A DNA stretch of 59,178 nucleotides from a virus: positions 1 through 59,178 of the IMG/VR virus record IMGVR_UViG_3300033146_002247. The stretch is one strand, 5' to 3'. Every line of letters begins with the position of its first letter. Positions within the stretch are counted from its first letter, which is position 1. The position numbers were made by a program, and so were the translations under genes. The notes under the pieces were generated by a model. That model worked only from the letters and a program-made list of their open reading frames with translations. It had not been told where the DNA came from and ran no database searches. Below are positions 1-59,178 of the stretch, one piece after another.

Positions 1-146
1 ATTTGTATTTAAACGTTTTTGATGACCTAAAGAAAACTACCAAAAAAATAGTGAAAAAATAAAAAATAATTAGCCCAATCTAAGTAGACAATTTTTGTAA
101 ACTTTAATAAAATGCGAAATTTTTATTAAAAAAATGAAAATAAAAT

Positions 147-173
147 TAAAGATTCTCAAAAAAATGTCGATAT
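147..173 (+). promoter_or_regulatory. Sigma-28 (FliA)-type promoter of the flagellin gene
   Basis: TAAAGATT (147-154), exactly 11 bases, then GTCGATAT (166-173). The flagellar sigma-28 consensus is TAAAGTTT-N11-GCCGATAA, so 7/8 and 6/8 positions match with the canonical spacer. It lies about 54 bases upstream of the flagellin start. It is unlike the TTGACA-N17-TATATT promoters elsewhere in the window, which suggests that the host flagellar sigma factor reads it. Confidence 0.65.
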
Positions 174-226
174 TATATAAAGAGATAATAAATTGTTTAT
201 TATCAAAAATAAAATAGAGGTGTACA

Positions 227-1111
227 ATGAGTATGAGAATTAATCACAATGTGTTAGCTATGACTGCACAAAGACATATTAGTCGGGCACAAAATTCACT
301 AGATTCTGCAGTTGGCAGATTATCAAGTGGTTTAAGAATTAATAATGCAAGTGAGGATTCGGCTGGTCTCGCGATTTCTGAAAAATTGCGTGCGCAAATA
401 GGTGGAATGAATGAGGCTGAAAGAAATGCTAACTATAACATAAATATGTTATCTACTGCAGAGGGTTCGCTACAAGTTATTGATGAAAAACTTATTAGAA
501 TGCGAGCCTTAGCAATCCAATCTTCTAATGGTGCGCTGGAAAATAAAGATAGAGAATATATTAATGTTGAATTTCAACAATTAAAATCAGAGATTACTAG
601 AATTGCAAAGGTAACAAATTATAATAATGTTAAGTTATTAAACGGAGATCTTTCAACAAATGCAGTAGGTTCAACTTCAGGTAACATGACTAGTGTTAAT
701 GATAACTCAAGTAATATTAAATTTCATATCGGTGCTAATGTAACACAAGGTGAAGATTATTATTTTGTGAACGTTGCCTCTGCAACAGCAGCTTCATTGG
801 GTTTATCCTCATCATCTGTAACTAACACATCAAATTCACAAACTGCAATTGATTTATTAGATGCTGCGATTGAGTCCAAAGATACTACAAGAGCATTTAT
901 CGGTTCAATGGTTAATAGGTTACAAAGTAATATTTTAGAACTTCAAATATCTAAAGAAAATGCACAGACCAGTGAATCAGCTATAAGGGATGCTTCAATT
1001 GCTGAGGAAATGAGTAATTTCACACGTGCAAATATCCTATTTAATGCTGGAATTAGTATGTTAGGTCAGGCGAACTCCTTACCAAATGCTATCGCTAGTT
1101 TACTAGGGTAA
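227..1111 (+). CDS. fliC: Flagellin
   Basis: Flagellar filament subunit of 294 residues. The N-terminal D0/D1 region shows the family signature (RINHNVLAM, then LSSGLRINNASEDSAGLAIS at about 32-51). The C-terminal D0/D1 region ends in the usual way (RDASIAEEMSNFTRANIL, then LGQANSLPNAIASLLG). The short, Ser/Thr/Asn-rich middle means the variable D2/D3 domains are essentially absent. The start has a GAGG site just upstream. The gene looks richer in G+C than its neighbours, consistent with acquisition from a host. It heads a module with a FliS-like chaperone and a FlgM-like protein. Both polymerisation ends are intact, so a functional subunit is expected. In a phage it may replace or dilute the host flagellin; that role is inferred. 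Confidence 0.95.
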   Translation: MSMRINHNVLAMTAQRHISRAQNSLDSAVGRLSSGLRINNASEDSAGLAISEKLRAQIGGMNEAERNANYNINMLSTAEGSLQVIDEKLIRMRALAIQSSNGALENKDREYINVEFQQLKSEITRIAKVTNYNNVKLLNGDLSTNAVGSTSGNMTSVNDNSSNIKFHIGANVTQGEDYYFVNVASATAASLGLSSSSVTNTSNSQTAIDLLDAAIESKDTTRAFIGSMVNRLQSNILELQISKENAQTSESAIRDASIAEEMSNFTRANILFNAGISMLGQANSLPNAIASLLG

Positions 1112-1159
1112 TTTTATAAAACAAATACAAAAAATATGAACAAAGATAAATTTTCATTT

Positions 1160-1198
1160 ATGCACAGATAGTCTTCATTTATCCGATTATCTGTGCAT
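1160..1198 (+). terminator. Hairpin between flagellin and fliS
   Basis: ATGCACAGATA (1160-1170) pairs perfectly with TATCTGTGCAT (1188-1198) around a 17-base loop. No T-run follows, so it may be an attenuator or an mRNA-stabilising stem that lets flagellin mRNA outnumber fliS, rather than a full terminator. Confidence 0.5.
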
Positions 1199-1222
1199 TA
1201 CTAATAAACAAAAGGTGATAAC

Positions 1223-1624
1223 ATGAAATTAACAAATCCCTACCAACAATATTTGAATAATAAAGCAAATACCAATAAAGCAGAGTTAATGATTATTGTT
1301 TATGATTTTGCAATAACTAATTTAAAAAAAGCACAGACTTATATAGGAACTAATGAATACCAAAAGAAAGGTAATGCAATTGATAATTCATTTAAAGCAG
1401 TGTCAGAACTAATATTCAGCTTAGATAAGAGTACAGATAATAACACAGTATTGAACATTAGTAATAATTTGGAAAAAATATATAATTTCATTTTACGTTC
1501 AATATCAAGTGCGAATATAAATAATGATAAAGAAATATTAAACTCACCAATTCATATATTAACTGATATTAAAGATACTTGGTTAAAAGTAATAGATATA
1601 AACCGAAATGAGAGTATTTTATGA
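1223..1624 (+). CDS. fliS: FliS-like flagellin export chaperone
   Basis: 133 residues, the usual FliS length. The start NPYQQYLNNKANTNKAELMI, followed by a helix-rich body with IVYDFAITNLKKAQ, matches the FliS pattern (Y..Q......KAEL..MLYEGAI..L..A). FliS binds the flagellin C-terminus in the cytoplasm and prevents premature polymerisation. It lies directly downstream of the flagellin gene, as in many bacterial flagellar operons, and its last codons overlap the next start (TTATGA), implying translational coupling. Codon use is as AT-rich as the phage genes around it. Confidence 0.8.
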   Translation: MKLTNPYQQYLNNKANTNKAELMIIVYDFAITNLKKAQTYIGTNEYQKKGNAIDNSFKAVSELIFSLDKSTDNNTVLNISNNLEKIYNFILRSISSANINNDKEILNSPIHILTDIKDTWLKVIDINRNESIL

Positions 1625-1851
1625 AAATAGCAAATAATTATATACCTACATATATACAAAATTATAAGTTTTCTAAAATAAATAAAATAAAAGATGAACC
1701 TAATAAGTCAGATGTTCTGGAAATTAGCGATTCTGCAATAAATAAAAATAAAAAATTTGGAAAAATATTAAATCAAATAGACGAAAAATTTTATCAGTCA
1801 GAGGATATTATCAATAAAGTATTAGATGAAATTTTAAAAACTATTATATAA
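1621..1851 (+). CDS. FlgM-like small flagellar regulator (tentative)
   Basis: 76 residues, starting inside the fliS stop. The layout resembles FlgM anti-sigma-28 proteins: a polar N-terminus, the motif DVLEISDSA at about residues 31-39 (compare DKVELSxxA), and a C-terminal helical stretch with FYQSEDIINKVLDEIL (compare GxYxVxxxxIAxxLL). FlgM holds sigma-28 until it is exported. If real, it would let the phage tune the sigma factor that its flagellin promoter appears to use. Short flagellar-operon proteins of unknown role share the same motif, so the call rests on composition and context. Confidence 0.4.
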   Translation: MKIANNYIPTYIQNYKFSKINKIKDEPNKSDVLEISDSAINKNKKFGKILNQIDEKFYQSEDIINKVLDEILKTII

Positions 1852-1862
1852 AGAGGTATAAA

Positions 1863-2342
1863 ATGGATGTGTTAGGATTATTAAAAATAGATGGATTACA
1901 TAAACAATTATATGTACAATCAGCAACAGATCAACTAATAGATGAAACAGATTTAAATTTGGTTGAATTAACAGGTTTTCAATTATTACTAAAAAATAAA
2001 ATAAATCATGCAATATTTTCTGAAATACCAAGAAAATCTACTGTAAGTGGAACTACTTTAACATTAAATAAACCCTTGGTTGGTTTTCAGCCATATAATT
2101 TAATTGGAAATTATGTATTATTAATTAAAACTGATTATTCTACTGAAATTGTTAAAATAATGGCTACAAATGACACATTTGATGTATTAACTTTAGAAAA
2201 TGCTCCTACCGGTGATGCAAATCCATTAGCAATTTTTACAGAATTAAATAGAGTCCCTGTTGAACAATTAAGTAATTTAAGTGTAAAACCAATTGTTTAT
2301 TCAACTAATAAATTTGGAATAAGAAATTATTACGAATTATAA
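1863..2342 (+). CDS. Hypothetical protein, possibly virion-associated
   Basis: 159 residues, not recognised. It is rich in alternating hydrophobic and polar segments that suggest beta structure (TVSGTTLTLNKPLVGF, NYVLLIKTDYSTEIVKI). It has no signal peptide or membrane segment. An AGAGG site lies 8 bases before the ATG. It sits between the flagellar module and the hub gene and ends at a strong hairpin. A small neck or baseplate part is possible but unproven. Confidence 0.6.
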   Translation: MDVLGLLKIDGLHKQLYVQSATDQLIDETDLNLVELTGFQLLLKNKINHAIFSEIPRKSTVSGTTLTLNKPLVGFQPYNLIGNYVLLIKTDYSTEIVKIMATNDTFDVLTLENAPTGDANPLAIFTELNRVPVEQLSNLSVKPIVYSTNKFGIRNYYEL

Positions 2343-2350
2343 AATAATCT

Positions 2351-2383
2351 AAGCTACTAGTATTATAAAAGTACTAGTAGCTT
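2351..2383 (+). terminator. Hairpin terminator
   Basis: A 12-bp perfect stem, AAGCTACTAGTA (2351-2362) with TACTAGTAGCTT (2372-2383), and a 9-base loop. The T-run is short, so termination strength is uncertain. Confidence 0.6.
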
Positions 2384-2402
2384 TATTAATAGGAGCTTAT
2401 AG

Positions 2403-2729
2403 TTGCAACATATATTAAATTTTAGTTATAAAAAGAAAAATATAAATGTTAAATATTTTTTATTCAACACAGACCTATCATTTCATATAGGTAAACCTTA
2501 TAACTTAACATCGAATGCTTTTGTATATGATAAAAATAAAGATGACAAAAATAGGTCTAATTTGAAACATATAATAAAAATCATCATATCTGCTTATGAT
2601 GAAATTAAACGAACCAATGGTTTTAAATTAGGTGAAATTATAAAAAAATATAAAATTGATGAAATGGCAGATATTAATGAATTAACCGATGAAATTTCCA
2701 ATTTATTAAAGGCTAAATATGATTTATGA
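2403..2729 (+). CDS. Hypothetical protein upstream of the baseplate hub
   Basis: 108 residues. It starts at TTG with a good AGGAG site; there is no in-frame ATG early on. The C-terminal half is helical and charged (IIKIIISAYDEIKR to LTDEISNLLKAKYDL). The last codons overlap the hub start by 11 bases, so the two are probably translated together, and a role beside the hub in tail assembly is plausible. The size and position would suit a small baseplate assembly protein, but no family is recognised. Confidence 0.65.
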   Translation: MQHILNFSYKKKNINVKYFLFNTDLSFHIGKPYNLTSNAFVYDKNKDDKNRSNLKHIIKIIISAYDEIKRTNGFKLGEIIKKYKIDEMADINELTDEISNLLKAKYDL

Positions 2730-3957
2730 AATTAATTATATACCAACAAAAGCTAATTCATATTTTATTGAACCTGACCGAATTGTTGATCTTAAGTTTA
2801 CTACTTCTATAAACACCCCTTTCATAGATTTTTCACTGACTTTAATTGATAATACAGCATCTGAAATATTTGATTTTATTAAAGGTGATAAAGTTAATAT
2901 TAAGATAAAAGGATTTAAAACTAATGGCGAACAAACCAATTATAATACTTTAGTTGAGTTGGTAGAACTAGATTTATTTGTTTATAAAATTAGTAGATAT
3001 TCCTCTGCTCTAAATGAACAAGATAAATTTATTTTACATTTAATAAGTGAACCGATATTTAACGCATATACTAAATATAATAGCAAAACGTATGAAAATA
3101 AATCTGCGACTGATATAATAAAAGATCAATTAAATATGATTAATTTAGAAACTAATGATTTTGATGAACCTACTACTAAATTTGAAATATTAACATTTCC
3201 ATTATGGACTACTTTTCATAACTTAACCTACATAACAGATCGAATGACTGATGGAAAATCGGGTTATTTGTTTTGGCAAGATATTGAAACTTTAAATTTA
3301 AACATTAAATCTATTCATAATTTATTTAAAGGTAATTTTGAAGATTATGTAAATAGTAAAACTTATCAAAATGGTGAATTGATTGAAGATGGTATAGGTT
3401 TAGTTGAAAATCAAGGTGGATTTAATATAGCAACTGAATTATCTATAACAAAAGATACTGATATTATAAAAATGTTGAATAATGGAATAGGTAAAACTAA
3501 TGTTATTAATTTTAATCTAAATGAGAACGAAATCTATTCAACTGATGAAACTATTACTGATAATTTATCAAGTACAGAGCATTTAGGCGATTATTCGATA
3601 TATACTAAAGATATAATCGGAACTAATGAAATTAATATATTTAATTACAATCTGAATGAATCAAGTGACGATTTATTAAAAATAAAATATTCACGACAAT
3701 TATTAAATGGCATAGAAGCACGTGCTGAATTATCTGGTGATATATTTAGAAAAGTGGGAATGAAAATTAAAGTTAATTTTAGACAAAAATTACCTAGATT
3801 AACTGATGAAAAAAGTGACTATTTAGAAAAATACACAGGGTATTATATTATTTCAGATATTCAACATTATATGACAATTTCAGAATACAATCAAGTTGTT
3901 ATTTTGAAAAGTGATAGTTTTTATAATGATGACCGAGATAATTTTATTAAATGGTAA
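2719..3957 (+). CDS. T4 gp27-like baseplate hub protein
   Basis: 412 residues. The N-terminal beta domain (IVDLKFTTSINTPFIDFSLTLID, about 23-45) and the following SKTYENKSATDIIKDQLNMI (about 121-140) resemble the hub/gpD-type tail proteins that form the trimeric base for the spike. The C-terminal KVGMKIKVNFRQKLPRL, ..YIISDIQHYM is typical of the second barrel. Hub subunits sit beneath the tail tube and hold the gp5-type spike, which is encoded 46 kb away at 49498. The assignment is by pattern and size rather than strong identity. Confidence 0.6.
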   Translation: MIYEINYIPTKANSYFIEPDRIVDLKFTTSINTPFIDFSLTLIDNTASEIFDFIKGDKVNIKIKGFKTNGEQTNYNTLVELVELDLFVYKISRYSSALNEQDKFILHLISEPIFNAYTKYNSKTYENKSATDIIKDQLNMINLETNDFDEPTTKFEILTFPLWTTFHNLTYITDRMTDGKSGYLFWQDIETLNLNIKSIHNLFKGNFEDYVNSKTYQNGELIEDGIGLVENQGGFNIATELSITKDTDIIKMLNNGIGKTNVINFNLNENEIYSTDETITDNLSSTEHLGDYSIYTKDIIGTNEINIFNYNLNESSDDLLKIKYSRQLLNGIEARAELSGDIFRKVGMKIKVNFRQKLPRLTDEKSDYLEKYTGYYIISDIQHYMTISEYNQVVILKSDSFYNDDRDNFIKW

Positions 3958-3986
3958 ATAAAAATACATTTAATAAATCTTTTTTC

Positions 3987-4015
3987 TTGACAAAACATAC
4001 AAAATTGGTTATATT
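3987..4015 (+). promoter_or_regulatory. Early-type promoter
   Basis: TTGACA (3987-3992), 17-base spacer, TATATT (4010-4015), reading toward the gene at 4078. An A-rich leader follows, ending in AAAAGGAG. Confidence 0.85.
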
Positions 4016-4077
4016 ATATCTATAATAAAGAGAATGATAATTTATTAAAAAACAAAATAAATAAAAGGAGTTTTAAA

Positions 4078-4530
4078 ATGGATACTAATATTAATACAAA
4101 CAGAAAAGATAAATTCCAACCATTTATAAGAATTTATATGTTAGATACAGAAGGTAGACGTGAACCTGAACATGTTGGGTATTATCCAGTTAAATTAAAA
4201 GAGTTTGACATAATTATAGAAAAAGAATGGTTTACAAATAATGAATATCAAGCACTTAAATTTACTGAAGAAACAAAAGAAAGATTAAAATTGATACCTG
4301 AATTATCAGATAAAGGTATTATTGGACCTAGACAATTGGTTTGGGAATTTATTACCGAAGATGAAATAAAAAGTAAATTAATTACTAATAAAAATGAAAT
4401 CAAAAAAATAGAAAAACAAAACGAACAATTAAAAACATTATTGGGTAGAGGAATCGAAGAAAAACAAGAGTGGAAGTCTTTAAAAGAAAATGACTGGCCA
4501 GAAATTGTGTTTGAAGATAAAATGTTATAG
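4078..4530 (+). CDS. Hypothetical early protein with C-terminal coiled coil
   Basis: 150 residues, not recognised. The N-terminal half contains FIRIYMLDTEGRREPEHVGYYPV. The region from about 100 to 130 (DEIKSKLITNKNEIKKIEKQ) has heptad-like spacing and is probably a coiled coil. It stands alone between two promoters of the common type, with a strong AAGGAG site, which suggests early high expression and perhaps host takeover. Confidence 0.7.
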   Translation: MDTNINTNRKDKFQPFIRIYMLDTEGRREPEHVGYYPVKLKEFDIIIEKEWFTNNEYQALKFTEETKERLKLIPELSDKGIIGPRQLVWEFITEDEIKSKLITNKNEIKKIEKQNEQLKTLLGRGIEEKQEWKSLKENDWPEIVFEDKML

Positions 4531-4564
4531 TTAACTCTTTTATAATTATTAAATAAATTTTTTC

Positions 4565-4593
4565 TTGACAAAACCTACAAAATTGGTTATATT
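4565..4593 (+). promoter_or_regulatory. Early-type promoter
   Basis: TTGACA (4565-4570), N17, TATATT (4588-4593) upstream of the gene at 4639. The spacer is nearly identical to that of the promoter at 3987. Confidence 0.85.
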
Positions 4594-4638
4594 ATAATCA
4601 GATAAAGGAAATGAAAACCAAATAAAAAGGAGCATCAA

Positions 4639-4908
4639 ATGGATTTTACAAAATATGAACAACCAAGTGAATTATTTCCACCTAGAGATTTAAAAAAAGG
4701 TGAACGTCAGCAACAAATGAAAAGATACAGAGATGAAGTTAGAAAAAGAGAATTAATGTTCGACGAAGATGTTAAAAAAGACCTTGGTTTTGGTATTCTT
4801 AACACTGCGGATAAAATAATTGCCTATGCAAAAGTACATTCAATGTCAGAGGGTTACGAATCAGTTTATAAAACAATTGATGAATTACTGGAACTATTTC
4901 CAGTATAA
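4639..4908 (+). CDS. Hypothetical early protein
   Basis: 89 residues, charged and probably helical (DLKKGERQQQMKRYRDEVRK at about 17-36). No known motif is seen. It is preceded by AAGGAG. The gene ends 5 bases before tRNA-Cys, so the tRNA is probably processed from the same transcript. Confidence 0.65.
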   Translation: MDFTKYEQPSELFPPRDLKKGERQQQMKRYRDEVRKRELMFDEDVKKDLGFGILNTADKIIAYAKVHSMSEGYESVYKTIDELLELFPV

Positions 4909-4913
4909 TTAAT

Positions 4914-4987
4914 GCTCCGGTAGCCAAGTAGTCTAAGGCATCATTCTGCAAAATTGATATTCGCGGGTGCAAATCCCGCCCGGAGCT
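4914..4987 (+). tRNA. tRNA-Cys (GCA)
   Basis: Cloverleaf: acceptor GCTCCGG/CCGGAGC; D stem GCC/GGC; anticodon loop CTGCAAA with anticodon GCA (one T-T mismatch in the stem); T stem GCGGG/CCCGC. The discriminator base is T, as expected for tRNA-Cys. CCA is not encoded. Confidence 0.9.
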
Positions 4988-5023
4988 TCTACTTAATAAC
5001 AGGGTTAAAATTGGGTAAATTTG

Positions 5024-5290
5024 ATGAAAGTAACTGATTTTGAAATCGATAACATAAAAATAAAAATTTTAGAAAATTCAAAATATTTTAGTCAAACCTT
5101 ATTTTATTGTGCAGATGATTGTCAATATATAAAATTTGATAAAGTTGAGCAAAATTCATATTGTACAAAATTTAATAGATATTTAAGTTGGCAGGGTGCA
5201 GAAATAAAAGAACAATATTTAATTGAAAATGAGTGTATTGATTTTTGTGCCGATGAATTAAAAAATAAAGAATTAAAAAAGGAGCAATAA
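5024..5290 (+). CDS. Hypothetical Cys-rich small protein
   Basis: 88 residues from the ATG at 5024; a TTG one codon earlier is less likely. Two CxxxC pairs (CADDC at about 32-36 and CIDFC near 78-82) plus a central Cys could bind a metal. It lies between tRNA-Cys and the next small gene, two bases from its start. Function unknown. Confidence 0.6.
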   Translation: MKVTDFEIDNIKIKILENSKYFSQTLFYCADDCQYIKFDKVEQNSYCTKFNRYLSWQGAEIKEQYLIENECIDFCADELKNKELKKEQ

Positions 5291-5291
5291 A

Positions 5292-5543
5292 ATGTTAAAA
5301 GATATTAAACCCTTATTAAGGAAAGGAATTGTTAAATTTAATTATAGTTATACAAATAAACCTGGATTGAGATATGCAAAGGGAACATTAGATACTAAAT
5401 TAATCCCTAAAGAATTTTTAAATAAATTAAATGGTTCGTTAGATTCTATTAGTAGGGAAGAAGGTGATTATACATTATATTTTGACCTTGATAGTAATGG
5501 TTGGAGAAAATTCTTGAATAGGAACCTTATTGAAGTTGAATAA
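5292..5543 (+). CDS. WYL_2/Sm-like beta-barrel protein (DUF2693 type)
   Basis: 83 residues. The pattern is G.VKFNYSY, then a KGTLDTKLIP loop and a final YFDLDSNGWRKF. This resembles the short SH3/Sm-like barrel proteins of T4-type phages (WYL_2 family), whose exact role is not established. It follows the preceding gene with a one-base gap and has its AAGGAG inside that gene, so the two are probably co-translated. Nucleic-acid binding is inferred from the fold only. Confidence 0.5.
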   Translation: MLKDIKPLLRKGIVKFNYSYTNKPGLRYAKGTLDTKLIPKEFLNKLNGSLDSISREEGDYTLYFDLDSNGWRKFLNRNLIEVE

Positions 5544-5590
5544 ATAAAAGAAATATAAATTAAATATAAATTAAATATAAGGTAATAAAA

Positions 5591-5830
5591 ATGAAAATAA
5601 CTAAAAGTCAATTAAAAGAAATAGTAAATGAAGTATTGAACGAAGGTGGAATGAGTGACCAACATCTAAAATTTGTGGATAAATTAGTAGATGCTGATAA
5701 CGTTAAAGAGGTAAAATTACTTATTCAGAAAGATGTTTATAATTTTGTACAAACAAAAATAACTGATAAATTATTAAAGAAAATTGCTAATTCAGATGAC
5801 TATGAAGAAATTGCTGAATTGATAAATTAA
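5591..5830 (+). CDS. Putative internal head protein with capsid-targeting-like N-terminus
   Basis: 79 residues. It begins MKITKSQLKEIVNEVLNE-GG, a basic amphipathic helix ending in L-N-E. T4 internal proteins carry a comparable short N-terminal capsid-targeting sequence removed by the gp21 protease after [LI]xE. The remainder is a small charged helical domain. The same opening recurs on seven other otherwise unrelated products here. Packaging and cleavage are inferred. Confidence 0.6.
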   Translation: MKITKSQLKEIVNEVLNEGGMSDQHLKFVDKLVDADNVKEVKLLIQKDVYNFVQTKITDKLLKKIANSDDYEEIAELIN

Positions 5831-5838
5831 AATGATTT

Positions 5839-5909
5839 TGCGGGATATATTAATGGTAGATTGTCGGGCTCATAACCCGTCGGTGGGTGTTCAATTCACC
5901 CTCCCGCTT
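5839..5909 (+). tRNA. Initiator-type tRNA-Met (CAT)
   Basis: Acceptor TGCGGGA/TCCCGCT, anticodon loop CTCATAA, T arm GGGTG-TTCAATT-CACCC. Three initiator hallmarks are visible: a non-pairing first position (T1-T72), an A11-T24 pair in the D stem, and three consecutive G-C pairs (29-31 with 39-41) below the anticodon loop. The D stem is weak, and the discriminator is T rather than the common A. Elongator Met or Ile-lysidine tRNAs would not normally show this combination. Confidence 0.75.
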
Positions 5910-5932
5910 TTTTTATTAAAAGGAAAAATTAT

Positions 5933-6106
5933 ATGGATTTAATTTGTGATATATGTGAAACTAATATTTCTTTAGATGAATTATATAAAAATAAAAGTAA
6001 TATTAGAGGTCATAAAAAATGCTTGGAAAACGTTTTGAATAATGTAAATGAATCTGAAAAAGAACATTTTTCAGATATTAAAAAAATAAAATTGTTAATT
6101 GATTAA
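5933..6106 (+). CDS. Small zinc-finger-like protein
   Basis: 57 residues. CDIC at 5-8 and HKKC near 31-34 could form a Cx2C...Hx3C zinc site; the rest is acidic and Lys-rich. An AAGG site lies 8 bases before the ATG. The gene begins just after the tRNA-Met and may share its transcript. Function unknown. Confidence 0.55.
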   Translation: MDLICDICETNISLDELYKNKSNIRGHKKCLENVLNNVNESEKEHFSDIKKIKLLID

Positions 6107-6134
6107 ATACAATAAGAATAGGAATAAAAAAAAA

Positions 6135-6263
6135 ATGAAACCATCAGATATTAAACAAATAGTAAGAGAAGTTATAAATGAAGGTAAACCATACGAACCA
6201 AAATTTGGTGAAGATTGGAAAACTAAGATTATGTGGGGCTCATCAGAAATACCAATTAAATAA
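6135..6263 (+). CDS. Mini protein with capsid-targeting-like N-terminus
   Basis: 42 residues, beginning MKPSDIKQIVREVINE-G, the same amphipathic opening with an I-N-E end as the gene at 5591. After the putative cut only about 26 residues remain (GKPYEPKFGEDWKTK...). It may be a packaged peptide or the stub of a larger internal protein. Confidence 0.5.
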   Translation: MKPSDIKQIVREVINEGKPYEPKFGEDWKTKIMWGSSEIPIK

Positions 6264-6280
6264 AATACATAATATCTAAT

Positions 6281-6316
6281 AAAGTCCTTGACAAAAGGAC
6301 TTTTTTTAGTTATATT
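6281..6316 (+). promoter_or_regulatory. Composite terminator-promoter
   Basis: A 9-bp stem AAAGTCCTT (6281-6289)/AAGGACTTT (6295-6303) with a 5-base loop and a T-run forms a rho-independent terminator. The -35 box TTGACA (6288-6293) spans its loop and TATATT (6311-6316) follows at N17. It ends upstream transcription and starts the split esterase gene. Confidence 0.8.
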
Positions 6317-6361
6317 AAATATAGATAAGAGAAATTTAATATAACTAAAAAAGGATAAAAA

Positions 6362-6478
6362 ATGCTAATATATTTACATGGTTTTCGTTCTGCACCCACC
6401 CAACAAAGATTAGAAATATTAAAAAAAATTGATAAAAATGTAATCGCTCCTTTTATTGAATATAATATTCTTTTATAA
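6362..6478 (+). pseudogene. 5' fragment of interrupted YqiA-like esterase
   Basis: The first 35 or so codons (MLIYLHGFRSAPTQQRLEIL...APFIEYN) match the start of YqiA/UPF0227 alpha/beta-hydrolases, including the LHGF oxyanion loop. Reading then runs into stop 6476-6478 at the left end of the TnpB element. The remainder of the gene lies at 7817-8281. Confidence 0.75.
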
Positions 6479-7816
6479 TTTTCTATAAAAAATCAATTTT
6501 TGATAAAGAAAATATAAAATAAAATGATGAAAATTTAATAAATAATTAAAAACGAGACTGATGAAAAAATCTACTAAAAATATTGTAAGGACTGTAAAAT
6601 TTTCTACTAAATTCACAAATAAAGATAAGATAGACTTATACACTAAAATATTTGTAGACTTTAAATTAGATTTACAAAGTTATATAGAAGATATTATAAG
6701 TGGAGTTTTACCTTTTAATTTTGGTGGATTACTTACAAGTAAATTGATTCCAAATAAAATAATTAAACACAGTCAATATAAACAAATTATCTACAAAACA
6801 GCTATAGAAATAATTAAATCTAACCTAGTTAAAACAAAGAACAAAACATTTAAAAGATATAGTAAAGTCTATTATAAAGCACATAAAAGAGGACGATTAA
6901 CTAAATTTCTTTCTAAAAAATATAGTGAACTAGATATAAATTTTCTACAAAGATTGGACAAAATAAATGTAGATAATGTAGGCATAAACTTAGACTCTAG
7001 ATTATTTGACATAGAAAAATCTAACGATGGATTGTTTAGTTATTTTATTAAAATAAAGTCACCTTACATAGTTAAAAATAAAGCAATTACTATAAAAATT
7101 CCTTTAAAATCTTACAAATATGCTAAGAAATTTATAAGTGATTTTTCTTTAAATAGTACCATACAGTTAAAAGAAAGTACAATTGGATTGGTCTTTAGTA
7201 AAGAATTACCTGACAAAAAAGTAATTAAAAATGTGGTTGGATTGGATGTCGGTTACAAGAAATTACTTGCTGATAACAAAGGTAATTTCTACGGACAAAG
7301 TTTACTTGAACTATACAATAAAATTAGTAACAAGGTACAAGGAAGTAAAGCTTTTAAACGATTACTAATACATAGAAATAATGAAATAAACAGATTTTGT
7401 AATAAATTTTTACTAGATAATGTAGAATTAAGTTTATTGGTTTTAGAGAAATTAAAGTCAGTAAAATCTAAAAGTAAAGGTAAAATTTACAAGAAAGTAA
7501 TGAACAAAATGCAACGATGGAGTTATCCATTAGTAATGACTAAGTTAGAGCGATTAAGTGAAACTAAAGGTTTTAGTTTACATTTTGTCAACCCTGCTTA
7601 TACAAGTCAACAATGTAGTAAATGTAGTATAATTTTAAAGTCGAACCGGAACGGAGAGACTTATAAATGTAATTGTGGTAATAACTTAGACGCAGATACT
7701 AATGCAGCTATAAACATTACTCGTAAAGGTACAGTTGAGTTAAACTTGATTTAGTTAAAACTTAACGATATAATTCCTTTAGCTACGAAAAGTCATTTTA
7801 TCATTTTTGATGGTAA
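6479..7816 (+). mobile_element. TnpB-only IS200/IS605-family element
   Basis: About 1.3 kb between the two halves of the esterase gene. It contains only tnpB, with no Y1 tnpA, so it must be mobilised in trans if at all. Ends are approximate, set by where esterase reading stops and resumes. The non-coding flanks (about 80 and 60 bases) are too short for a group I intron. The 3' flank has an imperfect hairpin near 7794-7818, where an omega/reRNA would end. Confidence 0.7.
6561..7754 (+). CDS. tnpB: TnpB RNA-guided endonuclease
   Basis: 397 residues. The RuvC triad appears intact: D229 in VGLDVGYKK, E296 in LVLEKLKS, D379 in LDADTNAAINI. A zinc ribbon is present (C352/C355 and C370/C372). TnpB uses an RNA from the element's right end to cut the empty donor or target site, promoting element retention. 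It interrupts a YqiA-like esterase gene and has no tnpA nearby. No strong GGAG site precedes it, unlike the phage genes. With an intact active site it is not a nuclease-dead TldR-type repressor. Confidence 0.9.
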   Translation: MKKSTKNIVRTVKFSTKFTNKDKIDLYTKIFVDFKLDLQSYIEDIISGVLPFNFGGLLTSKLIPNKIIKHSQYKQIIYKTAIEIIKSNLVKTKNKTFKRYSKVYYKAHKRGRLTKFLSKKYSELDINFLQRLDKINVDNVGINLDSRLFDIEKSNDGLFSYFIKIKSPYIVKNKAITIKIPLKSYKYAKKFISDFSLNSTIQLKESTIGLVFSKELPDKKVIKNVVGLDVGYKKLLADNKGNFYGQSLLELYNKISNKVQGSKAFKRLLIHRNNEINRFCNKFLLDNVELSLLVLEKLKSVKSKSKGKIYKKVMNKMQRWSYPLVMTKLERLSETKGFSLHFVNPAYTSQQCSKCSIILKSNRNGETYKCNCGNNLDADTNAAINITRKGTVELNLI

Positions 7817-8281
7817 AAGATAATTATAATTGAAGAAATTGAAGAAATTGTGAAAAATGCAAAGAATAATTTCAAAGATGAAAAAATTGTAATCGTAGGA
7901 AGTTCTTTAGGCGGTGCACTTGCTTATCAATTAGGACAAAAATATGGAATTTTACCAATTTTGATAAATCCATCATTAACGCCATCTAAAACTATTTCAA
8001 ATTTAAATAATAAAGTCTTAGAAAATTATGTAACCGGTGAAAAAGTATTTACTGGTAATTTATCGGAAAAAATGAAAAAATTTGATATTAATATTAAAAG
8101 TTATGGAATTGTATTATTGGATTTAGGTGATGAAATTTTAAATTCAAATTTTACATACGAACAATTTAAACCGAATCATAAAGTAATTACATTTACTGGT
8201 GGTAATCATAGGTTTCAGCATTGGAATGAAGCTATAAAAATTATAAAAGCTGAATTAAATTCAAATTATATTTTTTCATAG
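7817..8281 (+). pseudogene. 3' fragment of interrupted YqiA-like esterase
   Basis: Open from 7817 with no good start; a GTG at 7850 is in frame but has no convincing ribosome site. It carries the nucleophile elbow VGSSLGG, then PILINPSLTP, LDLGDE and a final GGNHRF, giving the Ser-Asp-His set of the UPF0227/YqiA family. Joined to the 6362 fragment it makes a protein of about 190 residues. The catalytic Ser and His are separated from the LHGF start, so activity needs element excision or restart. Confidence 0.75.
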
Positions 8282-8308
8282 AATAAATAAAAGAAAAATG
8301 GTTAATAT

Positions 8309-8947
8309 ATGTCAAAAATTACTGGTTCTATAATTCAAGGTGATAATCTATTAAGGTATAATTCTCGCGAAGAAAATACTCATATCGATGTTCACTCCTT
8401 AGCTTTTTTAGACGCTCTATATTTTAAAGGTATATCGGCTAAATATTTACAAGTAGAACATTTTAATGAAGATGCTTTTTTTGGAGAATCGGAATTTGAT
8501 GTAATAGAAAAAGCAACTGATATATTTATACACGACCCAGATAGACTTGCAGACAAAGCTGAACCATCATTGAATCACTTTGGGTTTGAAATGATTAGAG
8601 ATATAAACTTTCATACAAGTAGATTATTATTTGATAGGTTAAATTTAATTCCTAGAATTGGTGATTTAATTTATATACCTTACAGAAAAAAATTATATCA
8701 GATTGAATATATAACAGATTTAGAAAATCCATTATTTGGTGGATCAGGTTTTAATATTAATTTAAGTTGTAAATTATATACTAAAGATGAAGATACTGAA
8801 TTATCAAATGATTTAATTGGCGGCCTAGATGATGTACCTGAATTAACAGAATTATTTTCAACCAATAAAGATGAAACTATTAATAATATGAACGTTAATG
8901 ATTTATTAGAAAATGATGTAAAAATAAATCCTAAACGGAGACGATAA
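8309..8947 (+). CDS. T4 gp14-like neck protein
   Basis: 212 residues. It shares the gp14 layout: ALYFKGISAKYL then FFGESEFDVIEKATDI (compare FGEDP), a middle LNHFGFEMIRDINFH, and PRIGDLIYIPYRKKLYQIEY (compare PMVGDLIYFPMDNSLFEI). In T4, gp14 joins gp13 in the neck ring that closes the filled head and accepts the tail. The tail end is basic (NPKRRR). It follows the interrupted esterase with a 28-base gap and no separate promoter. Confidence 0.75.
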   Translation: MSKITGSIIQGDNLLRYNSREENTHIDVHSLAFLDALYFKGISAKYLQVEHFNEDAFFGESEFDVIEKATDIFIHDPDRLADKAEPSLNHFGFEMIRDINFHTSRLLFDRLNLIPRIGDLIYIPYRKKLYQIEYITDLENPLFGGSGFNINLSCKLYTKDEDTELSNDLIGGLDDVPELTELFSTNKDETINNMNVNDLLENDVKINPKRRR

Positions 8948-8985
8948 ATAAAAAATAATCGGAACAATTATAAGGATTTTATAAA

Positions 8986-9189
8986 ATGCCAAATAGATAT
9001 GAACAATTGTTAAAAACAATTGAAAATACGTCAATTTCTGAATACAAAAAATTGTATAATGGATGTTCAACTAATGAAGAATGCAATAGGCCATATATTT
9101 TAACTCAAGAATTTATAGATAACCAGAAACCATTGGATTTAGATATTACTAAAATGATTGACGACAATATAATGGAATTATTACTTTAA
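8986..9189 (+). CDS. Hypothetical protein
   Basis: 67 residues with two Cys in CSTNEEC (about 27-33); helical and acidic at the C-terminus. It sits between the neck gene and two capsid-targeting-type genes, with an AAGG site. No family recognised. Confidence 0.55.
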   Translation: MPNRYEQLLKTIENTSISEYKKLYNGCSTNEECNRPYILTQEFIDNQKPLDLDITKMIDDNIMELLL

Positions 9190-9206
9190 AATAGGGTAAA
9201 AATAAA

Positions 9207-9536
9207 ATGATAATAACAGAAGAACAAATAAAAGAAATAGTAGACGAAATTTTAACCGAAGGTGCTAGTGACTATATGACAGATATTCAAAAACTTTTTA
9301 AAAAAAGAGGTTTTGGCACAGACAAAGAAGGTAACGCTCTTTATTTTCAAAGAGGTAAACAAAACGGTGAAATTACAGTTGAAATTGATACAAAATTATA
9401 TCCAAGAATTGTAAAATTTGCAGAAAAATTAAGTGGTACAATTTGGGATATGTTCGATTGGGTTAAAATGATTGAAACTGACTGGACAAATAAGCTTCAC
9501 CCAGGTAAATGCGTTTTTGTGATAAAAATTAAATAA
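9207..9536 (+). CDS. Putative internal head protein (ILTE type)
   Basis: 109 residues, opening MIITEEQIKEIVDEILTE-GA, the capsid-targeting-like helix with cut site L-T-E. The mature part (about residues 19-109) is a compact mixed domain with FKKRGFGTDKEGNALYFQRG and GTIWDMFDWVKMIETDW; no known family is recognised. It is followed after 11 bases by another protein of the same type, so the two may be a co-packaged pair. Confidence 0.6.
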   Translation: MIITEEQIKEIVDEILTEGASDYMTDIQKLFKKRGFGTDKEGNALYFQRGKQNGEITVEIDTKLYPRIVKFAEKLSGTIWDMFDWVKMIETDWTNKLHPGKCVFVIKIK

Positions 9537-9547
9537 CAGGAAATATA

Positions 9548-9838
9548 ATGAAAATATCAAAAAAAGAAATAAAAGAAATAGTAAACGAAATTTTAAGTGA
9601 AGATAAAAAAGCAAATCAACTAAAACTAATTATCAAAAACCATAAAATTTTAACTAACGACCCAGACGGTGAAGGTTATTATGAAGAGTATGACGAGGAA
9701 ATGGCTGAATGGTTAGACGATGATAATTGGGAAAAATCTATTAATTTTAAAGATTTTCAAACTCACGATTATGCCAATATATTTTATATTCAGATGAAAG
9801 TTGCCGATAATTATGATTTAAAAGTTAAAAATAAATAA
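9548..9838 (+). CDS. Putative internal head protein (ILSE type)
   Basis: 96 residues, opening MKISKKEIKEIVNEILSE-DK. The remainder is strongly acidic (DPDGEGYYEEYDEEMAEWLD at about 41-60). The contrast between a basic, removable leader and an acidic mature part recalls small packaged proteins, although T4 internal proteins are mostly basic. The operon ends at the terminator at 9844. Confidence 0.6.
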   Translation: MKISKKEIKEIVNEILSEDKKANQLKLIIKNHKILTNDPDGEGYYEEYDEEMAEWLDDDNWEKSINFKDFQTHDYANIFYIQMKVADNYDLKVKNK

Positions 9839-9843
9839 TTACT

Positions 9844-9878
9844 CAAAATTAGTCCTTTAATATAAAGGACTAATTTTG
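9844..9878 (+). terminator. Strong bidirectional-looking terminator
   Basis: A 15-bp perfect stem, CAAAATTAGTCCTTT (9844-9858) with AAAGGACTAATTTTG (9864-9878), a 5-base loop and a T-run. The same hairpin recurs at 27653 and 50727. Confidence 0.9.
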
Positions 9879-9885
9879 TTTTATT

Positions 9886-9976
9886 GGTTCATTAGTAGTA
9901 CATTCCTTTCACTTTCTCAATTCAACCATATAATTTTATCATTTCATATAGTATGTACACTAAAAGGTAACTAAAT
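9886..9976 (+). repeat. Intergenic 90-bp element, copy 1
   Basis: Runs from GGTTCATTAGTAGTAC to AAAAGGTAACTAAAT and contains the invariant core CAACCATATAATTTTATCAT. It matches the copy at 27696 base for base. It lies between a terminator and a TTGACA promoter. No open reading frame is seen. Confidence 0.85.
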
Positions 9977-10014
9977 TGGCTAATAATTTTTTTGTATTTA
10001 ATAAATCTTTTTTC

Positions 10015-10043
10015 TTGACTAAACATATAAAATTGGTTATATT
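10015..10043 (+). promoter_or_regulatory. Early-type promoter
   Basis: TTGACT (10015-10020), N17, TATATT (10038-10043), reading into the gene at 10088. Confidence 0.8.
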
Positions 10044-10087
10044 ATAATCAAATAAAGGAAATGAAACTAAATAAATAGGAGTAAATT

Positions 10088-10297
10088 ATGAGTACAACAT
10101 TTGGAATAAGAGTTAAAAATATTTTTGACGAAGATGAGGTTGTCAAAGTTGCGTTTAGACATAATGGTGGACGAATGGAAATTACAAACAGATTATTCTC
10201 ACTTTTACCAGGATATACGAAAGTTATTCCATTGGATAACACAGCGCAAGGAATTGAAACTGTTGGTGATATTATTAATGCGGTAATTAATGAGTAA
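10088..10297 (+). CDS. Hypothetical small early protein
   Basis: 69 residues, probably beta-rich (FGIRVKNIFDEDEVVKVAFR). A GGAG site is present. Its end overlaps the next gene's start by 8 bases, suggesting coupled translation. No family recognised. Confidence 0.6.
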   Translation: MSTTFGIRVKNIFDEDEVVKVAFRHNGGRMEITNRLFSLLPGYTKVIPLDNTAQGIETVGDIINAVINE

Positions 10298-10520
10298 TTT
10301 TAGAATGATACCATCATATAAATGTTCAGTTTGTGATAAACGAGTACCAAGAGGCGGTACAAAATGTTTATGTGGTGATACCAGATATAATAAAAATGTT
10401 TCAGATAATTGGGTTTGGGACGGAGTTAAAACAAAAGTGAATGATATAGAAGAAAAACCAGATTATTTTGATCAAGTACGAAAAATGGATAAATCCGGTT
10501 GGTTTAGAAATAATCATTAA
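10290..10520 (+). CDS. Zinc-ribbon small protein
   Basis: 76 residues. CSVC (about 9-12) and CLC (about 22-24) form a probable zinc knuckle (YKCSVCDKRVPRGGTKCLCG), followed by a Trp-rich tail (NWVWDGVKTK, SGWFRNNH). It may bind nucleic acid or a host protein; the role is unknown. Confidence 0.6.
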   Translation: MSNFRMIPSYKCSVCDKRVPRGGTKCLCGDTRYNKNVSDNWVWDGVKTKVNDIEEKPDYFDQVRKMDKSGWFRNNH

Positions 10521-10547
10521 TTTATAATTGAATAAGAGGTACCAAAT

Positions 10548-11060
10548 TTGAAAAAACTGATAATTATTTTCATATTCGTAATCGTTACAAATTTACAATC
10601 AAATTATGTAAATGTAAAATTCAATAATGAAATCAATAATGTCAACATAATATATTCAAAAATAAAAGGTTTTTTATCTTATAAATATAAAAAGAATAAA
10701 AATCATGTTAACGAGTTAGCCAATATAATCAATTACATGTCAATCAAATATGATATTGATAAAAACATCATATTTTCAATAATAAAGTACGAGTCATCAT
10801 TTAATGAGCACTCAGTATCATATAAAGGAGCAAGAGGACTAATGCAAGTAATGTGGTCAGTATGGGGCCCAATGTTAAAGGAAAACAATATTTGTAATAA
10901 AGAACATGATTTACATGATAAATTAATAGGTATTAATGCAGGATGTTTTGTTCTGAAATATTACATAGACCGATATGGATTGGAAAAGGCACTACAGAAA
11001 TATTTTGGTCGAAGTGATTATGCCTCGATATACTCGACAAAAATTTTAAAAGATATATAA
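10548..11060 (+). CDS. Lytic transglycosylase (SLT domain)
   Basis: 170 residues, starting at TTG with an AAGAGG site. Residues 1-17 (KKLIIIFIFVIVTN) form a signal peptide or N-terminal anchor. The SLT domain follows: catalytic Glu82 in IIKYESSFNEHSVS, then KGARGLMQVMW, and a C-terminal NAGCFVLKYYIDRYG. Such enzymes cleave the glycan strands of peptidoglycan. The export signal suggests a lysis or periplasmic role rather than a tail-borne lysozyme. Two Cys (in NNICNKEH and NAGCF) could form a disulfide. Confidence 0.85.
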   Translation: MKKLIIIFIFVIVTNLQSNYVNVKFNNEINNVNIIYSKIKGFLSYKYKKNKNHVNELANIINYMSIKYDIDKNIIFSIIKYESSFNEHSVSYKGARGLMQVMWSVWGPMLKENNICNKEHDLHDKLIGINAGCFVLKYYIDRYGLEKALQKYFGRSDYASIYSTKILKDI

Positions 11061-11256
11061 TTTAGATGAAATTATTGAAAAAGATGGCGAAGAAATATAT
11101 TTAAATGATGAAATATTTGAAAACTTATGGTGGAATTTCGTAAAAATTTCTATACCGGATTTAAAATGGACAGATATAAAGGATACTATACCTGTTATAA
11201 ATGGTTATTGGAATAAAAAACTAAATGTTCAGTTTGGTTATGGTTTATACGAATAA
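11050..11256 (+). pseudogene. Open fragment without a start codon
   Basis: About 68 codons, open from the end of the transglycosylase gene to TAA at 11254 (reads DEIIEKDGEEIYLNDE... ending FGYGLYE). No in-frame ATG, GTG or TTG with a ribosome site is present. It could be the remnant of a gene whose 5' part was lost, or be reached by frameshifting from the overlapping gene. Confidence 0.35.
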
Positions 11257-11271
11257 AATAAATCTTTTTCC

Positions 11272-11300
11272 TTGACAATATAACATTAAATGGTTATATT
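11272..11300 (+). promoter_or_regulatory. Early-type promoter
   Basis: TTGACA (11272-11277), N17, TATATT (11295-11300) for the gene at 11337. The spacer is the AACATTAAATGG variant shared with 21618, 28802 and 53319. Confidence 0.85.
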
Positions 11301-11336
11301 ATAATCAGATAAAGAAAATAAAAAAAGGAGTATCAA

Positions 11337-11672
11337 ATGAATGAAAACCAAATGTCACCAAGATTTTCAAAAAGATTTAAATCACCAGAACTAAAACTAA
11401 CAACAAGATTTGCGTTTACTAAACCATTTTATAAAGATGGTAGGTTTACAGATTATTGGTTAGTATTATCACATATAGAACATAATATTAACTCAATTAA
11501 TTGGAAAATAGCTGATAAAAGTGGATTGCATATGACTTTTCAAAGTCTTGTAGAAGCAGGAATTTTAAAATATGATATGATAAATCGTGAATTTGTTTTA
11601 ACTAACTTAGGCACAAAATATATTAGGTATCAAAGAGCAAAAAGATTAAATTATGAAATGGTTAATAAATAA
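11337..11672 (+). CDS. Winged-helix-like small protein
   Basis: 111 residues. The central part INWKIADKSGLHMTFQSLVE, with AGILKYDMINREFVLTNLG, resembles a winged-helix domain: helix-turn-helix, then a beta wing ending in the xLTxLG pattern common in transcription regulators. The N-terminus is basic. An AAGGAG site is present. DNA binding is inferred; the target is unknown. Confidence 0.55.
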   Translation: MNENQMSPRFSKRFKSPELKLTTRFAFTKPFYKDGRFTDYWLVLSHIEHNINSINWKIADKSGLHMTFQSLVEAGILKYDMINREFVLTNLGTKYIRYQRAKRLNYEMVNK

Positions 11673-11692
11673 ATAATAAAAAGGATAAAACA

Positions 11693-11952
11693 ATGGTAAA
11701 CTTCGACATATCAAAATATACTAATGAAATACATAAATATTTAGATACTAAATCTGACTGGATTAAAAAACACTGGGTATTCTGCAAAAGCTAATTGGAA
11801 AGTATTGGACGATTTTTTAATAAGTATTGGTAAATCACCTGACACTTTTTGGGAAGGCTTTATGGAAAAAGCAAAGGATAGTGATATGTTACTATTATAT
11901 CCATATCTACAAAAGTGAGGATAAAAAATTTATAGACGATTTATTCGTATAA
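11693..11952 (+). pseudogene. Twice-frameshifted gene remnant
   Basis: An ATG with an AAGGAT site starts MVNFDISKYTNEIHKYLDTK. After DWIKK near 11772 reading must shift by one base to continue TGYSAKANWKVLDDFLISIG and stops at 11916. A further one-base shift there continues EDKKFIDDLFV to TAA 11950. The protein would be about 85 residues. Two independent breaks suggest decay; sequencing error is the alternative. Confidence 0.55.
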
Positions 11953-12027
11953 AATAACATTCTCGGTACTGCCTCTCTATTAAAAAACTTCAGTTATCAA
12001 GTGATAACTCAATTTTTATAAATATGA

Positions 12028-12072
12028 TGCGTAACAATCGGGCCTTCTGGTAAGACTACAAAAATTTTATGA
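12028..12072 (+). pseudogene. P-loop kinase remnant
   Basis: Fourteen codons reading VTIGPSGKTTKIL carry a shortened Walker A motif (compare GPSGSGKTT), between stops at 12025 and 12070. No start codon or other kinase motif is nearby. The stretch from 11953 to 12149 otherwise contains no gene and seems to be eroded sequence. Confidence 0.25.
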
Positions 12073-12149
12073 TAATTTTGGATAAACGCGATGTTCAAAT
12101 AGTAAATAACAAAAAGTCTTCCAAATATAAAATAAAAGGAGTATCACAG

Positions 12150-12386
12150 ATGGATTTTAAAAATATACTATCAAAATTTTCAGAAATTAGAACTACTATG
12201 AGAAAAAACTCTACATTATTTTCAGTTTATAACTACATGGAACATAAATTACCAATGTATTTATTGGCTGGTTGGTTGATGATATTGGTTGGAATTTGGC
12301 CTACGTTTAATATATATGCGTTTTTCGTTGGTTATTTAGGAATGGATTTGTTTATGTCTATTTTTGCAGGAGATAAATATGAGTAA
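12150..12386 (+). CDS. Small membrane protein
   Basis: 78 residues from the ATG at 12150, which has AAAAGGAG upstream; longer reading back to 12069 lacks a site. Two adjacent hydrophobic segments (LPMYLLAGWLMILVGIWPTF and IYAFFVGYLGMDLFMSIFA) predict a hairpin inner-membrane protein. It overlaps the gp62-like gene start by 8 bases. Possible roles are superinfection exclusion or anchoring; none is demonstrated. Confidence 0.65.
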   Translation: MDFKNILSKFSEIRTTMRKNSTLFSVYNYMEHKLPMYLLAGWLMILVGIWPTFNIYAFFVGYLGMDLFMSIFAGDKYE

Positions 12387-12801
12387 AAGAAGTCCTTTTG
12401 ATTGGTTGAAGTTAATACAATCTAACCATAGTTTAACAATTGAAGATGAATTGCAAATTAATTCCTATTCACCCTTTATGATAAACAGGATTTTTTCAAA
12501 TGATGACTCGTTATTACCAATTGTAGATTATTTAAACATGATTCCTATAAGTAATAAACTTCATTATAATGTAATGAAAACAGTTTATTATATGGTATAT
12601 AGAGGAAGCAATAAATTTATACCTTATTCTAAAGGTTCACCAAAAGATAAAGATTTACCTTATTTAATGAATTATTTTAAAATAAATGAAAAAACTGCAA
12701 TAAATCACAAAAAATTATTAGATATTAAAGAAATCAAAAAAATAATTTCAGAAGCAAGAGCAAAAGAAAATTTTAAAAATAAATTAATTAAGCGAGGTTA
12801 A
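12379..12801 (+). CDS. T4 gp62-like clamp-loader small subunit
   Basis: 140 residues from the ATG at 12379 (AGGAG inside the previous gene). The pattern SPFDWLKLIQSN, then YSPFMINRIFSNDDS, ..YLNMIPISNKLHYNVM and a C-terminal LPYLMNYFKINEKTAINHKKLL, matches gp62 proteins of T4-like phages (xPFxxNRxLS, LxNKLQYxxL, lysine-rich core, YYxxNxEKAxxxLxLL). With gp44, gp62 loads the gp45 sliding clamp; neither partner is in this window. The usual KRFxKW core is replaced by KFIPYSK. Confidence 0.65.
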   Translation: MSKRSPFDWLKLIQSNHSLTIEDELQINSYSPFMINRIFSNDDSLLPIVDYLNMIPISNKLHYNVMKTVYYMVYRGSNKFIPYSKGSPKDKDLPYLMNYFKINEKTAINHKKLLDIKEIKKIISEARAKENFKNKLIKRG

Positions 12802-12804
12802 ACA

Positions 12805-13155
12805 ATGAAACAATTAGATAATTATGTAAATGAATTAGATAAAATAGTACCGGCTATTAAATTATGTAAAGAACAAAGAGGTGATGCAGCTGCTTTGCAA
12901 TTAGCAAAATCTATGCACGATGATGCTGATCTAGTTTTAAATCATAAAAAATATGATTTAAATTGTATTTCGTGTGGTAAAAAATTAGAAACTGAAAAAA
13001 ATGATAATATTATTAATGGTTGGATTGATGACGCGATTGTAGAAACTATCCAGGGTGGTTATGGTTCAAAATATGATACTGATCAATTTGTAATAGGAAT
13101 ATGTGATAATTGTATAACCGAAAAATTAAAAACTAATCAAATTGCTTATAAATAA
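12805..13155 (+). CDS. Zinc-ribbon protein
   Basis: 116 residues. CISC (about 54-57) and CDNC (about 101-104) are spaced as a split zinc ribbon, after a helical N-terminus (LDKIVPAIKLCKEQRGDAAAL). It sits 3 bases after the gp62-like gene in the same operon. No enzyme motif is visible. Confidence 0.6.
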   Translation: MKQLDNYVNELDKIVPAIKLCKEQRGDAAALQLAKSMHDDADLVLNHKKYDLNCISCGKKLETEKNDNIINGWIDDAIVETIQGGYGSKYDTDQFVIGICDNCITEKLKTNQIAYK

Positions 13156-13164
13156 AGGTTAATT

Positions 13165-13980
13165 ATGAATGTTCCACATAGATTAATGAGATATAGTGGT
13201 AGTAAATATAATTATGTCGAATTAATAATTAATATTATTAGAAGATCAAAAAGAAAAATTTATTTTGAACCGTTTGTTGGTTCCGGTGCAATTTTTATAA
13301 ATTTACCTGATATGTTTGAACAATATTATATTAATGATTTAAATATTAATACTTATTATATATGGCTAGCAATTACCAAATTTACTTATAAAGATTATGT
13401 AGATAGGAAAAAATTTATATTTAATAAATATGGTGACATAGGCAAAAATAAAAAGGCATATTATGATTTTAGAAACTCATATAATAAAAATTTTCATTTT
13501 TTAGAAAATATAGAAAAGGGAATTTATTTATTATTTTTATATAATTCATGTTTAAATAGTTTTGCTAGATTTGGTCCAAACGGATTCAATCAGTCATTTG
13601 GTAAATGTTTTTTTATGTTATCAGAATACGAATTTGTTAATATTCAAAATAGATTAAATAAAACTACAATTACCAATTTGAGTTACGATGAAATAGATTA
13701 TAAAAATTCAGTAATTTTCTTTGACCCACCTTATTTTGAACGTCCTAGTTCATACATTAAAAACTTTGATGTAAATGACTTAACTAAATTTATTTATAAT
13801 GTAAACAAATATTCAAAAGAAAATGATATTGTATACACTGATATATTTAATAATGAAATGTACAAAGAAATGAAAGGTTTTAAATATCAAAAAATTAGAG
13901 AAATGGTAAATGTTTCACCAAATAGGAAAGAAACCAAATTAGATAAAATTGAGGTAATGTATCAGAATTTTATAAAATAA
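13165..13980 (+). CDS. dam: Dam-type DNA adenine methyltransferase
   Basis: 271 residues, D12-class. RYSGSK (9-14) and EPFVGSGA (35-42) form the AdoMet site, and DPPY (187-190, in FFDPPYFERPSSY) is the catalytic N6-adenine motif. The C-terminal KLDKIEVMYQNF matches the family end. It probably methylates phage DNA, most often at GATC in this family, protecting it from restriction; the specificity here is not known. It lies in the gp62/RNR operon. Confidence 0.9.
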   Translation: MNVPHRLMRYSGSKYNYVELIINIIRRSKRKIYFEPFVGSGAIFINLPDMFEQYYINDLNINTYYIWLAITKFTYKDYVDRKKFIFNKYGDIGKNKKAYYDFRNSYNKNFHFLENIEKGIYLLFLYNSCLNSFARFGPNGFNQSFGKCFFMLSEYEFVNIQNRLNKTTITNLSYDEIDYKNSVIFFDPPYFERPSSYIKNFDVNDLTKFIYNVNKYSKENDIVYTDIFNNEMYKEMKGFKYQKIREMVNVSPNRKETKLDKIEVMYQNFIK

Positions 13981-14004
13981 ATATTTATAAAAAAGGAGTA
14001 AAAA

Positions 14005-14361
14005 ATGAAATTTATTATAAACTCATCGTCAAACTATGAAATGTTTGAAACCAAAAATACAAAAATTGAACGAATGAACTTAGTTGAGTATGACATCCGT
14101 ACAGTGGCAACATTAGAAGAAGCTAGAAAAACAAAATGGGGTAAAGCTTGGTTTAAAGATGGTGAAAATCATCGCGAAGAAAATGGAAATGTAGTAAGAG
14201 ATGTACAATATTATGAACGTGATTATACAACAATTGAATTAAATACTTTACAGGAATTATTTGATTTAATAGCTGAAACAAAATGTAGCATAATATTATC
14301 AAAAACAAGATATAGAGATTTTGACTATAAAATTGAAATTTATAACGATTATAAAGAATAA
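14005..14361 (+). CDS. Hypothetical protein
   Basis: 118 residues with many acidic and aromatic residues (FIINSSSNYEMFETKNTKIE; AWFKDGENHREENGNVVRD). An AAAAGGAG site lies before the ATG, and the gene ends 12 bases before the ribonucleotide reductase. Not recognised. Confidence 0.6.
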   Translation: MKFIINSSSNYEMFETKNTKIERMNLVEYDIRTVATLEEARKTKWGKAWFKDGENHREENGNVVRDVQYYERDYTTIELNTLQELFDLIAETKCSIILSKTRYRDFDYKIEIYNDYKE

Positions 14362-14373
14362 AAAGAGGTTAAT

Positions 14374-16647
14374 ATGGATAAAAGAACAATTGCTAATTTC
14401 AAGGGCGATGAATTAGCAGCAACTGTATTTGAGGGTAAATATGCATTAAGGAATGAGAATGATGTAGTCATTGAGTTCTCACTGAATGATGTTTGGCGAA
14501 GAATGTTAAAAGCAATCAAAGAAATAGATAACTATGATTTTTCAGAATTACAAGATAATTTTATTCCTGCTGGACGGGTTTTATATGCACTTGGTAACCC
14601 TTACGATAAAACATCAACATTGTCAAATTGTTATGTAACTGATATAGAAGAAGATAGTATTGAAGGTATTTTTGATGCAGCAAAACGACAAGCAAGGATT
14701 TTTTCTAAAGGTGGTGGAGTTGGTATAGATATTTCAAAATTAAGACCAAAAGGTGCAAAGGTTAATAATTCTGCAAAAACTACAACTGGTGCAGTTTCAT
14801 TTATGGATTTATTTAGTCAGGTAACAGGACTTATCGGTCAACATGGAAGACGTGGTGCACTACTTCTTTCTATGGATATAACCCACCCAGATATAATTGA
14901 ATATATTCGTGTTAAAGGCGGTAAAGATAAAACTAAAGTTCAGTTTGCAAATATTTCAGTAAAAATTACTAATGAATTTATGAAAGCAGTTGAAAATGAT
15001 GACGAATGGGAAATGATATATCATTTAGAAGATGAAAATAAAGTAATTAAAAAAACTGAAAAAGCAAAGGTTATTTGGGATTTAATAGTAGAATCTAACT
15101 ATGCTGGTGCTGAACCAGGATTACTGTACTGGGATGCGATTATTGATAATGACCCATCTTCAGTTTTTGAGGAAACTAAACCAATTTCTACAAATCCATG
15201 TGGCGAAATTCCAATCGAGAAAGGAGGCGCGTGCAATTTAGGTTCTGTGAATTTATCCTCTTTGGTTCATAAAGAATTTACTGATAAAGCATATTTTGAT
15301 TTTGATAAATTTAAAACAATAACAAAATCAGCACTTAGATTTTTAGATAATATAAATATAATAAATCTTGACAGACAACCCCTACAAGAAAATAAAGATG
15401 CGTTAATTAATGGCAATCGAATAGGATTAGGCATGACTGGATTGGCAGATATGTTAATTAAATTAAATTTGAAATATGATACTAATGATTCGGTATCATT
15501 TGTCAGTACAATAATGAAAAAATTTAAACAATATGTACTGGAAGCATCTATTGATTTATCTATTGAAAGAGGTCCGTGTGAAATTATTAATAAATATAAA
15601 AATACACCTACTTTTGATAATTGGGTAGCTCATCATTATTTTAATGATTTAACAACTGAATATAAGACTAAATTAAAAAATTATGGAATACGAAATATAT
15701 CACAATCTGCTTTGGCTCCGGCTGGGTCTATAAGTATCATATTACAAGGAACATCAGGAATCGAACCTATATTTGCATTATCTTATGATAGAAAAGTTAA
15801 ATCTATTGGAAACGGAAAAGAGAAAATACATACAGTATATCACCCTCTTGTACAACAATACAATAATAAATTTGGTAAAAATAAACATTTACAAAATCCA
15901 AATTTTGTAACTGCACAGGAAATTGACTGGATGCAAAGAATTAAAATGCAGTCGGTTATCCAAGAGAATATTTCAAGCTCAATTTCAAGTACCATCAATT
16001 TACCTCACAATATTTCAAAAGAAGTTGTTAGTAATATTTATAAAGAAGCATGGAAACATAATTTAAAAGGTATTACAATTTATCGTGATGGTTCAAGAGA
16101 TGGAATATTAACTGATAATAAAGACAAAAGAAAAGATTTTATGATATTAGATGAAGTCAAGATGCCAGAAACACAAAATGCTATAATGAAAACTATTAAG
16201 AGTGAGGGTAAAAAATGGTATGTTACATATACAGTTGATACTGAAACAAAATTACCAAATTCTCTTTTTGTAAATACTAATGCAAAAGAAACGACAATAT
16301 CCACCAATGATGTATTATCCGCACTTGAAAAACTAGCCGGAAAATTCATTAAAAATGGACATCTTGAAAAATTAAAAGAGAAACATAATAGTCAAACTAA
16401 TGTTACGAAAATTGCTAGGACAGTTTCACTATTACTTAGACATAGAGTTCCTATCATAGATATTGTAAAAACTATTGATACTATTGAACCGCCAATATTT
16501 TCTTTTATATTTCAGATTAAAAAATTATTATCTTCATTTTTAGAAGGTGAATTTACAGGTGAAAAATGTTCAGATTGCGGAGCACAATTGATATTTGAAG
16601 GCGGTTGTTCACTTTGTTATTCATGTGGTTCAAGTAAATGTGGTTAA
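14374..16647 (+). CDS. nrdJ: Adenosylcobalamin-dependent ribonucleotide reductase (class II)
   Basis: 757 residues. It reduces ribonucleotides to deoxyribonucleotides using a B12-generated thiyl radical. Residues seen: C86 in LSNCYVT and C287 in GACNLGSVNL (redox pair), with N274, C276 and E278 in NPCGE (thiyl Cys and its partners). C-terminal Cys pairs (CSDCGAQLIFEGGCSLCYSC) form the usual metal or redox tail. Class II enzymes need no oxygen and no second subunit, only cobalamin from the host. Position in the replication operon fits supply of dNTPs for a large genome. Length and motifs are complete. Confidence 0.95.
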   Translation: MDKRTIANFKGDELAATVFEGKYALRNENDVVIEFSLNDVWRRMLKAIKEIDNYDFSELQDNFIPAGRVLYALGNPYDKTSTLSNCYVTDIEEDSIEGIFDAAKRQARIFSKGGGVGIDISKLRPKGAKVNNSAKTTTGAVSFMDLFSQVTGLIGQHGRRGALLLSMDITHPDIIEYIRVKGGKDKTKVQFANISVKITNEFMKAVENDDEWEMIYHLEDENKVIKKTEKAKVIWDLIVESNYAGAEPGLLYWDAIIDNDPSSVFEETKPISTNPCGEIPIEKGGACNLGSVNLSSLVHKEFTDKAYFDFDKFKTITKSALRFLDNINIINLDRQPLQENKDALINGNRIGLGMTGLADMLIKLNLKYDTNDSVSFVSTIMKKFKQYVLEASIDLSIERGPCEIINKYKNTPTFDNWVAHHYFNDLTTEYKTKLKNYGIRNISQSALAPAGSISIILQGTSGIEPIFALSYDRKVKSIGNGKEKIHTVYHPLVQQYNNKFGKNKHLQNPNFVTAQEIDWMQRIKMQSVIQENISSSISSTINLPHNISKEVVSNIYKEAWKHNLKGITIYRDGSRDGILTDNKDKRKDFMILDEVKMPETQNAIMKTIKSEGKKWYVTYTVDTETKLPNSLFVNTNAKETTISTNDVLSALEKLAGKFIKNGHLEKLKEKHNSQTNVTKIARTVSLLLRHRVPIIDIVKTIDTIEPPIFSFIFQIKKLLSSFLEGEFTGEKCSDCGAQLIFEGGCSLCYSCGSSKCG

Positions 16648-16709
16648 TTATTAAAAATATAGATAAATAAAGGAAATGAGATAAATAATTAAAATAAGGT
16701 AAAACAAAA

Positions 16710-16985
16710 ATGAATAAAGAAGATATAAAAAACATAGTAGAACAAGTTCTGAATGAAAGTGCAGATATTGATGAAACTACAATGAAATTATCAATAGAAA
16801 CAGATGAAGAAACTTATACAATCGAATTTAATTCAGTTAAAAAATTAGAATCAGTGGTTAAAAATTTATCAAAAATCACAATGTTTGTAGACGATGATGC
16901 GACAGGTGAAGAAATAATGTTAGACCCCGATAGTTTATTAGATGAAATTATTAGTACAACTAAAAATAAAGAATGGTCATATTAA
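16710..16985 (+). CDS. Putative internal head protein (VLNE type)
   Basis: 91 residues, opening MNKEDIKNIVEQVLNE-SA. The mature part is acidic, with beta strands (TMKLSIETDEETYTIEFNSV). It follows the reductase after 62 bases, with AAGG upstream. It shares only the leader with the other putative packaged proteins. Confidence 0.6.
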   Translation: MNKEDIKNIVEQVLNESADIDETTMKLSIETDEETYTIEFNSVKKLESVVKNLSKITMFVDDDATGEEIMLDPDSLLDEIISTTKNKEWSY

Positions 16986-17023
16986 TAATCGTGGATTTAC
17001 CAATGGAGGTTTATTTCACTCTC

Positions 17024-17054
17024 AAAATGCATATAATTAAATTATATGCATTTT
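17024..17054 (+). terminator. Terminator after the NrdJ operon
   Basis: A 14-bp stem, AAAATGCATATAAT (17024-17037) with ATTATATGCATTTT (17041-17054), a 3-base loop and T-run. Its T-run begins the next, much larger palindrome. The stretch 16986-17023 has no gene. Confidence 0.85.
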
Positions 17055-17127
17055 TTGTATATTAACACAACAAATGAACATTAACTATCTAATTGTTAAT
17101 GTTCATTTGTTGTGTTAATATACAAAA
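17053..17127 (+). repeat. 33-bp perfect inverted repeat
   Basis: Two perfectly complementary 33-base arms (17053-17085 and 17095-17127) flank the 9-base loop TATCTAATT. The core arm starts GTATATTAACACAACAAATG. It lies between a terminator and a promoter and encodes nothing visible. Confidence 0.95.
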
Positions 17128-17143
17128 TAACAAATCTTTTTTC

Positions 17144-17172
17144 TTGACATAATAGGTTTAATTGGTTATATT
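17144..17172 (+). promoter_or_regulatory. Early-type promoter
   Basis: TTGACA (17144-17149), N17, TATATT (17167-17172), 17 bases after the large inverted repeat; drives 17218. Confidence 0.85.
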
Positions 17173-17217
17173 ATAATCATAATAAAGAGAATGAAAAACA
17201 AATAAAAGGAGTTCCAA

Positions 17218-17790
17218 ATGCAAACAAAATTAGAAAAATCACAAATGGTTTATGAAAAGGTTCTAACTATAATGGAAAGAAACCAAGATTTATTTGGCGA
17301 TGTGTATTCAGATCTAATTGATTTATCAAATAGAGAATTGTTAAAAATTGAATTAAACGAAAAATTTGGATATTCAATACCCAATGGTTGGTACGATACA
17401 AAATATATTCCAATAAGTTCTTACGCTAATATCGTAACTTACGATGGTACGCGTTGTATCAGTGCAGAGGATAATTTTAAACAACCATATAATAATGAAA
17501 TGTTATATGTAATTAGATTTAATTCTGGACCATATACATTAGGTAAGAATTATAACAAACCATTATTTACTGATATGTTCAATGAATTAAAAGAATTTGG
17601 TTTTGAATATTGTGATAGTATAAATAATACAATATATTTTTCATTGAAAACTGGTGCTAAGGTTGAGTTAGAATTAAAAAATATATTGAAAAAATACAGA
17701 GCTTTATATGTTGAGATTGAAAAAAATAAAGATAAATCTGAAAAAATAAAAGAATTGAAAAAGAAATTAGCAGAATTAGAAAATAATTAA
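17218..17790 (+). CDS. Hypothetical protein with C-terminal coiled coil
   Basis: 190 residues. The N-terminal part is mixed (FGYSIPNGWYDTKYIP at about 52-67; LYVIRFNSGPYTLG near 103). The end from about residue 150 is Lys/Glu-rich with heptad spacing (YVEIEKNKDKSEKIKELKKK). A GGAG site is present. It stands alone between a promoter and a terminator. Unknown function. Confidence 0.65.
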   Translation: MQTKLEKSQMVYEKVLTIMERNQDLFGDVYSDLIDLSNRELLKIELNEKFGYSIPNGWYDTKYIPISSYANIVTYDGTRCISAEDNFKQPYNNEMLYVIRFNSGPYTLGKNYNKPLFTDMFNELKEFGFEYCDSINNTIYFSLKTGAKVELELKNILKKYRALYVEIEKNKDKSEKIKELKKKLAELENN

Positions 17791-17800
17791 AAATTCATTT

Positions 17801-17836
17801 AAAGTCCTTGACAAAAGGACTTTTTTTGGTTATATT
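17801..17836 (+). promoter_or_regulatory. Composite terminator-promoter
   Basis: Stem AAAGTCCTT (17801-17809)/AAGGACTTT (17815-17823) with T-run, overlapping TTGACA (17808-17813); TATATT at 17831-17836. Reads into 17900. Confidence 0.8.
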
Positions 17837-17899
17837 TATCTTGATAAATCAATAGATATAATAAAGAGAATGAAAAACAAATCAAAAAAGGAGTAACAA

Positions 17900-18379
17900 A
17901 TGGGAATGTTCAGTTGGAAAACAAATGATACAGATAGAAGTATTGCTAATAAGCACTCAGATTTAGATACTTTTAATGTTGTTATGTTAGACGATAAAGG
18001 TAATAAATGGATCGAAACATCGTACGATGGATATGGTGAATTTGGTGGGAAAGATTTTTATAAATTACTTGCTGAAATGAATAAAGATTTAATTAAAAAG
18101 AATTTTATTGAATTACGAGACGCTGGTATCGACCTTCAGTTTAATTGTCCAAAGGATAAAAAACATTTAATTAAATGGCCTAATTTAGTTGAGTACGATT
18201 ATTCATCTTATATAAATATAGAGCCGGAATCTTGTGAATATCAAGGGTTTTTCTATCCAAATGAGGACGAAGACGATGGATATTGTGATAATTGCGGGGG
18301 TGAGTTATCTAATGGGTATTGTTCTTGTGAAGATGAAACATACGATGATTATGAATGTGACGAAGATTGTGAATATTAA
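17900..18379 (+). CDS. MGMFSW-type phage protein with zinc-ribbon tail
   Basis: 159 residues. The opening MGMFSWKTND, with VVMLDDKGNKWIETSYDGYG and GGKDFYKLLAEM, is characteristic of a recurrent family of unknown function in phages and bacteria. The C-terminus holds closely spaced Cys (CDNCGGELSNGYCSCED, about 135-151, then CDEDC), likely a zinc ribbon. An AAGGAG site gives strong translation. First of a run of small genes up to 19355. Confidence 0.65.
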   Translation: MGMFSWKTNDTDRSIANKHSDLDTFNVVMLDDKGNKWIETSYDGYGEFGGKDFYKLLAEMNKDLIKKNFIELRDAGIDLQFNCPKDKKHLIKWPNLVEYDYSSYINIEPESCEYQGFFYPNEDEDDGYCDNCGGELSNGYCSCEDETYDDYECDEDCEY

Positions 18380-18398
18380 AATAAAAAAGGGGTAATAA

Positions 18399-18581
18399 AT
18401 GAAAATATATTTATATTCAGAAAATAATAAGTTCTATTTGAGTTATGGTCCAAATTTAGTGGAAAATACAGAAATTTTAATCACTTCAACAGGGATTACT
18501 ATAGTTAAAAATAATAAAACATTTGATAATATATCAGCAGCTTTTAATTATTTAGAGAAAAAACTACAAGTGGAGTTATAA
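18399..18581 (+). CDS. Hypothetical small protein
   Basis: 60 residues, beta-rich at the start (KIYLYSENNKFYLSYG) and helical at the end (FNYLEKKLQVEL). AAGGGG site upstream; stop two bases before the next start. Not recognised. Confidence 0.55.
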   Translation: MKIYLYSENNKFYLSYGPNLVENTEILITSTGITIVKNNKTFDNISAAFNYLEKKLQVEL

Positions 18582-18582
18582 T

Positions 18583-18891
18583 ATGTACGAAGAAATTAGA
18601 GAAGTGCAGATGGTTATAGATCTACTAAATGACGAAATGTATGACAATTTAGAAAATAAAGATAGTTTGAATGATTTGCCACAATTTTCAATAACTATAA
18701 TTGATTCATTATGGTCAGTAGATTTACTTATGAATTATTCAGATATTAATATGCCTAAAATTCCAATATATGAGTCAGAAAGCGATGAACGTATTTACTA
18801 TGAAAAAACCGATGATTATGAAGAGTACGAAGATTTATTTCGTAGAAAATTCAAAGCCGTTCTGAAAAAATTAAATAATGTTAAATTATAA
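18583..18891 (+). CDS. Hypothetical acidic protein
   Basis: 102 residues, strongly acidic (IYESESDERIYYEKTDDYEE at about 63-82). Its position, two bases after the previous gene, indicates an operon. Acidic small early proteins can act as DNA mimics or inhibitors, but no such evidence is visible here. Confidence 0.55.
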   Translation: MYEEIREVQMVIDLLNDEMYDNLENKDSLNDLPQFSITIIDSLWSVDLLMNYSDINMPKIPIYESESDERIYYEKTDDYEEYEDLFRRKFKAVLKKLNNVKL

Positions 18892-18924
18892 AACTGGAAT
18901 AAATAAAGATAAACGAGGTTTGTT

Positions 18925-19023
18925 ATGGGTTGGTTAGCAATTGCACTTATGCCATTAGGATTTGTAATTTATTTCTTTACTAAGAAAAGAGGTAAAAATC
19001 CAGGTTATAAGGAAAAGAAATAA
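18925..19023 (+). CDS. Micro membrane protein
   Basis: 32 residues: one hydrophobic helix (WLAIALMPLGFVIYFF) followed by a basic tail (TKKRGKNPGYKEKK), so probably inner membrane with the tail in the cytoplasm. CGAGG site 5 bases upstream. Its stop overlaps the next gene's start by one base (TAATG), supporting it as real. Confidence 0.55.
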   Translation: MGWLAIALMPLGFVIYFFTKKRGKNPGYKEKK

Positions 19024-19355
19024 TGTTTGAAAAATCAAAAGAAATAATGTATACTATGTTTAATCGGAATTTTTGGTTATGGTGGCATATGTTATGCTCA
19101 GTATTTGGAACTGTTTTATTTCAGAAATGGTTATCAGATATGAGTGTATTTTATTTGGTTACTTTTATAATAGTAATATTTGAAGTAATTGAATTATGGT
19201 GGGAGATATTAAGACCACAAGGATTAATGTTACATCAATATAAATTTATTAAATTTCAGAATACAAATTACAAATCGAAAAATAAATACAAATTAGATAC
19301 TTTAGGTGATATTATCGGTGCTTGGGGTTTAATGGTAATAATATTATTTTTATAG
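19023..19355 (+). CDS. Small membrane protein
   Basis: 110 residues with hydrophobic stretches at about 14-34 (NFWLWWHMLCSVFGTVLF), 40-58 (VFYLVTFIIVIFEVIEL) and the C-terminus (IIGAWGLMVIILFL), so two or three membrane segments with a basic loop between. Coupled to the micro protein upstream. May act at the inner membrane with it. Unknown function. Confidence 0.65.
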   Translation: MFEKSKEIMYTMFNRNFWLWWHMLCSVFGTVLFQKWLSDMSVFYLVTFIIVIFEVIELWWEILRPQGLMLHQYKFIKFQNTNYKSKNKYKLDTLGDIIGAWGLMVIILFL

Positions 19356-19365
19356 AAAATAAATA

Positions 19366-19394
19366 TTGACAAAACAAATAAAAATGGTTATATT
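19366..19394 (+). promoter_or_regulatory. Early-type promoter
   Basis: TTGACA (19366-19371), N17, TATATT (19389-19394); unusually short leader (18 bases) to the ATG at 19412, with only AAGGA as ribosome site. Confidence 0.75.
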
Positions 19395-19411
19395 TAAAAG
19401 GAATTGAGAAA

Positions 19412-19597
19412 ATGGTATCAGACAAAAAATTAAAAGAAATTTTCAAAGCAATTAAGTTTGATGCAGAAAATTCAACCAAAGAAGTAAAACAGGATTTTTT
19501 CAATAGATTTGAAAAATCAGCAGATATTTTCCTAGGTGAAGGCGAGCATACATTAGAGATGATAGAACAAATAAGAACTTATTTGCAATTAGAATAA
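19412..19597 (+). CDS. Hypothetical small protein
   Basis: 61 residues, helical and charged throughout (DKKLKEIFKAIKFDAE; HTLEMIEQIRTYLQL). It contains FLGEGE near the middle. Not recognised. Confidence 0.5.
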   Translation: MVSDKKLKEIFKAIKFDAENSTKEVKQDFFNRFEKSADIFLGEGEHTLEMIEQIRTYLQLE

Positions 19598-19613
19598 AAA
19601 AACCGAGGAAAAA

Positions 19614-19745
19614 ATGAAACAAACTAATGACAAAACACAAAATACTTTAAATGTATCTTTTGAAAAAACTTTATTTAAAGGTAAGAAAAAGAAAAGAAAA
19701 ATAAGTGATTTGAATAAAATTAGGAAATATAGATACAATAGATAA
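19614..19745 (+). CDS. Basic micro protein
   Basis: 43 residues with a very basic C-terminal half (FKGKKKKRKISDLNKIRKYR). CGAGG upstream. It could bind nucleic acid or the ribosome, or be a degraded larger gene. It ends just before a hairpin. Confidence 0.4.
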   Translation: MKQTNDKTQNTLNVSFEKTLFKGKKKKRKISDLNKIRKYRYNR

Positions 19746-19747
19746 CA

Positions 19748-19800
19748 TAGCAGTACCGAAACTAATTAAACAAAACTCCAATTATTAGTAGGTACTGCTA
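19748..19800 (+). terminator. Long-loop hairpin terminator
   Basis: TAGCAGTACC (19748-19757) pairs with GGTACTGCTA (19791-19800) across a 33-base loop, followed by TTATATTTTT. Terminator before the helicase gene, which has no promoter of its own of the common type. Confidence 0.55.
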
Positions 19801-19826
19801 TTATATTTTTAAAAAAGGATGTAATT

Positions 19827-21611
19827 TTGAATATACCTACAGAAAAAGAAATAAATGTAATAATTGATAAAATACTTACAGATAAAATATTCGGTGAAAA
19901 TTTCAAATTTAGAGAACATCAAAGAGAAACTATTTTAAAAATAGTCCTTGCTTTTTTTGATAATGAGATTGATAATGTAATTTTATCAATGAGTACTGGA
20001 GGTGGAAAATCATTAATTGCTTTATTTACTGGACACATATTAAGTTTTTTTAATAAAAGTGGGTATGTATTAACAAATCAAAAAATGTTACAAGATCAAT
20101 ACGAAACAGATATTAGAAAATTTAATATATCGGCAGAAACAATCAAAGGAATAGATAACTATCAATGCCATATTAATAATGAACCTTTTTCATTAGGTAT
20201 ATGTAAAACACATAATTTAAAAAGCAGAGATATGCCATGTTACGATGAGTGCGAGTATATTCAAAGAAGAAATAAAGCATCCTTAGATGACATTGCTATA
20301 CTTAATTATAATTATTGGTTAATCCAATTAAATTATGTTTATTCACGATTTCCTGCTGCACCATTCAATCCACGAGATTATACTTTTTTTGATGAAGCGC
20401 ATTTTTTAGGAGGTATAGTACAATCCCATTTCTCTCCAGCTTTACAAAGAAATTTTTTACCTAGTATAGATTTTATAAATATGTTCTTAAATGTTAATGG
20501 GTTTGATAATAATATTAACATAGAAAAAATACAAAATATTATGTCAATTTTAATTACGACCGAAGATAATATAGTTATAAATAATCAATTAAAAAACCTA
20601 GAAAATGAATTATCAGTTATTTCTGAATCAGATAAAAAATTTAAAGCCAGAATGAAAAAGAAATTTCCGTTTATTAATATTGAAAATAAAAAACTAATAC
20701 CAAAAGATTGGAAACGAATGAGTAAATTGTTCGATTACATAAAAGATGTGAATTGTAAAATTGAGGATTTTAATAAAATTTCTTTGGACTCTGGTATTGA
20801 GAATATAGTTAAACAATATGATAAAAAAGAAAATTCATTAATATTAAATTATTTAAAAGAACGATATTTGGTACATGAACATGCTATTAAGCAAAGTAAT
20901 TTTCGTATGTTTATGAGTGCTACCATAGGTGATATAGATACATTTATATATAAAAATGGTTTAGACAAAGACAATACATTAGTAATTGAACTAGATGACA
21001 CATTTCAATATAAACAAAGCCCTATATTTATGTTAGATGGACATTATGTAAATTACAAAAATAAATTAACACAAATTCCTAGAATCATAAAAAAACTAGA
21101 TGTGATTTTAGAGGGTATAGAAAAAGATACAAAAGGAATTATACATACTGCAAGTTATGAGAATACTAAATTATTACTTGAATTTAGTAAACATAAAAAT
21201 AGAATGATACGTTATACAGATTCAAACGATAAACAACAAGCATTAGAAAAATTTGAAAAATCAGAAAACGGAATTTTGATTGGACCCTCTATCTCTACAG
21301 GATTGGACCTTAAAGATAATTTAAGTAGATTTCAAATGTTTATCAAAGTACCATTTCCACATTTAGGAAATAAATTAGTAAAAGCAAAATTTGACATAGA
21401 TAAGGAAAGTTATCAAAATGATACTTTAATAGAAATTCAACAAGCACTCGGTCGTTCAATTAGATCAAATACTGACTGGGCACGAAGTTATATGTTTGAT
21501 AGTAATTTTATAAGAATTATGCATACAAAAGGAATTGGAAAAGGAACCAGAAAAAGGTTTATGGATATGGAAAAATTATTAATTGCAATTATTCAAGAAA
21601 AAATGAAATAA
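19827..21611 (+). CDS. XPD/DinG-like superfamily 2 helicase with Fe-S cluster
   Basis: 594 residues, starting at TTG with AAGGATG upstream. Walker A STGGGKS (56-62) and DEAH box (189-192). Four Cys between them (C114, C126, C138, C142) are placed as in the iron-sulfur domain of XPD/DinG helicases. The second RecA domain shows ATIGDIDTF, GPSISTGLDLKD and motif VI QALGRSIRS. These enzymes unwind DNA 5' to 3', often at R-loops or forks. In a phage it may assist replication or recombination. T4 Dda and UvsW are unrelated by architecture. Confidence 0.85.
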   Translation: MNIPTEKEINVIIDKILTDKIFGENFKFREHQRETILKIVLAFFDNEIDNVILSMSTGGGKSLIALFTGHILSFFNKSGYVLTNQKMLQDQYETDIRKFNISAETIKGIDNYQCHINNEPFSLGICKTHNLKSRDMPCYDECEYIQRRNKASLDDIAILNYNYWLIQLNYVYSRFPAAPFNPRDYTFFDEAHFLGGIVQSHFSPALQRNFLPSIDFINMFLNVNGFDNNINIEKIQNIMSILITTEDNIVINNQLKNLENELSVISESDKKFKARMKKKFPFINIENKKLIPKDWKRMSKLFDYIKDVNCKIEDFNKISLDSGIENIVKQYDKKENSLILNYLKERYLVHEHAIKQSNFRMFMSATIGDIDTFIYKNGLDKDNTLVIELDDTFQYKQSPIFMLDGHYVNYKNKLTQIPRIIKKLDVILEGIEKDTKGIIHTASYENTKLLLEFSKHKNRMIRYTDSNDKQQALEKFEKSENGILIGPSISTGLDLKDNLSRFQMFIKVPFPHLGNKLVKAKFDIDKESYQNDTLIEIQQALGRSIRSNTDWARSYMFDSNFIRIMHTKGIGKGTRKRFMDMEKLLIAIIQEKMK

Positions 21612-21617
21612 AGTTCT

Positions 21618-21646
21618 TGACAAAATAACATTAAATGGTTATATTG
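21618..21646 (+). promoter_or_regulatory. Early-type promoter
   Basis: TTGACA (21618-21623), N17, TATATT (21641-21646), 7 bases after the helicase stop. The preceding AAAGTTC is a decayed half of the terminator arm seen in the composite elements. Drives four unknown genes. Confidence 0.8.
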
Positions 21647-21684
21647 TATTATATAAAGAAAATGATAAACAAAAGGAGTTCTAA

Positions 21685-21957
21685 ATGAGTTCATTAATAA
21701 ATGTATATGTAAATTCAAAACTAAGAGAAACGATGTTAATATCTGCAAACACTCCAACAAAAATAGATGCATATTTAGAAGATTATCATCAGGTTAATTT
21801 AAATACTTATGACAATTTAACATGGACTAATGTCGAGGACAAGCAAACAATAAGAAAACATATATACGAAGAAATTTCAAAAAACAATAAAGAAATAAAA
21901 AGACTACAAGAAATAAATTTTAATTTGCGTGAACAGTTTGGTTTTAGGAGTTATTAG
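21685..21957 (+). CDS. Hypothetical protein
   Basis: 90 residues. A probable C-terminal helix or coiled coil (HIYEEISKNNKEIKRLQEIN) follows a mixed N-terminus. GGAG site. The stop touches the next start (TAGATG), so translation is coupled. Not recognised. Confidence 0.6.
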   Translation: MSSLINVYVNSKLRETMLISANTPTKIDAYLEDYHQVNLNTYDNLTWTNVEDKQTIRKHIYEEISKNNKEIKRLQEINFNLREQFGFRSY

Positions 21958-22305
21958 ATGAATGATGCAATCAGAGCAGATTTATTAAAAAGTATTAAAA
22001 ACAAAAAAATTCCTTTACTTTCTTGGTCAACAATACATAAATATTACCCTTTCAAGAAAACTGAATTAACAATACCTGAATTAAATGCAAGAATTGAATA
22101 CGAAACAGATTTTAAAACTGACCATGTTTTGGAATTATTAAAATTCAGTTATCCATCTCAAATGAATACTGGGTTTATAACTTGTAAAATCGGTAGGAAA
22201 ATATTTAATATTTATAATATAGATGCGCATAGAATGATGTTCTCGGTTATACATAAATGTTATGAAGATAAAAAACTAAATAAATTAATATTAAATAAGG
22301 AGTAA
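21958..22305 (+). CDS. Hypothetical protein
   Basis: 115 residues, mixed alpha/beta (PLLSWSTIHKYYPFKKTEL; GFITCKIGRKIFNIYNI). Second gene of the 21685-23428 operon. No motif recognised. Confidence 0.6.
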   Translation: MNDAIRADLLKSIKNKKIPLLSWSTIHKYYPFKKTELTIPELNARIEYETDFKTDHVLELLKFSYPSQMNTGFITCKIGRKIFNIYNIDAHRMMFSVIHKCYEDKKLNKLILNKE

Positions 22306-22309
22306 AAAA

Positions 22310-22966
22310 ATGTCCAAAAAATTCAAGAATTTAAAACAAAATATTAAAAGTAATTTTTCTAATGTTATTATTTTTAATGATTTAATTAAGTATGTAAATG
22401 ACAGAAAAATATCAGACAAGAAAATTGAAATATTAAAAGATGCATTATATATAGCCAAAGATGACCTTAAATATTTTGAGAAATTAAATTGTATAAAAAA
22501 TGACGATATATTAATCGCTGATCTAAATTTTACTAGAAACGAATTAAGAATTAATATCGGCAGAAAATTAGATAAAATTAATAAGATTGTAACTCAGTTA
22601 TCTAACTTGGCACATAGGGAACATGTAAATGTTCCTGTTTATAATAATATGTTAAAGATGCTTAAACAAAGTAAAATAAATATAAATGACTATAAACATT
22701 GTATAATTGGATTTAATAATGAGGTAATTAGTACTATTGTTTTATTGGATACTGATAAAAATGTATTGGTAAAGGAAATGTTTATAAAAAACGAAAAAGA
22801 TAATAGTTCATCTCACTTTTTAGTTTCTAAAATTATTAAAAAATATAAGAAAACTATGTATGATATATGGGCGAGTACACCATTTAATTCTAAGGGCAAA
22901 CTGTTTACTAATGTTCCTCATAAAAAAGTATCAGACGAAGAACTTGAAATTCAATGTAATTTTTAA
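22310..22966 (+). CDS. Hypothetical protein
   Basis: 218 residues. Helical N-terminal two-thirds (KKIEILKDALYIAKDDLKYF; KLDKINKIVTQLSNLAH). The last third looks like a mixed domain (CIIGFNNEVISTIVLLDTD, SSSHFLVSKIIKKYK) with faint resemblance to acetyltransferase-type strands, which I do not press. GGAG site. Confidence 0.6.
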   Translation: MSKKFKNLKQNIKSNFSNVIIFNDLIKYVNDRKISDKKIEILKDALYIAKDDLKYFEKLNCIKNDDILIADLNFTRNELRINIGRKLDKINKIVTQLSNLAHREHVNVPVYNNMLKMLKQSKININDYKHCIIGFNNEVISTIVLLDTDKNVLVKEMFIKNEKDNSSSHFLVSKIIKKYKKTMYDIWASTPFNSKGKLFTNVPHKKVSDEELEIQCNF

Positions 22967-22978
22967 AAGAGGTTATTT

Positions 22979-23428
22979 ATGGATTTTGAAAAATTAGAGG
23001 AAAAATTAGAATATGAGTTTAATCAAATGAAAACACGTGCAATTAATGATTTGGTTATAATTGAGGACATTGTGCATCACGAATTCAACGGAACTAATTT
23101 TAAGAAAACTAATTTAATGCTATTTTGGATTGAAAAGCAAAGATATTATGGAATACTCAAGTCCAAGATAAATAATAAAAAAAATGTTTTATATGAAAAA
23201 ATATATACTGATATAGTTAATAATATTCAATATGAAATGACTAAGTATAATTCTAGTGATTATAGAATAGATAAAATGGTAAAAGCTAACCCTAGTTATA
23301 TTGAAATTGATAATATTTTTAATTATGTTCTATTTAGTAAAGATTATGTAGATATAATTATTAAAACTTTACAAAGTCAACAATTTGAAATTAGTAATAA
23401 ATTAAAACATGCAAAAGATTTTTTATAG
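22979..23428 (+). CDS. Hypothetical helical protein
   Basis: 149 residues, almost entirely helical and charged (FEKLEEKLEYEFNQMKTRA at about 3-21). Last gene before the 23457 hairpin. Starts 13 bases after the preceding stop with AGAGG. Unknown. Confidence 0.6.
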   Translation: MDFEKLEEKLEYEFNQMKTRAINDLVIIEDIVHHEFNGTNFKKTNLMLFWIEKQRYYGILKSKINNKKNVLYEKIYTDIVNNIQYEMTKYNSSDYRIDKMVKANPSYIEIDNIFNYVLFSKDYVDIIIKTLQSQQFEISNKLKHAKDFL

Positions 23429-23456
23429 TATATGTCAACTCCTAGCATATATTATG

Positions 23457-23489
23457 GTGAACAGATATTAGATTCAAGTATCTGTTCAC
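23457..23489 (+). terminator. Hairpin terminator
   Basis: GTGAACAGATA (23457-23467) with TATCTGTTCAC (23479-23489), 11-base loop, then ATTCCTTTTT. Closes the 21685-23428 operon. Confidence 0.7.
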
Positions 23490-23503
23490 ATTCCTTTTTA
23501 TCT

Positions 23504-23593
23504 GTTCATTAGTAGTACCTTAGCTGAACTTACTATAGTCAACCATATAATTTTATCATTTAACAATCAAAGTACACTAAAAGGTAACTAAAT
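23504..23593 (+). repeat. Intergenic 90-bp element, copy 2
   Basis: GTTCATTAGTAGTAC at the left, the invariant CAACCATATAATTTTATCAT core, and AGTACACTAAAAGGTAACTA at the right. The region between left end and core has diverged from copies 1, 3 and 5. Confidence 0.8.
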
Positions 23594-23630
23594 GGTTAAT
23601 AATTTATTTTACATTATTAAATCTTTTTTC

Positions 23631-23659
23631 TTGACAAGTTAACTTTAATTGGTTATATT
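23631..23659 (+). promoter_or_regulatory. Early-type promoter
   Basis: TTGACA (23631-23636), N17, TATATT (23654-23659) for the gene at 23702. Its spacer is the AGTTAACTTTAATT variant also used at 24630. Confidence 0.85.
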
Positions 23660-23701
23660 ATAATCAGATAAAGGAAATGAAAATAAAAAAAGGAGTATCA
23701 A

Positions 23702-24616
23702 ATGAAAATCAAATTAAAATGTAAATTGAATAAACATATCATTGCTACTGAGAAATTGCCTCACCAATTAATAACGAATTCAAAAATAACATTTCAGTTT
23801 AACAATAAATTGGTAGATATTACTGATTTATATTTTATTGATGACCATTACGAATCAAAGTCAATAGATAATTTTTTGGAAAATGCAACGATGTTTACTG
23901 ATGAATTTATTGAGTTTGACTATTCTGAAATTGATGAAGTATTTGAAGTTCTTAAATTTGAACATTCTCAAGTAGAGACTAATAAAATTAAAAAAGACCT
24001 CGAATTAAATTATAATGTTGCAAAAGAATTTTTTGATAGGGAATTACCAGACCATAAATTAGAAACATTAGAAAATTTTTATAATTCTATTGATTTTAAC
24101 TCACATGTTTATACTTATAATAAATACCCAAAAGTATTACATACAGAATTTTATACAAAAGATGAAATTGATTATATTTTTAAACTTGAGATTACAATTT
24201 CAAATGGTAATAATGGGTTTATTTTTGAAACTTCTAAATATGATATGAATACAAAAATCTTTTTTCTTAATACATGGAAATATTTAAATACCAATAGAAA
24301 AATAAAGGGTTCAACATTATTAAAAAAAATTAGAAATTGTTTAGTTAATGGTGTTAATGAATATAATTATAAAAATGAAAAAATAAAGATTGAACAAGAG
24401 TTAAAAAGAAAAGATGATGAATGGGTGACAAAATATACTGATTTATGGAACGGATCAGATTACGGAACCTCATATCAGAAATATGGTAGAGATACAAGAG
24501 TTATTCAAGTAGATAAACATTTAGTTTCAAAAACAAACGATAATTTGAATATTGTTACATTAAAAGATTTATCAAATGAACAAGTAACTGAAATATTCAA
24601 ACTATTATCAAAATAA
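23702..24616 (+). CDS. Hypothetical early protein
   Basis: 304 residues, mixed and acidic (SIDNFLENATMFTDEFIEFD; FDYSEIDEVFEVLKFEH). The C-terminus has WNGSDYGTSYQKYGRD. It stands alone between two promoters of the same spacer type. No family recognised. Confidence 0.65.
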   Translation: MKIKLKCKLNKHIIATEKLPHQLITNSKITFQFNNKLVDITDLYFIDDHYESKSIDNFLENATMFTDEFIEFDYSEIDEVFEVLKFEHSQVETNKIKKDLELNYNVAKEFFDRELPDHKLETLENFYNSIDFNSHVYTYNKYPKVLHTEFYTKDEIDYIFKLEITISNGNNGFIFETSKYDMNTKIFFLNTWKYLNTNRKIKGSTLLKKIRNCLVNGVNEYNYKNEKIKIEQELKRKDDEWVTKYTDLWNGSDYGTSYQKYGRDTRVIQVDKHLVSKTNDNLNIVTLKDLSNEQVTEIFKLLSK

Positions 24617-24629
24617 TAAATCTTTTTTC

Positions 24630-24658
24630 TTGACAAGTTAACTTTAATTGGTTATATT
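24630..24658 (+). promoter_or_regulatory. Early-type promoter
   Basis: TTGACA (24630-24635), N17, TATATT (24653-24658), starting 13 bases after the preceding stop. Confidence 0.85.
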
Positions 24659-24705
24659 ATAGATATAATAAAGAGAATGATAAACAAATTAAAAAGGAGT
24701 TCCAA

Positions 24706-25107
24706 ATGATAAATGAAATGAATAAAGAAATAGGTGAATTAATACAAGAAAAAATAGATGAATTAACTGAGATAGTTGAAAATATTGAGAACCAACCTGG
24801 TGCAAGTGCAGTTAGAAATTTATGGGGTCAATCAATTTATATTGAAGAAAGTTTTGATATTGCTGAGGATACTAATGATTTAGAAAATAAAATTCAGTCG
24901 TTAATTAATAACAAAAATGATTTAGACGATTTTAGAGATTACCAATCGTGGGACGAAGATGAACTACAAGAAAATTTCGTAGATAAATTAGAAGAGATTG
25001 TTGAAGACCCAGAAAGTGCTTTTATGTTACTAAATACTAATTCGTTAGAAAATATTAATGATTCGATTGAAAAGTATAAGAAAATGTTGAAATTATTAAA
25101 TATTTAA
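24706..25107 (+). CDS. Hypothetical acidic helical protein
   Basis: 133 residues with a strongly acidic composition (YQSWDEDELQENFVDKLEEI at about 84-103) and an N-terminal coiled-coil-like helix (EIGELIQEKIDELTEIVENI). AAGGAG site. Could mimic DNA or bind a basic partner; unproven. Confidence 0.6.
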   Translation: MINEMNKEIGELIQEKIDELTEIVENIENQPGASAVRNLWGQSIYIEESFDIAEDTNDLENKIQSLINNKNDLDDFRDYQSWDEDELQENFVDKLEEIVEDPESAFMLLNTNSLENINDSIEKYKKMLKLLNI

Positions 25108-25133
25108 TAGAAAATAATTAAAATGAGGTGTAT

Positions 25134-25667
25134 ATGAATATCGAAGAAATTGCAAATAGAATGAAAGTTAATGGTACCAAAATTGATATTAAAGAGATTA
25201 AGTGGAATGAAGAAAAACAGAAAATTACTATTAATAAAAAAATACGTAATTTAGTAGCTGATTTTTCTGGTATTGATAATTTATTTTTTAATTTACCAAA
25301 TGAATCATTAATAATTGTTAATGATAATTGTGATATTTCTGTTGGTACTGGTAGTATAGTAAAAGCAAATAATAATAATAAAATTTTTGGTGATTCGTGT
25401 TGTAATATTAGTGTATTTGACAATAATAAAATAACAATAGGTTACAATTCATATATTGATTGTCAGTCAGATAACAAAATAGATATATCATCAGATTCTT
25501 TTCTGTTTTGTGATCATAATAATAAAATTAAAGCATCAGTTGGAACTGTTTTAAGGATAGGAAAAGATAATTTTATTAAACACGGCGAAGAATGTGTAAT
25601 TATTCAAAACACACACGCGTTAGATACTACTGATACTAAATATAATAATGTATTAGTCAAAAAATAA
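25134..25667 (+). CDS. Beta-helix-like repeat protein
   Basis: 177 residues from the ATG at 25134 (GAGG 5 bases before); a GTG two codons earlier is less likely. From about residue 60 short repeats of the form xDNNKIxIxxxSxIxC appear (DNCDISVGTGSIVKANNNNK, FDNNKITIGYNS, SDNKIDISSDS, HNNKIKASVGT). This suggests a small right-handed beta-helix. Several Cys sit at equivalent turns. Such folds occur in sugar-binding and scaffold proteins. Role unknown. Confidence 0.55.
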   Translation: MNIEEIANRMKVNGTKIDIKEIKWNEEKQKITINKKIRNLVADFSGIDNLFFNLPNESLIIVNDNCDISVGTGSIVKANNNNKIFGDSCCNISVFDNNKITIGYNSYIDCQSDNKIDISSDSFLFCDHNNKIKASVGTVLRIGKDNFIKHGEECVIIQNTHALDTTDTKYNNVLVKK

Positions 25668-25690
25668 AATAAATTAACATAATTCAATTA

Positions 25691-25726
25691 AAAGTCCTTG
25701 ACAAAAGGACTTTTTTTGGTTATATT
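25691..25726 (+). promoter_or_regulatory. Composite terminator-promoter
   Basis: Stem AAAGTCCTT (25691-25699)/AAGGACTTT (25705-25713) with T-run; TTGACA (25698-25703) in the loop region and TATATT at 25721-25726. Starts the DNA ligase operon. Confidence 0.85.
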
Positions 25727-25763
25727 ATATATAGATTAAAGAAAAATAAAAAAGGAGCAATAA

Positions 25764-27095
25764 ATGAACAAACAATTATTAAAATTAGAAGCAATCGGAA
25801 ACATCACCGGGGCAGGAAGTAAAGTAATTATTCAAGAGGAACTAAGGGAATTATTACAAGATGAAAAAATGAAATATATATTTACGATAGTTCATCACCC
25901 ATTTATAGATTTACCAGTCAAAAAATTTGATATTAAAACCTTTGGCTCTGGTGATTTTGATTTTTATAAATTTAAGGATATTGTAGAAAAATTATCTTAT
26001 GCAAAAGCTAGAAACAATGAACTAGTTGAGCTTGTAGTTAATTTCATTACTGATTTAAAACCTGAGTTACAAAGTATTGTATCAAAAATATTCAGACAGA
26101 GTTTAAAATTAGGATTTTCTACAAAAACAGTAAATAAGGTAATGAAAAAAGATTTTAAAATTAAATCATTTATACCTGAACCGAGTTCAATGCTAGCGAG
26201 TAAAGGAATTAAACACACTGAAAAATTCGGGTCAGAGGTTATAATAAATTGTAAAATGGACGGTAGTAGATTATTAATAACTAAGCAAAAAGGTAATTAT
26301 AAAATATATTCAAGAAATTTTAAAGTTATTGAAAATAGATTTTTTAATAATATATTAAAACAAGTCAATAATCTTACCGAGGGCATGGACAATTTTTTCT
26401 TAGATGGAGAACTTATTTCAAAATATGCAAATGGTGCAGAGAGATTAAAAATTAGTGGTGATTTTACTAGATGTATTAGAGGAACTGCCGAGGAAAATAT
26501 AGATGAAAAATTTATGTATACAATTTTTGATATAAACCCATTAGATGTTTTAGAGGAAGGCGAATCAGAAATATTAACAGAACGAGAAAAAAAATTAGAA
26601 CAATTATTTTTAAATAAAACATATACCAATATTGAAAAAATTAATAGTTATATAGTTAAAAATGATAAGGATATTATTAATAATGAATACCAAAAATTCA
26701 TAGATGCTGGACACGAGGGAATAATTGTTAAGAACATGAATGGTGTATATGTGCCAAAAAGAAGCAGAGACTGGATAAAAATTAAAGCTGAACTTGATGC
26801 AGATTTAGAAATATTAGAAATTAAGTCAGGTTCAGGTAAATATTCAAATACTTGTGGAAAAATATATTGTAAAAGTTCAGATGGAAAAGTAACAGTAAGC
26901 ATTGGTTCGGGTTTATCAGATGAACAACGAGATGAATTATGGAATAACAAGGAAAAATATATCGGTTCGATTGTTGAATGTAATTATAACGAAAAAATTC
27001 AAGATAAACATGGTAATTATTCTTTATTTTTACCAATTTTTAAATTTTTTAGATTAGATAAAGATGTTGCAAATTCTTTTGACGAGATAAAATAA
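25764..27095 (+). CDS. ATP-dependent DNA ligase (T4 gp30-like)
   Basis: 443 residues. Nucleotidyltransferase motifs in order: KMDG with adenylated K164 (CKMDGSRLL), FFLDGELIS (motif III), EGIIVKN (IV) and DWIKIK (V). The OB-fold follows (IGSGLSDEQRDELW). It seals nicks in duplex DNA, joining Okazaki fragments and repair sites. An N-terminal helical DNA-binding region (about 1-140) is present, as in T4 ligase. Strong GGAG site. Confidence 0.9.
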   Translation: MNKQLLKLEAIGNITGAGSKVIIQEELRELLQDEKMKYIFTIVHHPFIDLPVKKFDIKTFGSGDFDFYKFKDIVEKLSYAKARNNELVELVVNFITDLKPELQSIVSKIFRQSLKLGFSTKTVNKVMKKDFKIKSFIPEPSSMLASKGIKHTEKFGSEVIINCKMDGSRLLITKQKGNYKIYSRNFKVIENRFFNNILKQVNNLTEGMDNFFLDGELISKYANGAERLKISGDFTRCIRGTAEENIDEKFMYTIFDINPLDVLEEGESEILTEREKKLEQLFLNKTYTNIEKINSYIVKNDKDIINNEYQKFIDAGHEGIIVKNMNGVYVPKRSRDWIKIKAELDADLEILEIKSGSGKYSNTCGKIYCKSSDGKVTVSIGSGLSDEQRDELWNNKEKYIGSIVECNYNEKIQDKHGNYSLFLPIFKFFRLDKDVANSFDEIK

Positions 27096-27128
27096 ATAAA
27101 AATAAAATAAAAAAAAAGGTAAAAAATT

Positions 27129-27428
27129 ATGAAAAAAGAACAAATAAAAGAAATAATTGAAGAAATACTTACTGAGGCTTTCAGTAAAAAATATGAAAAA
27201 ATGTTAGATTGGTTTTTTGATAATTGGTTAGATAACGATGAAGATAATTTGGCAAAAGGTTCTCGAGCAAATTTAGAAAGCGAAATCCATTTATCCGCTA
27301 AAAAACATGGGTGGAACGCTGAGGGTAGTAAATTTATAACAATAGATAAGTGGTTCGATGAATTATTAAGCAACAAAGATAAAGAACCATTAGATGCATT
27401 ATATAAAATTTATAAAAAATGGAAATAA
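27129..27428 (+). CDS. Putative internal head protein (ILTE type)
   Basis: 99 residues, opening MKKEQIKEIIEEILTE-AF with the shared amphipathic leader and L-T-E end. The mature part is Trp-rich and acidic (YEKMLDWFFDNWLDNDEDNL). It follows the DNA ligase by 33 bases, yet its leader groups it with proteins elsewhere. Function of the mature part unknown. Confidence 0.6.
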   Translation: MKKEQIKEIIEEILTEAFSKKYEKMLDWFFDNWLDNDEDNLAKGSRANLESEIHLSAKKHGWNAEGSKFITIDKWFDELLSNKDKEPLDALYKIYKKWK

Positions 27429-27437
27429 GGGTTAAAA

Positions 27438-27644
27438 ATGTATTATATAATTATATGTTATTTATTGTTATCTTTTTTGGTAGGAATGATATTAGTTAAT
27501 AAAAATGATAGCTTATTAAGTATAGCAGAGATAGGATTGTTATTTTTATTAATGTTATTCTCACCTTTTACAATTATTTGGCTAGGATTTAAAGGTTTTA
27601 AATTATTAAAATCTGAACTTGATTGGTTAAATGAAAATCATTAG
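27438..27644 (+). CDS. Small membrane protein
   Basis: 68 residues with two hydrophobic helices (YIIICYLLLSFLVGMILV and IGLLFLLMLFSPFTIIW), a short polar loop and a charged tail. Likely inner-membrane hairpin. Starts 9 bases after the previous stop with AAGGG. Candidate for lysis control or superinfection exclusion; not determined. Confidence 0.6.
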   Translation: MYYIIICYLLLSFLVGMILVNKNDSLLSIAEIGLLFLLMLFSPFTIIWLGFKGFKLLKSELDWLNENH

Positions 27645-27652
27645 AATATTCA

Positions 27653-27689
27653 ACAAAATTAGTCCTTTATATTAAAGGACTAATTTTGT
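27653..27689 (+). terminator. Strong terminator
   Basis: 17-bp perfect stem, ACAAAATTAGTCCTTTA (27653-27669) and its complement at 27673-27689, 3-base loop, T-run. Same hairpin family as 9844 and 50727. Confidence 0.9.
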
Positions 27690-27695
27690 TTTATT

Positions 27696-27786
27696 GGTTC
27701 ATTAGTAGTACATTCCTTTCACTTTCTCAATTCAACCATATAATTTTATCATTTCATATAGTATGTACACTAAAAGGTAACTAAAT
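27696..27786 (+). repeat. Intergenic 90-bp element, copy 3
   Basis: Identical to copy 1 (9886-9976) across all 91 bases, and the terminator before it is nearly identical too. Eighteen kilobases apart, this implies recent duplication or strong selection. Confidence 0.9.
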
Positions 27787-27796
27787 ATCTTTTTTC

Positions 27797-27825
27797 TTGA
27801 CAAAACATATAAAATTGGTTATATT
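27797..27825 (+). promoter_or_regulatory. Early-type promoter
   Basis: TTGACA (27797-27802), N17, TATATT (27820-27825), reading into 27870. Confidence 0.85.
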
Positions 27826-27869
27826 ATAGATATAAAGAGAATGATAAACAAATTCAAAAGGAGTTAAAT

Positions 27870-28232
27870 ATGTTAATTTGGAGAAAAGAAGAACTTAAAA
27901 GCGAGTGCTTAGGTGGAAAATTACCAGAAGAACTAATTGATATGAAAGAGTTCAAAGGATATTATGTTGCTAAAATTTCTAAAACTTTTTATAAAAATGG
28001 TTATTCTGCTTGGGACGGACGTGTAGAACGAATTATTTGGAAAGTTAGAAAAATTGATACTGATATTGTAATTTGGTTTACAGGTTATACCAGAAAAGAA
28101 GCAATAGGTAATTTAGAACGAAATATCAAAAACTTTGGATATTGTAATAAACATGACTCTACATATCCTAAAGGATTTGCAAATGAAGAATGTCCATTAT
28201 GCAGAAGAGATAAAAGAATACAAAATACATAA
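27870..28232 (+). CDS. Hypothetical protein with C-terminal zinc site
   Basis: 120 residues. The N-terminal domain has KGYYVAKISKTFYKNGYSAW and IVIWFTGYTRKEAIGN. The C-terminus (about 95-113) carries CNKHDS...ECPLC, a compact Cys/His cluster likely to bind zinc. GGAG site. No family recognised. Confidence 0.6.
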   Translation: MLIWRKEELKSECLGGKLPEELIDMKEFKGYYVAKISKTFYKNGYSAWDGRVERIIWKVRKIDTDIVIWFTGYTRKEAIGNLERNIKNFGYCNKHDSTYPKGFANEECPLCRRDKRIQNT

Positions 28233-28253
28233 TGAAAATCAAAGGAGTAATAT

Positions 28254-28793
28254 ATGTCAACAAGAAATTTTAGTACAAATAATTCATCTGTAATCTTTGC
28301 TTTTGGTGACGATGAATACGAATATATTTTTGATGAAATAAGAACATCAATTAAAAATGGTGGATTTGAATATGTCGACATGACTGAAATTGGTGAAACT
28401 ATATATGATGGTGAAATTTTAGGTACTGTTTATTCACCAAGTAAATCATACAAAGAATTTTCAGTTGAATTGAAATTAGATATAATTGTTAGGTCTGGCT
28501 ATTATGAAGGCGGAAACTTTGATTGGGATTTAACACTTGATGTTGAAGGCGAGACATACGAATATGAAAATGGTGAGTTTGATTATGAAAATATAGCTAA
28601 AGATTTAATGTATACATACGATTATTCAGAAAAAAAAGCTGAGCAGTATGCTGGATATATCAAAACATTTATTGATTCTGAGGCTGAGGAAATTATAATT
28701 AAAACTGAACGTATAATTTCAGAAAACACAACAAAATTAGGAATATCAGCTCAATTTTCAAATGGAGAAACTTGGTATACAAAAATATCTTAA
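28254..28793 (+). CDS. Hypothetical acidic protein
   Basis: 179 residues, rich in Glu, Asp and Tyr (GDDEYEYIFDEIRTSIKNGG; EGETYEYENGEFDYENIAKD). Probably beta-rich, with a helical insertion near 130-150. Second gene of the operon that begins at 27870. Unknown; a DNA-mimic role is possible from charge alone. Confidence 0.6.
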   Translation: MSTRNFSTNNSSVIFAFGDDEYEYIFDEIRTSIKNGGFEYVDMTEIGETIYDGEILGTVYSPSKSYKEFSVELKLDIIVRSGYYEGGNFDWDLTLDVEGETYEYENGEFDYENIAKDLMYTYDYSEKKAEQYAGYIKTFIDSEAEEIIIKTERIISENTTKLGISAQFSNGETWYTKIS

Positions 28794-28801
28794 TCTTTTC
28801 C

Positions 28802-28830
28802 TTGACTAAATAACATTAAATGGTTATATT
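28802..28830 (+). promoter_or_regulatory. Early-type promoter
   Basis: TTGACT (28802-28807), N17, TATATT (28825-28830). Drives the RadC-like gene and possibly the whole MLKR cluster, since no further promoter is seen before 35215. Confidence 0.8.
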
Positions 28831-28889
28831 ATAGAGATAAAAGAAAATGATAATCGGAACAATTGATAAACAAATTGAGGTATTAAAAA

Positions 28890-29351
28890 ATGAATTATAA
28901 CAATTTAACAAAATCAGAATTAATAGAGCTTTTAAATGAAAAATCAATCAATGAAAAATTTGCTACTGATAATTCAAACTCTGCTAGACTATCAATGCAA
29001 AGGGTAATAAATAAATCTAAATGTGATTGGCAACAAGAGCATTTCGTAGTGACTTTCTTAAATGCTAAATTAAAAGAAATAGATACTCAAATTGTGTTTA
29101 TTGGACATCAAACTGCTAGCATAGTTTCTGCAAAAGAGATTTTTAGAAGAGCATTAAAAATGAATGCAAATTCAATCATAGTCGGACACAATCACCCAAC
29201 GCTCGATGTTTCACCAAGTGAGAATGATAATAAAGTAACAACTAATTTGATAGAGGTTGGAAAAATGATTGGTATTCCTGTACATGATCATATTATTTTT
29301 ACTAAATTTGACGAAATTTATTCATACAAAGAAAAAAGTTCTTTATTTTGA
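28890..29351 (+). CDS. RadC-like JAB/MPN-domain protein
   Basis: 153 residues. The metal motif is GHNHPTLDVSPSEND (H100, H102, D113), matching the RadC JAMM signature HxHPSGxxxPSxxD. The preceding strand FVVTFLNAKLKEIDTQIVF and the closing IGIPVHDHIIFT are typical of RadC. The N-terminal helix-hairpin-helix part is shortened or absent. RadC proteins are frequent on mobile elements; their activity is not settled. A GAGG site precedes the ATG. Confidence 0.85.
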   Translation: MNYNNLTKSELIELLNEKSINEKFATDNSNSARLSMQRVINKSKCDWQQEHFVVTFLNAKLKEIDTQIVFIGHQTASIVSAKEIFRRALKMNANSIIVGHNHPTLDVSPSENDNKVTTNLIEVGKMIGIPVHDHIIFTKFDEIYSYKEKSSLF

Positions 29352-29379
29352 AATAAATAAGAATAAAATGAGGCTATAA

Positions 29380-29940
29380 ATGTTAAAACGACAATTAGAA
29401 AAATTTATACAAGATTTTGGAGACCATTATCTATTTGAAAACTCTCTGGGTAGAATATGGCAACATTCTAAAAATGGGTTTATTCTAATGTCATCTTTTA
29501 GAGGAAATGATTTTAAAAAAAATATGAGTAATCATAAAGAATTAAAATCTATATTAAAAAGTAAAAATTTAGGTTTTTTTGAAGTTAATGGAGTATATAA
29601 ATATGATAATGGTGATGTTGAAAATGAATTATCTGTATTTATTCCTTATAGAAAAGACAAATATACATTTAATGAATTCGTTGAAATAGGAAAGGCACTA
29701 AGAAAAAAATTTAACCAAGAAAGTATTTTAATTTCAGATAATAACGAAAACATATATTTACAATATTCAAATAAAAAAGAAACTATAGGTAAAAAAATTA
29801 CAGTAGATAAAGTAGGATTTGCATATAGTCAACTAAGAACTGGTAGTCATAAAGACAGAACCTTTATAATTGAATCTGTCAGAAAACCATATAATCATAT
29901 ACAAGCTTATAAATTTAAAGCTGAAAATCTATTATTTTAA
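29380..29940 (+). CDS. RIWQH-family protein A, putative packaged
   Basis: 186 residues, opening MLKRQLEKFI... and then YLFE-NSLGRIWQHSKNGF, so an LxE site directly precedes the conserved domain. The body (SSFRGNDFKKNMSNHKELKS; GFFEVNGVYKYDNGDVENEL) is homologous to the next gene. Related domains of unknown function occur in other phages (xLSRIYQH...ISAFR). If the leader is cleaved, the mature protein starts at Asn20. Start codon follows GAGG. Confidence 0.6.
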   Translation: MLKRQLEKFIQDFGDHYLFENSLGRIWQHSKNGFILMSSFRGNDFKKNMSNHKELKSILKSKNLGFFEVNGVYKYDNGDVENELSVFIPYRKDKYTFNEFVEIGKALRKKFNQESILISDNNENIYLQYSNKKETIGKKITVDKVGFAYSQLRTGSHKDRTFIIESVRKPYNHIQAYKFKAENLLF

Positions 29941-29950
29941 GGTAATTATT

Positions 29951-30559
29951 ATGTTAAAAAGAAATTTAAAAGAAAGTTCATTGAGTAGAATATGGCAACA
30001 TACAAAATCTCACGATAGTGGAACTATAACAGCATTTAGATATGCTAAGGATTGTAATACTGGAGAAGTTTTTACAAAATCTGAAAATAAAACTAATAAT
30101 AATATTCTAAAAGGAAAATTATTAAAGTTAGGATATGGAGTTACTGCTATTGCAGGAACTTATATTGAAAATTATGGAACAGATAACGAAAAAGAAGTAA
30201 AAGAGGATAGTTATATCGTAGTAGATTTAAAAGATACTGGAAATTTAAAAAAAGATTTAATAAAATTAGGAACTGAATTTGAACAAGATAGTATTACATA
30301 TCAAAAATTAGGTGGAAGTTATGAACTAATTTCAAGTAATAAATGCCCTCAAGGTTATCCGGGTAAAGGTAAGATTGGTGTTTCTTTAAAATTAGGAAAA
30401 CCAATGTTCGGCAAATCTGGTGAATTTCATAGTAAAATAAACGGAAGACCATTTGTATTTGAAAGCTCATTGCAAGAAAATTTACATACATTAAATAAAT
30501 TTTCAATTGCTGAAATCAGGTCCTTTGATTATTGGGCAAAGGAAACAATTATAAAATAA
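29951..30559 (+). CDS. RIWQH-family protein B, putative packaged
   Basis: 202 residues from the ATG at 29951 (AAGG 8 bases upstream); upstream codons to 29870 overlap the previous gene and lack a site. It opens MLKRNLKE-SSLSRIWQHTKS, placing L-K-E at the edge of the same domain as its neighbour, then TAFRYAKDC and GYGVTAIAGTYIENYG. It is a tandem paralogue. A conserved KCPQGYPGKGKIG segment is present in the C-terminal half. Molecular role unknown. Confidence 0.65.
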   Translation: MLKRNLKESSLSRIWQHTKSHDSGTITAFRYAKDCNTGEVFTKSENKTNNNILKGKLLKLGYGVTAIAGTYIENYGTDNEKEVKEDSYIVVDLKDTGNLKKDLIKLGTEFEQDSITYQKLGGSYELISSNKCPQGYPGKGKIGVSLKLGKPMFGKSGEFHSKINGRPFVFESSLQENLHTLNKFSIAEIRSFDYWAKETIIK

Positions 30560-30568
30560 GAAGGTTAT

Positions 30569-32023
30569 ATGTTAAAAAGAAATTTAAGTGAAGTTTATTT
30601 TGGTGGTCAAACATTTGACATACAAAAAAACCCTGATTATGTAAAATATTTAGAGCCTATTATATCTAAATTAAAAAAATCTAGCAAATTAGTTTTTAAA
30701 AAATCAACTGGCGTAGTGTTATCATTAAAAGGAAATTTAAAAACTGGAATTAAAAATTATAATTCTGCTGTTGCTAAGGATAAAGAAATTATTATTTCGA
30801 CTAGTAGTAAAAAAGAAATTCAATCATTTTTACAATCTTTTCATAATCCTATATTTGTGACAAAAAATGGTGAGTTTCCTTTATCGCAGTTAGATAAAAG
30901 TCCTTTTACTATTGGTAGTAAAAAAGATACTCACAAAAAAACTGAGTGTAGTGAAATATGTAGTTTAATAGCATGTAAACTAATGTCAATAGGAAATGGT
31001 GAGGTTTTAAATAATGAAAATCAATTTAAAAAAATATTAAAAACTTATGTGTCCTCCGCGGTATATAAATTATACGAAACCAATTATTGGAAATCTGCAA
31101 AAATACAGGCCAAATTGTTAGTTGATTCCTTATATTTTGATTCAAGTATAAATTATACTTTTGTTATGCGAGATAACGCAGATATTAAAAAAATGTATCA
31201 AACTGCGATAAAATTAATCAAAAAAACTGGTTTAAAATATAGTTATGATGACTGGAACCCTGCGGATATGTGGGCATATAGATCAGTGAGTGACATCACC
31301 AATCTTAGTGAAATTAATAATATTATTAAATATAATGAAACGGTGAATTTGTTAATAAAAGAGAAAAAGTTATTGCCAATTTCATTAAAGTTAATAAAAG
31401 GCGATACTGGTAAATGTACAAAAATACTTATGAATAGTACAAACAATTTATACCTTAGAGGCATATCTTCAATAGACTTATCATCATCATTAAATAATTT
31501 AATTATATATTCTAATGGTTCGAATAATGATAAATTTGGAGTAAGATTAGGATATAAACGAAATAAAAATTCTGCGATAATAGATGCTGAGGGTAGAATG
31601 AAAAATGCAGGGGTTCAATTAGGTGGAATTAATAAAGGTATTTATTTAAAATATATGAATGATTATACAAATGGTGTTATAGATGGTATACAGAATTTAG
31701 GAAATGATGAAGAAAAAAAGAGGAAAATAATTGAAAAATATATAACTATTTTTACCAACGTAAAATCTAAATTTGGTAACAAATTAAAAATTAAGGATAA
31801 TACAGGGCGAAATGCATTTCATAATATAAGCGAGATAGAAAGTGTTAATCATTGGTTAAGTCTAAATAATGTTGATATTAGTAGAGGTTTAGTAATGATT
31901 TCTAATTTATATGCAATATATTATATGTTTACGAATGGACATATTAATAATTATTTTTATGATATGTTTTTATACTCTCAAAAAATCACCGAAATTGGAA
32001 CTGATTATTTAAAATTATACTAA
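30569..32023 (+). CDS. Large WNPxD protein A, putative packaged
   Basis: 484 residues, opening MLKRNLSE-VYFGG. Central motif DDWNPADMWAYR near residues 228-239, followed by KKLLPISLKLIKGDTGK. The gene at 32990 shares the order WNP[AG]D then ISLK and the leader, so the two are distant paralogues. Similar WNPxD proteins occur in other large phages, without assigned function. The C-terminal half is helical and Asn-rich. A delivered effector or internal core component is a reasonable inference. Confidence 0.6.
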   Translation: MLKRNLSEVYFGGQTFDIQKNPDYVKYLEPIISKLKKSSKLVFKKSTGVVLSLKGNLKTGIKNYNSAVAKDKEIIISTSSKKEIQSFLQSFHNPIFVTKNGEFPLSQLDKSPFTIGSKKDTHKKTECSEICSLIACKLMSIGNGEVLNNENQFKKILKTYVSSAVYKLYETNYWKSAKIQAKLLVDSLYFDSSINYTFVMRDNADIKKMYQTAIKLIKKTGLKYSYDDWNPADMWAYRSVSDITNLSEINNIIKYNETVNLLIKEKKLLPISLKLIKGDTGKCTKILMNSTNNLYLRGISSIDLSSSLNNLIIYSNGSNNDKFGVRLGYKRNKNSAIIDAEGRMKNAGVQLGGINKGIYLKYMNDYTNGVIDGIQNLGNDEEKKRKIIEKYITIFTNVKSKFGNKLKIKDNTGRNAFHNISEIESVNHWLSLNNVDISRGLVMISNLYAIYYMFTNGHINNYFYDMFLYSQKITEIGTDYLKLY

Positions 32024-32052
32024 AAAACTAAATAAAAAAATGAGGCGAAAAA

Positions 32053-32544
32053 ATGAACATGAAAGAAATTGTAAACGAAGTACTAAACCGAACTAATTTA
32101 ACTGAATCAGAAATTTTACAAATTGATGAAAAAACTAGTGAATTGGTATTGAACTCAATGAAAGAACTAGTTTTAAAATTAAACAAGGATAAAAAATTAA
32201 AATTATCTAAAGAAGAACTAGAGAATATTACTAAACATGCTGCAGATGTTTTTCAGAAATCTATTAAAAAATCAGTTACTGAACAATATTTAAAAGAATT
32301 TAATTTAAAGTTAAATAACGATGATTATTACGAGGTTCTTGTTCAATATTTAGAAAAAGACAGAAATGATTATATTGGTGAATTTATGTATGACCATGCT
32401 GGTAGTGATGCTGCATTGCCTGACGAGGTTGTAGAGGAATGGTTAGATCGAATGGACTATGAGACATTAAGAGACTGTGTGTTATGGATTTTGAAAAAAG
32501 ATAAAAAAACAATGAATAAAATAATATCAAAATTTAAAAAATAA
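32053..32544 (+). CDS. Putative internal head protein
   Basis: 163 residues. The start MNMKEIVNEVLNR resembles the EIVNEVLNE leader but with R in place of E; an L-T-E at about 16-18 could serve as the cut site. The rest is helical, with EEWLDRMDYETLRDCVLW. It sits within the MLKR cluster and has the other leader type, linking the two groups. Confidence 0.5.
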   Translation: MNMKEIVNEVLNRTNLTESEILQIDEKTSELVLNSMKELVLKLNKDKKLKLSKEELENITKHAADVFQKSIKKSVTEQYLKEFNLKLNNDDYYEVLVQYLEKDRNDYIGEFMYDHAGSDAALPDEVVEEWLDRMDYETLRDCVLWILKKDKKTMNKIISKFKK

Positions 32545-32555
32545 TGTATATAATA

Positions 32556-32592
32556 TCCTGCATTAACTATCAAATATTCAGTTAATGCAGGA
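32556..32592 (+). terminator. Hairpin without T-run
   Basis: TCCTGCATTAACT (32556-32568) pairs with AGTTAATGCAGGA (32580-32592); 11-base loop. No T-run, and no promoter follows, so it may be an attenuator or processing site within the cluster. Confidence 0.55.
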
Positions 32593-32617
32593 CTAATAAG
32601 ACAAAGGAGTATAAAGA

Positions 32618-32983
32618 ATGAAATTATTAAGCTGGGAATTTATCGAGGATCACTTTGGGTACAATAAAAAAACTATCAAAAAAGACCAAAGTTACAATTT
32701 ATTAAAACCAATTGAGGTTGGTGTTCCTGTATTTCATGTTATGAAAAAATTAAAAGAATTTACATTTACTGAAGAGGATTTGATGTGGGACAAAACTATA
32801 AAGTTCAATCAAGCGTCTTTAAAATTCAAAGAAAATTATAACAAAGCTATTAATTTAGAATTTGAATTAAAATCTGAAAAAGGACATAGAATTATGTCCT
32901 CAATACTTTATGATTTTGTAAATGACCCAGTCAATACAGATTCATTAGGTGATAACTGGAAACCAATGATTTTTAAAAAATAG
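32618..32983 (+). CDS. Hypothetical protein
   Basis: 121 residues, lacking the MLKR leader of its neighbours (starts MKLLSWEFIEDHFG). Mixed alpha/beta. GGAG site; 6 bases before the next gene's start. A chaperone-like or regulatory role for the neighbouring protein would suit its position but is not shown. Confidence 0.55.
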   Translation: MKLLSWEFIEDHFGYNKKTIKKDQSYNLLKPIEVGVPVFHVMKKLKEFTFTEEDLMWDKTIKFNQASLKFKENYNKAINLEFELKSEKGHRIMSSILYDFVNDPVNTDSLGDNWKPMIFKK

Positions 32984-32989
32984 GTAATT

Positions 32990-34528
32990 ATGTTAAAACG
33001 ACATTTACACGAAAAAATCAGGCTCGCTAGTATTTCTAAAAAAATTACCAATTTAGAATACGAAAATATATGTAAATTCTTAAATATATTAGTTACTAAC
33101 AAAAATATAAAAAATTGGGGATTTGATATATTAATTAATAAAAACTCTATTAAAAATCAGATTTTAATAGAGTTGAATTTTTTAGAGTTGTTTAATAATG
33201 ATAATAGACGAGAATATATATTAAACATTTTATCTACAACATATATAAAATCTACTCAAACTACTCGATTATTAGGTCCTCAATCCTCACCTAAGTCAGG
33301 GTCTTTGGGTTTATCTAAAATAAAATTCAGTAATATAAATACCCCTATATTTGCTCGAGTATACGGAGCAAAAAGAGGTGGACGACATATAAGTGACACT
33401 GATGAAAAAGAGGCACTGACTATAAAGATGTACAGAGCGAATTTAGGCATTGATTCTTTTTCAAATAGTTCAATTTCTAAATATAAAGAAAAATTAGTCA
33501 AAACCGATACTACTTATGAGTTAGGTGAATCCACTGAGAAAAAAATAAATGAATTTATTTTTTTATCTAGTCAAAATAAAACAACTATGCGATACTGGAA
33601 TGAAAGTTTATCTATAGCAAATAAATTACAAGAAACTTATAAATCACAGGAGTTTTTTTTAATTCGGAATGATTTATATAATAATATTAGAAAACTTTTT
33701 ATGGATATACAAAAATCTACAAAAAATAAAAAAATTAGTATATTAGTAGATAAATGGAACCCCGGTGATGCATATTTAATAAATAAACAACAAGTACATA
33801 ATATTGAATTGAATATAAATAAATTAATTCTTGAAAATAAAACCAAAGTAATTTCAATTGATTTACTTAATAATTTATTTAGTTCTAGTTATGGTAATAC
33901 AAATAAATTAACCTCTATTTCATTAAAGGGTGAGCTTGCTCAAGGTGGTAAAGCAAAGGGCATTTTGAAAAAATATAAAACCAAAGATATGGATTTTAAT
34001 ATTACAGAAACTGAATATAATTATAATTACACTCAATATGTTAATAAAATTAAACAGATGGACTCTCAGTTTATCCAGTTATTAAGACATGTATATTTAC
34101 CAATAAATATAAATTTTTTTACCCAAATAAAAAAATCGAATAATTATATAAATAAAATTAGAACTAAATTTACTAATATGAAAATACTAATGTTTATTGT
34201 AAGAGCAGCCGAAAAAGAGAATGTTAATATATATAAAATATTAATGAGTGTATTTAGGTTTGGATTGTCTATGACTAAAATATCCTCACATTTTTTTAAA
34301 TTAAGTGGAGATTCAAAATATGGACAAGCAAAGGTATTAAATTTTAATAATCATAATTCTATAACTTATGATAATATTAACACATTAAAAATTGATAATT
34401 CAAGTACATTAGCTTCTCATATACGAATTAGCGCAGATTTAAATTTTAATACTGAAATAAAACCCATTAAAATGCAAATTAGAAGTAATGGAAATATACA
34501 AAGTACAATAGAAATTCAATCATTTTAA
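32990..34528 (+). CDS. Large WNPxD protein B, putative packaged
   Basis: 512 residues, opening MLKRHLHE-KIRLAS. It contains LLGPQSSPKSGSLGLSKIKF (about 91-110), the motif DKWNPGDAYLIN (about 255-266) and TSISLKGELAQGGKAKG. It is a distant paralogue of the 30569 product. Phage-wide relatives lack a known activity. The length and LxE leader suggest a large internal protein ejected with DNA, in the manner of T4 Alt; this is inference. Confidence 0.6.
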   Translation: MLKRHLHEKIRLASISKKITNLEYENICKFLNILVTNKNIKNWGFDILINKNSIKNQILIELNFLELFNNDNRREYILNILSTTYIKSTQTTRLLGPQSSPKSGSLGLSKIKFSNINTPIFARVYGAKRGGRHISDTDEKEALTIKMYRANLGIDSFSNSSISKYKEKLVKTDTTYELGESTEKKINEFIFLSSQNKTTMRYWNESLSIANKLQETYKSQEFFLIRNDLYNNIRKLFMDIQKSTKNKKISILVDKWNPGDAYLINKQQVHNIELNINKLILENKTKVISIDLLNNLFSSSYGNTNKLTSISLKGELAQGGKAKGILKKYKTKDMDFNITETEYNYNYTQYVNKIKQMDSQFIQLLRHVYLPININFFTQIKKSNNYINKIRTKFTNMKILMFIVRAAEKENVNIYKILMSVFRFGLSMTKISSHFFKLSGDSKYGQAKVLNFNNHNSITYDNINTLKIDNSSTLASHIRISADLNFNTEIKPIKMQIRSNGNIQSTIEIQSF

Positions 34529-34542
34529 AATTAGAGGTATAT

Positions 34543-35139
34543 ATGCTCAAACGAAAATTAAATGAAAGTCAGAGATCTAAAAATTATTATGATTTATCAA
34601 AATATCCTGGTAAATATTTATTACCAAAATCTTTTTGGTTTAATGTTAGTCAAAAGACCATAGAAGGTTTAAATTATTTGGTACACGACAAAAAACAAAT
34701 TATGAAATTTGGGAAAAAATCAATTGAATTAACCGAAGCATTTAAATTGATAAAAAGTACTACGAATAACGGACACCTTTATAGAGGTTTATATTTAAAT
34801 GAAATTGATGAGTTTTTAAATAATAAAACTACGAAAACTGAGAATTACTTTTCTTTTTCAGAAGATTTAAAAGTAGCTAAAGGATTTGCAGGACAAACAA
34901 AAACTATTTTAGTTTTGAATAAACCTAAAAATTTATTTCCATATTGGAAATTTGCAGTTGACGACAATAGGTTTTTAAAATATTTTTACCCAGAAGATTA
35001 CGAGGATTATGATGGCCCAGGTTTATTAGAAACTGCTTTATATGAAAAAGAGTGGATTTTAAATATTTCTACAAAATTAAGAAAAATACATACAGAGAAA
35101 AAATCAGGTTATCAATTTATACATGTCATTTTAGACTAA
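34543..35139 (+). CDS. ADP-ribosyltransferase-like packaged effector
   Basis: 198 residues, opening MLKRKLNE-SQRS. The R-S-E class signature is visible in order: R81 in HLYRGLY, S104-F-S106 in NYFSFSEDLKVAKGFAG, and the E168-K-E170 pair in LYEKEWIL. ExE enzymes of this class transfer ADP-ribose from NAD+ to arginine on target proteins. T4 Alt is a packaged enzyme of the same general class that modifies host RNA polymerase at once after injection; ModA and ModB are its later relatives. The protein is far shorter than Alt. Target unknown. Last gene of the MLKR cluster. Confidence 0.7.
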   Translation: MLKRKLNESQRSKNYYDLSKYPGKYLLPKSFWFNVSQKTIEGLNYLVHDKKQIMKFGKKSIELTEAFKLIKSTTNNGHLYRGLYLNEIDEFLNNKTTKTENYFSFSEDLKVAKGFAGQTKTILVLNKPKNLFPYWKFAVDDNRFLKYFYPEDYEDYDGPGLLETALYEKEWILNISTKLRKIHTEKKSGYQFIHVILD

Positions 35140-35157
35140 AATAGCCTTACCATAATT

Positions 35158-35192
35158 AAATAGTCCTTTAGAAAAATCCTAAAGGACTATTT
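35158..35192 (+). terminator. Strong terminator after the MLKR cluster
   Basis: 14-bp perfect stem AAATAGTCCTTTAG (35158-35171)/CTAAAGGACTATTT (35179-35192), 7-base loop, T-run. Confidence 0.9.
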
Positions 35193-35214
35193 TTGTTTAT
35201 TTAATTCTTTTTTA

Positions 35215-35243
35215 TTGACAAAACATATTTAATTGGTTATATT
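35215..35243 (+). promoter_or_regulatory. Early-type promoter of the NAD operon
   Basis: TTGACA (35215-35220), N17, TATATT (35238-35243). No other promoter of this type lies before 39577, so it probably drives 35275 to 39336. Confidence 0.85.
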
Positions 35244-35274
35244 ATAATCATAATAAAAACAAAAGAGGTAATAA

Positions 35275-35550
35275 ATGGAAGTTAAAATGTCACTAGAAAT
35301 ATTCATTTCAACAGATGAGATTAAAATTGCAACAAAAAAGTCGTTTAAAGAACTAAAAGAATTATTTAAACCAATAATTGATCAAAGAATAAATATTGTT
35401 AATTTTACAGAAAGACCAAATGATTTTAATTTAGATTTTTTAAACTGGGACGAATTAAAAACAATTTATGGATTTACTAAATTCCAAGCACATATAATTT
35501 ATAACTATATGATGTATAATAAAATTGATATTTTAAGGATAACCAAATGA
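35275..35550 (+). CDS. Hypothetical protein
   Basis: 91 residues, from an ATG with GAGG 6 bases upstream. Acidic and basic patches (FKELKELFKPIIDQRINIVN). First gene of the operon containing the NAD genes; stop overlaps the next start by 4 bases. Not recognised. Confidence 0.55.
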   Translation: MEVKMSLEIFISTDEIKIATKKSFKELKELFKPIIDQRINIVNFTERPNDFNLDFLNWDELKTIYGFTKFQAHIIYNYMMYNKIDILRITK

Positions 35551-35903
35551 AAAAATCAACCTTACAAAATAAAGTAAAACAATTACAAAAACGATTAAGA
35601 AAAATAAATCGTGAACAATATATTGATTATTCTAAATTTAAAGCCGATGAAACATGGAGCCTTGATATAACTATGGCTAAATTTATTCTACCAAGGATTA
35701 AAGAGTACGATAGATTAGCAAGTAAACAAATTGAATTTTCAGATGAATATAAAAACAATATACAAAATATCATAAAAGCATTTGAAATGATACTTGAAGA
35801 TGAAAGTGAGAAAACTGATTATATAATTAGCAATGATGACGAGAAATTTATTCAAGAACAAATGATAAGTTTCGGTAAATTATTCAGATATTTGTGGTGG
35901 TAA
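35547..35903 (+). CDS. Hypothetical helical protein
   Basis: 118 residues, helical, with a basic N-terminal coil (LQNKVKQLQKRLRKINREQY). Translationally coupled to the preceding gene. Not recognised. Confidence 0.55.
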   Translation: MKKSTLQNKVKQLQKRLRKINREQYIDYSKFKADETWSLDITMAKFILPRIKEYDRLASKQIEFSDEYKNNIQNIIKAFEMILEDESEKTDYIISNDDEKFIQEQMISFGKLFRYLWW

Positions 35904-35908
35904 ATAAA

Positions 35909-36301
35909 ATGAGTGAAATAATAATAACTGAACAATATTTAAAAAACAACCCTGACCATATATTTGTATTTGGCGATAACTTATTAAGATATGGAACTGG
36001 TGGAGCTGCTAAATTAAGATATATGCCTAATACTTATGGATTTATTACTAAAAAAGCACCAACATATAAAGATGAAGATTTTTATAGTCCACATGATTAT
36101 GCATCGGTTTTTAATGATGAAATGATAAAATTATGGGCTGAAATTACTTCAAATAGAGATAAAGTTTATTTAATTTCTAAAATCGGCGCTGGTATTGCAA
36201 ATAAACATAATATTTGGAAATATGTAATTGAACCAAGATTAGAAAAACTTAGACAAATAAATGAACCGAATGTTAAATTTTTATATGAAAGGAGGCAATA
36301 A
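35909..36301 (+). CDS. FGDN/GxGGxA phage protein, possible nucleotide-binding fold
   Basis: 130 residues from the ATG at 35909; an upstream in-frame GTG at 35894 is less likely. The segment HIFVFGDNLLRYGTGGAAKL (about 17-36), followed by NTYGFITKKAPTY and SKIGAGIANKH, is the hallmark of a conserved phage family of unknown function. The glycine-rich loop is reminiscent of macro/SLOG-type nucleotide-binding proteins, though I cannot establish this. It lies two genes upstream of the PRPP-synthetase-like gene, so NAD or ADP-ribose is a sensible ligand to test. Confidence 0.6.
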   Translation: MSEIIITEQYLKNNPDHIFVFGDNLLRYGTGGAAKLRYMPNTYGFITKKAPTYKDEDFYSPHDYASVFNDEMIKLWAEITSNRDKVYLISKIGAGIANKHNIWKYVIEPRLEKLRQINEPNVKFLYERRQ

Positions 36302-36679
36302 ATGTTAATAATAAGACCAAGAAGAGTATTAGAATTTATAGGTGGTGAAATAGAAATTAAAGAAACTATTACAGAAGAATATAGAATTATTAAACGAATA
36401 CAGAAATTAAAAAATAATAAAGAAATTGAACAGTATACACCACAAGTAAAAATAATATCGTTTATTCCAAGATGGTTACCATTTTTAAAAGAAAAACAAG
36501 AAATTGAGTGGGAAAATATACGTGATTTTTCTGCTTCGTGTGAGAAACCTGACATATATGAGGAATTTGATAGTACTTGGTATAAAAATAAATCAGATGC
36601 GGAGCAATTACTTAAAAATTATATAAAATTTAATGAAAATAAAGTAATTGAAACTAAATATACTGGAGTAATAAAATGA
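36302..36679 (+). CDS. Hypothetical protein
   Basis: 125 residues with ITEEYRIIKRIQKLKNNKEI and IISFIPRWLPFLKEKQEIEW, the latter possibly amphipathic. Starts immediately after the preceding stop (AAGGAGG inside that gene) and overlaps the next start by 4 bases. Not recognised. Confidence 0.55.
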   Translation: MLIIRPRRVLEFIGGEIEIKETITEEYRIIKRIQKLKNNKEIEQYTPQVKIISFIPRWLPFLKEKQEIEWENIRDFSASCEKPDIYEEFDSTWYKNKSDAEQLLKNYIKFNENKVIETKYTGVIK

Positions 36680-37509
36680 AATATATTTATTTAGACCAAG
36701 TTAATTCACATGTTTTCAGTGCTGGCGAAGTCCATGTTAACATTAGTAATTACTTACCATTAGAAGATGACCATTATACAATTATGGCAACGATTAAAAA
36801 TTCAGATGACTTAATGAAATTGTTGTTATTAGAAGATGCTATACGAAATGAACTTGGTGATTATGAATTACATCTAAATATACCTTATGTTCCTTATGCT
36901 AGGCAGGATAGAGTATGTGCTAAGGGAGATGCATTTTCATTATCAGTATTTGCAAGAATGGTAAATTCTTGTAATTTTACATCGGTTTCTGTACTTGATC
37001 CACATAGTAAGCAAGTAGAAATGTATATTGATAATATTAAAGTATATAATAATTTTGCTTATGTAAAACATATGCTAAAAAAATATAAAATTAAGGAATT
37101 TAATTTGGTTGCACCAGATAAAGGAGCTACTAATAAAATTAATAAATTGGCACATTTTTTAAAAGAAAATAGTGATTTTAGTGTTAATAATATTATTCAA
37201 TTTGACAAAAAAAGAGATATGAAAACAGGAAAAATAATAAGTTATGATATTCAAAAACAGGATAAATTAAAACCAGATGGATTTATTAATATTATCGTTG
37301 ACGATATATGTGATGGCGGTAGAACATTCATAGAAGCAGGAAAAATATTAAATGATTTAGGCAGCGATAAAAATATATTATTCGTAACGCATGGAATCTT
37401 TAGTAAAGGCACAGGAGAACTAAATAATTATTTTTATTCAATTGCAACGTCCAATTCATTAGGTAATAATAGAAATATTGAATATGTAGATTTTTTATTT
37501 TATCAATGA
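36676..37509 (+). CDS. PRPP synthetase-like enzyme; candidate ADP-ribose pyrophosphate synthetase
   Basis: 277 residues. Prs-fold signatures: PYVPYARQDRV (R79 region), LDPHSKQVE and the phosphoribosyl loop VDDICDGGRT (208-217). Annotated by homology it would make PRPP from ribose-5-phosphate and ATP. Phage NARP1 operons pair just such a Prs-like protein (Adps, making ADP-ribose pyrophosphate) with a NAMPT-like protein (Namat). The gene here is followed by a NAMPT-like gene and no NMN adenylyltransferase, which favours the NARP1 reading. Shorter than bacterial Prs (about 315). True substrate not determinable by eye. Confidence 0.85.
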   Translation: MKYIYLDQVNSHVFSAGEVHVNISNYLPLEDDHYTIMATIKNSDDLMKLLLLEDAIRNELGDYELHLNIPYVPYARQDRVCAKGDAFSLSVFARMVNSCNFTSVSVLDPHSKQVEMYIDNIKVYNNFAYVKHMLKKYKIKEFNLVAPDKGATNKINKLAHFLKENSDFSVNNIIQFDKKRDMKTGKIISYDIQKQDKLKPDGFINIIVDDICDGGRTFIEAGKILNDLGSDKNILFVTHGIFSKGTGELNNYFYSIATSNSLGNNRNIEYVDFLFYQ

Positions 37510-37590
37510 TGAACTAAATTTATACAAAAATATGAAAATTGGCAGAAATTAAAAAGGACAAAAATACGATATAATTAAAATGGAGTAAAA

Positions 37591-39336
37591 ATGGCTAGAA
37601 CAAAAGTATTACCTGAACATAATGTAATGGAGTTTACAGATTTTTATAAGACAGGACATAAAAATCAATATCCAAAAGGGACTAATATTGTATATAGTAA
37701 CCTAACACCAAGAAGTAATAAGTATGCTATTTCAGATAAGATGGTTGTTTTTAATATTCAACATTTTATTATGAAACAATTAATGCATAATTGGAAAATC
37801 GGATTTTTTGACAGACCAATTGAAGATGTATTATATGATTATAAAAGACGTATGGACACCTCTTTGGGCAAAGACTCTATTCCAGTTGACCATATTGAAG
37901 AACTTCATAATCTTGGATATTTACCTTTAGAGATTAAAGCGTTAAAAGAGGGCACAAGAGTTCCAATGAGAGTACCTATTTTAACCATATCCAACACAAT
38001 TGATAAATTTTTCTGGTTAACAAATTATGTAGAAACTTTAATGAGTGCTGAATTATGGCAACCGATGGTATCTGCTTCAACTGCTTATGAATATAGAAAA
38101 GAATTTGATAGACATGCAGAATTAACTGGTTATACAGAATGGGATGTTACTCAATTTCAAGGGCATGATTTTTCTTTTAGAGGTATGCCTGGTGTAGAAG
38201 CTGCAATGTCATCTGGTGCAGGTCATTTATTATCATTTACTGGAACTGATACAATACCATCATTAGGTTGGCTAGAACATTATTATGGAGCTGATGCAGA
38301 AAAAGAATTGATTGGTACTTCTGTACCAGCCACAGAACATAGCGTTTCTTGCGCATCAGGTAAAGAAAATGAATTAGAGTTTTTCAAAAAACTAATAACT
38401 GAAATATATCCAAATGGAATTGTAAGTATTGTAAGTGATACCTGGGACTATTGGAAAGTAATTACTGAATTTTTACCGGCTTTAAAAGATGATATTATGA
38501 ATAGAAGTGGAGGTTTTCCGGTAGATAGAGTAGTAATAAGACCTGACAGTGGAAATCCAGTAGATATTATATGTGGAACTTTACATGATATTGTAGATTT
38601 TACAGATGATTGTGATACATACGAAAAATTTTCACGTTGGGCGCAAGAGACTATAGTTGATGACATCAGAGAAAATACCCCACACGGCGAACTTGGTGAT
38701 AGTAAAGCATATCAAATTTTTAAATGGAATGATAAATACTATAAAGTTTCAGTTTCAATTGATTGGAATAGACACGACAAACAATATTATTACGAAGATG
38801 GTTCAGAAGTAACAAATATAGAAGAAGTTGAATTAACACCAGAACAAAAAGGTACTTACGAAATGATGTGGGAAAATTTCGGTGGGACTATAAATGAGAA
38901 AGGATATAAAGTACTAGATAGTCATATCGGACTTATATATGGTGACTCTATCACTTTTGATAGACAAAAAGAGATTTTAAAGAGATTAGAAAATAAAGGA
39001 TTCTGTGCATCAAACCTTGTACTTGGCATAGGAAGTTATACATACCAATATGTGACACGAGATTCATACGGTACTGCGGTTAAGGCAACATATACCGAGG
39101 TTAATGAAAAAGGTTTTAATATCTTCAAAGACCCAAAAACTGATGATGGAATGAAAAAATCTGCAAAAGGTTTATTAGGTGTTTCTAAATTACCAGATGG
39201 CGAATTGGCTTTAATGGACGAATTAGAAAAAGGAAAATCTGCTATAAATGAACAACTCGAATTAGTATGGAAAGACGGAGTATTTCATAGAACACAAACA
39301 TTACAAGAAATTAGAGATATTTTAAAAACACAATAA
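37591..39336 (+). CDS. NAMPT-like nicotinamide transferase; candidate Namat
   Basis: 581 residues, longer than typical NAMPT (about 490). Family residues line up with human NAMPT: D220 (TGTDTI), H250 (PATEHSVS), R317 and D319 (RPDSGNP). The N-terminal FTDFYKTGHKNQYPKG is the dimer/active-site segment. NAMPT joins nicotinamide to PRPP, giving NMN. In NARP1 systems the homologue joins nicotinamide to ADP-ribose pyrophosphate, restoring NAD+ directly after NADase-type defences. Insertions around 330-430 account for the extra length. AATGGAG site; 81 bases after the Prs-like gene. Confidence 0.9.
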   Translation: MARTKVLPEHNVMEFTDFYKTGHKNQYPKGTNIVYSNLTPRSNKYAISDKMVVFNIQHFIMKQLMHNWKIGFFDRPIEDVLYDYKRRMDTSLGKDSIPVDHIEELHNLGYLPLEIKALKEGTRVPMRVPILTISNTIDKFFWLTNYVETLMSAELWQPMVSASTAYEYRKEFDRHAELTGYTEWDVTQFQGHDFSFRGMPGVEAAMSSGAGHLLSFTGTDTIPSLGWLEHYYGADAEKELIGTSVPATEHSVSCASGKENELEFFKKLITEIYPNGIVSIVSDTWDYWKVITEFLPALKDDIMNRSGGFPVDRVVIRPDSGNPVDIICGTLHDIVDFTDDCDTYEKFSRWAQETIVDDIRENTPHGELGDSKAYQIFKWNDKYYKVSVSIDWNRHDKQYYYEDGSEVTNIEEVELTPEQKGTYEMMWENFGGTINEKGYKVLDSHIGLIYGDSITFDRQKEILKRLENKGFCASNLVLGIGSYTYQYVTRDSYGTAVKATYTEVNEKGFNIFKDPKTDDGMKKSAKGLLGVSKLPDGELALMDELEKGKSAINEQLELVWKDGVFHRTQTLQEIRDILKTQ

Positions 39337-39345
39337 TCTTTAAAC

Positions 39346-39382
39346 AAATTCCTTGTATATTTCATTTATATACAAGGAATTT
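39346..39382 (+). terminator. Terminator after the NAD operon
   Basis: 15-bp perfect stem AAATTCCTTGTATAT (39346-39360)/ATATACAAGGAATTT (39368-39382), 7-base loop, T-run. Confidence 0.9.
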
Positions 39383-39395
39383 TTAATTTTCTTTT

Positions 39396-39441
39396 AAAAA
39401 TAGTCCTTTGTCAAACATCATATAAACAAAGGACTATTTTT
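39396..39441 (+). terminator. Second terminator
   Basis: 16-bp perfect stem AAAAATAGTCCTTTGT (39396-39411) with its complement at 39426-39441, 14-base loop, T-run. Symmetric A/T flanks allow function on both strands. Together with the repeat and promoter it fills the 318-base gap before the ArdC gene. Confidence 0.9.
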
Positions 39442-39445
39442 GTTT

Positions 39446-39528
39446 AATTACCTATTTCCTAGCCATTTCTGGTCACTTACTCAATCCAACCATATATTTT
39501 TATCATTTCAGATAAGATGTACACTATT
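39446..39528 (+). repeat. Intergenic 90-bp element, copy 4 (divergent)
   Basis: Retains CCAACCATAT-TTTTATCATTTCA and GTACACTA, but the left part is unlike the other copies. The core differs by ATATATTTTT in place of ATATAATTTT. Confidence 0.6.
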
Positions 39529-39576
39529 TAACACGTTTGGGTACTATTAAAAAATACATTTAATAAATCTTTTTTC

Positions 39577-39605
39577 TTGACAAAACATATAAAATTGGTT
39601 ATATT
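39577..39605 (+). promoter_or_regulatory. Early-type promoter
   Basis: TTGACA (39577-39582), N17, TATATT (39600-39605); drives ArdC, two small genes and perhaps the helicase and portal genes. Confidence 0.85.
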
Positions 39606-39653
39606 ATAATCATAATAAAGAGAATAATAAACAAATTCAAATAGGAGTATTAA

Positions 39654-40553
39654 ATGAGTGGACAAGATAAAATTTATCAAATGATAACTGATATAATTGT
39701 TGAAAAAATTGAAAAGTCTATTGAAAATAAAGAACCATTTAGTTGGACTAAAACTTGGGAAGGTGGACATCTTACTCCAATGAATTTAACTACTGGAAAA
39801 CCTTATACAGGTGTTAATGTTTTATTATTATCAGATAGATTCAGTAACCCATATTTCCTTACTTATAAACAATTAAAATCAATTGGTGGAAGTTTAAAAA
39901 AAGAAAAAGGAATTAAATCAACACCTATTGTATTTTGGAATACATTCGAAAAAAATAAATTCAAGAAAAATAAAACTAAAGAACAAAAGAAAAAAGATAC
40001 TGTTTGGTTTCTTAAATATTTTAATGTTTATAATGTTGAACAATGTGAAGGTATTGAACACAAAAGATTAGATGAATTAAAAACAGAAATTAAAAATACC
40101 AATAAATTTGAAAATATTGTTGAGTTTGATACAATGGTGAAAAATTACGGAATTGATATAACTCATAATGAACAAAGAGCATATTATTCACCTGGGCAAG
40201 ATTTTATCAATATGCCAATTAAAGAAAGTTTCAAATCAACAGGAAATTATTACAATACATTGGCACACGAATTAACTCATTCTACTGGACACGAGGCAAG
40301 ATTAAACAGAAAAGAAATATCTGAAATGACAATAGCTGCGAAAAATGATGGATATGCGATTGAAGAATGTGTTGCTGAGATTGGAGCTAGTTTTATGAGT
40401 ACAATATTCAATTTAAACATTTCACTTGACAATAATGTTGAATATTTAAAGGGTTGGATATATGCATTAAAAAATGATACAAAACTTTTATCTAAAGCAT
40501 CGAGCAGAGCGCAAAATGCTACTGATTATTTATTAAAATTTAAAGAGGCTTAG
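39654..40553 (+). CDS. ArdC-like antirestriction protein
   Basis: 299 residues. The N-terminal ssDNA-binding ArdC domain (WEGGHLTPMNLTTGKPYTGV, NVLLLSDRFSNPYFLT, KGIKSTPIVFW) is joined to a zincin-type polyvalent domain with HELTH (H205-E206-x2-H209, in LAHELTHSTGH) and EECVAEIGASFM. Plasmid ArdC protects incoming DNA from type I/II restriction, and such proteins are also known or predicted as phage proteins acting soon after DNA entry. Strong early promoter and AGGAG site fit an early anti-defence role. Complete in length. Confidence 0.85.
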   Translation: MSGQDKIYQMITDIIVEKIEKSIENKEPFSWTKTWEGGHLTPMNLTTGKPYTGVNVLLLSDRFSNPYFLTYKQLKSIGGSLKKEKGIKSTPIVFWNTFEKNKFKKNKTKEQKKKDTVWFLKYFNVYNVEQCEGIEHKRLDELKTEIKNTNKFENIVEFDTMVKNYGIDITHNEQRAYYSPGQDFINMPIKESFKSTGNYYNTLAHELTHSTGHEARLNRKEISEMTIAAKNDGYAIEECVAEIGASFMSTIFNLNISLDNNVEYLKGWIYALKNDTKLLSKASSRAQNATDYLLKFKEA

Positions 40554-40554
40554 A

Positions 40555-40929
40555 ATGAGTGCTTTACAGTTTATAAAAAATATATTCAAAAGAACACCAA
40601 ATGTTTTCGATATGGCAAAGTTAATAAGATTTATCGTATATAAAACTGATTATTCTGAAAAGAAAACATTAGGCTTAAGTGGAACTAGATTTACTTTTAC
40701 TAAAAAATTTAAAGTACCAAATACAATTTACACAATTATTTTTAATCATTTAATCAGAGGCTCGTTGGTTGAAATTGTACAAAATGAAGAAGTTATATGT
40801 GGATATGTGGACCAAACAGAACAATGGAATTTTCCAGGTTTTGGCTTAAATGATATTGATAATAATTTAACAAAGGAACAAATGGAATGTATAATAACTG
40901 AACTTAAAAAAATTAAAAAAGGTACTTAA
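40555..40929 (+). CDS. Hypothetical protein
   Basis: 124 residues. Beta-rich centre (GTRFTFTKKFKVPNTIYTII) and helical C-terminus. Follows ArdC after one base, with AGAGG inside the ArdC gene. Not recognised. Confidence 0.6.
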   Translation: MSALQFIKNIFKRTPNVFDMAKLIRFIVYKTDYSEKKTLGLSGTRFTFTKKFKVPNTIYTIIFNHLIRGSLVEIVQNEEVICGYVDQTEQWNFPGFGLNDIDNNLTKEQMECIITELKKIKKGT

Positions 40930-40930
40930 A

Positions 40931-41278
40931 ATGAAAAAATATGTAATTAATGAAAATGGATATATAACTGGATATATAGACAGATATATTAATATTGAGG
41001 CAGAAAGTCAACAAGAGGCCCTAGATAAATTATCAAAATATGGCAAATGGGCATTTAATTATAGTGAAAACGTAGATACAGATGACGATTATATTGAATT
41101 TAATATTATTAAAGAAGTTGATAGTTTTGAGGACGAAGAAGTTGTAGATCCAAAAGAAAAAATAACAATATCAAAAAAAGAATACAAACAATTATTAGAG
41201 GATCAAATATTATTAAATAAATTAAAAGCTGCTGGAGTTGATAACTGGGAAGATTATCACGAAATAGACAATGATTAA
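40931..41278 (+). CDS. Small phage protein with GVDNWxxY tail
   Basis: 115 residues. The C-terminal helix ISKKEYKQLLEDQILLNKLK, with AAGVDNWEDY, is a recurrent ending of short phage proteins whose role is unknown. The N-terminal half has a strand-helix pattern (GYIDRYINIEAESQQEALDK) like small regulatory alpha/beta proteins. Confidence 0.6.
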   Translation: MKKYVINENGYITGYIDRYINIEAESQQEALDKLSKYGKWAFNYSENVDTDDDYIEFNIIKEVDSFEDEEVVDPKEKITISKKEYKQLLEDQILLNKLKAAGVDNWEDYHEIDND

Positions 41279-41324
41279 ATATATAAAACGATATTTTTAA
41301 CGGAATGCAATAATAAGGAATAAT

Positions 41325-42758
41325 ATGTATACATTTTCAGATGACATAATTTTCAATACGATAATAGACAAAGATTATTACGAAAAATACCAAGAATATT
41401 TAGTACCAGAAATATTTCACGACCAAAAACACAAAAAAATAATAACTACCATACAAAAGCATTTTGAAGATAATGTTTTTTTATCTTTTACTGATTTACA
41501 GATATTATTTAAAAATGAAATGAATAATAGTAATATAGCCGAACAAAGTGAATTGATAGAATATTTAAGAACAGCAGAAAAAGATTATAAATTTGGCTCA
41601 GTTACTAATGAAGTAATGAATCAAGAAACAGAAAAATATATCAAAACTGCTAGGTATAAAAACGCACTTATTAAAGGTACAGAGTATTTAGATAATACTG
41701 ATGATATGAACAAATCTTTGTCTAATATGGAAGAGGCAATTTCAGTAGACTTCAATGATGATGACATTTATGATTTTTCAGATGAAAAAAATATTAGAGA
41801 CCGTTTTAGTAAACAAGATAGTTTAAATTTAGTTAAAACTGGATTTAAACCTTTCGACGATATGATGGGTGGAGGTTTAGAAAAGAAAACATTTAATGTT
41901 ATTATGAGCCCTACAAATCACGGTAAAACTCTAACATTAGCAGCACTTGCTGCATCTTGTATAAGGTCAGGTTTAAATGTTTCAATTTTTACTATGGAAA
42001 TATCCAAGGAAAAATATGCAGAGAGAATAGATGCTAATATATTACAACAAAGCACATTTAAATTCAAATATGGTGATTCAGAACAATATATTACCAAATT
42101 ACGAGATGAAATCCAAGATGAAACAAATAATTATGGAAAACTTTTCATTAATGATAATTCATTTACTAATGTAATTACAATGAAAAAAGAATTAAAACGA
42201 ATTAAAATGAAATTTGGTTTTTACCCTGACATTATATTTTTAGATTATATTACAATTGCAAAATCTATCGTAATGAATAAAGGTAATTCAAAAACTTATG
42301 AATTGATTGCATCAATGGTTAATGAGTTCAGAGGACATATTGCAAAGGAATTTGATTTGCCTATAATGTCTGCAATGCAATCTGGTAGAGATGCAGATAA
42401 AGCAATTGAAGAGAGTGAAAAATCTGCAGGATCTGCTACTGTAGAATTATCAAGTAATAATGTATCGGGAAGTTATGATAGCGTTGCTGAGGTGGATACT
42501 TTAATATCTCAAGTTAAATCTGCAAAAATAGATAATGTTCAAACTGATAATGAAATAGATTTAATTTATACTTGGAGTTTTGCTAAGAAACGACATAGTA
42601 CAAATGTTGAATATATGAAAGTTGGTGTTAATGTTTCTAAACAAACTTTATATCCTTTAAATAATTTCAATAATGTTGAAATTGCAAATCAGAACGCAAT
42701 AGATGAAAAAGAGGCGAGGTCAATAGTTAAAGAGTCATTAATTAATTTTGATTTTTAA
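41325..42758 (+). CDS. DnaB-type replicative helicase (T4 gp41-like)
   Basis: 477 residues. RecA-type core: SPTNHGKT Walker A (195-202), preceded by TGFKPFDDMMGGGLEKKTFN, then SIFTMEISKEKYAERID (motif 1a) and the Walker B strand DIIFLDYITIAKS. The N-terminal 180 residues are the helical collar. It forms a hexamer that unwinds the fork and recruits primase. The late-gene portal follows after 27 bases, an unusual pairing. Confidence 0.9.
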   Translation: MYTFSDDIIFNTIIDKDYYEKYQEYLVPEIFHDQKHKKIITTIQKHFEDNVFLSFTDLQILFKNEMNNSNIAEQSELIEYLRTAEKDYKFGSVTNEVMNQETEKYIKTARYKNALIKGTEYLDNTDDMNKSLSNMEEAISVDFNDDDIYDFSDEKNIRDRFSKQDSLNLVKTGFKPFDDMMGGGLEKKTFNVIMSPTNHGKTLTLAALAASCIRSGLNVSIFTMEISKEKYAERIDANILQQSTFKFKYGDSEQYITKLRDEIQDETNNYGKLFINDNSFTNVITMKKELKRIKMKFGFYPDIIFLDYITIAKSIVMNKGNSKTYELIASMVNEFRGHIAKEFDLPIMSAMQSGRDADKAIEESEKSAGSATVELSSNNVSGSYDSVAEVDTLISQVKSAKIDNVQTDNEIDLIYTWSFAKKRHSTNVEYMKVGVNVSKQTLYPLNNFNNVEIANQNAIDEKEARSIVKESLINFDF

Positions 42759-42785
42759 ATAAATAAAAAGAAAAAAGGTTAATTA

Positions 42786-44360
42786 ATGTCAAATATATTA
42801 GAATGGTTTACTTTTAAACAAAAAGATGATAAAAATAAGGTTGAAAAAACCACTCAAATGAGTGATAACAAAAAAATCAAAGACCCAAAAGATCAAGATT
42901 CTTTAGTGGTTAGAGATGTAACAGATGAATTTAGTTGGCGAGAATTAAATTACGATATAGAAAATCGTAAACAAGATGATGCTAAATTATTATGGTTGCA
43001 ATATGCAGACAATGGAATCATAGATTTTTGTTTAGATGAAATATTAAATGAAGTTATTCCTATGGACGAAGCTAAATTTAATTTTATTTTAAATAAATCG
43101 TTATTAGAAAAAAATCACAAAGAAATAATACCAGAAATTGAACGTTCTATAACTAAAATAGTATCATACTTAGGGTTTGAAGATAATTATATACTTGAAG
43201 ATAATTTTAGAGCATTTATGACAATAGGTCAATTATTTTTCGAGAACATTTACGATAAAAAAGATCTGAAAAAAGGTATTATTTCAATGAAACCGCTTTC
43301 TCCTTTTGGAATGCTAAAAATCAAAGATGAAAAAACAGGAAAATATTACTATAAATATAAAAATAGTGATATTACAAGCGAGGAACCAAGAAAACGAATA
43401 CAATCAATGAACTCTATTTTAATTAAAAAACACAAATCTTTTGATGCTAATATATTTAAAGAAAAGAAAGATGTCTATTTAACTGAACAAATTTCAACAT
43501 GTAATACAGGTAAATACTCCGAAACATTAGGCACATATAAATCTTATATACACGGAGCAATTGCAGATGTTAATAAATTAAACTTGATTGAAGATTCGGT
43601 TGTAATTTATAGGTTGAATAAATCGGGCGATAAAACTATATTTAATGTATATACAGGGCACCTAAAACCTGCCGATCAAGAAAAATATGTTGAAAAATTA
43701 AAATTAAAATATAATCAACGCTTATACTATGATGCAAATAAAGGTGAATTACAAAATCAAAAAGATACTAGAATTTTAAATGAAAATTATTGGTTTCCAG
43801 TGGATGCTCAGGGAAATCAAACTACGATGGACACACAACAAGGTAATCAATTTTCAGTTGGTGAATTAACAGATTTAATGTATTTTAAGGATAAAATCGC
43901 AGAACACTTCAGAGTACCTCATAATAGATTGAGACACAACGAAGAGGGTGGTAGTGAATTTTCTATATTTAGTGCTAATAATATTCAGATGGATAAAAAC
44001 GATATTCGTTTTAGAAAGGCCTCACTAAGAAAATTTTTAATGTTTCAAGATTTAATTATAGATGCAGTTAAATCAGATTTGGTTATACAAGAAATTATTT
44101 CACCAGGTGATTTTGATTTACTAAGACCTTTAATTAAATTTCAACACCCTACAGAGGATAACTTTGCTAATTCTGCAGAACAAACTAGAATGGAAAATAA
44201 CAATAACATTGCAGAAAGTTTTGAAAGTGCAATTGAAAAGGGGTATATATCAAAACAATGGGTGAAAGATAATGTATATAAACAAAGTAAAGAGGTTCAA
44301 GCTCAAATAAAAAAAGAAATAGAGCAAGAAAAAAAAGAAAACCCTGACGAAGATTATTAA
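42786..44360 (+). CDS. Portal protein (T4 gp20-like)
   Basis: 524 residues. Portal features: N-terminal DSLVVRDVTDEFSWRELN and FCLDEILNEVI; NENYWFPVDAQGN; and the core LMYFKDKIAEHFRVPHNRLR, with GGSEFSIFSANNIQMDK, matching the stem and clip region of gp20-family proteins. Twelve copies form the vertex ring through which DNA is packaged. The C-terminal end is charged coiled coil (QIKKEIEQEKKENPDED). Confidence 0.9.
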   Translation: MSNILEWFTFKQKDDKNKVEKTTQMSDNKKIKDPKDQDSLVVRDVTDEFSWRELNYDIENRKQDDAKLLWLQYADNGIIDFCLDEILNEVIPMDEAKFNFILNKSLLEKNHKEIIPEIERSITKIVSYLGFEDNYILEDNFRAFMTIGQLFFENIYDKKDLKKGIISMKPLSPFGMLKIKDEKTGKYYYKYKNSDITSEEPRKRIQSMNSILIKKHKSFDANIFKEKKDVYLTEQISTCNTGKYSETLGTYKSYIHGAIADVNKLNLIEDSVVIYRLNKSGDKTIFNVYTGHLKPADQEKYVEKLKLKYNQRLYYDANKGELQNQKDTRILNENYWFPVDAQGNQTTMDTQQGNQFSVGELTDLMYFKDKIAEHFRVPHNRLRHNEEGGSEFSIFSANNIQMDKNDIRFRKASLRKFLMFQDLIIDAVKSDLVIQEIISPGDFDLLRPLIKFQHPTEDNFANSAEQTRMENNNNIAESFESAIEKGYISKQWVKDNVYKQSKEVQAQIKKEIEQEKKENPDEDY

Positions 44361-44378
44361 AATAAAAGGAGTAACAAA

Positions 44379-44624
44379 ATGACTAATTACAAAAATGTGT
44401 TTAATGATAACGAATGTAAATTATTAGAAAAATTAGGTTTTGGTGGGAATAGGATAGAGTATAGAAAATTTGATATGATAGAAGAAAAATATTATTCTGC
44501 TAAAATGGAAAATAAAAAAATAATATTAACTAAATATGATCTTCACAAAAAATACGAAATGGATTTTACATTTAAAACGGTTAGAGAAGTATTAAATTTT
44601 GTTAACAATAAATTTAGGTTATAA
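44379..44624 (+). CDS. Hypothetical protein
   Basis: 81 residues, with an alternating strand pattern (RKFDMIEEKYYSAKMENKKI) and a C-terminal helix. AAAAGGAG site; 18 bases after the portal stop. Not recognised. Confidence 0.55.
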   Translation: MTNYKNVFNDNECKLLEKLGFGGNRIEYRKFDMIEEKYYSAKMENKKIILTKYDLHKKYEMDFTFKTVREVLNFVNNKFRL

Positions 44625-44630
44625 ATATCC

Positions 44631-44659
44631 TTGACTAATTACTCCTTTTTGGTTATATT
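44631..44659 (+). promoter_or_regulatory. Early-type promoter within an inverted repeat
   Basis: TTGACT (44631-44636), N17, TATATT (44654-44659) for the broken SLOG gene. The -10 box lies inside the inverted repeat 44642-44680. Confidence 0.8.
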
Positions 44660-44680
44660 ATAGATATAACCAAAAAGGAG
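44642..44680 (+). repeat. 17-bp perfect inverted repeat over promoter and ribosome site
   Basis: CTCCTTTTTGGTTATAT (44642-44658) pairs with ATATAACCAAAAAGGAG (44664-44680), 5-base loop. The right arm holds the AAGGAG of the following gene and the left arm most of the -10 box, so it could be an operator. A transcript starting after the -10 would contain only the right arm. Confidence 0.9.
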
Positions 44681-44686
44681 ATGTTT

Positions 44687-44764
44687 GTGAAAAAGAAAAA
44701 TATAGCAATTATTGGTGGCAGAGATTTTACTGATTATAAATTACAAACAAATAAAAAGAAATAA
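44687..44764 (+). pseudogene. 5' fragment of a SLOG/YspA-type gene
   Basis: GTG start, 7 bases after AAGGAG. It reads KKKNIAIIGGRDFTDYKL, the N-terminal nucleotide-binding strand and loop of SLOG (DUF2493/YspA-like) proteins, then enters the TnpB element and stops at 44762. Confidence 0.7.
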
Positions 44765-46090
44765 AACTAATGACTTTAACTAGAACAGAAAGACATATAA
44801 TTAAACAAAGAGATACTAATTTAGACGATTTAATGTTTAAAAGTAAGAATTTGTATAACTTTGTTAACTATATTTTGAGACAAGTTTTCTATGAAAAGTT
44901 AGAGTTAATACCTGAATATAGTGACATAGTTACTGATTTTAAATCAGTTAAATCAGGTAAAATTTACAAGACAATAAATCAATTTTCTTTGATTACTAGA
45001 CTAACTAAATTAAACCAGATTGACTTTAGAGAACTACCTAGTAATACGTCTCAACAAATAATCTTTACTTTATTTAAAAACTGGAAGTCATTTTATAAAG
45101 GTGTTTTGGCTTATAGTAAAAATCCAAAGAAGTTTAAATCTTTACCTAAAGTACCTGGGTACAAAGACAAACCCAATGGTAGAAATTTATTGGTTTTTAC
45201 TACCCAACAAGTAAAACTAAAAGATGGATTTGTACATTTTCCTAAAAAAGTAAATATATCTCCTGTTAAAACCCGAGTGAACAATCTAAAACAAGTAAGA
45301 CTTTTACCTCGATTTGGTTACTACGTTTTAGAAATAGTATACAACAAAGAAGTAAAATTAAAAAAATTAAACACTAAAAAGTATTTATCTCTTGACTTAG
45401 GTGTGAATAACTTACTTGTAACTTCAGACGGACAAATCGTCAACGGCAAGATAGTTAAGAGTATAAATGCTTATTACAATAAAACTAAAGCAAGGTTACA
45501 ATCATTACTTCCTCACAAACAATTTACTAGCAAAAAACTAGAACGAATTACTTTTAGACGAACAAATAAAATCAGTGATTATATGCACAAAACAAGTAAA
45601 TATATAGTTGATTATTGTGTCGAAAATAAAGTAGGTAATTTAGTAATTGGTTACAATAAAGGTTGGAAACAAAATGTACAAATAGGTAAAAAGAATAACC
45701 AAAATTTTGTTTCAATTCCTTATTTAAAGCTTGTACAAATGATACAATATAAAAGTGAAGAAGTAGGACTATATGTTACTTTAAATGAAGAAAGTTATAC
45801 AAGTAAGGTAGATGCTTTAGCCAAAGAACCATTAAAGTTTAGTGAAAATTATTTAGGTAAAAGAGTTAAGCGAGGACTATTTCAAAGTAGTACAGGACGA
45901 CTTTTAAATGCAGACCTAAATGGAGCACTAAATGGAGCACTAAACATACTAAGAAAAGTAATCGGTGATGGTTTTATAGACCTAGTCGATAAGAGCTGTG
46001 TCGGTCAGCCAAGGAAAGTTAGTTTTACATAAAAGTAAACTAATGGAACTAAATACTTTTATAAAAATTTATACATAATTATATAAAAGT
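44748..46090 (+). mobile_element. Second TnpB-only IS200/IS605-family element
   Basis: About 1.34 kb. The left end is placed near TTAC at 44747-44750. The right end is at the 9-bp hairpin ACTTTTATA (46055-46063)/TATAAAAGT (46082-46090), after which SLOG coding resumes. No tnpA. Boundaries are approximate. Confidence 0.65.
44770..46032 (+). CDS. tnpB: TnpB-family protein with atypical RuvC-II
   Basis: 420 residues. RuvC-I D209 (YLSLDLGVNNL) and RuvC-III D382 (LLNADLNGALNG) are present. At the RuvC-II position the sequence is LVIGYNKGWKQN, with no Glu where canonical TnpB has one. E340/E341 in NEESYTSK, conserved in this subgroup as I know it, may substitute. The Cys of the zinc ribbon is missing (SYTSKVDAL). 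The subgroup is common in bacteria. It is clearly distinct from the TnpB at 6561 and not a recent copy. Confidence 0.85.
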   Translation: MTLTRTERHIIKQRDTNLDDLMFKSKNLYNFVNYILRQVFYEKLELIPEYSDIVTDFKSVKSGKIYKTINQFSLITRLTKLNQIDFRELPSNTSQQIIFTLFKNWKSFYKGVLAYSKNPKKFKSLPKVPGYKDKPNGRNLLVFTTQQVKLKDGFVHFPKKVNISPVKTRVNNLKQVRLLPRFGYYVLEIVYNKEVKLKKLNTKKYLSLDLGVNNLLVTSDGQIVNGKIVKSINAYYNKTKARLQSLLPHKQFTSKKLERITFRRTNKISDYMHKTSKYIVDYCVENKVGNLVIGYNKGWKQNVQIGKKNNQNFVSIPYLKLVQMIQYKSEEVGLYVTLNEESYTSKVDALAKEPLKFSENYLGKRVKRGLFQSSTGRLLNADLNGALNGALNILRKVIGDGFIDLVDKSCVGQPRKVSFT

Positions 46091-46204
46091 GATCCGATTC
46101 AGATATAATTTTTGCTTGTTGGGGACGGAAAATCTAAAGGTACACAACATAGTATCAAATTAGCTTATAAAAATAACAAACAATTATATATTATAAAATA
46201 TTGA
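46091..46204 (+). pseudogene. 3' fragment of the SLOG/YspA-type gene
   Basis: Reads DPIQIIFACW, then after a one-base excess (GGGG at 46121-46124) continues in the next frame GDGKSKGTQHSIKLAY... to TGA 46202. DGKSKGT is the C-terminal signature of YspA-like SLOG proteins. About 75 central codons are missing compared with a complete family member, so insertion was accompanied by deletion plus a frameshift. Confidence 0.65.
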
Positions 46205-46206
46205 TA

Positions 46207-46803
46207 ATGCCTAGATACAAGCACATAAAAGATTTTAAACCTTTTTTAAAAAATATACAAAAATATGTTAATGGAAAAAAAGGAATTAATGAGAAGTTGG
46301 TTTCTCGTAGTTCGTTGGAAGCCAGTTGGTTTCTAAATTTTGATTCAGATGAAAAAGTAACAAGTTGGTCTAGTGAGAATTTAATAATTTCATACAATAA
46401 GCCCATTTTTGAGATTACTCAAGATGGGCTTTTCTTTAAACATTATGAGGTTAGAAATTATTATGTAGATGTTGTATTCAAATATAATAACGGAATTACT
46501 TTTATAGGAGAAATAAAACCTTTAAGTTTTTGTTTTCCGCCAAAACCACCTAAACAAAATCGCAAAAAGTCCATTCTCAATTATTATAATGCATTACAAG
46601 ATTTTTATGTAAATAAAGCAAAATGGATTGCTGTACTAAATAAAATAAATAATAAAAAAAATTTCAAATTTGTTTTGCTTACGGAAAGTAAGATTTTAAA
46701 TTTTGACGAAAAAATGTTAGAAATATATAAAAAATTGGAAGCTGTTTATGAATTTAAAAACAACCCTTCAAAAAAGCAAAGAAAGAGTAGCGAAAAATTA
46801 TGA
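46207..46803 (+). CDS. T4 gp4-like head-completion protein
   Basis: 198 residues from the ATG at 46207; the ribosome site is poor. SRSSLEASWFLNFDSDEKVT, WSSENLIISYNKPIFE, YYVDVVFKYNNGITFIGEIK and a Cys/Pro/Lys segment CFPPKPPKQNRKKS follow the gp4 (50/65) pattern. That is a TnsA-like nuclease fold with conserved E (residue about 37), D (about 90) and E-x-K (IGEIKP). In T4, gp4 is added to filled heads before tail joining. It lies directly after the broken SLOG gene, which may reduce its expression. Confidence 0.75.
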   Translation: MPRYKHIKDFKPFLKNIQKYVNGKKGINEKLVSRSSLEASWFLNFDSDEKVTSWSSENLIISYNKPIFEITQDGLFFKHYEVRNYYVDVVFKYNNGITFIGEIKPLSFCFPPKPPKQNRKKSILNYYNALQDFYVNKAKWIAVLNKINNKKNFKFVLLTESKILNFDEKMLEIYKKLEAVYEFKNNPSKKQRKSSEKL

Positions 46804-47260
46804 TAAATTAAAATCAAAATTTAATAAAAATTATATTGGCCACCCGACCAAATTAAAAAAAATTTTCAATCCATCTTATGCATATACAATGCAATATAAA
46901 AATCCTATTAGTAACCCACATATTTTTGATTCTACTCCACATGTTATTTTTTTAGGTTTTTCTTTGAAATATCCACATTTGGCAATAGGTATTAATTTTC
47001 ATTGGTTATCTTCATCTCATGCTACAGATATTTGGAATTGGTTATTAGATAATTATACTGATTATACTGATAACGGAGGTAACCCAGAATTTTTTAGTTT
47101 CCTTTTATATGATGAAATAAAAAGTAATCCTAAATTAAAGCCATTACAACAAGCAATAAGAGCTTATGATATTAAAAGTATATCAGGTATGAGGAAATTA
47201 ACAGAAAAAGAATTACCGAATGCAATTAAAAAATTTAAATCAAATATTAAAAGAAGGTAA
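46748..47260 (+). CDS. Conserved T4-like phage protein of unknown function
   Basis: 170 residues, overlapping the gp4-like gene by 56 bases. PSYAYTMQYKNPISNPHIFD, then TPHVIFLGFSLKYPHLAIGI and NFHWL, recall a short conserved structural-locus protein of marine T4-like phages (pattern YxYxYxPKxKxxLPxYDxxPLxFxxxxxxxxFxGxNLHYL). Basic at both ends. Likely virion-associated because of its place after gp4. Confidence 0.55.
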   Translation: MNLKTTLQKSKERVAKNYDKLKSKFNKNYIGHPTKLKKIFNPSYAYTMQYKNPISNPHIFDSTPHVIFLGFSLKYPHLAIGINFHWLSSSHATDIWNWLLDNYTDYTDNGGNPEFFSFLLYDEIKSNPKLKPLQQAIRAYDIKSISGMRKLTEKELPNAIKKFKSNIKRR

Positions 47261-47262
47261 AT

Positions 47263-48687
47263 GTGAATAAAAATATAATAGAAAACATATTTAAAAATAT
47301 TAAGCAAAATAATATTTTGTTAGAAACAATAGAAATTAAATCTTTGTATAAATATTTAAACGAAAACTTAAATAATTCATTGTTAGAGAATTTAAAAGTA
47401 GCGAAAAACATAGAAGCAGTACTAAAAGATTTTGGATTTACACTTCCTAAAGATTTTAAAGGTATTAAAGCAATTGATTATTCAGATAGTGAAAAACATT
47501 TTAACGTTACAGATGACAGGAATAGAACTCAACCAAATAATATGGGTAAAATATTAAAACAAATTTTTCCTAAATTAAACGATAAATCACAAGATAAAAT
47601 TTTAAATTACATTTTGGGTGATATTAAAGCAAAGAATAAAAAATCTAAAGTTAAATTTAAAATTCATAAAGATGTTACTAAACAATACTCTAAATGTTTA
47701 GCTGATTCATGCATGAAATATGAGTCGGAATTAATAAAAGTATATGATATAGAAAAAGATATTAATATATTAGTATTATATGATGAAAAAAATGTGTCAG
47801 TTGGTAGAGCTTTATTGTGGAGTAATACATCTAAAGGTACTTTTATGGACAGAATATATCCTGCTGAACATGATACCATTATTTCCTTATTTAATGAATA
47901 TGCAGATAAAAAGAAATGGGTCAGGCGAACTAGTAATACCGCAGGAAACCAAAACACTACAAAAGGAAATATATCATATAAATTTAAAAATTGGGACAAA
48001 ATAGAATATATGCCTTATATGGATACATTTGTTAGTGGATTTGAAGAGACTGGAATAATTACAAATTCATATAAAAACAAACCTGATTATGATTTTGAAC
48101 AAGTAAAAGGAACAAAATTACATATTTTTAAGGGCGGTGATTGGCGAGAAGGTGAATGGGACCAAGATTATGATTTTATGAAAGGAACCTGGCACGATGG
48201 CCTTTTCGATAGTTCGTATTCAGTCAAAAAAGCGACTTGGAAAAATGGAACCTTTGACGGAGCTGAGTTTTCAGAAAGTAAGTGGGAAAGGGGAATATTT
48301 AAAGATGGCATATTTATAGAAAGTATCTGGAAACACGGAACTTTTAAAGGTGGAGAGTTTAGGGAATCAGAATGGCGAAATGGAACATTTGAATTTGGCG
48401 AGATGCGAGGTTCTAATTGGCATGATGGTGTTTTTTATAACGGAGATTTTAATTTTTCAAGTTGGTATGCAGGAGATTTTAAAGGTGGAGACTTTAACAA
48501 TTCAGAGTGGAAATCAGGTAATTGGTTTGATAATGGTAGAACTAGATGGGGTAGAGGTAATAATATATGGAGTAAAAAATTTAGAAAATGGGTTGCAAGT
48601 CCAATAAACCCAATAAAATTTGCAGAATACGAAGAGGAAGCTGGCGATTTAGAAGAGTTATACGATGTGTTAAAACGATATAAATAG
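47263..48687 (+). CDS. W-G repeat (MORN-like) protein
   Basis: 474 residues, starting at GTG (AAGAAGG upstream). The N-terminal domain (about 100-240) has KCLADSCMKYESELIKVYD, VSVGRALLWSNTSKGTFMDR and IYPAEHD, a conserved phage module of unknown role. From about 285 to 435 there are ten or more repeats of the form W(K/R/H)xGxFxxGxFxxS, e.g. SKWERGIFKDGIFIESIWKH and GTFKGGEFRESEWRNGTF. Such repeats probably stack as beta strands, as in MORN or pentapeptide-type solenoids. The two parts may serve as binding stalk and functional head. Confidence 0.7.
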   Translation: MNKNIIENIFKNIKQNNILLETIEIKSLYKYLNENLNNSLLENLKVAKNIEAVLKDFGFTLPKDFKGIKAIDYSDSEKHFNVTDDRNRTQPNNMGKILKQIFPKLNDKSQDKILNYILGDIKAKNKKSKVKFKIHKDVTKQYSKCLADSCMKYESELIKVYDIEKDINILVLYDEKNVSVGRALLWSNTSKGTFMDRIYPAEHDTIISLFNEYADKKKWVRRTSNTAGNQNTTKGNISYKFKNWDKIEYMPYMDTFVSGFEETGIITNSYKNKPDYDFEQVKGTKLHIFKGGDWREGEWDQDYDFMKGTWHDGLFDSSYSVKKATWKNGTFDGAEFSESKWERGIFKDGIFIESIWKHGTFKGGEFRESEWRNGTFEFGEMRGSNWHDGVFYNGDFNFSSWYAGDFKGGDFNNSEWKSGNWFDNGRTRWGRGNNIWSKKFRKWVASPINPIKFAEYEEEAGDLEELYDVLKRYK

Positions 48688-48708
48688 AAAATAAATTAAT
48701 TAAAATCA

Positions 48709-48737
48709 TTGACAAAAGAACTTTTTTTAATTATATT
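48709..48737 (+). promoter_or_regulatory. Early-type promoter with decayed terminator
   Basis: TTGACA (48709-48714), N17, TATATT (48732-48737). AATCATTGACAAAAGAACTT resembles the composite element but the stem is broken, so termination is probably lost. Confidence 0.8.
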
Positions 48738-48776
48738 ATAATAAAGAAAAAAAAATTAAAAAAAGGAGTAATAAAA

Positions 48777-49019
48777 ATGACAGTAGATATTGGACAAACA
48801 TGGTACGATGAACAAGATGAAATAACAATAAAGGTAAATTCATTGGTTACAAAAATAAATAAAAACAAACAAATAAAAAAGGAAACCATCGAATTTGTTA
48901 AATGCTCAGTAATCACACCAAAGAGCGAAAGAAAATATATCTATACCAATAATAGTATAGAATATAAGATAACTGAATTTATTGATGGTTTTTTAAAATT
49001 TAAAAGTAGAGGCATTTAA
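48777..49019 (+). CDS. Hypothetical early protein
   Basis: 80 residues, beta-rich (TWYDEQDEITIKVNSLVTKI; ERKYIYTNNSIEYKITEF). Stop and next start overlap by one base (TAATG). GGAG site. Not recognised. Confidence 0.55.
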   Translation: MTVDIGQTWYDEQDEITIKVNSLVTKINKNKQIKKETIEFVKCSVITPKSERKYIYTNNSIEYKITEFIDGFLKFKSRGI

Positions 49020-49426
49020 TGAAATATGTTAATAAAAAAATATTTATACAAGAGATTGAAGACATTTTAAAGTTACAAGAAAAAATTGAAGATATTAATG
49101 ATACAATAGGTTTAGAATTTAACCGAGGAATAGGTGAAATGTTATTAGAATTGGAATCTTTAAAGGTTGCAATATTTCAATCAAAATATAAAATTGAAGA
49201 TACTTTAGAATATTGGTTATATGATTGTTCGATGGAAGGCAAAATTGTGGTAGATTCTGGCAAACCAACTGAACAGAATTTTCCAATAGAAACACCAGAC
49301 GATATTTGGGTATATGCAAATTATTTATGGGACAATCGTACACAGGAAAAAAAGACAGCTGAACAAGAACCTAGCACTGAATTTATAGAATTATTTGAAG
49401 CGATGTTCGGGCATAAACCACAATAG
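49019..49426 (+). CDS. Hypothetical early protein
   Basis: 135 residues with an N-terminal helix (FIQEIEDILKLQEKIEDIND) and an acidic C-terminus ending in LFEAMFGHKPQ. Translationally coupled to the gene before it. Not recognised. Confidence 0.55.
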   Translation: MKYVNKKIFIQEIEDILKLQEKIEDINDTIGLEFNRGIGEMLLELESLKVAIFQSKYKIEDTLEYWLYDCSMEGKIVVDSGKPTEQNFPIETPDDIWVYANYLWDNRTQEKKTAEQEPSTEFIELFEAMFGHKPQ

Positions 49427-49432
49427 ACCATA

Positions 49433-49473
49433 TATGAACCCTTAGTCAATAAAATCAGCAGTAAAGGTTCATA
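49433..49473 (+). terminator. Weak hairpin before the spike gene
   Basis: TATGAACC (49433-49440) pairs with GGTTCATA (49466-49473); a further GTGAACCC copy follows at 49475. No T-run. It could be a terminator or an RNA structure near the late genes. Confidence 0.45.
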
Positions 49474-49497
49474 AGTGAACCCTTATAAGGAAATACA

Positions 49498-50112
49498 ATG
49501 TTAAAACCTAGTAACATAAATACAATTTCACAAAATAAAATGACGAATAGTGATATTTCACCAGTCGAAAATTTATTAAATAAAGAAGTTGAGGATTCCA
49601 GTGGTTCACAAACAATAAAGGAACCATCATTGGTTCCTTTATCGGATTCAAAATATGGTGATGTTATTGTTGAACAAAGAAAAGATGCCGAGGGTATGAT
49701 AGAAATTATTGATAATACCGAAAATCTAGTACGGCATTATCACATACACCCGAGCGGAACTTATATTAATATTGATAAAGATGGCAATATTATTCAGAAA
49801 ACAAGTAACGATGAAATTAAAATTATTATGAATAATAAAGAAATTTTAATTAAAGGTGATAAAATTGAAGTTATTAAAGGCGATAAAAAAGTTGGGATTG
49901 ATGGTGATATGAATATTGAGGTTGAAGGCAAAACCGAAATAACTTCTACTGGAGATATATTATTAGAATCTAAAGGAAATGTCGAGATTAAAGCAGCAGT
50001 TGACATTTTATTAAATTCATTAGATAGTAATTTATGGCATCCAAATGGATTAACTCAATGTTTATTTGCAGGTGTACCTCATAAATTAACAACTACATTA
50101 AAAGGAAGTTAA
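49498..50112 (+). CDS. gp5/gpV-type baseplate spike protein
   Basis: 204 residues. LVRHYHIHPSGTYINIDKDG (about 80-99) is followed by regular hydrophobic repeats (EIKIIMNNKEILIKGDKIEV, KKVGIDGDMNIEVEGKTEIT, DILLESKGNVEIKAA) like the triple-stranded beta-helix of T4 gp5C and gpV. No lysozyme domain is present. It would form the membrane-piercing tip attached to the hub (2719). A separate PAAR tip is not seen. AAGG site; four bases before the next gene. Confidence 0.75.
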   Translation: MLKPSNINTISQNKMTNSDISPVENLLNKEVEDSSGSQTIKEPSLVPLSDSKYGDVIVEQRKDAEGMIEIIDNTENLVRHYHIHPSGTYINIDKDGNIIQKTSNDEIKIIMNNKEILIKGDKIEVIKGDKKVGIDGDMNIEVEGKTEITSTGDILLESKGNVEIKAAVDILLNSLDSNLWHPNGLTQCLFAGVPHKLTTTLKGS

Positions 50113-50114
50113 TT

Positions 50115-50657
50115 TTGCCAGTTCTTAATAAATCAGATTTAAGTGATTATGTATACGAACAGATATATAACAAACAATCAACAAATAGAGTAGAAATTTT
50201 TGAATTATTAGCAAATTCAATTAATGATTGGTTTATATTAAAGACTAAGATTCCTGCAACATTAGATACTTATGATACCTCTACAAGTGCTTGGATTCCA
50301 TCAGCACCAATTATTATATATGTCAATCCATTATTATCAGGTAGCGGTTTAATGAATGCTGTGACAGGAAATAATAATTATCAAAATGTTAATACTAATT
50401 TTTATAATGAATTATCAAGTGAGTGGAAATTAACAACAATAACAAATGGATCGGTTCCGCATCAGCATTATTTTTCAGACAATAGTATTCATTTTGTACC
50501 TTATGAAAATATTAGTAACCCTGAACCAACTGATTATTGGAGGTTATTAATATCGAACATGATTGACGGATTAACATTTCCATCAATTGGAGAAAATTTA
50601 AGTATAATTCCTAATGTTACTAGATATACAACATTAGATTTTATACAATTTACATAA
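50115..50657 (+). CDS. Hypothetical structural protein
   Basis: 180 residues, TTG start with AAAAGGAAG upstream. Aromatic, Ser/Thr/Asn-rich and beta-like (PIIIYVNPLLSGSGLMNAVT; SVPHQHYFSDNSIHFVPYEN). Co-transcribed with the spike, so a baseplate or tail component is probable. Not recognised by family. Confidence 0.6.
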   Translation: MPVLNKSDLSDYVYEQIYNKQSTNRVEIFELLANSINDWFILKTKIPATLDTYDTSTSAWIPSAPIIIYVNPLLSGSGLMNAVTGNNNYQNVNTNFYNELSSEWKLTTITNGSVPHQHYFSDNSIHFVPYENISNPEPTDYWRLLISNMIDGLTFPSIGENLSIIPNVTRYTTLDFIQFT

Positions 50658-50726
50658 TTAAAAAAGAAAAGTAAAAAACGGAGTATTATTAATATTTTAT
50701 AATTTAATATTTTATAATTCCTTACT

Positions 50727-50761
50727 CAAAATTAGTCCTTTATATTAAAGGACTAATTTTG
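50727..50761 (+). terminator. Strong terminator after the spike operon
   Basis: 16-bp perfect stem CAAAATTAGTCCTTTA (50727-50742) with its complement (50746-50761), 3-base loop, T-run. Confidence 0.9.
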
Positions 50762-50768
50762 TTTTATC

Positions 50769-50849
50769 GGTTCATTAGTAGTACATTCCTTTCACTTTCT
50801 TAGTCCAACCATATAATTTTATCATTTCACTATCAAAGTACACTAAAAG
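50769..50849 (+). repeat. Intergenic 90-bp element, copy 5
   Basis: GGTTCATTAGTAGTACATTC, TTCACTTTCT, the invariant CAACCATATAATTTTATCAT core, and AAAGTACACTAAAAG. Unlike the other copies, no TTGACA-N17-TATATT promoter follows before the pilin genes, making the element itself the best promoter candidate (TTTCAC about 16 bases before TATAAT, or a phage-specific signal). Confidence 0.85.
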
Positions 50850-50897
50850 ACACTTATGGAGAGGAAAAATAAATAAAATAAAATCAAGAGGTTATTT

Positions 50898-51281
50898 ATG
50901 AAAAAAGGTTTTACATTAATAGAAGTGTTAGTTTCTAGCTTGATATTGGTTATTATTGTTGCTGGGACTTTTAATATGTATATAAATTATATAAAAATTC
51001 AAACCAATATTAAACAAAGGTTCAACGCCAATAGTATTATTAAAGAAATACAAGATAATATTTTTGGTATGCGCAGAGACGACACAGAGGTTTTTATTGA
51101 GAATATCAAAACCATAACAGTTGATAATACAAAATATAATGTCACTTATATTAAAACAAATTATGATTATAAAAAAATCGAGGGTTTATCGCAGGTAACT
51201 GGTGTTTTTTACAAAATCTATGTGAGCTGGGAAGGCACATATAATTCAGATAAAATAGGTTCGTGTTTTATAACATATTAG
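50898..51281 (+). CDS. Type IV minor-pilin-like protein (PilV/GspI-like)
   Basis: 127 residues. Class III signal MKKG-FTLIEVLVSSLILVI: short basic leader, Gly-Phe prepilin peptidase site, Glu at +5 and a hydrophobic helix. The remainder has a helical spine and a small beta head with one late Cys. Needs the host PilD for maturation. Minor pilins initiate pilus assembly and set adhesion. First of three such genes; GAGG site 7 bases before the start. Confidence 0.85.
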   Translation: MKKGFTLIEVLVSSLILVIIVAGTFNMYINYIKIQTNIKQRFNANSIIKEIQDNIFGMRRDDTEVFIENIKTITVDNTKYNVTYIKTNYDYKKIEGLSQVTGVFYKIYVSWEGTYNSDKIGSCFITY

Positions 51282-51290
51282 AGGTTATTT

Positions 51291-51737
51291 ATGAAAAAAG
51301 GTTTTACATTAATAGAATTATTAGTCACATCAATAATTTCTACAATATTAATAGTATCAACAATAGTAATTTTTAATATTGGAATCGATATGTATTATAA
51401 AATATCAGATACTGTGAACATACAGAATTTATTGATTGTTCATACTGATAATATTAATAACAAAATAAAATCTTCAATTAATATAAATTCAAATAATAAT
51501 GGTTTAATTATTACGAATATGGATTCTACATTAAGTTCATTTAATGTAATAGATGAACATCTGGTGGTGGACGGCAATATTGTTAATAAAGATTATATTT
51601 TTCAATTGATTAATAATGGTAGTAATTCAGAGACATTTAACTATTCTTTTAGAGTGGCATTCAAAAGGAATAATAAAATAATTTCAACCGATTTAATAAA
51701 TGGATTTGTCCAACGAAGAAATAGTATAAAATTCTAG
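51291..51737 (+). CDS. Type IV minor-pilin-like protein (PilW/GspJ-like)
   Basis: 148 residues. MKKG-FTLIELLVTSIISTIL is again a complete class III signal with Glu+5. The leader of this gene repeats the DNA around the start of the previous one (GAGGTTATTTATGAAAAAAG), suggesting duplication of the 5' region. The downstream part resembles PilW/GspJ in length and composition. Likely exported with its neighbours. Confidence 0.85.
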   Translation: MKKGFTLIELLVTSIISTILIVSTIVIFNIGIDMYYKISDTVNIQNLLIVHTDNINNKIKSSININSNNNGLIITNMDSTLSSFNVIDEHLVVDGNIVNKDYIFQLINNGSNSETFNYSFRVAFKRNNKIISTDLINGFVQRRNSIKF

Positions 51738-51749
51738 AAGAGGTATGGT

Positions 51750-53309
51750 ATGAAAGGTAGTACATTTATAACAATAATCGTAATAGCAACAATTTTCATT
51801 ATATTTAGTGGTGGTATCCACTTCGCCATAAATGCGAACGTGAAATTATCTGAAAATAATATCAAAAAAACTAAATTATATTACAAAGCCGAAACAGGTA
51901 TCAAATATGCGAAACGATGGATTCAGGCTATACCAACAATTGTGTTTTTGGATAGTAATAGTTGTAAACTATACAAAAATTATTTCAATTCACATAATAC
52001 AGACATATTATCTAATGAAAACATTTTAATTTATGTAGATTACTCTAGCAATAACAAATCTTGGTCTATTAAATCCATTGGAAAAATAAATGATAATTAT
52101 TGTGAAATAAATTATTCTGGCATTACATCAATCTCACCATTAGAGAATTGTTATTTTAACAATAGTAAATCTAGTTTCGGTGGTAATAGATTTACTGCCT
52201 CACAGGTATTTTATGGTAAAACATATTGGAACACTAAAATTCCTATTAGTGCAAAAGGTAGAAGAAATACTACATTTTGGGGTCACGTAACAACAACTGC
52301 GGCACCAGGTGGAGCCTTAACAGGAAATAGGATTAAATCTACTAAAAATCATGCAGACTCTGGAAGTAATTTACCTTTTTGGAACACGAATGGTGTTAAT
52401 TCAAAATTAACTAAGTATGCGTATGGATTGACTATATTTAAAGATTATGTTAGCATGACAGATATTCAATTAAGTAATTCATTGTCAGAGCAGACGTTTC
52501 GAGGTGGTTATACAGCAGATATTTCTTTACATAAAAGTCTGCCCAGTATTGCTTATAAGTATTCAGATATTATAAAATTAAATGCAGTTAGAAACTTAGG
52601 TCAGGGTACAGGTAATGTAGATATAATTTTTTATGTAAAAGAAAATATCGGTAAAGTTTCAATAAACGGTGTTATATATAATCAAACAGATCAAGATATA
52701 ATAGCAATACCAAAAAATTATAATAACGTATATGTAAGGGGAGAGGTAACCAGTGATATATCAATAGCAACAGAATCGGACGATATAATATTAACTGGAA
52801 ATCTATATCCAACTGAATATAAAAAAGATTTTACCAATTTAGAATCTAATTTTTTTAATAAAGTTCCTTACACTGGAATACATAATAACCATCCGGTTAA
52901 TCAATTAAAAAATGTAAAAACGAATATTCAAATTGGTTTGTTAGCAGGATTAGATTTTACTACACAAGCAAATATCATAGTATCAAAAAATTTAATGATG
53001 GATTCTAAAAGCACTGGTATTATTATCGCCGGACTTTTTGCTCCTAACGGAAAATTTAAAAAGGATAATTTACAGTGGGCATATATAAATGATATAATGG
53101 TATATGGCGCCTTTATAGGAATGTCAGAGGGTATTACTTTAAAAAATACTGGATTTAACACATTATATATGTCGAGTGATACCTTTCTCAATGGATATAG
53201 AGCACCTGGTTTTAAATCTTCTATACATATAGATAAATTTGATAAATGTGAAATAAACGAATTTTCTAGTAATATGTTAAAATGGGATGTAAAATACTAT
53301 ACAAATTAG
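51750..53309 (+). CDS. Type IV minor-pilin-like protein, large (PilX/GspK-like)
   Basis: 519 residues. MKGSTFITIIVIATIFIIFS begins a hydrophobic helix without the +5 Glu, as in GspK/PilX-type tip proteins. LYYKAETGIKYAKRWIQ (about 45-61) matches the xxAExGxxxA helix of that family. The large C-terminal region (about 120-500) is beta-rich (SSFGGNRFTASQVFYGKTYW) and could be an adhesin domain exposed at the pilus tip. Order small-small-large is the classic minor pilin operon order. Role in a phage unknown. Confidence 0.75.
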   Translation: MKGSTFITIIVIATIFIIFSGGIHFAINANVKLSENNIKKTKLYYKAETGIKYAKRWIQAIPTIVFLDSNSCKLYKNYFNSHNTDILSNENILIYVDYSSNNKSWSIKSIGKINDNYCEINYSGITSISPLENCYFNNSKSSFGGNRFTASQVFYGKTYWNTKIPISAKGRRNTTFWGHVTTTAAPGGALTGNRIKSTKNHADSGSNLPFWNTNGVNSKLTKYAYGLTIFKDYVSMTDIQLSNSLSEQTFRGGYTADISLHKSLPSIAYKYSDIIKLNAVRNLGQGTGNVDIIFYVKENIGKVSINGVIYNQTDQDIIAIPKNYNNVYVRGEVTSDISIATESDDIILTGNLYPTEYKKDFTNLESNFFNKVPYTGIHNNHPVNQLKNVKTNIQIGLLAGLDFTTQANIIVSKNLMMDSKSTGIIIAGLFAPNGKFKKDNLQWAYINDIMVYGAFIGMSEGITLKNTGFNTLYMSSDTFLNGYRAPGFKSSIHIDKFDKCEINEFSSNMLKWDVKYYTN

Positions 53310-53318
53310 ATTTTTTCA

Positions 53319-53347
53319 TTGACAATTTAACATTAAATGGTTATATT
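53319..53347 (+). promoter_or_regulatory. Early-type promoter with duplicated -10 region
   Basis: TTGACA (53319-53324), N17, TATATT (53342-53347). A second TATATT at 53369-53374 comes from a tandem duplication and lacks its own -35. Confidence 0.8.
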
Positions 53348-53382
53348 ATAATCATAACATTAAATGGTTATATTATAATCAT
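53329..53382 (+). repeat. Tandem 27-bp duplication in a promoter
   Basis: Two identical 27-base units (53329-53355, 53356-53382) covering spacer, -10 box and start region. Confidence 0.95.
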
Positions 53383-53412
53383 AAAGAAAAATTAAAAAAA
53401 AGGAGTAACAAA

Positions 53413-54189
53413 ATGATAAACAAATTAAAAAAGTTTTCAAAAAATATTGAGTCGATTAAAATTTTTACAAATAAAGAATTTAAACCGAATAAATCTAGTT
53501 TATTTGAAATAACTATTAGTAAGGCAAAAGTTGAATATTATAACAAATTTTACAAAAAATCTGAGGGTCACGAAAAACCAGAAATAATAATTGATAATAA
53601 GAAAAAGGTTATTTTTTCAACTCGAACATTCGCTAGAGTCAATAAATTCAAAATGAATTTCGCTAAATGTGGATATTTATACAAAGAATTTATTAACATT
53701 TTAATGTTATTAGAAAAAGAACCAATAAATCTTCATTTTTATAAAGAATCAGTAATTTATAAAAATGAAGATTTTGTCATTGAAATGAAACACAAAACTC
53801 AACCAATATCAAAAGAGATAAAAAATAAAGTTTCTCAAATTGATAAAAAATACAGTAAAATGTATAAATTTAAAAGAGGTGATATCGGTAAATTAATTTC
53901 TAAAAATAGAAAAAATTCAGATTGGATGTTACTTATTAAAAACAAAATTATTTTTGGGAATAATGAACGAAACGATAATTTCAGAGTTTATACAATTGAT
54001 ACTGATAATACTGAAACTTTCGCGATTACACTTAAAAATTTTCATAGTTTTTCTACATATATGCATTTAAAATTGGATATTTCATTAAGTAAAGATAATA
54101 CAATTATAAAATTAGGTAAAAATTTATACTTAGCAAATTTAATTTTTAAAAATAAAGATTTAGAATTTATAACCAATACTTATTTATAA
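53413..54189 (+). CDS. Hypothetical early protein
   Basis: 258 residues, basic overall, alpha/beta (FEITISKAKVEYYNKFYKKS; MYKFKRGDIGKLISKNRKNS; NFRVYTIDTDNTETFAITLK). GGAG site under the duplicated promoter. Not recognised. Confidence 0.6.
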   Translation: MINKLKKFSKNIESIKIFTNKEFKPNKSSLFEITISKAKVEYYNKFYKKSEGHEKPEIIIDNKKKVIFSTRTFARVNKFKMNFAKCGYLYKEFINILMLLEKEPINLHFYKESVIYKNEDFVIEMKHKTQPISKEIKNKVSQIDKKYSKMYKFKRGDIGKLISKNRKNSDWMLLIKNKIIFGNNERNDNFRVYTIDTDNTETFAITLKNFHSFSTYMHLKLDISLSKDNTIIKLGKNLYLANLIFKNKDLEFITNTYL

Positions 54190-54190
54190 A

Positions 54191-54240
54191 TAAAATAAAC
54201 TAAAATAAACTAAAATAAACTAAAATAAACTAAAATAAAC
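54191..54240 (+). repeat. Five tandem copies of TAAAATAAAC
   Basis: Exact 10-base unit repeated five times, directly before the GAGTAACC ribosome region of the gene at 54252. May be a slippage hot spot or an unstructured leader. Confidence 0.95.
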
Positions 54241-54251
54241 GAGTAACCGAA

Positions 54252-55091
54252 ATGAAAATAACACATAAAAAAATTCAAGAAATAGTTGAAGAATTACTAA
54301 ATGAAAATAGTACACTATCCTCAATCGGTGCCACTACCGCTCAAATAAAACAATTATACAAAACTACGAAATATGGTTATGGGAAATTTCAATTACCACA
54401 CGACGCAAATTTTATAAAAATAAAAAAATCAAATTTTTATAAAAAAGACAGAGAATTAGACAATATACATAGTACAGGTACATTAACGGGTGTTGCGATT
54501 GATGATGAGGGTAATTTATTATTTTCTGGACAAGTTTATGATATGAGTCTTTCGTTAATGTTAAAAATTGATGTTAATGGAAAAATATTAGTAAAAGAAT
54601 TAGTTAAGAAAAAAAGAGCTGTTTCCTTATTTAAAAATATTAAAAATATGTATTACATAGAACATAATGATATGATAGCCTCACCAAATTATCAGCAATA
54701 TGAATACGGACAAAAGGAACTATTTGATACAATGAGTGATTATATTTTAAAGGATGTAACATCTTATTTAGAGAAAAAAATAAAAGCAATTCGTATAGAA
54801 GTAAGAAGATTAGAAGATATAGGCAAGTATAATGAGGCAGATGCATTAAGAGCAAAAATAATTAAAGATGACAAATCCGGCACAATTGATATTAATTATC
54901 AATTAACAAATGATGGGTGGTGGGAAAATTTACCATTACAATACATAAAAGACGAAATTGAATCAAAAGGTGCAGTTAGTAATAAAGGGCATAGTTCGTG
55001 GACATTTAATAGTAATAAAGATATTAAAAATGCAGCAGCTAAAGTATTAAAAAGTATTAAAAAGTATATAGATTATCAATTTGATTTTTAA
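54252..55091 (+). CDS. Putative internal head protein (LLNE type)
   Basis: 279 residues, opening MKITHKKIQEIVEELLNE-NS; the longest protein with this leader. The mature part has GTLTGVAIDDEGNLLFSGQV (beta) and a helical EKKIKAIRIEVRRLEDIGKY region resembling a UvrB/C-type Glu-rich helix pair. The ATG follows GAG only, a weak site after the tandem repeat. Packaging is inferred from the leader. Confidence 0.6.
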   Translation: MKITHKKIQEIVEELLNENSTLSSIGATTAQIKQLYKTTKYGYGKFQLPHDANFIKIKKSNFYKKDRELDNIHSTGTLTGVAIDDEGNLLFSGQVYDMSLSLMLKIDVNGKILVKELVKKKRAVSLFKNIKNMYYIEHNDMIASPNYQQYEYGQKELFDTMSDYILKDVTSYLEKKIKAIRIEVRRLEDIGKYNEADALRAKIIKDDKSGTIDINYQLTNDGWWENLPLQYIKDEIESKGAVSNKGHSSWTFNSNKDIKNAAAKVLKSIKKYIDYQFDF

Positions 55092-55119
55092 TAAACAAAA
55101 TAAAAATACATTATCTAAT

Positions 55120-55155
55120 AAAGTCCTTGACAAAAGGACTTTTTTTAGTTATATT
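55120..55155 (+). promoter_or_regulatory. Composite terminator-promoter
   Basis: Stem AAAGTCCTT (55120-55128)/AAGGACTTT (55134-55142), T-run, TTGACA (55127-55132), TATATT (55150-55155). Starts the RNA-repair operon. Confidence 0.85.
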
Positions 55156-55189
55156 ATAGATATAAAAGAAAATCAAAAAGGAGTAACAA

Positions 55190-55393
55190 ATGAAAAAATA
55201 TATTTTTAGAATTTTGGTGGTAATTTATAATTTAATAACAGGTCCAATTACTTTTATTTTAACTATGTTAATAGGAATTATATATGGCCCATTCGAGTAT
55301 ATTATAAAAGGTCAATATGACCCATTAAGGTTAATAAATTTTCAAGAAACCAATAAGTTTTATCTTTATTTAGAAAAACAAACAAAGGAATAA
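55190..55393 (+). CDS. Small membrane protein
   Basis: 67 residues with one long hydrophobic stretch (FRILVVIYNLITGPITFILTMLIG split by Gly-Pro) after a basic start. Probably a membrane hairpin. Four bases before the RNA ligase gene. GGAG site. Unknown role. Confidence 0.6.
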   Translation: MKKYIFRILVVIYNLITGPITFILTMLIGIIYGPFEYIIKGQYDPLRLINFQETNKFYLYLEKQTKE

Positions 55394-55396
55394 AAG

Positions 55397-56632
55397 ATGT
55401 TAGAAGTTCAAAAATATTTACAAACACATACATTAGAAGATTTAAAAGAACAATTTGATATTTCATTAAGATATGACGATGCAAAGGAATTAGTTCTTTT
55501 AAAGTATAGTCAAATAAATTCACCAAAATCACATCCAATTGTGCGTGAATGTAGAGGGCTGATTTTAGAGGTTGGTACTTGGAAATTGATAAGTATGGCA
55601 TTTTATAGATTTTTTAATTACGGCGAAAACCAATCTTTTGACTCAAATGATAAAAAAATTGAACCAAATTTTGATTTTTCTAAAGCAAAGATTATGGAGA
55701 AAATGGACGGAAGTTTAATATCCATATTTACCTATAAAAATCAATGGCGTATTGCTACATCAGGTTCTATTGATAATAATACTTACCCAACAAATTCAGA
55801 TAAAACTTTTTCAGAATTAGTTTTAGATGCTTTACCAATTATACATTCAGAAATAACTATAATGAATACGCCAATAGAATTATATGATAATATATTACAA
55901 CAAAAATGTCAAAATTTTAATAAAGATTATATATATGTTTTTGAATTAACATCACCAAAAAACACAATTGTCACACCTTATTCAGAAACTAAATTGACAT
56001 TATTAACTGCAAGAAATAAAAATAATAATTTTAATGAAGTTAGTTTAAATGAATTAAGACATTTAGAAAATGAAATTAAAATTTATGAACCTGAATTATA
56101 TAATGCAGAGGACATTACTGAATTATATAAAATGCATGATAATATGAAATCTACTGATGAAGGTTTTGTAGCAGTGATTTATGAAAAAGGTAAACAATCA
56201 TATACAAGAGTTAAAGTTAAAAATCCAAGATATGTTGAACTTCACCACTTATTAAATAATGTAAATAGTGAAGCAAGTATTTTATCTTTGATTATTCAGA
56301 ATGAAACAGAAGAAGTTTTAAGTTATTTTCCACATTACAGAAATCAATTTGAGGAACTAACTAAAAAATATGAAAATTATAAACAAATAGTTTTACATTT
56401 AAGATTAAAATATTCAGTGGATTTAGTAACCATAGACAAAGATAAAATAAGAAAAGATTTTGCAATGAAAGTAAATACAGAACCAAATTTTATTAGAAAT
56501 TATCTATTCCAAATTTTTAATGGCGCTATTAACACTTACGAGGAATATGAAGCAAATCAAATTGAACGAAGCGGATTAAAAAATTATAGTAAAAAATTAT
56601 TAGAAAATTTTGAGGCTATTTATGAAAAATAA
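55397..56632 (+). CDS. rnlA: T4 RNA ligase 1-like enzyme
   Basis: 411 residues; T4 Rnl1 has 374. Adenylated Lys is K102 in MEKMDGSLIS (T4 K99). Other Rnl1 features are VRECRGLILE, FYRFFNYGE, motif IV STDEGFVAVIY and motif V RVKVKNPRYVELHHL. It joins 5'-phosphate and 3'-OH RNA ends; in T4 it repairs tRNA cut by the anti-phage nuclease PrrC, working with Pnkp. Here an HD-Pnk gene lies 0.8 kb downstream in the same operon, supporting that role. Confidence 0.92.
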   Translation: MLEVQKYLQTHTLEDLKEQFDISLRYDDAKELVLLKYSQINSPKSHPIVRECRGLILEVGTWKLISMAFYRFFNYGENQSFDSNDKKIEPNFDFSKAKIMEKMDGSLISIFTYKNQWRIATSGSIDNNTYPTNSDKTFSELVLDALPIIHSEITIMNTPIELYDNILQQKCQNFNKDYIYVFELTSPKNTIVTPYSETKLTLLTARNKNNNFNEVSLNELRHLENEIKIYEPELYNAEDITELYKMHDNMKSTDEGFVAVIYEKGKQSYTRVKVKNPRYVELHHLLNNVNSEASILSLIIQNETEEVLSYFPHYRNQFEELTKKYENYKQIVLHLRLKYSVDLVTIDKDKIRKDFAMKVNTEPNFIRNYLFQIFNGAINTYEEYEANQIERSGLKNYSKKLLENFEAIYEK

Positions 56633-56804
56633 AACAATAGTAGATTATGTAGAAGCTGAAAATTCAATTTATAAAATTAATGTAGACATAGAAAATACAA
56701 AATTTGAAGGGTTTGAAATTGATGAAGTTGATGTTTATACATTAGACATAACCAAATTTATAAATGAAAAATCAAAAGGAGCAATAAATGGAAATTGGAA
56801 CTAG
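56622..56804 (+). CDS. Hypothetical small protein
   Basis: 60 residues from the ATG at 56622 (GAGG within the ligase gene). Acidic (NVDIENTKFEGFEIDEVDVY). Overlaps the ligase by 11 bases and the next gene by 17. Part of the RNA-repair operon. Not recognised. Confidence 0.5.
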   Translation: MKNKTIVDYVEAENSIYKINVDIENTKFEGFEIDEVDVYTLDITKFINEKSKGAINGNWN

Positions 56805-57108
56805 ACCAAATGATATAAAACCATACAGTATTTTATATCGAAATGTAAAACAAAATGAAATATGGCAAGTAATCTATAATTTTTCTAAGGAAAATGATGC
56901 CAAATTAAAAATAGATGCAGATTTTCATAAAAAATTATTTTATGAACTTTATAGTTATGAGACAAATTATAACAATAATATTAGTTTAAATAAAGATTTT
57001 ATTATGTCAGTTAGTGAGGACATAGAATTAAAACTTACTTTAGTAGATATTGATAAGGTAAAATTTTATGTAAGATTAACAAATCTAAAAGGAGCATTTG
57101 ATGTTTAA
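56788..57108 (+). CDS. Hypothetical protein
   Basis: 106 residues, mixed (YSILYRNVKQNEIWQVIYNF; FIMSVSEDIELKLTLVDIDK). AAAGGAGC site within the upstream gene. Overlaps the KH gene start by 8 bases. Not recognised. Confidence 0.55.
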   Translation: MEIGTRPNDIKPYSILYRNVKQNEIWQVIYNFSKENDAKLKIDADFHKKLFYELYSYETNYNNNISLNKDFIMSVSEDIELKLTLVDIDKVKFYVRLTNLKGAFDV

Positions 57109-57415
57109 TATTAAAGATTGGGAACTTGAAGAAACAAAAGGAGAAATTGTTTACTTATTAAAAAAACATTTTTCTTTTGAAAATAACCCAACATTACAAA
57201 ATAGTAGATATTATATTACAGATATTAATTTATCAACAGACACCGATAAAAATGGTTATTTATATTACATAAATATTACTACACATTTACCTGGTATTTT
57301 AATTGGAAAACAGGGTAAAGATATAAATGCCTTAGAAAAATTAATCAAAAAGCATATTACTGTATTTAAAGGCAGCATAAAATTAAATATAATTGAAAAT
57401 AAATTATGGTATTAA
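57101..57415 (+). CDS. KH-domain RNA-binding protein
   Basis: 104 residues from the ATG at 57101 (AAAAGGAG upstream). LPGILIGKQGKDINALEKLI (about 64-83) is a KH core: the GxxG loop (GKQG) follows a strand and precedes a helix, with hydrophobic strands either side (YYINITTHLPG, GSIKLNIIE). Type II topology as in bacterial KH proteins. Its place between RNA ligase and HD-Pnk suggests it recruits or positions broken RNA. Confidence 0.75.
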   Translation: MFNIKDWELEETKGEIVYLLKKHFSFENNPTLQNSRYYITDINLSTDTDKNGYLYYINITTHLPGILIGKQGKDINALEKLIKKHITVFKGSIKLNIIENKLWY

Positions 57416-57431
57416 CACAAAGGAGTAACAA

Positions 57432-58502
57432 ATGAAATACAAATATGAAAATGCATCAGAATTTTTGATTTGGTTTTTAAAAAACGAAGAAGATTTAGTT
57501 GAGAAAATGAAAAAAACTGAACATAGTTTATCTGGTGAACCTAACCCACATCACATTGAGGGTTCAATTTTTACTCACACTTTAATGGTATACAACGAAG
57601 GCATTCACTTAAAAGTTAATAAATTAGTTCAAATTGCTTTATTACTTCACGATATTGGAAAGGTTAATACAATTAAACATGATAAAGAAACTAACAAAAC
57701 AAGTTTCAATGGACACGAAGGTTATTCATATTATATGGCAATTGAGATTTTGAATAAGCTTGATTTATTCAATTCAGAGAAAGAACTAATACTTAATATG
57801 ATTGTACATCACTCTTCCTTTTGGAATATCGGAAAAAAGACTAAAAAATATTGGACTTCTAAAGATTTACCATTATTAAAAAACCTGATGGATGTTGTAT
57901 ATTGTGATGCAAGAGGTAGAATTTTTTTAAATAGTAGAGCAGAAAATCCTATTAGTGATGACTTTAAAAATTTAATGGAAAATATCCAACCAACTAGAGA
58001 CGATATTGTAGCACAATATATTCCTACTATTACTTTAATGATTGGTGTACCTAAATCAGGTAAGACTACATTTTTAAAAAATCAAAAATATTCAGATAAT
58101 ACTGTTATAATTAGTAGAGATGACATTTTAATGGAATTTGCACAAGATGGTTTGACTTACAATAAAGCTTGGAAGTGGGCTGAGGATAATGGAAAACATA
58201 AAGAAATTGACAAATCTTTCACCAAAAGACTAAGAGATGCATTTGAAAAAAATCTAAATATTGTTATTGATAATACAAATGTTAATAGAAAATCTAGGAA
58301 TAGAATTTTGAGTTCAACACCAAGTCATTATAAAAGAAATGCTATTGTTTTTGCTACTGGATTGAATGAGATTTATAAAAGAAACGGAGATGATGCTAAA
58401 ATTAGCAAAGATTTATTCTACGAAGTATTTCATAATATGATAACTAGGTTTAAAACACCTACTTATGGAGAGTTTGCAGACATAAAATATATTTTTGACT
58501 AA
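57432..58502 (+). CDS. HD-Pnk: HD phosphohydrolase fused to polynucleotide kinase
   Basis: 356 residues. The N-terminal HD domain shows H49 (IFTHTLM), H73-D74 (LLLHDIGK) and later HHSSFW. The C-terminal kinase has P-loop GVPKSGKTT (205-213), VIISRDDI and IDNTNVN, as in T4 Pnkp. Bacterial HD-Pnk (e.g. of Runella) uses the HD part to remove 2',3'-cyclic phosphate and the kinase to phosphorylate 5'-OH, giving ends that RNA ligase can seal. It thus replaces T4 Pnkp, whose phosphatase is of a different fold. Confidence 0.88.
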   Translation: MKYKYENASEFLIWFLKNEEDLVEKMKKTEHSLSGEPNPHHIEGSIFTHTLMVYNEGIHLKVNKLVQIALLLHDIGKVNTIKHDKETNKTSFNGHEGYSYYMAIEILNKLDLFNSEKELILNMIVHHSSFWNIGKKTKKYWTSKDLPLLKNLMDVVYCDARGRIFLNSRAENPISDDFKNLMENIQPTRDDIVAQYIPTITLMIGVPKSGKTTFLKNQKYSDNTVIISRDDILMEFAQDGLTYNKAWKWAEDNGKHKEIDKSFTKRLRDAFEKNLNIVIDNTNVNRKSRNRILSSTPSHYKRNAIVFATGLNEIYKRNGDDAKISKDLFYEVFHNMITRFKTPTYGEFADIKYIFD

Positions 58503-58525
58503 AATAATTAAAAAATAATTCAATT

Positions 58526-58580
58526 AAAAGTCCTTTTATAAGAAATAACTCTTGACAAAAGGACTTTTTTTGGTTATATT
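58526..58580 (+). promoter_or_regulatory. Composite terminator-promoter with long loop
   Basis: AAAAGTCCTTTT (58526-58537) pairs with AAAAGGACTTTT (58557-58568), 19-base loop, T-run. TTGACA (58552-58557) straddles loop and arm, and TATATT is at 58575-58580. Confidence 0.8.
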
Positions 58581-58616
58581 ATAATCATATTAAAGAAAAT
58601 TAAAAAGGAGTAACAA

Positions 58617-59135
58617 ATGAATAACTGGAAATTTGATTTTAGTAAAACAAGAAACGTAAACTGGGACAAAGATTTTGATGTTGAGGGTTTAAAAGATGAC
58701 TATAATTTAACATTAAATCAATTACAAGATAGATTTTTATGTGCGGGACCTTGGCCATTATCAGGTGAAATAGAAAAAGATTTATCTTTATATTTCACAA
58801 ATCTAAAAGATTTTTTTGATAGACGATTTAAAGATTTAAAAATTAATTGGAATGAAATATGGCAATATAACGGACATTTTTCAAATACTATTTTTATTCC
58901 TATAATTTCATATAAAAATATTAAGTTTAATGAAGATGAACACGCAATAGTATTTCATTTAATGTACGAGGAAATACAGTTTTCACAATCAGATGAAAAA
59001 GAACTTGGATTAATGATTGAAATTACTGAAGCAGGTGATGCGTGTTTAGAAGTTATGTATTTTAATAAAGATGAAACTCATAATGTTGATGCATTGAAAT
59101 CTGCACTAGAAAAATTAGAAAATTTATATGATTAA
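58617..59135 (+). CDS. Hypothetical early protein
   Basis: 172 residues, Trp- and acid-rich (WDKDFDVEGLKDDYNLTLNQ; CAGPWPLSGEIEKDLSLYF; ELGLMIEITEAGDACLEVMY). Mixed alpha/beta with no known motif. GGAG site. Alone between two promoters. Confidence 0.6.
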   Translation: MNNWKFDFSKTRNVNWDKDFDVEGLKDDYNLTLNQLQDRFLCAGPWPLSGEIEKDLSLYFTNLKDFFDRRFKDLKINWNEIWQYNGHFSNTIFIPIISYKNIKFNEDEHAIVFHLMYEEIQFSQSDEKELGLMIEITEAGDACLEVMYFNKDETHNVDALKSALEKLENLYD

Positions 59136-59144
59136 AAATAACTA

Positions 59145-59173
59145 TTGACAAAATGACTTTAATTAGTTATATT
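59145..59173 (+). promoter_or_regulatory. Early-type promoter at the window end
   Basis: TTGACA (59145-59150), N17, TATATT (59168-59173). Its gene lies beyond the window. Confidence 0.8.
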
Positions 59174-59178
59174 ATAAT

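Follow-up and report, generated by a model that had tools for sequence, protein, structure and literature searches.

The left edge of the window, by which we mean the whole stretch of DNA analyzed (59,178 bases, the entire IMG/VR record IMGVR_UViG_3300033146_002247), carries three flagellar genes on the plus strand in the order flagellin, FliS and FlgM-like, as a sequence-only reading had described. The flagellin (227–1111) is 294 aa long and contains both D0/D1 terminal regions: residues 5–140 match Flagellin_N (PF00669; 1.8e-37, 128.9 bits against a cut-off of 26.6) and residues 208–293 match Flagellin_C (PF00700; 6.1e-18, 65.4 bits against a cut-off of 23), which bears out the claim that both polymerisation ends are intact. 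The protein is compact, has the size and domain layout of its bacterial kin and shows no new outer domain. It is followed by a gene for a FliS flagellin chaperone of 133 aa (1223–1624, plus strand), which passes the cut-offs of both PF02561 (6.2e-23, 81.7 bits against 26.7) and TIGR00208 (55.3 bits against 53.75). A plus-strand hairpin with a 14-bp core stem lies between the two genes (1151–1207; z-score -4.07, with none of 200 shuffles folding as well) and possibly serves mRNA stabilisation or attenuation.

The third gene (1621–1851, plus strand) starts at position 1621, overlapping the FliS stop at 1624, and encodes a shortened protein of 76 aa. It matches no Pfam (PF04316 included) or NCBIfam family and pairwise BLASTP against the bacterial FlgM homologues returned nothing, but a profile of bacterial flagellin-adjacent homologues scores it at 17.3 bits (E-value 7e-4 in a set of about 2200 sequences), with the match falling mainly in the C-terminal half. 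This is the top score among the open reading frames of the window and exceeds those of 2000 shuffles. The corresponding gene in one of the bacterial operons described below (L023) passes the Pfam FlgM family itself (25.8 against a cut-off of 25). The operon position and the homologue profile lend the earlier assignment weak support, and we speak of a FlgM-like protein without filing it as FlgM. An ORF of 159 aa (1863–2342, plus strand) starts 11 bp after the stop of this gene and is likely co-transcribed with the module. It has no library matches and its single-sequence fold, made without relatives, was uninformative (pLDDT 31.5); it is probably a phage protein and is followed by a hairpin (2351–2383).

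A sigma-28 (FliA) type promoter, TAAAGATT-N11-GTCGATAT, is located upstream of the flagellin on the plus strand (147–173). With a matrix built from ten bacterial flagellin promoters it scores 14.0 bits, a value reached in three of 3000 simulated 226-base upstream regions and in none of 400 in a second run; in the whole window, both strands included, it ranks fourth, with the three better matches all inside ORFs. Measured against the sigma-28 pattern of TAAAG and CCGATA boxes 15–17 nt apart before a flagellar gene, the site has one mismatch in the -10 core, and its -10 half reads GTCGATAT where the bacterial sites have NCCGATAA. A loose sigma-28 pattern was uninformative in this AT-rich window (99 matches versus 99.5 expected). 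The near-consensus site noted from the sequence was therefore real in the sense of the matrix, the positions given for it then (166–173) being the -10 half, and its score and the similar sites before two bacterial operons (L023, L028) support the view that it corresponds to a sigma-28 promoter of bacteria. The rest of the window uses a different promoter, again as had been noted: about 22 near-identical plus-strand sites of the type TTGAC(A/T)...TTATATT, probably a phage early or middle promoter, are spread over 3987–59173, with none in 1–3986. The T4-late motif TATAAATA was considered as module promoter and rejected: its copies are scattered, one of them falls within FliS, and the region before the flagellin has none.

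Judged by its gene content, the virus is a large T4-like bacterial virus and a distant relative of phage T4. Its portal gene matches phrog_213 (7.6e-62), and the window further encodes a DnaB-like helicase, DNA ligase, ribonucleotide reductase, NAMPT, head closure, DNA end protector, baseplate hub/tail lysozyme and T4-type RNA ligase, in addition to neck and tail proteins. The virus lies far from known phages, since the best matches listed for portal and tail among GenBank phages are only 22–29% identical. The record (25.5% GC) is classed as linear and is therefore probably a fragment of the viral genome; no integrase was found among the annotated genes of the T4-like set in this fragment. A phage tail/baseplate-hub-like gene (2719–3957, plus strand; phrog_350, 7.3e-28) puts the module beside phage structural genes. 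This position just downstream of the flagellin could be read as a sign that the flagellin was turned into a virion or tail-fiber component, but we regard this as barely credible, since there would then be no use for FliS, the FlgM-like protein or a sigma-28 promoter, and the flagellin has kept its bacterial domain layout.

Two further features of the window were observed. Directly after the baseplate hub/lysozyme gene, within 50898–53309, two ORFs carry the type IV prepilin N-terminal motif MKKGFTLIE (N_methyl above cut-off) and a third (51750–53309) appears pilin-like by eye; a phage with pilin-like and flagellin genes together is unusual. In addition, short N-terminal leaders are shared by the ORFs at 5591, 9207, 9548, 16710, 27129, 32053 and 54252 (IKEIVxEILxE type) and by those at 30569, 32990 and 34543 (MLKRxLxE), and by eye resemble the capsid-targeting/prohead-protease leader of T4-like internal proteins.

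A genome scan with the flagellin yielded 14 loci with 56–65% identity in uncultured bacteria of several phyla, the top locus coming from a MAG labelled Candidatus Cloacimonadota (G001). Searched against candidate-host genomes, the flagellin found its closest counterparts, 65–70% identical, in this MAG and in a second genome of its phylum (G002), among 13 genomes of that phylum examined. In the tree it falls inside the flagellin clade of these two genomes with a support of 100/100, where two sister groupings are allowed, one with the copies in the FliS operons (p-AU 0.40) and one with the C24_b/C156_b pair (0.43). Both genomes also contain an operon that matches the phage module in its three genes and in their order (G001:C79, L023; G002:C176, L028), to which the phage flagellin is 68–69% and the phage FliS 49–53% identical; the identity with the other FliS of G001 is only 29%. 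These operons likewise sit behind a sigma-28-type site (TAAAGTTC...TCCGATAA and, in L028, TAAAGATT...TCCGATAA, which is closely like the phage TAAAGATT...GTCGATAT). The other six flagellin genes of the clade in these genomes are preceded by a sigma-54-type site (TGGCA...TGC; four genes) or stand second behind such a gene (two genes). FliA is above its curated cut-off in both genomes. The phage copy differs from the bacterial operons in the length of its FlgM-like protein (76 aa versus 156–163 aa), in being followed by phage genes, and in a promoter spacer that is one base shorter.

The best explanation for these similarities is that the virus captured a complete flagellin-FliS-FlgM operon from a flagellated relative of G001 and G002. 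It would have taken the operon together with its sigma-28 promoter, because the operons of G001 and G002 sit behind a sigma-28 site while the other flagellins of the clade are of the sigma-54 type. On the module genes alone, a host in the same phylum is probable; a search of the 13 genomes for a host link by portal or TnpB2 gave nothing.

The phage and bacterial flagellins differ by 0.81–0.82 at synonymous and by 0.23–0.24 at nonsynonymous sites, without internal stops, which indicates selection acting on the flagellin protein. All three module reading frames are open, and their codon log-odds (+0.04 to +0.13) are phage-like; those of the bacterial homologues lie between -0.08 and -0.20. The phage flagellin sits on a long branch (0.28–0.44, versus 0.05–0.16 for most of its bacterial kin), which could indicate a relaxed or changed function. 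We considered whether the module is a passenger or an artefact, either a functionless transduced fragment of host DNA or bacterial DNA misassembled onto a phage contig. It lies at the very edge of the record, only 226 bp separating the left end from the flagellin start, and is the one known copy: searches of IMG/VR with the flagellin-clade and FliS alignments found no other copy of the operon, and single-protein scans with flagellin and portal found no close IMG/VR relatives. Such an origin is nevertheless unlikely. A chimera or a passenger of very recent origin is made less probable by open frames and phage-like codons in all three genes, by a divergence of about 30% with mostly synonymous change, by the shortened FlgM and by the 11-bp gap to the following ORF, although the position at the end of the record leaves this explanation some weight. 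A bacterial chromosome join at the left edge is likewise unlikely given the phage-like codons, the gap of 11 bp to the next ORF and the divergence of about 30% from the nearest bacteria.

A search with a broader flagellin alignment found 23 other IMG/VR contigs with a flagellin. The tree implies that, within the sampled set, viruses acquired a flagellin on at least three separate occasions, represented by the window, a Bacillota-type group and large low-GC contigs of up to 329 kb. Spirochete-type flagellins occur among the other viral contigs as well, and the solved relatives of the L055 flagellin include FlaB1. Six of the other viral flagellins lie near lytic-phage genes, namely helicase, exonuclease, primase, DNA polymerase, rIIA or T4 RNA ligase genes (L049, L055, L056, L048, L051, and L050). 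A sigma-28-like site was located 57–77 bp upstream of the lone flagellin in L049, L051, L055, and L056, and none was found before that of L045, L048, L050, and L053. In 20 flagellin-bearing viral records checked, FliS was absent from all and TnpB-type domains were present in two. A T4 portal profile, searched without positive control, matched none of the other flagellin-bearing viral records. In the Bacillota-type prophage contig L059 (9739–10918), and likewise in some other Bacillota-type contigs, CsrA directly precedes the flagellin. We found no paper on flagellin in large lytic phages in the open-access literature.

In cyanophages, psbA is a phage copy of the gene for a high-demand host protein, which keeps photosystem II supplied during infection. 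We propose, with a probability of about 0.5, that the captured operon is kept as a psbA-like auxiliary cassette, a phage-encoded source of filament subunit for the time of infection. Once the phage DNA is in the cell, the FliA-bound RNA polymerase of the host would read the cassette; the phage FliS would hold the phage flagellin that is made, and the flagellar apparatus of the host would export it and add it to the growing filament. The supply of subunits would persist while host genes are being switched off or degraded, which may allow the infected cell to keep swimming, and the FlgM-like protein would retain a feedback loop limiting sigma-28 activity. This is the simplest reading of the sequences, and the conservation of operon and promoter and the recurrence of flagellin in other viruses support it. 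More tentatively, and at clearly less than even odds, flagellin may be an auxiliary gene that recurs in large lytic phages, which would independently have taken flagellin genes with FliA-type promoters from unrelated flagellated hosts and so sustain filament growth and swimming during shut-down; the virus studied here would have taken the whole subunit-chaperone-regulator unit.

The C-terminal part of known FlgM proteins contacts sigma-28, and it is mainly over this part that the FlgM-like protein matches the profile of its homologues. The module might accordingly act in regulatory shut-off, in which this protein binds FliA and silences the sigma-28 genes of the host, flagellin and FliS being merely carried along. 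This appears quite improbable: the module would silence its own promoter too, and the regulator candidate is short, diverged and half the length of its homologues, whereas flagellin and FliS are intact and we count both as constrained. Moreover, sigma-54 seems to drive the remaining flagellins of the likely hosts, and FlgM would thus leave them untouched.

The window contains two TnpB genes, the nearest at 5.4 kb from the flagellin. TnpB1 (6561–7754), which has the RuvC-like D, E, D motifs and a zinc finger by eye and occurs without TnpA, is inserted in a UPF0227 (YqiA-like) esterase gene, whose halves (6362–6475 and 7850–8281) both still match the family. TnpB2 (44770–46032), apparently without zinc-finger cysteines, lies between two short remnants (44681–46204) that resemble a disrupted DUF2493-type gene, with no library match in support. 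Both genes are separate insertions away from the module; a TldR-like partner role for TnpB was rejected with TnpB1 splitting the esterase gene, in line with the remark in the sequence-only reading that no TldR sits beside the flagellin. CsrA, the partner seen in some Bacillota prophages, is likewise absent from the window.

These absences bear on the possibility of filament remodelling, in which phage flagellin would be incorporated into the host filament or take its place and alter its surface, for instance excluding competing flagellotropic phages; the sequence-only reading had suggested that antigenicity or phage sensitivity could change in this way. Between the phage flagellin and every flagellin of the likely host group there is a difference of about 30%, and mixed filaments would be normal in the likely hosts, as these carry several flagellins. 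The spirochete-type flagellins of other viral contigs would form periplasmic filaments, for which a change of surface would be of little use. Temperate phage flagellin is known to alter filament and motility (PMC13418256), and exclusion of flagellotropic competitors has been proposed for the temperate fliCP-TldR phages. For the window, we consider remodelling rather unlikely, because no silencer of the host flagellin was seen, with the TnpB genes inserted elsewhere and no CsrA, and because the protein is compact, kin-sized and lacks a new outer domain.

Temperate phages that carry a flagellin and silence that of the host are known. In a T4-like virus, a flagellin that comes with a dedicated chaperone, a gene resembling a regulator and a promoter of host type would suggest another use, namely keeping the infected cell motile. 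The case is testable through the reading of the promoter by FliA and the presence of phage flagellin in the filaments of infected cells, and the module ties this uncultured virus to a lineage that probably includes its host.

The proposed maintenance of subunit supply resembles the cyanophage psbA-type genes in the way it would work, with a phage copy of a high-demand host protein sustaining a host function; the process is a different one and no membership is claimed. The lone flagellins of large viral contigs (L045–L056) are likewise virus-encoded, several with a sigma-28-like site 57–77 bp upstream, but belong to a different flagellin clade and lack FliS in every record tested. The fliCP-TldR cassette of temperate phages of Enterobacteriaceae shares with the window a phage-encoded flagellin, whose role in the host flagellum is known there and proposed here (PMC13418256). 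It differs in that the window flagellin has no adjoining TldR or guide RNA, is compact without large outer domains, is accompanied by its own FliS and FlgM-like genes, and is carried by a T4-like virus instead of a lambda-like prophage.
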